Source: a virus. From it: a stretch of 23,624 bases of DNA. This document shows, in pieces, positions 1 through 23,624 of the stretch. The notes beneath the pieces were generated by a model. The model had not been told where the DNA came from. It saw only the letters and a program-made list of their open reading frames with translations, and made no database searches. The stretch spans positions 1 to 23,624 of IMG/VR virus record IMGVR_UViG_3300034200_000684; one strand, given 5' to 3'. The stretch's first letter is position 1. Every line of letters starts with the position of its first letter. The position numbers were made by a program, and so were the translations under genes.

Positions 1-1062
1 GCACCGGAACACCACCGCGCTCTGAGCGTCCACCGCCTCGACCTCGACGGGCTCGGCCTCGTCCACGCCCCGCAGGAACTCGACCACGAAGCCGGGGTCG
101 AGCGCCACGCTCGCCGTCTGGCCCGCCTCGAGCAGCCCGCACGTCACGCTTGACTGACCCGCCTCGGCACTCTGCGCCGTCAGGTGGATGCCGTTCTCCA
201 CGAACGCGAACGTCACGCCCTTCGACTGCTCACTCGTCACGATGGCCGCCTGCCGCGTCGCCGCCAGGAGCTCGGCCCCGTTCACGAGCGTGGCCTTCGC
301 ATCCCGCTCGGGGATCACGTCACGCCACCGGGGGAAGCGTCCCTCGACGAGCCGGGCCGTCACCACCGTGCCGTCGATGGTCGCCACCACCTCGCTCGAG
401 GTGGCCTCCAACTGCACCGCCCCCTCACTGTGCGAAGCGATGCTGCTGATGGTCAGGATCGCACGCGCCGGGATCAGCGTCGTGGAGTCGTCCACGGCCT
501 GGTCCACCTCGATGCCGTAGGACGAGAGCCGCCGCCCGTCCGTGCCCACAAGCGTTACCGTGCCATCCTTCACCTCGACGAGCACCGCCCCGAGGGCGAA
601 CCGGCTCGAATCGGTGTCCGTGGCGTAGGCCACCGCCTTCACCGCCCGCACGAACTGATCGCACGGCACGCGGCAGATCGGCTTCACGGCGGTCGGCTCC
701 CACCGTGGGAACTCAGCCGCATCCTCCGTGGGCAGCGTCCACGTCCCACCGCCCACGCTCACGGTGCAAGAGTTGCCGCTGGGGGCCAGCGCCACCTCGT
801 CGCCCGAGGCGGCCCCGAGGATCGCCTGCAAGCGGGCGAACGGGAGCAGCAGGGGCGCGTCGGTGTACGGCACCTCGGCCGACACCTGAAGCTCGAGATC
901 ACTCGCCGTGATCCCGCCGTTGTGCAGGAGCACGTTGAGCAAGATCGGCTTCGGGCTTCGGCTTGGAACAGCGGCCCGCACCGCAGCCAGGGCCTTTCTC
1001 AGCGAGTCGATTGGCATGGCTATGCCAGAACTCTTGCGCTTCCTTGCGATAGTCGCGGTCAT
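1..1062 (-). CDS. dnaN: DNA polymerase III beta subunit (sliding clamp), phage-encoded, partial
   Basis: The clamp is a ring that tethers a replicative polymerase to DNA. The reading frame runs open to the left edge, giving 354 residues; the family usually has about 366-380 in total, so only the C-terminal end is missing. Family signatures are visible: an N-terminal LRKALAAVRAAVPSRSPKPIL segment (residues 21-41) like the start of domain I, TDGRRL at 174-179 and EGRFPRWRDVIP at 240-251. I chose the ATG at 1062 because AAAGGA lies about 9 bases upstream. An internal ATG at 1017 (residue 16, MPIDSL) matches the usual DnaN start better, so the first 15 residues may be an extension or not translated. 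It is the last visible gene of the leftward early operon. The start region overlaps the small membrane ORF upstream. The assignment is confident; whether it serves a phage or host polymerase is not visible. Confidence 0.9.
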   Translation of the reverse strand, partial: MTATIARKRKSSGIAMPIDSLRKALAAVRAAVPSRSPKPILLNVLLHNGGITASDLELQVSAEVPYTDAPLLLPFARLQAILGAASGDEVALAPSGNSCTVSVGGGTWTLPTEDAAEFPRWEPTAVKPICRVPCDQFVRAVKAVAYATDTDSSRFALGAVLVEVKDGTVTLVGTDGRRLSSYGIEVDQAVDDSTTLIPARAILTISSIASHSEGAVQLEATSSEVVATIDGTVVTARLVEGRFPRWRDVIPERDAKATLVNGAELLAATRQAAIVTSEQSKGVTFAFVENGIHLTAQSAEAGQSSVTCGLLEAGQTASVALDPGFVVEFLRGVDEAEPVEVEAVDAQSAVVFRC

Positions 1063-1171
1063 CTTTTGAATCCTTTCGAGTGAGAGAACAACCAACCACA
1101 AGACCCAGAGCGAACGTCAGGGCCTGGACGACAATGCCCGCCGAAACGAGCGTGAGTTGCGAGAGCGTCAT
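899..1171 (-). CDS. Small single-span membrane protein, function unknown
   Basis: A 90-residue ORF with an N-terminal hydrophobic segment (about residues 6-27, LTLVSAGIVVQALTFALGLV) followed by a charged stretch rich in K, D and R. It looks like a signal anchor with a short soluble tail; a Cys at residue 28 follows the segment, but I do not see a convincing lipobox. The ATG overlaps the TGA of the upstream gene as ATGA, and AGAAGGG sits about 8 bases upstream, so translation is plausible. Its 3' part overlaps the start of the clamp gene by about 160 bases in another frame, and the end of the protein (rich in R, P, G) may have composition dictated by the clamp frame. A spanin, holin-like or superinfection role is possible but nothing shows it. 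Confidence 0.55.
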   Translation of the reverse strand: MTLSQLTLVSAGIVVQALTFALGLVVGCSLTRKDSKDDRDYRKEAQEFWHSHANRLAEKGPGCGAGRCSKPKPEADLAQRAPAQRRDHGE

Positions 1172-1413
1172 GCGGCACCGCCCTTCTGGGCCATCATCGA
1201 CTTGATGTAGACCGCCATCTGGTGGGCTTCGGCTTCGGTCTTCTCCAGCGTGGCGGCGTTTTTCACGAGCCGCGCGTGCAGCTCGCGGATCGTGTCGGCC
1301 GCCCACTCCAGCCGCAGCCGGGAGTCGTCGTCGATCGCGTCCAGCCATGCGGCCTGGGCGCACAGATCCGCCACGATCAGCGGAGCAGGGGCGGGGTGCG
1401 GGTTCTCACTCAT
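1168..1413 (-). CDS. Small hypothetical early protein with helical coiled-coil-like region
   Basis: An 81-residue protein I do not recognise. Residues from about 16 onward (AQAAWLDAIDDDSRLRLEWA and the following heptad-like stretch to KSMMAQKGG) look strongly alpha-helical, with spaced Leu/Ala/Ile residues fitting a coiled coil. It is translationally linked on both sides: its ATG overlaps the end of the LexA-type gene by 8 bases and its TGA overlaps the next ATG as ATGA. Small helical proteins of this kind are common in phage early operons. Confidence that it is coding rests on the gene packing and on an amino-acid composition much less Arg/Pro-biased than the shadow frames. Confidence 0.65.
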   Translation of the reverse strand: MSENPHPAPAPLIVADLCAQAAWLDAIDDDSRLRLEWAADTIRELHARLVKNAATLEKTEAEAHQMAVYIKSMMAQKGGAA

Positions 1414-1630
1414 CGACCACCTCCACGCTGCGGGCCTTGTTCGGGTTGCGGCGCAGGTAGCCCTTCTTTTCGAGGGCGTTCAGGTGGCACTGCACGCCGT
1501 TGGGCGAGGCGATGCCGTGGGCAGCTGCGATCTCTCGCACGGTCGGGGCCGCGAGACGCGAGTTCTCACGAATCCAGTCGAGAAGCTCGCGTTGGCGGGC
1601 GGTAAGGGGCGGTCGGGCTGTTGCGGTCAT
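1406..1630 (-). CDS. LexA-type winged-helix DNA-binding protein without peptidase domain
   Basis: A 74-residue protein. Residues about 9-55 (LTARQRELLDWIRENS, then PTVREIAAAHGI, then VQCHLNALEKKGYLRR) match the N-terminal LexA DNA-binding fold: a first helix with RQRELLDWI, a helix-turn-helix with the recognition helix around SPNGVQCHLNAL, and a wing ending in GYLRR. Full LexA has about 200 residues with a Ser-Lys autoprotease; here the protein stops right after the wing, so it cannot self-cleave. I chose the ATG at 1630 because GAAAGGA lies just upstream and because it forms an ATGA overlap with the DUF1376 gene; an in-frame extension further upstream is Arg/Cys-rich and looks spurious. It probably acts as a transcription factor, or competes with host LexA at its boxes; the target is not visible. 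Confidence 0.75.
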   Translation of the reverse strand: MTATARPPLTARQRELLDWIRENSRLAAPTVREIAAAHGIASPNGVQCHLNALEKKGYLRRNPNKARSVEVVDE

Positions 1631-2457
1631 GCGATTCCTTTCGCTGTTGTTGTCGCCTTGGCCGCAAGCGCACGACGTGTACGCTCGAACGCCTCGGCAG
1701 CGGATCCCGTGAAAGCCTTGGGCGGTGGCGGTGCTTCTGCGAATTCGCGGCCCTGCTTGGCGGCACGCTTCGGGTTGTCCCACTTCCCGCCGAGAACTTC
1801 GTCAACGAATCCCGGCTTGCAGAATTGATTCAGCGTCACCGGGTCGCTGAAGTAGCGGCAGTTGGGCAAATGCTGGATCGCCTTGGTGGCGTGCTCCATC
1901 CACCCGCCCTCGGCCAAGGCAGCCTTGACTGTTTCGGATGGCCTGGAGGACCGCCACTTAACCCCTGCACCTGCGTTCCATGCCTGACGCAGGGCTGGCC
2001 ATGACTCTTCCCATGCACACGCCTGTGCGGAAGAAGAAGTACCCTTCATGGACATGGACATGGGAGCATCTGCACTAGCAATGCGTTCGCATTGCTCAGG
2101 CATGTCCGGTGGTTTTCCCGGCTTCTCCTGGGCACCGCCTGACACGTCGCCAACGGCCCATCTGGTGGAGGCAGACTGACGAGCCCGCTCGCTCCGTTCG
2201 TGGGACTTTGACCGTTCGTGCTCCAGGCGGATGTTCCGGCGCTTGCCGTCTTTCCACACGGGAAACTTTTGCGAAACCAATTCCCAGCACTTGCCGATGC
2301 CCGGCGACATCAGTTCGAGGCGGGCAAGGTCGTCTGGCAACCCGGCCTGCTCCCACTGGATCGCCAACAAACTGATGTAGTGGCCGCGCTCCTCGGCTGT
2401 CCAACCGCCAGTAGCGGTCAGGAAGTCGCGGCCAAAGAATGGAAACCAAGATGACAT
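1627..2457 (-). CDS. DUF1376 / YdaU-type phage replication protein
   Basis: A 276-residue protein. The first 45 residues (SSWFPFFGRDFLTATGGW, then TAEERGHYISLLAIQWEQ and GLPDDLARL) follow the DUF1376 pattern: an aromatic-Pro-Phe opening, an acidic F/Y-L motif, a helix around EERGAY, then L-P-D-D. These N-terminal modules occur in lambda O-like or DnaD-like replication initiation proteins. The middle (about 80-150) is low-complexity and hydrophilic, probably a linker. The C-terminal part includes FSDPVTLNQFCKPGFVDEVL and may contact a helicase or DNA. The ATG at 2457 follows AGGGCAGCAA closely after the upstream gene. Its position between a recombinase and a sliding clamp fits a replication role. 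Family assignment is from remembered pattern and fairly sure; biochemical role is inferred. Confidence 0.8.
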   Translation of the reverse strand: MSSWFPFFGRDFLTATGGWTAEERGHYISLLAIQWEQAGLPDDLARLELMSPGIGKCWELVSQKFPVWKDGKRRNIRLEHERSKSHERSERARQSASTRWAVGDVSGGAQEKPGKPPDMPEQCERIASADAPMSMSMKGTSSSAQACAWEESWPALRQAWNAGAGVKWRSSRPSETVKAALAEGGWMEHATKAIQHLPNCRYFSDPVTLNQFCKPGFVDEVLGGKWDNPKRAAKQGREFAEAPPPPKAFTGSAAEAFERTRRALAAKATTTAKGIA

Positions 2458-2465
2458 TTGCTGCC

Positions 2466-3083
2466 CTAATAAACGCGGTCTTCAACCTCGACAGGTTCGG
2501 CATCGAAGCCGCAGGCGATTGATGCCTCAAGCAGAGCCTGGACGGAGCACGAATCGGACATCGAAAACCACTCGCCATGCGTTCTGTCTGCGGCGTTTTC
2601 TATGTGCGCAGTCCGCTCAATTCGGTCAGCGTCGAATCGGCACGCAATGCGCAGGAAAGCGATTAGGTACAGCCTGTTGGCGTTGCCGGTTTGGAGCTGC
2701 TTGATTCTTTTGCGCACGTCGTCGGCCGCGCCGATCTTCACGTTGCCGTGGCCGTCGCCAATCGCGTAGACGAAGCTGCACCCAGATCCGCCGGTAGGGA
2801 CGTGCGCGTAACTGCCAACGCTTGCTTCACGCTCGGAACGACCAAGCGGGCAGTCCGGCGGAAATTCAACTCCGCACCCCTCATGGGTGGACGCATCCGC
2901 CCAGTCCTTCAGTTCGCGGAACAGCCATAGCCGCACGTTGTGCTGGGTCGATCCATTGCAAATCAAATTGCAGGCCGCAAGAACTCCATCCCAATACCCT
3001 CGCCTGTAGCCTCTCTCTGCGAGGTGCATTTCAGAGTCTGAGAGTTGTGGGATTTCCGAAGCCCGCTTGAGCAAAAGTGGCAT
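2466..3083 (-). CDS. GIY-YIG superfamily protein, T5orf172/Mug113-like
   Basis: A 205-residue protein. Residues about 104-175 carry a GIY-YIG-type core in the T5orf172 style: FVYAIGDGHGNVKIGAADDV, with Y106 and G109 as the first motif and KIG at 116-118. An Arg follows in VRKRIKQLQTGNAN, a Glu at 156 (RIERTAH), and GEWF at 170-173. These are the expected catalytic Tyr, Arg and Glu positions for a divalent-metal nuclease. The first 65 residues (with RGYRRGYWDGVLAACNLI) form a separate helical region I do not recognise. The ATG at 3083 overlaps the upstream stop as TGATG and has AGGAGG six bases upstream, a very strong site; the GTG one codon earlier is less likely. Substrate and target are unknown. 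Confidence 0.72.
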   Translation of the reverse strand: MPLLLKRASEIPQLSDSEMHLAERGYRRGYWDGVLAACNLICNGSTQHNVRLWLFRELKDWADASTHEGCGVEFPPDCPLGRSEREASVGSYAHVPTGGSGCSFVYAIGDGHGNVKIGAADDVRKRIKQLQTGNANRLYLIAFLRIACRFDADRIERTAHIENAADRTHGEWFSMSDSCSVQALLEASIACGFDAEPVEVEDRVY

Positions 3084-3442
3084 CACGCACCTCCTTGAAT
3101 CACTTCCAACCCCTTATCCGTCACGCGGCAAATCCGCTGCATCTCGCCCGCCTGGCTGCGGCGCTGCTCGCCCGTGTCTGCGATGTAGCCGTGCTCGAGG
3201 AGCTCGCCGCACCGCTTCCAGTAGCAGCACGACTTCTTCTCGCTCAGGCCCGAGAGATCGCCCGCCTGCTCGTTGGTGAGCGGGCCGTGCTCGACGTACT
3301 GGCGAAGCAGATCCCATCGCTGGGAGCCAGCCCGCACGCGCAGTTCCTTGGAGACGGCGCAGCGGATCGGGAGTTCGATCCTCGGCTCGGGCCGCGCCGC
3401 GAACAGCGGCAGGTCGCAGTTGTCGTCAATGAACACGCCCAT
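3083..3442 (-). CDS. Winged-helix DNA-binding protein, early operon
   Basis: A 119-residue protein. Residues about 38-117 look like a winged helix: GSQRWDLLRQYVEHGPLTNE (helix 1), then EQAGDLSGLSEKKSCCYWKR as the turn and recognition helix, then CGELLEHGYIAD and a beta wing with ICRVTDKGLEVI. This is the layout of MarR/Rrf-like or phage replication-linked HTH domains, where the ICRVTDKG strand resembles the typical L-T-x-K-G wing. I chose the ATG at 3442 because GGAGGG lies about 9 bases upstream; an in-frame ATG at 3490 lacks such a site. It starts after a 100-base gap containing inverted repeats, so it may be separately controlled. Role as regulator is inferred; no operator was identified. 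Confidence 0.68.
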   Translation of the reverse strand: MGVFIDDNCDLPLFAARPEPRIELPIRCAVSKELRVRAGSQRWDLLRQYVEHGPLTNEQAGDLSGLSEKKSCCYWKRCGELLEHGYIADTGEQRRSQAGEMQRICRVTDKGLEVIQGGA

Positions 3443-3468
3443 TTCCTTGAGCCCTCCGTTTCCTTGAT

Positions 3469-3498
3469 TTGGCCGCGTGACGTGCGGCATCCGGCCAA
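3469..3498 (-). promoter_or_regulatory. Intercistronic hairpin upstream of winged-helix gene
   Basis: On the transcribed strand TTGGCCG and CGGCCAA form a perfect 7-bp stem with a 16-base loop, about 12 bases upstream of the GGAGGG site of the following gene. A second weaker stem (CTCGCC/GGCGAG) brackets an A-rich loop at 3503-3531. Neither has a downstream U-run, so they are not intrinsic terminators; mRNA processing or translational control is possible. Confidence 0.3.
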
Positions 3499-3548
3499 GT
3501 CACTCGCCGGGAGTTTTTTTGTTTGGGCGAGCCTTCGCTGCGGTGGAT

Positions 3549-3971
3549 TCAGGCGTCTCCCGCTTCGCCACCGCTGCCCTCTTGCGGGCTTCCCCCTGCG
3601 GCTGGGGCTGTTTCTTCTTTCGCATCTGCGTCCAGCTGTCGTGCCACGGCATCGGTGTCTTCCTTCCAAGTTGCTGCGTCTTCGACCGTGTTCCTCGCTG
3701 CGAGCCATGCGCTCATCAGCTTGTTGGTCCATCTGCCGTCCCACTCCTCGCCATCCAAAGCGTCGATCAGCAGCACCAGGCGGGCGTGTATCCACGTGGC
3801 CTTCCTGGCAATCTGCGCGTCGGTCAGCATGGGCAGCGGGTCCGGCCCCCGACGGCCCGTAGGCTTCGGGGCGGCGCGTCGCCGCCGCTCGAAGACCTCG
3901 GGCTGCCGGGCCTCGAACTCGTTCCACTCGCCAGTGCTCGGCGGGTGGCCTTCGTTGATGCGTCGAGTCAT
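3549..3971 (-). CDS. Hypothetical early protein following the RecT-like gene
   Basis: A 140-residue protein with no family I recognise. The first 50 residues are basic (FERRRRAAPKPTGRRGPDPL). Residues about 55-105 (TDAQIARKATWIHARLVLLI, then DALDGEEWDGRWTNKLMSAW) are predicted helical with several Trp residues. The last 35 are acidic and low-complexity (KEETAPAAGG and similar). The ATG at 3971 overlaps the TGA of the RecT-type gene as ATGA, indicating coupled translation; a longer in-frame version would run antisense through that gene and is rejected. Co-expression with an annealing protein makes a recombination or replication accessory role plausible, but this is guilt by association only. 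Confidence 0.65.
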   Translation of the reverse strand: MTRRINEGHPPSTGEWNEFEARQPEVFERRRRAAPKPTGRRGPDPLPMLTDAQIARKATWIHARLVLLIDALDGEEWDGRWTNKLMSAWLAARNTVEDAATWKEDTDAVARQLDADAKEETAPAAGGSPQEGSGGEAGDA

Positions 3972-4636
3972 CGGGCCTGCGCCTCCGCTTCGACCTCGGC
4001 GGCGTCGAAGTGCTCGGTGCCGTTGTCCTCGGCGTCGATATGGGTGATGCGGGCCACCTGCTGGCGGGCCTGCTGCACGTTGACGGCCACGTTCACGCTC
4101 GGCCGCATCCGGTCGGCCTCGTCGGGATCGACAATGCCCGAGAACCCGAAGGCGTAGCGGATCGCTTGAATGGCGGCCTTGTGCCGCAGCATGCGGGCGG
4201 GCCACTTCTTCCACGGGTCCGTGCCCTGGCGGCACTCAGCCAGGTACTCGGTGACCTCGACGGGGTGGCTGCGATCCTTGCGATGCACCTGGGCGGTGAT
4301 CGCCACCAGCTGCCCGTCGTCACTCAGGCGATCCACGAACGTGATGCCGTCGTAGGCCGCGTGGCTGTTCGCCATCGTCATCCACCCGTCGATGCCGACG
4401 ATGGGCTGGATGCCGCCGCCCCGCGTCGGGAAGGCGTAGATTTCCTTGGTCACCGGGTTCAGCCCGTACTCATTGGCCACGAGCAGGAACGCAGCGAACT
4501 GCTCCTTGGTCGCCTTGTCGCAGCCGCACGTCGCCCGCACCGTAGCCTCGAAGGCAGCGGGCTCCATGCCGAACTTCGTAGCCATCGAAAGCAGGATGCT
4601 CTTGCGGTCCTGCGTGTTTGCAATCTGCGTCGTCAT
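3968..4636 (-). CDS. RecT/Bet-family single-strand annealing recombinase
   Basis: A 222-residue protein. The core at about 50-90 (LLVANEYGLNPVTKEIYAFP, then TRGGGIQPIVGIDGWMTMAN) is the characteristic RecT/Bet segment: Y-G-L-N-P-x-T-K-E-I-Y, then a GGGI strand, then GxDGW. A middle segment with DPWKKWPARMLRHKAAIQAI also fits the family, where Met-Leu-Arg-His-Lys precedes a long helix. These proteins coat single-stranded DNA and anneal it to complementary strands during phage recombination. The ATG at 4636 follows AAAGGGA at about 10 bases. A partner exonuclease is not obvious in this operon; the GIY-YIG protein or the later metallophosphoesterase are candidates at most. Family assignment is strong. 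Confidence 0.9.
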   Translation of the reverse strand: MTTQIANTQDRKSILLSMATKFGMEPAAFEATVRATCGCDKATKEQFAAFLLVANEYGLNPVTKEIYAFPTRGGGIQPIVGIDGWMTMANSHAAYDGITFVDRLSDDGQLVAITAQVHRKDRSHPVEVTEYLAECRQGTDPWKKWPARMLRHKAAIQAIRYAFGFSGIVDPDEADRMRPSVNVAVNVQQARQQVARITHIDAEDNGTEHFDAAEVEAEAQAR

Positions 4637-4739
4637 TTGTGACGGTCCCTTTCTTTCCTTGGTGAAATCCCGCGTCCGCGTCCTGCCTCAGCGGGGCGAT
4701 CCCTTCCGTGGCTTACCCGGTTCCACCGGGCTCCTTGTC

Positions 4740-4964
4740 TCAGTGCGTAATGTCGTGAACGCTCACGGCCAGCCATGCGCCGCCCACGTCCACCGTGAGG
4801 CGGTCGCCCTCGACCCACTCAACGCGGCCCTGCCACCGGCGGCCTGCCGTGCAGCCGCTCACGAAGTCGCCCTCGGCGGGCATGCTCACCGGGCTCGGCG
4901 TGTGGTCAGCCATCCCCGCCACGGCGGCGATGTACTCGTTCTGATGGGGGTCGGTACTGTACAT
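4740..4964 (-). CDS. Small hypothetical early protein, first gene after promoter P1
   Basis: A 74-residue protein without recognised family. The C-terminal half (EGDFVSGCTAGRRWQGRVEW, then VEGDRLTVDVGGAWLAVSV) alternates hydrophobic and polar residues and looks like a small beta-barrel, similar in style to SH3-like or Tudor-like folds, though this is only a visual impression. The ATG at 4964 has AAAGGAG about 11 bases upstream and lies about 30 bases downstream of a good sigma70-like promoter. It is followed by a 103-base gap before the RecT-type gene. Confidence 0.6.
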   Translation of the reverse strand: MYSTDPHQNEYIAAVAGMADHTPSPVSMPAEGDFVSGCTAGRRWQGRVEWVEGDRLTVDVGGAWLAVSVHDITH

Positions 4965-4994
4965 GTGTTTACTGGCTCCTTTGAGGGTGGCGAA

Positions 4995-5022
4995 AATGTA
5001 TTGATGCGTGAACTTCTGTCAA
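4995..5022 (-). promoter_or_regulatory. Putative promoter P1 (TTGACA-N16-TACATT)
   Basis: On the minus strand a perfect -35 hexamer (TTGACA, complement of 5017-5022) is separated by 16 bases from TACATT (4995-5000). The predicted start is about 25 bases before the ATG at 4964, and a ribosome binding site lies in between. It probably drives the RecT-containing early operon. Six bases upstream of the -35 lies one copy of the 18-bp repeat. Confidence 0.6.
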
Positions 5023-5028
5023 GCGGCA

Positions 5029-5046
5029 TAGCGTCGGCGTTAGAAC
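5029..5046 (-). repeat. 18-bp direct repeat, copy 1 (operator candidate)
   Basis: The minus-strand sequence GTTCTAACGCCGACGCTA is found here and, identically, at 5533-5550. The inner 14 bases form an imperfect dyad (TAACGCC/GACGCTA, 5 of 7 positions matched per arm). Here it sits just upstream of the -35 of P1. Confidence 0.65.
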
Positions 5047-5050
5047 AAAA

Positions 5051-5194
5051 TCAAAAAAAACTGGTGGCTGCGGTCAGGATCATGTCGATTGCGTCGTGGA
5101 CGAAGCGGGCGAGCTGCGTGTCGTGGCCGAGGTCTTGGCCCAGGCGGACCAGCACCATCGACTCAAGAGCTCGATCCCAGTTGATGCGTTTCAT
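5051..5194 (-). CDS. 47-residue hypothetical early protein
   Basis: A short ORF starting MKRINWDRALESM and ending ILTAATSFF. Support for coding: AAGGA placed 7 bases before the ATG at 5194, a normal gene position between two early genes, and a composition typical of a small helical protein (segments RALESMVLVRLGQDLG and LARFVHDAIDMIL). The stop lies inside a run of eight T residues followed by GATTTTG, where the last two codons encode Phe-Phe. No family is recognised. Confidence 0.55.
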   Translation of the reverse strand: MKRINWDRALESMVLVRLGQDLGHDTQLARFVHDAIDMILTAATSFF

Positions 5195-5273
5195 GTTTGC
5201 TTCCTTGCGAGTTTGAAAGTGCCACCCATTTTGCGGCTGTCGGCGGGCTGGGTGGCCCCACCTTGTGCGTTGG

Positions 5274-5477
5274 TTAGCGGTAGTAGGTCACTCGGTTGCC
5301 GACCGCGTTGATCGTGCGGCGGGTGCCGTCAGCGAAGACCTGAAACAGAAGCGTGGAGCCCTTGACGCCCTCAATGATGCACTGGCGGATGATGCCAAGT
5401 TCGCGGGCGACGTTCACGCCAACGCCGAGCTCCTCAGCAACCTTGTACGTCCGATTGTTGAGCGTGATCGTTTCCAT
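5274..5477 (-). CDS. Hypothetical early protein downstream of promoter P2
   Basis: A 67-residue protein starting METITLNNRTYKVAEELGVG. The N-terminal half has a beta strand followed by a helix, and the second half has strands around STLLFQVFADGTRRTI. I do not recognise it. The Shine-Dalgarno region is weak (GAGACGAAAAG before the ATG at 5477), but a well-formed promoter lies about 45 bases upstream and no competing frame looks better. As the first gene after P2 and after the HTH gene, it could be an early regulator or host-modulating protein; nothing in the sequence decides. Confidence 0.6.
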   Translation of the reverse strand: METITLNNRTYKVAEELGVGVNVARELGIIRQCIIEGVKGSTLLFQVFADGTRRTINAVGNRVTYYR

Positions 5478-5528
5478 CTTTTCGTCTCACAGTTCTCGGC
5501 CGCGAGTCTCAATCGCTCGCATGGCCCT

Positions 5529-5556
5529 ATTGTAGCGTCGGCGTTAGAACTAGCAA
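5529..5556 (-). promoter_or_regulatory. Putative promoter P2 (TTGCTA-N16-TACAAT) with AT-rich upstream tract
   Basis: Minus strand: TTGCTA (complement of 5551-5556), 16-base spacer, TACAAT (5529-5534). An A/T-rich tract (GAAAAAAATAATTT, about 5567-5580) precedes the -35 like an UP element. The spacer is almost exactly the 18-bp repeat, so a protein bound to the repeat would block RNA polymerase. Confidence 0.6.
5533..5550 (-). repeat. 18-bp direct repeat, copy 2 (operator candidate)
   Basis: Identical in all 18 bases to the copy at 5029-5046 and in the same orientation. It fills the spacer of P2 and includes the first two bases of the -10 hexamer, which is a classical repressor position. Confidence 0.65.
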
Positions 5557-5603
5557 GGGGTGAGAAATTATTTTTTTCGACCCGGTTTTTCCCGTGAAAA
5601 TCG

Positions 5604-5843
5604 CTAGTTTCGGGAAAACTTGCCAGGACGGCCGCCGGTCCCCCGGTCCCGCTTGGCGAATCGGAGCACCTCGGCCTCGTCAAAAACGAGGGCGGTAGGG
5701 GCGGCGTGCCACGAGTCCAGGCCGCCTTTGTCGCCCCCGAGCAGGGCCAGCTGGCGCACCCTCCCCATCGAGACGTTGAGGATCTTCGCCGCCTCGGCTG
5801 TGGAAATCAGCTTTTTCCCGGTCGGGAGTGCCACGGTAATCAT
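5604..5843 (-). CDS. Excisionase-like HTH DNA-binding protein
   Basis: A 79-residue protein. Residues about 10-65 (KKLISTAEAAKILNVSMGRV, then RQLALLGGDKGGLDSWHAAP, then LVFDEAEVLRFAKRDR) follow the MerR/excisionase-type HTH_17 pattern: S-T-A-E-A-A-K-I-L-N-V-S, a recognition helix with RQL, a loop, and a closing helix with F-x-x-x-E-V-x-x-F. It lies divergent to the integrase, the normal position for a Xis or integration regulator. I chose the ATG at 5843; upstream in-frame sequence is Arg/Cys-rich and runs through the control region. The predicted promoter would start transcription within about two bases of this ATG, implying a leaderless or near-leaderless mRNA, like lambda cI from PRM. Role as excisionase versus repressor is unresolved. 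Confidence 0.72.
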   Translation of the reverse strand: MITVALPTGKKLISTAEAAKILNVSMGRVRQLALLGGDKGGLDSWHAAPTALVFDEAEVLRFAKRDRGTGGRPGKFSRN

Positions 5844-5851
5844 GCCCTTCA

Positions 5852-5879
5852 ATACTAACGCCGTGGCAAGCGGTGTCAA
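5852..5879 (-). promoter_or_regulatory. Putative promoter P3 (TTGACA-N16-TAGTAT) of the HTH gene
   Basis: Minus strand: TTGACA (complement of 5874-5879), 16 bases, TAGTAT (5852-5857). Only 8 bases separate the -10 from the ATG at 5843. The 9-mer core of the 18-bp repeat (CTAACGCCG on the plus strand, 5855-5863) overlaps the -10 and spacer. Confidence 0.5.
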
Positions 5880-5912
5880 AGGGGCGCGATCCGGTTGCCA
5901 GCATCGCCTTTC

Positions 5913-5931
5913 CCGCCCGATAATCGGGCGG
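5913..5931. promoter_or_regulatory. 19-bp perfect palindrome between divergent int and HTH genes
   Basis: CCGCCCGAT, one central A, ATCGGGCGG: nine bases match on each side without error. It lies in the 173-base divergent region, about 34 bases upstream of P3 and about 43 bases before the integrase -10-like box. It suits a dimeric repressor or a recombination-directionality factor. No U-run follows on either strand, so termination is unlikely. Confidence 0.6.
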
Positions 5932-5944
5932 TGAACAAGGCATC

Positions 5945-5965
5945 CAGCGGAGGGCACTCCCGCTG
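5945..5965. promoter_or_regulatory. Second inverted repeat in the int control region
   Basis: CAGCGG and CCGCTG arms of 6 bases flank AGGGCACTC. It is followed on the plus strand by AAGTTTTG and then TATACT (5974-5979), a possible integrase -10 with no clear -35. It may be an operator, an integrase arm site or a weak hairpin. Confidence 0.3.
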
Positions 5966-6016
5966 AAGTTTTGTATACTAGTGACCGAAGGACCACGGAA
6001 AGCGAAAGGAAAGGCC

Positions 6017-6904
6017 ATGAAACTGCGAGAGTTCCTGCACGAAAGATATGCGATCCTCCACAATTTGAAAGCCCGCAGCGTCGAGCTCTACACGTTCTCG
6101 ATCGACCGCTTCGGCGACTTCCTCGAACGCGAGCCGGAACTGTCTGACTTAGAGGATCTGACGGTATCCAAGTTCCTGCGGTGGCGGGCGGTCACGCCAC
6201 ACAAGGGCAAGATCGCACGCCCGGCATCCGTGGCAAAGGACAAGTGCCAACTGCTCGGGCTGTGGAACGCAGCCGCACGCAAGCGGCTGGTGGAGCACTT
6301 CCCCGATCTGGCCCGCAATATCGTCCGCGTTCCCCACCGACCGCCCCAGGCGTACACGGTGGAAGAAATCAGCCGCATGGTGCGGGTGGCCAAGACCCGG
6401 CAGGGGATGGTCGGCCCGGTCCCGGCCGCGTGGGTTTGGCCGACGCTTTTGATGTCGTGCTACTTCACCGGGGAGCGCATCGGCAGCCACCTCGAAGTGC
6501 GCTGGCAGCAGATCGACTCCACCCGCCGCACGGTCACGTTTCTCTCGGAACACCGCAAGGGGCTCGGGCGCACGATTACGCGGGCGATCACGCCGCAACT
6601 GGTTCAGATGCTCGACGCGGCCCGTCGCGGTCCTGACGAGCTTGTATGGCCTTGGCTGGAACACCGCGAAATCGGCTCGCTGTGGCCACGGATTCGGGAC
6701 ATATGCCTAGCGGCAGGCGTAACGCCGAAGGGCTTCCACGCCATCCGCAAGGCGGCCGGTTCCTATGTCAAAGCTGCTGGCGGCGATGCCACGGAGTTCC
6801 TGACGCACGCGGACGGGCGAACGACCAAGGACCACTACCTCGACCCGAAGATCGTGGGCGAGGCGTCGGCCTTGGATTTCCTGCCGCCGCTCGACATCAA
6901 CTGA
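6017..6904 (+). CDS. int: Tyrosine recombinase, phage integrase
   Basis: A 295-residue tyrosine recombinase that would join phage and host attachment sites. The N-terminal part (about 1-95) resembles the SAM-like core-binding domain (ARSVELYTFSIDRFGDFLER). The catalytic domain carries Arg154 (FTGERIGSHLEVRW), Lys181 (HRKGLGR), the H-x-x-R pair His241/Arg244 (FHAIRKAAGSY), His264 (LTHADGRTT) and the nucleophile candidate Tyr274 (DHYLDP). I start at the ATG at 6017 because AAAGGAAAGG directly precedes it; a GTG at 5981 would add 12 residues without a good site. It is the only plus-strand gene seen and lies between the two leftward modules, divergent from the HTH gene. There is no sign of frameshift, so it looks functional. 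No attachment site could be identified from one sequence. Confidence 0.93.
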   Translation: MKLREFLHERYAILHNLKARSVELYTFSIDRFGDFLEREPELSDLEDLTVSKFLRWRAVTPHKGKIARPASVAKDKCQLLGLWNAAARKRLVEHFPDLARNIVRVPHRPPQAYTVEEISRMVRVAKTRQGMVGPVPAAWVWPTLLMSCYFTGERIGSHLEVRWQQIDSTRRTVTFLSEHRKGLGRTITRAITPQLVQMLDAARRGPDELVWPWLEHREIGSLWPRIRDICLAAGVTPKGFHAIRKAAGSYVKAAGGDATEFLTHADGRTTKDHYLDPKIVGEASALDFLPPLDIN

Positions 6905-6918
6905 ACCGGGCTGACGGG

Positions 6919-6954
6919 GAGGCGGCAGGGAAAGGAAGGAAAACCTGCCGCCTC
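6919..6954. terminator. Hairpin between convergent int and late operon end
   Basis: GAGGCGGCAGG and CCTGCCGCCTC form a perfect 11-bp stem around a 14-base purine-rich loop, 15 bases after the integrase stop and 15 bases after the end of the last leftward late gene. There is no T-run on either side, so a strictly intrinsic terminator is not shown, but the position suits a bidirectional transcription stop. Confidence 0.55.
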
Positions 6955-6969
6955 AACCCGCCGCCCGGC

Positions 6970-7167
6970 TCATTGTTCGGCTGGTCGCTGGATGTTCTCT
7001 CGGCTCGCCAGCATCGCCAGCAGCCGCTCGCGTTCTTCGAGCAGGCGGCCGATCATCCTGGCCGCCGTGCCGTTGCTCGCCGTCCACGAATTGGAAGGCC
7101 CGTGGCGGCCCACCCAGAGCCACGCTTCTTGGGCCTCGTTTTCGCTGTAGGGCACGCGGGGATTCAC
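6970..7167 (-). CDS. Small hypothetical protein, end of late operon
   Basis: A 65-residue protein starting at a GTG that overlaps the upstream TGA as GTGA (start VNPRVPYSENEAQEAWLWVG). The second half is a basic-acidic helix with RMIGRLLEERERLLAMLASR. No family recognised and no strong ribosome binding site, so translation would rely on coupling. The reading frame extends further upstream in an Arg-rich stretch overlapping the previous gene, which I reject. Confidence 0.5.
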   Translation of the reverse strand: MNPRVPYSENEAQEAWLWVGRHGPSNSWTASNGTAARMIGRLLEERERLLAMLASRENIQRPAEQ

Positions 7168-7502
7168 TCGACGCTCGCTTCCATCTTGATGAGGCAGATG
7201 AGCGCCCAGTTCGCCGCATCCAGCAGGGCGTTCGTGGGATCGACAGGCTGCCCCTGGGCGTACTTCTGCATCCGCACGACGCAATCGCTCAGATCGCAGA
7301 GAGCCCGACGCCACGGCTCCACGCCGCACTTTGCCGACGCGGTGACGTTCTCGAAGGCATCCTCGGCACCACCGTATTGCGCCGTCTTCTCGTAGTGCAA
7401 AGCCCGCAGCCGATCCAAGGCGTCGAGCCACTCGGGGCTGCCAGACGCATTCTGTCCACGCATCACGCCATCACCATTGAGTCGGTCGGCCACAGTAATC
7501 AT
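7164..7502 (-). CDS. Hypothetical protein, possibly DUF1599-like
   Basis: A 112-residue protein. The stretch ALDRLRALHYEKTAQYGGAE, followed by a helix with LSDCVVRMQKYAQG and then LLDAANWALICLIKME, resembles small phage proteins of the DUF1599 / nucleotide-modification-associated type. Those share a K-x-x-x-Y-G motif, an internal K/R-rich helix and a closing D-x-x-N-Y/W-A helix. This resemblance is from pattern memory and tentative. I chose the ATG at 7502, which overlaps the stop of the metallophosphoesterase as ATGA and has AAGGGA nearby. An in-frame upstream extension would run inside that gene. Confidence 0.6.
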   Translation of the reverse strand: MITVADRLNGDGVMRGQNASGSPEWLDALDRLRALHYEKTAQYGGAEDAFENVTASAKCGVEPWRRALCDLSDCVVRMQKYAQGQPVDPTNALLDAANWALICLIKMEASVE

Positions 7503-8674
7503 CCCTTTCTGTTCCCTTCGCTGACGTGCATTGATCGCAGCCCGCCATCGGGGCTGTAGAGGAATGTTTCGCATGCTTGTCTAGCCCCAAGGAATCCGTT
7601 GGCTGAGTGCCAATCGTCGGGCGGGCAGATCGTCGGGGCCGTCCGCACGATCACGCCGTCGAGCGTGTCCAGCGGCTTGTTGTGCTCGGCCGCCTGGTGG
7701 TGCAAGTGGCCCGTGTGCCACTCGCGATAGGTGCTGCGGCTCCACGCCTCGCGTTGCTCAAGGGCCATGATCTGCGGGAGTTTGCGTTTTGCCTTGTGCC
7801 CGTGCGTGAACCCGAGCAGGTTGCGCCCGTGCGTGAGGTATTGCCGCGAGAGGAAGTCGGGCTTGATCGTCACCGCCTTCGAGCCACGGAACCGCTCCAC
7901 GAGAATCCGCTGAAAGGCCCACGTCAGCACCTCGTCGTGGTTGCCGTTGACGATCACCACGTCGGTGGGGGCCGAGGCCGCCGACCGCTCGACGATGCCG
8001 AGCAGCGAGTCGCACCCCACCTGAATCATCTTCTGCAGCCGCCCGTCCCGCTCCAGCGGCGTGCCGCCGGTTGTCGTGCCGCTCGGCGTGTCGTAGTGGA
8101 AGAGGTCGCCCAGGAACGCGATCGTGCGGCGAGTGGGCTTGTGGGCATCACCCACTGCCACCAGTTCGGCCCCGGCTTTGCCCACGAGCTGCTCGGCCAG
8201 GTCGAGGTCGTAGTCGCTGCCGCCCGTCGTCTTGCTCCACGAGTAAGCCCCGAAGTGCGTGTCCGAAACGACGAGCACCTGCCAAAGGCCGTCTGCCTTG
8301 GGTGCCTTGACGGGTTTGGTCAAGGGCTTGCGGAGCGTCTTCTTCGCGGCGTCGATCATCGCCTCGACCACTTCGATGGTGGTCGGCCCGCCCTTGGGCT
8401 TGAGTCGCACGAAGACCCGGTGTAGTTCGATGGTGCCGCCGTCGCCGTCGCCGCACTCCCATTTAGTCGCCTCGCTGGCTGCGACCTCGAAGCGGGCCAT
8501 GTCGGCTTCGATGTGGCGAAGCAGATCCTCCACCGTCTTGATGCGGCGGCTCGTGGATCGGGCCTCGAGCGAATCGCCGTCCTGCCGCTGCGTCACCTGC
8601 TCGGCATCGGCGGCAGGCTTCGCGGGCGGGAGCTTCGATGCCACGGAAGCCGCTAGCGTTTTCCGTTTAGCCAC
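7499..8674 (-). CDS. Calcineurin-like metallophosphoesterase
   Basis: A 391-residue enzyme. All motifs of the metallophosphoesterase fold are present in order: D138-x-H140 (VVSDTHFGAY), G189-D190 (FLGDLFHYD), G-N-H-D at 244-247 (VNGNHDEVL), H291-G-H293 and G-H-x-H at 322-325 (HTGHLHHQ). These residues bind two metal ions and hydrolyse phosphoesters. The N-terminal 130 residues are a hydrophilic helical extension not part of the fold. The GTG at 8674 is preferred because AAGGGG lies 8 bases upstream and because it starts just inside the end of the preceding gene. Family members include Mre11/SbcD-like nucleases, phosphatases and nucleotide esterases; the sequence does not tell which. Its place after the tail fibre rather than near RecT is unusual for a recombination nuclease. 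Confidence 0.88.
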   Translation of the reverse strand: MAKRKTLAASVASKLPPAKPAADAEQVTQRQDGDSLEARSTSRRIKTVEDLLRHIEADMARFEVAASEATKWECGDGDGGTIELHRVFVRLKPKGGPTTIEVVEAMIDAAKKTLRKPLTKPVKAPKADGLWQVLVVSDTHFGAYSWSKTTGGSDYDLDLAEQLVGKAGAELVAVGDAHKPTRRTIAFLGDLFHYDTPSGTTTGGTPLERDGRLQKMIQVGCDSLLGIVERSAASAPTDVVIVNGNHDEVLTWAFQRILVERFRGSKAVTIKPDFLSRQYLTHGRNLLGFTHGHKAKRKLPQIMALEQREAWSRSTYREWHTGHLHHQAAEHNKPLDTLDGVIVRTAPTICPPDDWHSANGFLGARQACETFLYSPDGGLRSMHVSEGNRKG

Positions 8675-8907
8675 TGAATCACCCCTTGGAGTCCGCTCGT
8701 TTTCCAGCCGCGCTCGCGTGCGGCTTCGATGATCGCACGGGCGAATGCTGTCTTCTGGTGCGTCGCGTGATCGAACGAAGCCCGCACCGCTTCCAGTTCC
8801 GCCTGGGCCTCGGCGGGCAGACGCTCGAACCACGTCCCGAATCCAGGGCTGCGGTTGCGCGTCCGAGCCAGCACGTCATCGAGCAGGCTTGTCGGCTTTC
8901 TTGCCAC
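8653..8907 (-). CDS. Small hypothetical protein preceding the metallophosphoesterase
   Basis: An 84-residue protein starting at GTG (AAGGGA seven bases upstream). The body reads as two or three helices: FGTWFERLPAEAQAELEAVR, then a segment with KTAFARAIIEAARERGWKTS, ending GVIQWLNGKR. The ERGWKTSGLQGVIQWL part looks like a small helical DNA-binding unit similar to terminase-small-subunit or transposase-helper N-termini, but I do not recognise a named family. It overlaps its neighbours on both sides (32 bases upstream, 22 downstream), consistent with coupled expression. Confidence 0.6.
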   Translation of the reverse strand: MARKPTSLLDDVLARTRNRSPGFGTWFERLPAEAQAELEAVRASFDHATHQKTAFARAIIEAARERGWKTSGLQGVIQWLNGKR

Positions 8908-9055
8908 GGGGCTTCCCTTTCGGCTTGGGCTTCGCGGAACGCCGCAGGACCATGTTGCCGTCGTCGTCCAAGGTGAACGGCGGCGAGGCGTCGTCGTCCT
9001 CGTAGTCGAGCTCGGCGAGGTTAGGCGTCTTCGCCTTGGGCGGCTTGCGGGGCAT
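8876..9055 (-). CDS. 59-residue hydrophilic protein
   Basis: A short ORF starting MPRKPPKAKTPNLAELDYED and ending in a Lys/Pro-rich tail. An acidic middle (DYEDDD, TLDDDGNM) lies between basic ends, so it is probably disordered. AAAGGGA sits 9 bases before the ATG at 9055, and it overlaps the next gene by 32 bases. No family recognised. It is the first gene after the tail-fibre gene. Confidence 0.5.
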   Translation of the reverse strand: MPRKPPKAKTPNLAELDYEDDDASPPFTLDDDGNMVLRRSAKPKPKGKPRGKKADKPAR

Positions 9056-9114
9056 CGGCTGCGTCCCTTTCGCCGCTCACCCTAGCCGGGGCGTCAAGCG
9101 TCAGCCGGGGCCGG

Positions 9115-11136
9115 TCACGAAACATTCCACTTGGCAGCTAGGCTCGCCCGTATCTCAGAAACCTCAGTAGACGAAAGCGCGCGGTCGAAGATCGCCAGCT
9201 CGCCAAGGTCGCCGTTCAGTCCACCGTACGCGAAGTTGCCCTGGGAATCGTCAAGCGCTTTCACTGAGCCAACCGACAGCACGGAAGAGGCGGTTGTCTG
9301 CGCGTTGCTCGCTGAAAATGTTCCGGCGCTAGTCGAAGCAAACGAATAGGAGTTGCCTGACTTTACAACGCTGACGACATACCACTGCGCAGGCAATGAC
9401 CCTCTTATTACCACGTTCGCGGACGGTCGCGCCCATATCTGTAGGTTGTTTTCAAGGTAAACACTAACGAAACCTGGGCTGAAAGTTCCCCAACCCCAAG
9501 CGGCAGCGTAAGGAGAAGTTGGCTTAAACACAAAAAACATACTGAAGTCCGCGTTCCCGATGATGGGGAACTGCGCCGCCGTATCAAGTCGCGTGCCACC
9601 TAAAAAGCGAACGACAGGCAGGCCATTCTGCACGGCCGTGCGGTACTTTGCGGCAGTGCCTAGCGACTGGATTAGATGGAATCCATTACCGCTCTTGTCC
9701 TCCCAACGCTGGACCGATGAATCGTCCGACGTTACTGCCGAGCCGCCAGAGGTGGCGTCAAACAATCCAGAGGAGGCGTCGTACCAAGCCTTCAGGTTTG
9801 GAGTAGAGGCAAGCGACGCCGTTCCAGGCGTCACGCTGCTCGTCGCCGACGAGTACGGCCCTGTGCCAGCCCCGTTGATCGCCGCCACGCGGAATACGTA
9901 GGCCGTGCCGTTGGTCAGCCCCGTGACGGTCGCCGAGGTCGTTGTCGAAGTGCCATCGGAGAACGTCGTCCACGAGGTGCCGCTGTTGCTGGAGAACTGC
10001 ACGGCGTAATCGGTGATTGCGTACCCGCCGTTGTCCACGGGGGCGGTCCACGAAACGGTCGCCTGCTCGTTGCCAGCGGTCGCGGAAACGCTCGTCGGCG
10101 CACCGAGCGGTGTCCAAGTGGCAATCGCCGTTCGCCGCCAGCCAGAGGCGGATTTGACGTAGAGGAACGAGGCGTCGTATGCGATGTCGCCGTTCGTGCC
10201 GCTCGCCGAGGGCGACATCGGCACGGGCTGCCACGACACGCCTGCACTGCCGGTTTGGCCCTGCGGAATGGTGAAGTCTAAGACGACTGCCGATGAAGTG
10301 CCGCTATTCGTGACGCTCGCGGACGAGCCAGCCGCGCCGGTGGTCACCGTGCCGATAGCAATCGTCGCCGGGCCTTGCGGACCCTGCGGCCCCGTGATCG
10401 CCGATAACGCCACGAGGTCGGTCCATGCCGCGTCGCCGACGTAGCGCCACTGAACGTGCGTGGCCGTGACCTGAAGCTGCACTTCGCGGCCGTTGGTGCC
10501 GTTGCTTCCGTTGGTTCCGTTGGTCCCGTTCGTGCCAGCCGCCCCGGTGTCGCCTCGCGGAATCGTGAAGTTGAAGACCGCCGCCGAACTGTTCCCGGCA
10601 TTGGTCACGCTCGCATTGGAGCCCGCTGCCCCGGTCGTGACAGTCCCGACAGATACCGTCGCCGCTGCGCCAGCCGGTCCCGTTGCTCCTGTGTTGCCGG
10701 TTGCGCCAACATCGCCTCGTGGAATCGTGAGCGAAAGCGTCTGGTTCGGAGCGGTGCCTGTGATGGTCGCGGATGCGTTGCTTCCGGCCGCCCCGGTCGT
10801 CACCGTGCCAACCGTCAGGCTATTCGCAGGCCCAGCCGGGCCGACGCTACCCGTTGCGCCAGTGCTGCCCGTGGCTCCTGTCTGGCCGGTGTCGCCGCGC
10901 GGGATGGTCAGCGAAAGCGTCTGATTGGGTGCCGTCCCGGTCAGCGTTGCGGAGGCGTTTGACCCCGCCGCGCCGGTGGTCACCGTGCCAATGGCGAGCG
11001 TGGTCGCTGGCCCCGTGTCGCCCTTCGGCCCGCGATCCCCGCCCATCTGCGTGACTGTGACTGCGGCAGTGCCTCCTGTCACGTCAACCGTGACAGGGCT
11101 TCCGCCGCTCGCGCTTACGGTGATGTCGTCGCTCAT
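9115..11136 (-). CDS. Tail fibre / receptor-binding protein with collagen-like, FN3 and LamG-like regions
   Basis: A 673-residue modular protein. Residues 1-44 form a short N-terminus ending in a collagen-like start (GPKGDTGPA). Residues 45-299 contain four copies of a roughly 40-residue unit built on GTVTTGAAGS, an Ala/Ser/Thr strand and FTIPRGDTG, separated by Gly-x-y collagen-like spacers (GATGSTGATG; TNGTNGTNG). Residues 300-344 resemble a fibre segment with NGDIAYDASFLYVKS. Residues about 345-438 are a fibronectin type III domain (GAPTSVSATAGNEQATVSWT; NGTAYVFRVAAINGAG). Residues 439-673 look like a concanavalin/LamG-type jelly roll (LKAWYDASSG; FSMFFVFKPT; LNGDLGELAIFDRALSSTEV), a likely sugar-binding tip. 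It starts as ATGA with the upstream gene. The role in host adsorption is inferred from architecture and position. Confidence 0.85.
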   Translation of the reverse strand: MSDDITVSASGGSPVTVDVTGGTAAVTVTQMGGDRGPKGDTGPATTLAIGTVTTGAAGSNASATLTGTAPNQTLSLTIPRGDTGQTGATGSTGATGSVGPAGPANSLTVGTVTTGAAGSNASATITGTAPNQTLSLTIPRGDVGATGNTGATGPAGAAATVSVGTVTTGAAGSNASVTNAGNSSAAVFNFTIPRGDTGAAGTNGTNGTNGSNGTNGREVQLQVTATHVQWRYVGDAAWTDLVALSAITGPQGPQGPATIAIGTVTTGAAGSSASVTNSGTSSAVVLDFTIPQGQTGSAGVSWQPVPMSPSASGTNGDIAYDASFLYVKSASGWRRTAIATWTPLGAPTSVSATAGNEQATVSWTAPVDNGGYAITDYAVQFSSNSGTSWTTFSDGTSTTTSATVTGLTNGTAYVFRVAAINGAGTGPYSSATSSVTPGTASLASTPNLKAWYDASSGLFDATSGGSAVTSDDSSVQRWEDKSGNGFHLIQSLGTAAKYRTAVQNGLPVVRFLGGTRLDTAAQFPIIGNADFSMFFVFKPTSPYAAAWGWGTFSPGFVSVYLENNLQIWARPSANVVIRGSLPAQWYVVSVVKSGNSYSFASTSAGTFSASNAQTTASSVLSVGSVKALDDSQGNFAYGGLNGDLGELAIFDRALSSTEVSEIRASLAAKWNVS
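10240..11004 (-). repeat. Four imperfect coding repeats in the tail-fibre gene
   Basis: Residues 45-104, 105-158, 159-216 and 257-299 of the fibre share GTVTTGAAGS and TIP-x-G-x-x-G cores. Units 1 and 2 are nearly identical up to their spacers; unit 4 is the most divergent and is displaced by a 40-residue insert (REVQLQVTATHVQWRY region). Such arrays can expand or contract by recombination. Confidence 0.8.
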
Positions 11137-11507
11137 GGCGTGGTCGGCGTCACGGTGCCAGAGAGATAGGTACGGGTCACGCCGCCGGGCGAGACGCCGC
11201 GAAAGAACCAGCGATACAACTTCGTCACGTCGAGCGCGAGCGTCTGCGTCTCGGTCAGCGAGATGATGTATTGAGCGTTCGCGGCACTCACGGTCTCAAT
11301 CGCAAACGTGGCGGCGGTGGTGCCCTGGTTGAACGTGCCTGTGGCCGCGCCGATGCCAGCGGTGGCAGTGGCCTGCGTCGCCTCAAACACAATGGCCGTC
11401 CACGTGTAGCCGGTGCCGTCGAAGGACAGATCGACGTTCATATTGAACTCGTCGCCGCGAACGAAGGCGAGGTTCAATTCTGCCGGTAGGACGCTGTATT
11501 GGCTCAT
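11133..11507 (-). CDS. Putative tail/baseplate structural protein preceding the fibre
   Basis: A 124-residue protein beginning MSQYSVLPAELNLAFVRGDE. The segment LAFVRGDEFNMNVDLSFDGT, followed by a long series of beta strands (YTWTAIVFEATQ; AQYIISLTET; LYRWFFRGVSPGG), matches small beta-sandwich structural proteins often encoded just before phage fibre genes. The R-G-D-x-F opening is common in this group. It overlaps the fibre gene as ATGA and follows its upstream gene by 4 bases. Role is inferred from position and the beta-rich content. Confidence 0.6.
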   Translation of the reverse strand: MSQYSVLPAELNLAFVRGDEFNMNVDLSFDGTGYTWTAIVFEATQATATAGIGAATGTFNQGTTAATFAIETVSAANAQYIISLTETQTLALDVTKLYRWFFRGVSPGGVTRTYLSGTVTPTTP

Positions 11508-11511
11508 AGTT

Positions 11512-11937
11512 TCAGCCTAACGGTGGTTGCGAGAGGCTTGCAGATGAGGCCCGGCGGGCGTTGGCGATAGCCCGCCTCACAAGCATCCGCCCAGCGGCGT
11601 CGAGGAACGGCAGGCCGCGTGCCTTCGCTTCCTCTCGCATCACCGCCACCACCTCCTCGATCCGTTCGGGCTTGCTGCACTCGTCTGGCCCCCAAGCGTC
11701 CATCTCGGCGGCCTTGGCCCGGCAGGCGCAGGTGGGCGTGGGCTCGATGCCGAAGCGTTTCAAGAGCTTGGAGAGTTCGGTGCCGGGGCCGGAGGATGGG
11801 TGTGGTGGTGGCGGCAGCCACGACTTGCCCGGCCATCTCGGCACGCTGCACATGCGATAGATGTTTGCTTTTTCTGCCGCTCGCCCGCACCGGACACAAG
11901 TGAGCGTGCCGCTGTCGATTTCGCAAACAAAGTTCAC
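11512..11937 (-). CDS. Conserved-looking Cys-containing hypothetical protein
   Basis: A 141-residue protein starting at GTG with GAGG six bases upstream. The N-terminus carries a Cys pair (LTCVRCGRA, with a further Cys at residue 5) that could bind zinc. After a Pro-rich linker comes ELSKLLKRFGIEPTPTCACR, then AEMDAWGPDECSKPERIEEV and GLPFLDAAGRMLVRRAIANA. I recall this Cys-rich, GLPFLDAAGR-type pattern from unnamed phage and planctomycete proteins, where it sits near tail genes. Function unknown; a metal-bound tail accessory is one possibility. Confidence 0.6.
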   Translation of the reverse strand: MNFVCEIDSGTLTCVRCGRAAEKANIYRMCSVPRWPGKSWLPPPPHPSSGPGTELSKLLKRFGIEPTPTCACRAKAAEMDAWGPDECSKPERIEEVVAVMREEAKARGLPFLDAAGRMLVRRAIANARRASSASLSQPPLG

Positions 11938-11946
11938 TGGCTACCT

Positions 11947-12774
11947 CTAGTTGTGCGCCGTAAGAGTCACGTCGCCAAACGCGCCAGCGGTCGGCAAATA
12001 AACTGCTTTCGCAAGCACTAGCGGCTGGCGGTTTTCTGAGCAAAAAGACGGCCACGACGCGGCTACATTTTGTGGAGAAAAAAACTGGCCGTAAGTCACT
12101 GTGAATGGCGGGCGAGTTGCCCTTGGGTAGTCTTCGTCCCTAATCGCGGCAATGCAGAGATTAGAAACGAACCCAGTGCAACCAACTCCAACAGAGACAT
12201 ACAAGCCATTTCCTTCTAAAATTGTTTGCGAGTTGACAGGCGTTGCGCCTTGGCAACATCCAGGGCTTCCATCTGGAAGCGTTCCAAGATCGGTGAAGAA
12301 GCCGCCTCCTGAAAAAAAGAAAAATCCACCAACAGAAGATTGCAAAGAACACGCTGGCTCAAACGCCGGGGTGTAGGGCATCTCAATGGGAGACTGCGTG
12401 AGTTTTTGTTTTATTTTCTCGTAGCACTGCGTAAACGAGTCGCCTGGATGCGATTGAGTGTTGGCAAAATTGGAGGTGCAAGACATCCCTGGCGGAATTG
12501 GGTCAAAATTACTGAATGCAATCGTTATTTTTTTGGGAAACTTGGGGCAGGACAGCCCGCACGGTTGTGTGCAGACGCAGCCTTGCGGGCATGGGTCGCA
12601 AGCGTTTGCGACAACGCTCGGCTGGCCAGGACAAGCGTGCACAGTTGGCTGTTCGCACGTCTGCCCCGCCTTAAACGTCCCGCCATTCTGCTGGCACTCG
12701 CACGAACCGACGCTCGTGCAGGTCGTGCCTTGGCAGCACACGCCGTTCGTGCCTTCGCAGCAACAACAGGCCAT
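11947..12774 (-). CDS. Cys-rich virion or tail protein, function unknown
   Basis: A 275-residue protein. About 17 Cys residues fall in the first 80 or so (ACCCCEGTNGVCCQGTTC; SCECQQNGGTFKAGQTC; CDPCPQGCVCTQPCGLSCP), with CC, C-x-C and C-x-x-C spacing. This resembles disulfide-knotted or metal-binding modules of extracellular proteins. The remaining 190 residues are beta-rich (KKITIAFSNFDP; GGFFFFSGGGFFTDLG; PPFTVTYGQFFS) with a few more Cys. The ATG at 12774 follows the upstream stop by two bases and has GGGGT nearby; a longer frame upstream is rejected as antisense-like. The coding stretch 12000-12560 is visibly more A/T-rich than its neighbours. Its location between tape measure and fibre genes suggests a tail-tip or secreted-like structural part. 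Confidence 0.65.
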   Translation of the reverse strand: MACCCCEGTNGVCCQGTTCTSVGSCECQQNGGTFKAGQTCEQPTVHACPGQPSVVANACDPCPQGCVCTQPCGLSCPKFPKKITIAFSNFDPIPPGMSCTSNFANTQSHPGDSFTQCYEKIKQKLTQSPIEMPYTPAFEPACSLQSSVGGFFFFSGGGFFTDLGTLPDGSPGCCQGATPVNSQTILEGNGLYVSVGVGCTGFVSNLCIAAIRDEDYPRATRPPFTVTYGQFFSPQNVAASWPSFCSENRQPLVLAKAVYLPTAGAFGDVTLTAHN

Positions 12775-12776
12775 CG

Positions 12777-13235
12777 CTACACCCCGTAGGCAACAGAACT
12801 GACAGACGCCGTATACGCTGTGCTGAAAATCGACACAGAGCAATTCGCAGTATTTAGGCTGCCGTTGATGGCAAAGCCAGAAACGACGCTCACGGGGTTG
12901 ACGGCGACCCGAACGTCAACCAAATACCACGCCGTGCCGTCCTTCGCGACCGCACACGCTCTGTTACCGGCAGCCGTGTTCGTGACCGGGAAGAACTGAT
13001 TCATCGCCGCCAACGTGGCCGTCGAACCTTGCAGCGTCACGGTCTTTATGCTGCCAATCGACCATGCCCCGGTGAACGTGGCCATGCGAAAGACCTTGCG
13101 ATTCTGAGCCACCACCGGCATCTGCTCAAACACCAGCGGGCTCGCCGGGCGCGGGGCCGTCTCCACGGCTCGCACCGCATTGGCGATCCGCTCCGCAGAC
13201 TCATACGTGAATTGAACGGGCCGGGGATCGCTCAC
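12777..13235 (-). CDS. Putative tail structural protein
   Basis: A 152-residue protein starting at GTG (GTGA overlap with the upstream gene). The first 35 residues (FTYESAERIANAVRAVETAP) are a short helix; the rest is a run of beta strands (FRMATFTGAWSIGSIKTVTL; TAWYLVDVRVAVNPVSVV; SIFSTAYTASVSSVAYGV). The S-A-E-R-I-A-x-A-V-R-x-V-E opening is a pattern I associate with small proteins in similar tail clusters, but I cannot name a family. It is placed two genes after the tape measure, where distal-tail components usually are. Confidence 0.55.
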   Translation of the reverse strand: MSDPRPVQFTYESAERIANAVRAVETAPRPASPLVFEQMPVVAQNRKVFRMATFTGAWSIGSIKTVTLQGSTATLAAMNQFFPVTNTAAGNRACAVAKDGTAWYLVDVRVAVNPVSVVSGFAINGSLNTANCSVSIFSTAYTASVSSVAYGV

Positions 13236-14104
13236 GGGGTGGTTCCGAAGACAGCTTGCAGTGAAGCCTCTGGATTCACGCGACGAATCAAGATCTCTGG
13301 GTAGCCGGTGGGCGACGGCCCGCCGCTGCCGTCAAGCCCGATGGGGTTCGGGCTCGGCACCCATTCCGAGTTTTCAAAATCAAACACCATGGCTCTTCTT
13401 TTCTGCCCGCTCGCAATGAAGTTCCAGCCCACGTCGGGCAGTTGCAACGCCCATCCGCTCTGGCGATAGAGAAGCTCGGCCGTCGCACGATAGAACTTCA
13501 CGACGCCGCCGCCCCACTCTTCCATCTCTAGCGAGACGTTGACGCTGTTTACCTTGATCGTGCCAGCCTCGCAGCCGAAGTACGCCGCGTTGTTGACGTG
13601 ATTCATCACGCTAAACCATCCGGTCGGCCAACTGGCAAAGTTTTTCGTCACCTTCATCGACACCATCGACTCGTCGGTGGTCAGGCCAGGGAAGAAGTCA
13701 TAGGCGGAGTTGGTCAGCGGGTACGCGGTGCCGCCGTCGAAAAAGAACAGCGCAGGCACTTGTCCGCTGCGAGCCTCGGCACCCCACACCGCCGGGCGCG
13801 CTGTTGGAGACAACATGTCTTCTTCGGTCACTGCCCCGTACTCTGCGATCACCTCGATGTGGTACGGCGAGCCCTCAAAGCCCTCATTCATCGAGACTTT
13901 GCGGAGTTTGAAATCCCCGAATGACGGGTGCGCCGCTCCATACGCCGTGCCAGACGTGGCGGCCAGAACGGAACCCTCTGCGGTTGGATTGCCCACCGTC
14001 GTGTCATCGGACAACACGCACACCCAGCGGCGACGCGCAATCGGAAACTTCTTGATCTCCTGCTCAAACGTTCGGCCGAGCTCTTTGACGGAAACAATGC
14101 CCAT
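13232..14104 (-). CDS. Putative distal tail protein, next to tape measure
   Basis: A 290-residue protein. Residues about 80-190 have mixed beta content with acidic patches (EVIAEYGAVTEEDMLSPTAR; FFFDGGTAYPLTNSAYDFFP) and the C-terminal half is beta-rich (NVSLEMEEWGGGVVKFYRAT; MVFDFENSEWVPSPNP). It occupies the slot where siphophages encode Dit-type distal tail proteins, but I see no diagnostic motif. The ATG at 14104 lies three bases after the tape-measure stop. The protein is Pro/Gly-rich near the end (GPSPTGYPEI). Confidence 0.55.
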   Translation of the reverse strand: MGIVSVKELGRTFEQEIKKFPIARRRWVCVLSDDTTVGNPTAEGSVLAATSGTAYGAAHPSFGDFKLRKVSMNEGFEGSPYHIEVIAEYGAVTEEDMLSPTARPAVWGAEARSGQVPALFFFDGGTAYPLTNSAYDFFPGLTTDESMVSMKVTKNFASWPTGWFSVMNHVNNAAYFGCEAGTIKVNSVNVSLEMEEWGGGVVKFYRATAELLYRQSGWALQLPDVGWNFIASGQKRRAMVFDFENSEWVPSPNPIGLDGSGGPSPTGYPEILIRRVNPEASLQAVFGTTP

Positions 14105-14107
14105 GCG

Positions 14108-16876
14108 TCACCCCATGCGAGCCCCGCCGACAATCGCGACGGGAGAATTAAAGTAGTTGGCCGCCGCCTGCGTGATGCCAGCCGCGATCCGGTTGAGTTG
14201 TTTTGTTTGTAGGCGGGCTTCGATCAACGCCGGGTCTTGGGCCTGCTCAAATACGCTCTGCACCAGCGATTGCCCCTCGGCTGTGCGGAAGTCGGCGGTC
14301 TGCACTGCGGCGTTCGTCGGCCGCGAAAGTTCTTGGAACCGCCGCACGCGATCGGCCTGCTGTGCGGCAAACTGTGCGGTCTGAGCCAGAGCCGCGTTCG
14401 CCCCTGCGTAAGCGTTTTGGATGCCCGACAGGAACAGGTCGTTATTTCGAGCGATGAGTGATTGAAACTGCTGGGCGGGCGTGTTGCCTTGCTGAATCTG
14501 CCGCAACTGCTGCCGGTTGTTTTGCTCGCGGCCGTTGGCGATCTGCTGCTCGGCACGCTTTGCCTGGTTCAACTGGTTCAAGCGGTTCACGCCAGCGCGG
14601 GCGTCGGCAAGGTTGCCGTTCTTGCGGGCGGCCTCGACGGCCTCTCTCTCCTGGGCGATCTGGTCCTCAATCGCCTTGACGTTGAGGGCCGCCTCCTTCT
14701 TGCGCTCCTCCAGCCTCGCGGCGGCGTCGAGCTCGGCCCGCTGACGCTCGTCGAGTTGGCCCCGCAGGAAGCCCTCGACACGCTGGGCCGCCGCCTGCCG
14801 CTCGTTCGCCACGACCTGCTCTTGCTCGATCCGCTGCTGGAAGAACTCCTGCTGGCGGGCCACCTCAAGCTCAAAGGCTTCCCGGTTGAGGATGCCGTCC
14901 TTGACTAGCGCCTTCGCTGCCTCGATGCCAGCGGCGAGATCGGCCGCCGCCGCAGATCCCGCCGCACCAAACTCGTTGGCCTTCTCGATCGCCTGCTGCA
15001 CGGCATTGTCGGTCTCTTCAAACGCCTTCGCAAAGCCCTGGCCGAAGCCTTGCTCCAGAGCCTGCTGCTGCTCCTTGAGGTTGTCGCGGAGTTCCGTGAG
15101 TTGCCCGAGGCGGGCCTGGGCGTCAGCATCGGTCGCCTGCCGCACGACCTCAATCTTTCGCTCAACTGCCGCGAGGTCGTCTTGGAGTTTGCTGGAAGCG
15201 TCGCTGGTCTTGAGCAGGCTTTCGATCCGCTTGTCGTCGGCCGTGGCTTGCTGCGCGGCGGCGTCTGCGGCCTCTTGCCGTAGCGTCAGTTCCTTGGTGA
15301 GTTCGGCGTTCACGTTCTCCATGAAGCCGTCCATGATCTTGATCTGGTCGGCCGTCAGCCCGCCCTCGGCCGCCATCCGCTGGAAGGTGTCCAGCGTCTC
15401 CACGGACTGCCGCAGGAACTCCGAGCCGCCATCAGTGGCCGTGGTGAGGAACTGCTTCAGCCGCTCTTCGGTCGTCTCGAGGTTGGTGGCCACCTTGATC
15501 TCGGGCTGTTGGCTGGCCTCCACCTGCTCGCGGAACTTTTGGACGTAGGCCGTGGCGGCACCCTTGCCGCGCTCGGCCGCCGAGGTCTCGCCCTCGCCCA
15601 GGCCCACCGCATTGAGGCCCGCCTGGAAGGAGTTGGCCCCGGCTTCGAGGAACTCATTCTGATTCTTCGCCATCGCGGCCGAGGCTTCATTGGCGAGGTC
15701 GGCCCCGAACTGGGCGAGATCGTCCGACACCCACGCGCCAACCTCTTCGAGCAGTTTGCCGATGGCCAGCATGATGCCATTGCCGACCGTCTCAAAAAGA
15801 TTGAAGACCATCCGCAGCGATTCAGTCACTGCCGTGAAGGCGTTGGCAACGAACTGGAAAACGGCGCTGGCCTCGTCAATCGACGCCGTAAACCCGCTGA
15901 AGTTGCCCACGAACTGGTCAAACACGCCCGCGAAGATCTCAGCCCCTTGCAAGAGCACGTCCGTGATCGCGTTGGCAATCCCCGTGCCGCCTTCGCCCTG
16001 CGCACCGCTCCACTCCTCCACGAATCGCAGGAACTGGTTTGTCACGTCCGTGACCGCCGGAGCGAGGTTGCCGACCACCTGCCCGATGATGCCGTTGATG
16101 GTGGCACTCACCAGGTCAAAGGCATCGTTCATATCCGCCACGTTGTTGATCTGCGTCTCGCTGACGATGATGCCAAGCCGCTCGGCCCTCGCCCGAAGCT
16201 CTTCGATGCTGGCCGCCCCTTCGCGGAACAGCGGAGCCAGGGCCGCGCCCTGCTTGCCGAACACCTGCACGGCCACTGCCGCCCGCTCGGCCACCGTTGG
16301 CAACTGGGCAATGGCATCCCCGATCACGGAGAACTGCTGCTCAGGGGCAAGCATCCGCAACTCGGCCACGCTCAGGTTGATGCCACGCAGCGCCTTGTCC
16401 ATCGCATCGCCAGGCGTCGCCTTGCCAATGTTCACGGCCAACTTCTGGACCGCCACGCCGAAGGCTTCCGTGTCCACGCCCGCCATCTTTGCGGCGAGGG
16501 CATAGCCTTGGAGCGACTCCACGCCGATGCCCGTGCGGGCCGAGAGATCATTCAGCGAGTCGAGCGAGGAGCTGACGTTACCCGCCATCGTCAGCACGTT
16601 CTGAGCCGCGCTCGTAAACGCACTGCCGAGAGCCTGAAACGTGTCCACGAGCACGCGGCCGATCTCGATCGTGCTCAGGGTGCTCACGCCCTTGTTGAGC
16701 TTGTCGAGTTGCTGGGTGGTCTTATCGGCCTCGCCAGTGAACCGTTGCAGGCTCTTCTGGTTCTGATCGACGATCTTCTGGAGCAGTTGCAGTGCCTTGT
16801 CGGCGTCGGACAGCCCCTTGGTCATGCCAGAGGCGTTCGCCGTCATCTGCATGCCAACGCCGATTACTGTCGCCAT
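14108..16876 (-). CDS. Tail tape measure protein
   Basis: A 922-residue protein that sets tail length and is ejected with the DNA. The N-terminus (QMTANASGMTKGLSDADKAL, QKSLQRFTGEADKTTQQLDK) and the segment ARTGIGVESLQGYALAAKMA, followed by TPGDAMDKALRGINLSVAEL and VFGKQGAALAPLFREG, are typical of the tape-measure/minor-tail core domain. Two hydrophobic stretches follow (NGIIGQVVGNLAPAV; LFETVGNGIMLAIGKLLEEV). From about residue 540 to 820 the chain is Ala/Gln/Glu/Lys-rich and strongly coiled-coil (EQEQVVANERQAAAQR; RRQLNQLNQAKRAEQQI-like heptads). It starts three bases after the stop of the frameshifted chaperone, the standard gene order. The length would give a fairly long tail, using the usual rule of about 1.5 Angstrom per residue. 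Confidence 0.9.
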   Translation of the reverse strand: MATVIGVGMQMTANASGMTKGLSDADKALQLLQKIVDQNQKSLQRFTGEADKTTQQLDKLNKGVSTLSTIEIGRVLVDTFQALGSAFTSAAQNVLTMAGNVSSSLDSLNDLSARTGIGVESLQGYALAAKMAGVDTEAFGVAVQKLAVNIGKATPGDAMDKALRGINLSVAELRMLAPEQQFSVIGDAIAQLPTVAERAAVAVQVFGKQGAALAPLFREGAASIEELRARAERLGIIVSETQINNVADMNDAFDLVSATINGIIGQVVGNLAPAVTDVTNQFLRFVEEWSGAQGEGGTGIANAITDVLLQGAEIFAGVFDQFVGNFSGFTASIDEASAVFQFVANAFTAVTESLRMVFNLFETVGNGIMLAIGKLLEEVGAWVSDDLAQFGADLANEASAAMAKNQNEFLEAGANSFQAGLNAVGLGEGETSAAERGKGAATAYVQKFREQVEASQQPEIKVATNLETTEERLKQFLTTATDGGSEFLRQSVETLDTFQRMAAEGGLTADQIKIMDGFMENVNAELTKELTLRQEAADAAAQQATADDKRIESLLKTSDASSKLQDDLAAVERKIEVVRQATDADAQARLGQLTELRDNLKEQQQALEQGFGQGFAKAFEETDNAVQQAIEKANEFGAAGSAAAADLAAGIEAAKALVKDGILNREAFELEVARQQEFFQQRIEQEQVVANERQAAAQRVEGFLRGQLDERQRAELDAAARLEERKKEAALNVKAIEDQIAQEREAVEAARKNGNLADARAGVNRLNQLNQAKRAEQQIANGREQNNRQQLRQIQQGNTPAQQFQSLIARNNDLFLSGIQNAYAGANAALAQTAQFAAQQADRVRRFQELSRPTNAAVQTADFRTAEGQSLVQSVFEQAQDPALIEARLQTKQLNRIAAGITQAAANYFNSPVAIVGGARMG

Positions 16877-16879
16877 TGC

Positions 16880-17532
16880 TCACCCGCTGTTGAAAATCTG
16901 CTGCAACTGCTTGATCTGATCCACCATCTGCTGCTGATGCTGCGGTGGTTTTTCGATTGGCACGAAGTCTTCCGCACGCGGTGCCTTGCCCCTGGCGGAA
17001 TACGGGGCGAGCACCGCGCTCGCCAGCAATCCCGTTTCCCGCCACGAATCCGGCAACGCCTCGAAATACCTCGTGTAAGCCAACCACTCCGCGAACTCGA
17101 CGGCCGACATGCGCCGCTCGAGCTCGCCCACCGTCATCTTCAAATGACCCGCCAAACGAAACAGAAACCTGCGCGTCGGGCGGATGCTTAGTTTTTTGCC
17201 AGTTCCTCCACGTCCTTGTCCGTGATCGCGTTGTGGGCGGCGGCCTTGTCGAACAACCGGCTCACCACCTTCGCGCTCTTCGCCGCCAGCTTCTCGATCT
17301 GCTCGTCGTTGAACAGCCGCTGGCCAGCCTGGTCGCAAAGGCAGCGGGCCAGGAACTTGGCGCGGAAGTTGTCCACGCCAACTTCCTTCTTCCCGACCCA
17401 TTCCTTCTGGTAGGCGTCGAGCTCGCCCACAGTCATCACGCGGATGTAGACCTCGCCGCCCCACTCCTTCACGTTCACCTTGAGAAGGCCAAGGTCGTCC
17501 GCTGCCAGGATCTGTTCTGCCGTCAGTGCCAT
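16880..17532 (-). CDS. Tail assembly chaperone, frameshifted long form (gpGT-like)
   Basis: After the 114 codons of the short form the ribosome can slip one base back at A AAA AAC and continue as CTA-AGC-ATC, adding 103 residues for a fusion of about 217. The added part starts LSIRPTRRFLFRLAGHLKMT, continues VGELERRMSAVEFAEWLAYT and ends in a Gln-rich helix (QHQQQMVDQIKQLQQIFNSG). The stop at 16880 is just before the tape measure ATG. The added frame has no convincing independent start: its open frame extends upstream only as Arg/Gly-rich antisense-like sequence. Matching layout to lambda G/GT (gene order, size, end position) makes this a strong inference although the frameshift itself is not observed. 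A weak downstream stem (CCGCC/GGCGG) might stimulate it. Confidence 0.75.
17188..17532 (-). CDS. Tail assembly chaperone, short form (gpG-like)
   Basis: A 114-residue protein beginning MALTAEQILAADDLGLLKVN. The pattern of an N-terminal helix, VKEWGGEVYIRVMTVGELDA, and then a helical body (RAKFLARCLCDQAGQRLFND) ending DVEELAKN is typical of phage tail assembly chaperones and XkdN-like proteins. It lies directly upstream of the tape measure gene region. GAGG sits about 9 bases before the ATG at 17532. The last three codons GCA AAA AAC hold a slippery heptamer, so part of the ribosomes should continue into the longer form. It is expected to bind the tape measure and recruit tail tube subunits. 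Confidence 0.8.
   Translation of the reverse strand: MALTAEQILAADDLGLLKVNVKEWGGEVYIRVMTVGELDAYQKEWVGKKEVGVDNFRAKFLARCLCDQAGQRLFNDEQIEKLAAKSAKVVSRLFDKAAAHNAITDKDVEELAKN
17191..17197 (-). promoter_or_regulatory. Programmed -1 frameshift slippery site A AAA AAC
   Basis: Read in the frame of the short chaperone the codons are GCA AAA AAC TAA, so the heptamer A AAA AAC is in the exact X XXY YYZ register and immediately precedes the stop. The -1 frame is open for 103 codons after it. This is among the most efficient bacterial slippery sequences. Confidence 0.8.
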
Positions 17533-17542
17533 GCGTGTGTCC

Positions 17543-17863
17543 TCATTCAGGCGTGATTCTGAACGTCACCGCGTACCGTGCGATGTCGTTGACCCGGCCC
17601 GAGAGTTGCACCCGCTCGCAGATCGCCTTGGTGGAGAAGGTGAGCCCACCACCAGAGATGGCGAGCGTGGCCTTCCTGCCGTACTGGGCCTGCGAGACGT
17701 TGGCACTGCTCAGGCACACAATCTCTATAGTGCCTGCGTCAAGCGCCCAAGTGCTGCCACGCGCGAGCGGCAGGCCGCCGCCCGCGTTGATCTTGATCTC
17801 CACGACCTCGCCAAAGCTCGCGGAGTTCCACGAAGCCGTAACGCCCGCGCACTGTGTTGCCAT
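17543..17863 (-). CDS. Putative tail protein, tube-type
   Basis: A 106-residue beta-rich protein (MATQCAGVTASWNSASFGEV; VEIKINAGGGLPLARGSTWA; ARYAVTFRITPE at the end). It has a very good ribosome binding site (GGAGG six bases before the ATG at 17863). It lies between a tail-tube candidate and the tail assembly chaperone, where many phages encode one or two tube or tube-related proteins. The C-terminal strand ending VTFRI is similar in style to the next gene upstream (VTFKVARY), so the two may be related tube proteins, but the identity is too short to prove it. Confidence 0.6.
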   Translation of the reverse strand: MATQCAGVTASWNSASFGEVVEIKINAGGGLPLARGSTWALDAGTIEIVCLSSANVSQAQYGRKATLAISGGGLTFSTKAICERVQLSGRVNDIARYAVTFRITPE

Positions 17864-17881
17864 GACGGGCCTCCGTCAGGC

Positions 17882-18265
17882 TTAGTAGCGGGCAACCTTG
17901 AAGGTCACCTGGCCCCGCACGGCGTCGTTCGTGGCGAACGTCAGCGTGGACGAAGAGACGGTCGCGGCGGCACTGATCGCCGCTGAACCGCCGACCGTCA
18001 GCACCAGCGTGCCGGTCGAAGCGTCCTTGATGATGTTCGTGCCGAGGTAATCGACCACGACCTCGCGGCCGGTGTCGGTCGCCGAGCCCTGGAGCGGGCG
18101 CTGGATGGTGCGGACGCTGTTGCCGGTGGTCAGGCCGAGGTGCGACACGTCAATGGTGTCGTCGGCGGCCGGGTCCGTGTTGCTGACGACGATGTTCGTG
18201 ACGGTGAACGCGTTACCAGCGAACGAAAACGTGGTGCCCGTTCCATCATGCGGCGTTGCTGACAT
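17882..18265 (-). CDS. Putative major tail (tube) protein
   Basis: A 127-residue protein rich in Thr, Ala, Gly and Val with predicted beta strands throughout. The stretch GNAFTVTNIVVSNTDPAADD, then TIDVSHLGLTTGNSVRTIQR and the closing TLTFATNDAVRGQVTFKVAR, is the kind seen in compact tail tube proteins. The D-x-T-I-D-x-S-H-L motif with a following Gly/Thr loop is common there. Placed between the tail terminator and the chaperone pair, this is the expected position for the tube gene. AGGAGA lies about 10 bases before the ATG at 18265. Which of this and the next gene is the main tube subunit cannot be settled here. Confidence 0.65.
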   Translation of the reverse strand: MSATPHDGTGTTFSFAGNAFTVTNIVVSNTDPAADDTIDVSHLGLTTGNSVRTIQRPLQGSATDTGREVVVDYLGTNIIKDASTGTLVLTVGGSAAISAAATVSSSTLTFATNDAVRGQVTFKVARY

Positions 18266-18268
18266 CTG

Positions 18269-18679
18269 CTAAGTCTCCTGCCAGAGGACGTTGAAGGTCT
18301 GAGTTACTTGGTACACCGGCGGAAGGTCGCCGCCTGCCAGCTGCACGAAGTCGTCGGATTCCTGCTCCAGCGACACATGCTTCACTTCTGTATTGTTCAG
18401 AGTGCCCCCGTAGCCATCCAGAACCAGACGCACGCGGTCGGCCAGTTCCCGCACGTCCTCGTAGGTGGTGGCGAAAGACTGCATTTCTACGCTTACGTTT
18501 GGCACGCCCATCGGCCCGGCCAGCGTGTGCTCCCGGCTGATGCCCGAGCGACGCCAGATAACAAACGGCAATGCCGCCGTCTTCGGGGCCAGGAGCGGGA
18601 AGACGCGGCTGCCCACGATGGACGACGTGACGGTGTTCGTCACGAGAACGCTGCGGAGAACGGCTTCGGGGGATTTCAT
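18269..18679 (-). CDS. DUF3168-type tail terminator / completion protein
   Basis: A 136-residue protein that in this family caps the tail tube at the head side. Typical features are seen: an N-terminal helix MKSPEAVLRSVLVTNTVTSS, then IVGSRVFPLLAPKTAALPFV with the P-F-V-I-W-R strand, later VEMQSFATTYEDVRELADRV-type strand-helix and a YQVTQTFNVLW C-terminal strand. This order matches DUF3168. It starts as ATGA inside the gp10-type gene stop and ends three bases before the tail tube gene start region. The assignment is by pattern memory and gene order. Confidence 0.75.
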   Translation of the reverse strand: MKSPEAVLRSVLVTNTVTSSIVGSRVFPLLAPKTAALPFVIWRRSGISREHTLAGPMGVPNVSVEMQSFATTYEDVRELADRVRLVLDGYGGTLNNTEVKHVSLEQESDDFVQLAGGDLPPVYQVTQTFNVLWQET

Positions 18680-19374
18680 GTGATGAGCCCTCTTGCTACG
18701 CGGCCCTTGACCTCGTTCAGTGCCTTCTCAAGCCTGGTGGCCAGTTCCTGCTGGAGCAGGCTTCGCATCGCTGGCTGGGCCTGGTTGAAGGCTGTCTTCA
18801 CCGGCGGCACGCCTGTGCGTCCACCGACCGGCATCTTTCCGAGCTTCACGACCTCACCATCGGCGGCCCGCTTGAAGAACGCCTTTGGATACTTGGGGTT
18901 CGTCTGCACCTTCAGCCTGGAGCGATAGCGGGCGGCGTAGCGGTCGCCTGCCGCACTGAAGAGGTTCTTTGGCGGCTTGCCGAGTTTTCGCGGCCGGGCG
19001 ATGGTGAACTGCCCGCGCTGCTTGAAGCTCGACGCCACCGGCCCCTTGGTCTTTCGCTCTTTGGTGCCGAACTCCAGAAAGCCCTGGTGGTATCCCTTAC
19101 TGCCACCGCCAATCTCGTAGCCGACGAGGCCCACGGCGTTGCCGTTTTTGGCGTACACCTTGATCTTCGTTTTGATGCTTTTCCGCAGGTTGCCGGTCGG
19201 CCCCTTCGGCGTGCTCTTACGCAGGGCGGCCTGCCCAGGTGCCATCGCCTTGCGAAGAGCGGCACCGAGGTGCTTAGCGGCGATGTTCTTCGGCAACGTC
19301 TTGAACTGCTCGCGGAGCTCCGTGAGTTCTGGAAACTCCATGCCGAGTTCAAGCGAGCCGCTGGCCTGTGCCAT
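18676..19374 (-). CDS. HK97 gp10-like tail/neck protein
   Basis: A 232-residue protein. The segment ELTELREQFKTLPKNIAAKH, then LRKAMAPGQAALRKSTPKGP, then TGNLRKSIKTKIKVYAKNGN and VGLVGYEIGGGSKGYHQGFL with EFGT, is the standard HK97_gp10 layout: a helix, P-x-x-T-G-x-L-R-x-S-I, strand, then H-x-x-F-L-E-F-G-T. The second half is basic and unusually long compared with the usual 120-150 residues (PVASSFKQRG; GDRYAARYRSRLKVQTNPKY), so this copy has a C-terminal extension. Start ATG at 19374 follows the upstream TAA directly and has AGGAG nine bases upstream. Confidence 0.82.
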   Translation of the reverse strand: MAQASGSLELGMEFPELTELREQFKTLPKNIAAKHLGAALRKAMAPGQAALRKSTPKGPTGNLRKSIKTKIKVYAKNGNAVGLVGYEIGGGSKGYHQGFLEFGTKERKTKGPVASSFKQRGQFTIARPRKLGKPPKNLFSAAGDRYAARYRSRLKVQTNPKYPKAFFKRAADGEVVKLGKMPVGGRTGVPPVKTAFNQAQPAMRSLLQQELATRLEKALNEVKGRVARGLIT

Positions 19375-19692
19375 TTACTGCTGCTCCTGGCAAATGGCCT
19401 CGTGCTCGCTGCGGTTGCCGTGCTCGAGCAGGCTGACGATCTCCAGCGTGCGGCCACGCCATGCGAACCGCATCTGCTGGGTGAGGCCCGGCAGATACCG
19501 CAGCCGCAGGCGGTGAGTGACGCTCGTTTCCTGCTGCCCGGCAATCAACGCTTCGCGAGCACTCACGCCTTCCACGCTCGCCCACACGGCCGAGGAATCG
19601 CTCCACGCCAGCACCGTCTCGCCCAGGGCATTGGTCGTGCCGCTGGCGATCTGCACGGTAACGCGCTCGCGGAGCTTGCCGGGGTCGATCAT
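19375..19692 (-). CDS. Phage head closure protein (head-tail joining family)
   Basis: A 105-residue protein. MIDPGKLRERVTVQIASGTT, then NALGETVLAWSDSSAVWASV and THRLRLRYLPGLTQQMRFAW match the Phage_H_T_join/gp16-type family: G-x-L-R-x-R-V, W-x-S-x-x-x-W-A-x-V, then a R-x-R-Y-x-x strand before R-F-x-W-x-G-R-x-L-E-I. It is expected to close the head after packaging and connect to the tail. I chose the ATG at 19692 because it overlaps the upstream stop as ATGA; an in-frame ATG five codons earlier at 19707 lacks a ribosome binding site. Confidence 0.82.
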   Translation of the reverse strand: MIDPGKLRERVTVQIASGTTNALGETVLAWSDSSAVWASVEGVSAREALIAGQQETSVTHRLRLRYLPGLTQQMRFAWRGRTLEIVSLLEHGNRSEHEAICQEQQ

Positions 19693-20297
19693 CGGTAGGA
19701 GCCCCATCGCTGCGAGTCGAGAAGCGACTTCACGCCGAACGGGATTTCATCGCCGCCCATGGAGTCGGCCGCCATGCGACGCTCGAACCACAGGCCCACG
19801 AGCATCAGGATCGCGTGGCGGATCGCAGCAGGCACGTCGGTGCCGCTCGCCCCGTAGCCAGCCCACCACGTCACGGCATGCGCACCGGCGTCGATCCGGT
19901 GCGGCGGCCAGGTGCCCGCATAGATCGGCAGCACGGTGCCCGGCGTCGATTGGCGGTCCACGCGGAACTGCTCGACGGCGTAGGTGCCGGTTGTGCCGTT
20001 GTCAGTCGTGAAGGTGAGCGACACAGCCGTGGCCGTGCCAGCGACTGCCATCGGCGGCCGGGGCAACTCAATCGCCTCGATGCCCGACGTGGGGAATCGG
20101 TCGAAACGCATCACCCACTGCGTGTAGACCAGCGTGCGATCCAGGTACTGCTCGCACCACTCGCGGGCCGCCGTGATGAGCGAGGCCACATAGGCGTCGT
20201 CTGCGTTGCCGTCGATGCGGCAATGGGCCTTCGCCTCGGAGAGCGTCACGGGCTCCACGGCGGGGGGCGTCTGGCGGCTGAGGCTGCGGTACTTCAC
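19689..20297 (-). CDS. Head-tail connector protein (gp6-like)
   Basis: A 202-residue protein. The N-terminus PPAVEPVTLSEAKAHCRIDG, followed by NADDAYVASLITAAREWCEQ and LDRTLVYTQWVMRFDRFPTS, is the hallmark of the HK97 gp6/Phage_connect family: V-T-L-x-E-A-K-x-H-x-R, D-D-x-Y-I-x-x-L-I-x-A-A-R, then a beta domain. The C-terminal helix (AAIRHAILMLVGLWFERRMA) and the closing S-L-L-D-S-x-R are also typical. The start is a GTG that overlaps the upstream stop as GTGA. It forms the ring under the portal. Confidence 0.88.
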   Translation of the reverse strand: MKYRSLSRQTPPAVEPVTLSEAKAHCRIDGNADDAYVASLITAAREWCEQYLDRTLVYTQWVMRFDRFPTSGIEAIELPRPPMAVAGTATAVSLTFTTDNGTTGTYAVEQFRVDRQSTPGTVLPIYAGTWPPHRIDAGAHAVTWWAGYGASGTDVPAAIRHAILMLVGLWFERRMAADSMGGDEIPFGVKSLLDSQRWGSYR

Positions 20298-20494
20298 TTC
20301 TTGCGTCTCCGCTTGGGCGTGGCGTCGGCCGTCTCCACGTCGTGCTCGACGGCGGCCGTCTCGATCAACTCCTGCTGCCGGTCCTCCACCGCGAACCGCT
20401 TGGCGATCAGTTCCGCCGCCAGCCCGCCGGGGATCTCCACGACCTGGCCTGGGCGGTAGGAGCGGAACGATCGCAGCATCCTTAGTTTCTTCAT
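20294..20494 (-). CDS. Small hypothetical head-region protein
   Basis: A 66-residue protein, MKKLRMLRSFRSYRPGQVVE at its start, then IPGGLAAELIAKRFAVED and a basic tail ending KRRRKK. The R-P-G-Q-V-x-E-I-P-x-x-x-A-x-x-L-I segment resembles small proteins often encoded beside capsid genes, with a Y-R-P-G-Q turn and an amphipathic helix. Function unknown; a connector or decoration accessory is possible. The ATG at 20494 forms ATGA with the glycosyltransferase stop and has GGAG 9 bases upstream; a start five codons earlier at 20509 is less likely. Confidence 0.65.
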   Translation of the reverse strand: MKKLRMLRSFRSYRPGQVVEIPGGLAAELIAKRFAVEDRQQELIETAAVEHDVETADATPKRRRKK

Positions 20495-21225
20495 TGGGGC
20501 ACGCTCCATGCAGTTTCGGGCTTCTTCCCGCCGTTGGTGAATTCAGTCGTCCATTGAAAGACCGGCTTGCCGAGGTTCTGCCCCGGCCACGTCACGACAT
20601 ACTCGCCGTGGCCCAGGACCACGCGCGGCGTGATGAAGACTCGGTTGCCGCTCTCCCGCCAGTTCCGCCAAAACCAGATGTCATCATCCACGCGGCCGTC
20701 GTTCCACGAGCCATCCGGTCCGGGCTTCGACCAGAACCAGGGCTTCTTGCACCGCTTGAGGGCCGCCGTGCTGATGACCGTCAGCCCGAAGTGAGCCGTG
20801 TCCACCTCCTGCACGGGCTCCGCAAACCACGACGCAGGCAGGGTGGTCTTGCCGTCCTCGGGCGGGTTGTCGAGCGTGCCGGGCAGCGTGAGCATCGGGC
20901 GGCCGTCTTCCCGCTTTGTCTGCAATCCCGTCAGCGCGTCGCACTGAAACGTCATTGCCATCGCAAAGAGATGCTCCACGTCTTCCTTCGTAAAGAAGGT
21001 GTCATAGTCGATGGTCAGCAGATATTCCGCCTTGTCGATGAACTGCTCCATCACGCGGGTGTTCACTTGGCTCCAGAACGCACCCGTGCCCATCGTGGGG
21101 CGAATCCCCAGCGGCATGAGTGCCTGAGCCCATGCGAAGTGATTGGCCGTAAACGACAGCCGTGGCATCGACAGCACGGCCTCAACGCGAACGTCGGCTT
21201 CGGTGCCCCCAACCTTGACGATCAT
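20491..21225 (-). CDS. GT-A-type glycosyltransferase-like protein in the head operon
   Basis: A 244-residue protein. An N-terminal alpha/beta portion is followed by LLTIDYDTFFTKEDVEHLFA with a D-x-D motif at 73-75, FGLTVISTAALKRCKKPWFW (about 146-165), D-D-D at 180-182 in VDDDIWFWRNWRESG, and a His at 206 (VLGHGEYV). This order (D-x-D, an acidic catalytic pair, a late metal-binding His) is that of GT-A-fold, family-2-like glycosyltransferases; donor and acceptor are not visible. The ATG at 21225 lies 10-15 bases after an intrinsic terminator stem and has GAGGT seven bases upstream. It sits between capsid and connector genes and is coupled by ATGA to the next gene. It could glycosylate the capsid, tail or cell surface; an inactive structural homologue is an alternative. 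Confidence 0.75.
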   Translation of the reverse strand: MIVKVGGTEADVRVEAVLSMPRLSFTANHFAWAQALMPLGIRPTMGTGAFWSQVNTRVMEQFIDKAEYLLTIDYDTFFTKEDVEHLFAMAMTFQCDALTGLQTKREDGRPMLTLPGTLDNPPEDGKTTLPASWFAEPVQEVDTAHFGLTVISTAALKRCKKPWFWSKPGPDGSWNDGRVDDDIWFWRNWRESGNRVFITPRVVLGHGEYVVTWPGQNLGKPVFQWTTEFTNGGKKPETAWSVPQ

Positions 21226-21235
21226 GTGCTACCTC

Positions 21236-21273
21236 AAAAAGAGAGCGGGCCGCCCCGTAGTGGAGCGGCCCGC
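21236..21273 (-). terminator. Intrinsic terminator after the major capsid gene
   Basis: On the transcribed strand GCGGGCCGC pairs with GCGGCCCGC (nine GC-rich base pairs, 11-base loop) and is followed by TCTCTTTTT. It lies 32 bases after the capsid stop and directly before the ribosome binding site of the next gene. It would leave most transcripts ending after the capsid gene. Confidence 0.75.
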
Positions 21274-21304
21274 CCAGTTTGCACATCACGTCAAGCCGTC
21301 AGGC

Positions 21305-22615
21305 TCACGCACCAACGAGGCCGATGACCGGACCGGCGACGGTCGAGGTGCCCAGGTTCGGATGCGCGATTGCAACCCTGGCCACCGCGCGAATCACGGT
21401 CTGGTCGCTGAGGAAGTTCACCTGATCGCTGGAGGCGATCTCGATGCCCTGCCGCACGCCGTAGTAGGAGCTGTTGGCCATGTTGCCGTACAGCGCCATC
21501 ACCACGCCCGTCGAATCCGCACCGCTCGGGAGCCGGTCGGTGAGAACCACCGGGCTGCCGAGGAACGTCAGGCCCATGCCCTGCGACAGGCCGACCGAGC
21601 CGCCCTGGTTCAGATCGAGAGCCTGCATGCAGGTCGCGAAGAAGAACGGCGAGCAGAACCACTTGGCACCCTGCCGCGAGTGCTGCGGCACGGCCGCCAT
21701 CATCGCGAGCAAGTTCGCCTTGGTCACCTCGTCTGGGGTGTCACCGGCAGCGGTCACGAGCGACGCCGCGTAGGTAGCACCCGAGGAGGCCAGGAGGCCG
21801 CCCGTGTGGCTGGTCACGAGACCGGCCACGCCAGGAGCGCTCGCCGGGTTGCCGCTCCACGCAGCCGCCTCGACGGCGTTGGCGAGCGACAGGCCGAGCT
21901 CCGTGGCGATGAAGTCGGCGATCGACACGATGGAGTCCTGAAGCAGTTCGCTCGCGACAACCACCGCGCCCGTCACCTTCTTCGCCGTCAGCGAGACCTG
22001 ATTCATGGTCGGGTCGCTGGCAGTGATCGCCGTGTTCTCGTCGATCCAGTAGGCCGTCGTGCCGCCCGTCCGACGCGGGAACTGGAGCACGTCGCTCGGC
22101 ATCGTCACGCTGGTGGCGTTCTGGGCGAAAGCGGAGTACTGATCGACGAGCCGGATGACCGTCGAGGAGAGCACGTCAGGCACCACGGCCGAACCGCTGT
22201 TCGCCGAGGTCGAACCCATCGCACGGGCCTCGACGCCGTGATCCTGGCACCACCGCTTGGCCTCGGCGTCGCCGCTCTTGGCCTTCAGCCACATGCCCGT
22301 CTTGTAGGCATCCTCGACGCTGTTGAACGCACGCAGGCGGCCCGAGAAGGGAACGGCCTCGATGCGAACCTTGGGCTCATCGGCGCGGACCTCGGGGGCG
22401 GGCGAGCAACGCTCGACCACCGACCGCAGGCTCTTGGCCGACTCGACGACCTTCTTCTCGAAGTCGATCTTGGCGGTGAGTTCGTCGGCACGCTTGTTGA
22501 GGTCGATCAGTTCGACATCGCGAGCGGTCGTGTCTTCGGCCTCGATCGCACGAACGGCGTCGATCCGGTTGGCGAGGGCAGCCGCCTCGTCCTGAAGCTT
22601 CTTGAGGTTGTCCAC
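21305..22615 (-). CDS. HK97-type major capsid protein with N-terminal delta domain
   Basis: A 436-residue capsid precursor. Residues 1-65 (VDNLKKLQDEAAALANRIDA; LIDLNKRADELTAKIDFEKK) are coiled-coil, like the scaffolding delta domain removed by the protease. The mature part follows the HK97 pattern: SAVVPDVLSSTVIRLVDQYS, TGGTTAYWIDENTAITASDP, then KKVTGAVVVASELLQDSIVS with FIATELGLSLANAVEAAAWS (E-L-L-D-S, A-x-x-x-D/N-A-A), GLTFLGSPVVLTDRLPSG and a GNMANSSYYGVRQG loop. I prefer the GTG at 22615 because GGAGAACCACAA precedes it; a GTG 12 codons earlier at 22651 has no such site. It is flanked by protease and terminator. Whether HK97-type crosslinking residues are used cannot be read directly. 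Confidence 0.93.
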   Translation of the reverse strand: MDNLKKLQDEAAALANRIDAVRAIEAEDTTARDVELIDLNKRADELTAKIDFEKKVVESAKSLRSVVERCSPAPEVRADEPKVRIEAVPFSGRLRAFNSVEDAYKTGMWLKAKSGDAEAKRWCQDHGVEARAMGSTSANSGSAVVPDVLSSTVIRLVDQYSAFAQNATSVTMPSDVLQFPRRTGGTTAYWIDENTAITASDPTMNQVSLTAKKVTGAVVVASELLQDSIVSIADFIATELGLSLANAVEAAAWSGNPASAPGVAGLVTSHTGGLLASSGATYAASLVTAAGDTPDEVTKANLLAMMAAVPQHSRQGAKWFCSPFFFATCMQALDLNQGGSVGLSQGMGLTFLGSPVVLTDRLPSGADSTGVVMALYGNMANSSYYGVRQGIEIASSDQVNFLSDQTVIRAVARVAIAHPNLGTSTVAGPVIGLVGA

Positions 22616-22658
22616 TTGTGGTTCTCCGAGGCGGTATTGCCTAAGAGCCACGATGCCG

Positions 22659-22829
22659 TCAGCGGGCCGACCTCTTGCAGAACCGCACTTCGGAAAGTGT
22701 TGTTTTCACAAACGCCACCGCCCGAGCCCCGCACCGGGGGCAGCGCAGATACCGCTGCCGCTCGTCACCGCAGGGGCGGCTGGAACGGCAACGGAGTTTC
22801 TCGCCGCAGGTGCAGCGTGCTTCAGACAC
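22659..22829 (-). CDS. Small zinc-finger-like protein between protease and capsid genes
   Basis: A 56-residue protein, VSEARCTCGEKLRCRSSRPC at its start, then ERQRYLRCPRCGARAVAFVK and a tail with EVRFCKRSAR. C-x-C, a further Cys pair and C-P-R-C-G form a probable zinc ribbon or Com/Ogr-like finger. The start GTG at 22829 overlaps the protease stop by 8 bases and has GAGG about 7 bases upstream. The gene ends about 43 bases before the capsid GTG. A role as translational or transcriptional regulator, as in phage Mu Com (a zinc-binding translational activator), is one option; a small capsid cofactor is another. Confidence 0.6.
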   Translation of the reverse strand: MSEARCTCGEKLRCRSSRPCGDERQRYLRCPRCGARAVAFVKTTLSEVRFCKRSAR

Positions 22830-23493
22830 GGCGAAGCCTCAGTGCCCACGCCGCAGCGGCGTCACGGACCAGCGAACGCACGGCCCTCTTCACTTCGGGC
22901 TCGGCATCGGCGTCGGCTTCGACGGCCGCAGCCTGCTCTGCCAGCCACGCTTCATAGGACCGCCGGGACACCACCGCAGTCGTCGCACTGCCGTAGGCTG
23001 GCACGTTCACGGGGCCGACCTCGTAAAGGCCGGAAGCCTCCACGATCTCGCGGATCGCCTTGCCGCCTTCGTCCGTCGTGTAGCGCTCACCCTTCTGGCT
23101 CACGGTGAAGGCGAAGGAGCTTCCCGTCAGCAGGCGAGCCCGCACCAGGGCGAGAACGTCACGGCCCGCCGAGGTATCCGGCGGCTCGACGACATACGAG
23201 ATGCCACGCTCGTCGGCGATGATCTCAAGCGTTCCGGCCGACTCGCGGCCCAGCAGCATGTCGCTGTTGTGGTTGTAGTAGCTCAGGATCTCGCCCTTAC
23301 CCCGCTGACGGTTCAGCACCTTGTCGAAGGCACCGGGCAGGATTCGCTCGCGAAAGCCACCGAGGTCGAGGGAGAGCCGGTTGTAGGGCACCGCCAGCCC
23401 ACGGATCGCCTCGCGCCCGCTGGTGCGCGTCTCGATTTGCAGTTCGCACTCGGGGGCTTCGTCTACGGTCAGGCAGCGGCGTTCAATTTCCAT
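22822..23493 (-). CDS. HK97-family prohead protease
   Basis: A 223-residue protein. GREAIRGLAVPYNRLSLDLG, then GFRERILPGAFDKVLNRQRG, then EILSYYNHNSDMLLGRESAG with the expected catalytic His75, GISYVVEPPDTSAGRDVLAL and LLTGSSFAF with the catalytic Ser at 125-126 follow the peptidase U35 pattern exactly. The late segment YEVGPVNVPAYGSATTAV closes the domain. It cleaves scaffold and capsid delta domains inside the prohead. The ATG at 23493 has AGGAGG about 9 bases upstream; an earlier in-frame start lies inside the portal tail and is rejected. The C-terminal 40 residues are acidic then basic, perhaps a self-cleaved tail. Confidence 0.92.
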   Translation of the reverse strand: MEIERRCLTVDEAPECELQIETRTSGREAIRGLAVPYNRLSLDLGGFRERILPGAFDKVLNRQRGKGEILSYYNHNSDMLLGRESAGTLEIIADERGISYVVEPPDTSAGRDVLALVRARLLTGSSFAFTVSQKGERYTTDEGGKAIREIVEASGLYEVGPVNVPAYGSATTAVVSRRSYEAWLAEQAAAVEADADAEPEVKRAVRSLVRDAAAAWALRLRRV

Positions 23494-23624
23494 CGGTGGA
23501 ATCCTCCTGTTCGGCTTCATCCTCGGCGTCGTCGGCCGGGCTGTCTTCCTCATCGACGGGCGGCGCTGGCATCGGCTCCGGTGCCGGTTGCTCCTGGCCA
23601 ACCTTGTCGAGCGTGGTCATGTTG
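23483..23624 (-). CDS. Acidic C-terminus of upstream gene, probably portal protein, partial
   Basis: The last 46 residues before the stop at 23483 are visible: NMTTLDKVGQEQPAPEPMPA, then PPVDEEDSPADDAEDEAEQE and DSTDGN. The frame is open to the right window edge and overlaps the protease start by 11 bases. Such acidic, low-complexity ends are typical of portal proteins, which precede the protease gene in HK97-type phages. The identity is inferred from position; only the tail is seen. Confidence 0.6.
   Translation of the reverse strand, partial: NMTTLDKVGQEQPAPEPMPAPPVDEEDSPADDAEDEAEQEDSTDGN

Follow-up and report, generated by a model that had tools for sequence, protein, structure and literature searches.

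Gene content around the cysteine-rich gene

The window, i.e., the whole stretch of DNA that was analysed, is a 23,624-base IMG/VR virus record, and judged from its genes the phage is an HK97-like temperate siphophage. Predicted products include prohead protease, capsid, head-tail adaptor, head closure, tail completion and tail terminator proteins, as well as a tail assembly chaperone, tape measure, collagen-like fibre, integrase and Bet/RecT annealase. The gene of interest (11947–12774, minus strand; ATG at 12774, stop at 11947) encodes a 275-aa protein, P0001, which begins MACCCCEGTNGVCCQGTTCTSVGSCECQQNGGTFKAGQTC... and comprises a constant Cys-rich head and a variable body. On the same strand, the gene order leading to it is tape measure (14108–16876; phrog_9483, E 2.4e-23), a conserved 290-aa gene that is probably a tail gene (13232–14104; no family match) and, directly upstream, a conserved 152-aa neighbour forming the 5′ flank (12777–13235). 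Further along this strand lie a 141-aa gene, made up of a variable N-terminal part, with which the exchanged region ends on its 3′ side (11803–11937), and a conserved C-terminal core that is the cassette's 3′ flanking island (GPGTELSKLLKRFGIEPTPTCACRAKAAEMDAWGPDEC...; 11512–11802), a collagen-like/fn3 fibre gene matched in Pfam and PHROGs (9115–11136), and a gene for an annealing protein of the Bet/RecT type that may act in cassette exchange (3968–4636; PF03837, phrog_252). The cysteine-rich gene starts 2 nt past the stop codon of the 152-aa gene, with GGGGTG just 5′ of the start, and hence is probably translationally coupled to it.

A preliminary description of this locus had reported about 17 Cys in the first 80 residues of a protein from the tail gene cluster. 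Both statements hold: adaptor, head closure, tail completion/terminator, chaperone, tape measure and fibre genes surround the gene, and residues 1–80 contain exactly 17 Cys (positions 3, 4, 5, 6, 13, 14, 19, 25, 27, 40, 48, 59, 62, 66, 68, 72 and 76), with 25 in the protein overall. This is far above the window background (66 Cys in 6,595 aa, or 1.0%, across the 25 other genes counted; binomial P ~6e-18), and the other window genes have at most 6 Cys in any 80 aa. These counts, together with conserved homologues, rule out chance Cys richness or a wrong reading frame. The head (aa 1–80; 12535–12774, minus strand) has a GC3 of 0.74 and includes a core six-Cys module, G-x-C-C ... C-x5-C-x-C ... 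F ... C (aa 11–40; 12655–12744, minus strand), delimited by invariant residues and profile matches. GC3 falls to 0.48 in the body (aa 81–275; 11950–12534, minus strand) and returns to 0.67–0.81 downstream.

Cysteine-starting proteins recur at the same tail locus in related phages

When P0001 was used as a query, three distinct relatives were retrieved from viral contigs, each similar over the N-terminal part only. Additional loci were therefore gathered by using the neighbouring genes as baits, with the interval between the upstream gene and the 141-aa gene defined as the slot and the gene starts of slot proteins in relatives chosen by rule. A protein with an N-terminal Cys cluster was found in 70 of 71 distinct slots, compared with 9 of the 472 long frames that these loci contain outside the slot; as the baits select phages with conserved neighbours, this frequency describes that group rather than planctomycete phages at large. 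The preliminary description had named loss of the Cys pattern among homologues as a result that would count against it, and the pattern is retained in these 70 slots. The slot genes overlap, or sit close behind, the conserved tail gene, and many slots carry two Cys-start genes in tandem. All viral data are metagenomic, and chimeric assembly is possible for any single contig, yet the pattern recurs in many.

The N-terminal clusters take the forms CCCC, CxCC, CPCC, CSPCC and CCC, and the N-terminal types include MACCCCEGTNGVCC (window phage), MPCYQ..TEAECxxACxEGACC, MxLATKNGSLIVKDGKLAENCGCC, MAMLGAxCSPCC and MxCPCC. Eight positions (G11, C13, C14, C19, C25, C27, F34 and C40) are invariant across 18 phage and provirus heads. 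The Cys total is odd in P0001 and in 55 of 83 slot proteins, leaving at least one thiol without a partner inside the P0001 chain. A hydrophobic stretch resembling a signal peptide is lacking in P0001 and in 77 of the 78 slot proteins checked. What follows the head differs greatly in extent: one slot protein (L055; ..GVGTTCSSNPCNPLP) is a head without any body, and slot proteins of 950–1052 aa with the same Cys-start type occur at L042 2113–5001, L157 6222–9077 and L172 5258–8416. An 80-residue poly-Ser tract, an 18-residue Ser tract and a 22-residue poly-Pro tract come straight after the Cys head in the slot proteins encoded at L033 5447–6115, L179 5718–6362 and L099 4150–4797, respectively.

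Bodies are exchanged as cassettes behind the head

The body of P0001 had no detectable relative, either in a set of 96 slot proteins or in a viral scan, and 41 of these 96 proteins were singletons by body. Among 36 slot pairs in which both flanks shared ≥80% DNA identity, 30 had no detectable body similarity; the remaining six showed some similarity in the body region, three of them through a long shared head only. The window and L003, for example, share 98% DNA identity in the upstream gene and 93% in the 141-aa core, with bodies that cannot be aligned. The sharpest case is the comparison of L203 with L202, which are mismatch-free over 9,422 bp up to the last head codon (..GTGTACGCCGAATCCGTGCG, TCTPNPC). 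Past the head, 522 bp are replaced, after which 61 of 62 downstream mismatches fall within 600 bp and nearly none follow; an independent contig (L204) carries the L203 allele. In the near-clonal phage pair UViG_3300042444_000144 and UViG_3300042350_000705, the difference amounts to ~1.1 kb. It is thus close to certain that bodies are exchanged as cassettes between related phages, and the junction falls sharply where the head ends.

The head itself appears to take part in such recombination. The P0001 head shares 57%–68% amino acid identity over 60–70 aa with those of L002, L047 and L085, and at the DNA level it forms an island of 82%–91% identity, compared with 65%–68% in the upstream gene. 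Four-fold sites are 81%–92% identical in the head versus 52%–58% in the upstream gene (38/44 versus 84/153 sites identical; Fisher P 1e-4, with pairs that are not independent). This excess points to recent recombination inside the head, beyond protein constraint alone. Homologous recombination between the two conserved DNA islands, i.e., the head and the core of the 141-aa gene, would swap the bodies, and exchange of this kind means that one tail can carry many different bodies. The RecT annealase of the window phage could serve in this process; RecT is present in only 3 of 13 records examined, so a universal role in cassette exchange was rejected and the suggestion applies to the window phage alone. 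A diversity-generating retroelement was also rejected, given the unrelated bodies and the fact that 13 records, fragments among them, contained no reverse transcriptase. No silent body cassettes behind a second head were found elsewhere in 12 records.

The head shares a module with secreted proteins of the putative hosts

A profile of the head searched against 392 Planctomycetota genomes gave matches in eight (E 7.5e-8). Apart from a provirus, the inspected matches were repeats of the form GACCLPDGSC...C...GGTYQGDGTxC in predicted secreted Planctomycetota proteins, and the part of P0001 that matches the repeat (GACC..C...C...GGTYQGDGTxC) is residues 11–40. The repeat is present in more than 10 copies in L129 (565–2640) and occurs also in L127, L123 and L137. 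Against the GACC-repeat proteins the head profile scored 31.0 bits and gave 19 domains above 15 bits, whereas 40 column-shuffled profiles reached at most 5.1 bits and none exceeded 15, indicating that the match does not derive from Cys composition alone. No model of the repeat was present in Pfam or NCBIfam, and our literature search found no paper on the slot proteins or the repeat. The locus hence defines an uncatalogued Cys repeat common to host secreted proteins and phage tail proteins.

The phage head has the six-Cys spacing (GxCC..C...C...F/Y.G..C) and the Gly and aromatic residues of the host module, and the residues TTCTPNPC are common to L131 and phage heads. The two nonetheless differ in context. 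Host modules stand in tandem behind a signal peptide and are in many cases attached to reprolysin or trypsin-like proteases, whereas the phage module is usually single and N-terminal, has one extra C-x-C cysteine and lacks a signal peptide. By its sequence, the phage head shares the GACC module, and P0001 does not belong to the secreted group. Maturation of the head outside the cytoplasm is plausible, although without a signal peptide its oxidation would have to come after lysis.

Alignment of the 141-aa family identified one provirus with the same gene order in a Planctomycetaceae MAG (contig WTHB01000069.1), whose slot gene reads MACYQIKNLPDN..TEADCLKACAEGACCEADGSCSIKQQCECD.. and has a C-terminal NPLP. 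P0002 alone, used as a query against genome contigs, gave no match; the one provirus was recovered only with the alignment. A second planctomycete genome has a tape measure gene and a slot gene starting MCCEVVMVCCCENAVSPTLSV.., together with a gene distantly homologous to the 141-aa gene. The homologous provirus points to a planctomycete as host of the window phage. Planctomycetota are bacteria with an unusual protein-rich wall, and to our knowledge little is known of how phages recognise them.

Putative role in host recognition

Family searches gave P0001 no match in Pfam, PHROGs, NCBIfam, PDB sequences or INPHARED, and the tail genes had no relatives among 50,697 GenBank phage records. AlphaFold2 models had pLDDT values of 38 (P0001, 5-row alignment) and 45 (one body family, 7 rows); with these low-confidence models, Foldseek returned nothing in BFVD at E ≤0.001 and VIA-align against the PDB gave a best Z of 3.6. 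Given this model confidence, we claim no fold for P0001, and we treat the body as a candidate rather than an established binding domain. A body-family profile (A4) had no match in the 392 Planctomycetota genomes, a search that was run without a positive control and is thus uninformative.

We consider it moderately probable that P0001 is a host-recognition component (an adhesin or receptor-binding protein) of the tail tip or virion surface in a Planctomycetota siphophage. The points that speak for this are the location among the tail genes, with tape measure and fibre genes nearby, the 2-nt start, the Cys-start slots, the constant N-terminal part followed by exchanged, variable bodies, and the spacers after some heads. 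PMC12692247 describes the usual layout of phage receptor-binding proteins as a conserved N-terminal anchor and a distal variable receptor-binding part, which makes a recognition role for P0001 a natural reading. P0001 would accordingly sit in the virion, at the tail tip or surface, with the head as a compact, constant module fixing it to the tail and probably held by disulfides formed once the virion leaves the reducing cytoplasm. The body would be the end that meets the host surface and binds a receptor. Against this role, the odd Cys total of P0001 does not fit full disulfide pairing within the chain, and the separate downstream collagen/fn3 fibre gene could encode the real receptor binder.

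Other explanations of the head and the slot were weighed on the same evidence. That P0001 is a virion or tail protein whose head binds metal (Zn or Fe-S) in the cytoplasm and serves in assembly seems fairly unlikely: the missing signal peptide, the N-terminal CxCC/CCCC clusters and the odd Cys totals would suit it, but the six-Cys core matches repeats of host proteins that carry signal peptides and extracellular protease domains, a setting in which disulfides are to be expected, and the core has no conserved His. P0001 also had no match to a Zn or Fe-S family in Pfam, NCBIfam or PDB sequences, though the head may yet bind metal. The preliminary description had offered a disulfide-knotted secreted protein as a likeness and a metal-dependent assembly part as a possible role. 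The former gains support from the profile matches to signal-peptide-bearing secreted proteins and proteases; the latter found no support, and the constant head with its exchanged body had been overlooked.

The foreign GC3 of the body, its fast exchange and the likeness of the head to host secreted modules would also suit a surface conflict, as expected of a non-virion accessory gene (moron) whose product is released at lysis or acts on the lysogen surface, for example by blocking superinfection by related phages, with inter-phage conflict driving body variation. We regard this as unlikely, since 70 of 71 slots hold a Cys-start gene at one fixed place, where it overlaps a conserved tail gene or closely follows it, and a signal peptide for export from the lysogen is lacking. 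Roles could instead be reversed, with the head as the adhesive end, imitating the Cys-rich protein wall of the host or bonding with it by thiol-disulfide exchange, while the body docks or performs another task. The head is of a host extracellular type, and Cys-rich YTV-domain proteins have been reported in planctomycete cell walls (PMC8567305); however, docking in phage receptor-binding proteins is usually the task of the constant N-terminal part and binding that of the variable part, and here it is the body that varies. We rate this arrangement as very unlikely. A more far-reaching and quite improbable proposal is that one host-derived Cys-rich module serves as a universal tail-tip plug in a group of planctomycete phages, into which unrelated bodies are swapped, and that this plug uses disulfide exchange to attach the virion to the tail or the host's Cys-rich wall, as a redox-controlled adsorption device.

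Relation to known modular systems

As a recognition protein, P0001 would resemble modular phage receptor-binding proteins and tailspikes in its constant N-terminal part, exchanged distal part and tail-module location. It differs from them in that its anchor, a small Cys-rich module, is of the type seen in extracellular host proteins, in having no recognisable spike, fibre or lectin fold or family model, and in a virion location that is putative. Judged by sequence, this Cys-rich constant end of host type is an unusual twist on the modular phage host-recognition protein. Diversity-generating retroelements likewise produce a variable C-terminal part in phage host-recognition proteins, but their targets are point-varied copies, whereas the slot bodies are unrelated sequences. 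Polymorphic toxins share the constant N-terminal part and the C-terminal cassettes swapped by recombination; in contrast, the slot lies in a phage tail gene cluster, and no toxin domain or immunity gene was recognised there. The locus supplies a ready set of natural head-body pairs and, because the near-clonal pair differs in so short a region, body identity can be compared directly with host range.

Variation is also seen beside the slot. The 141-aa gene has no family match; its family (window 11512–11937; L002–L118) combines a highly conserved C-terminal core, which holds a C-x-C motif, with N-terminal Cys modules that can replace one another, either of the CxxCG type or CHRSHLEARCRERGYTLDEVMPCVVSQDGDEWTID... 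The C-terminal part of the fibre protein (9115–11136) lies outside the Pfam matches, and the DNA match between the window and L003 also stops at its start. At the window edge (1–1101), the phage encodes a DNA polymerase III beta sliding clamp.
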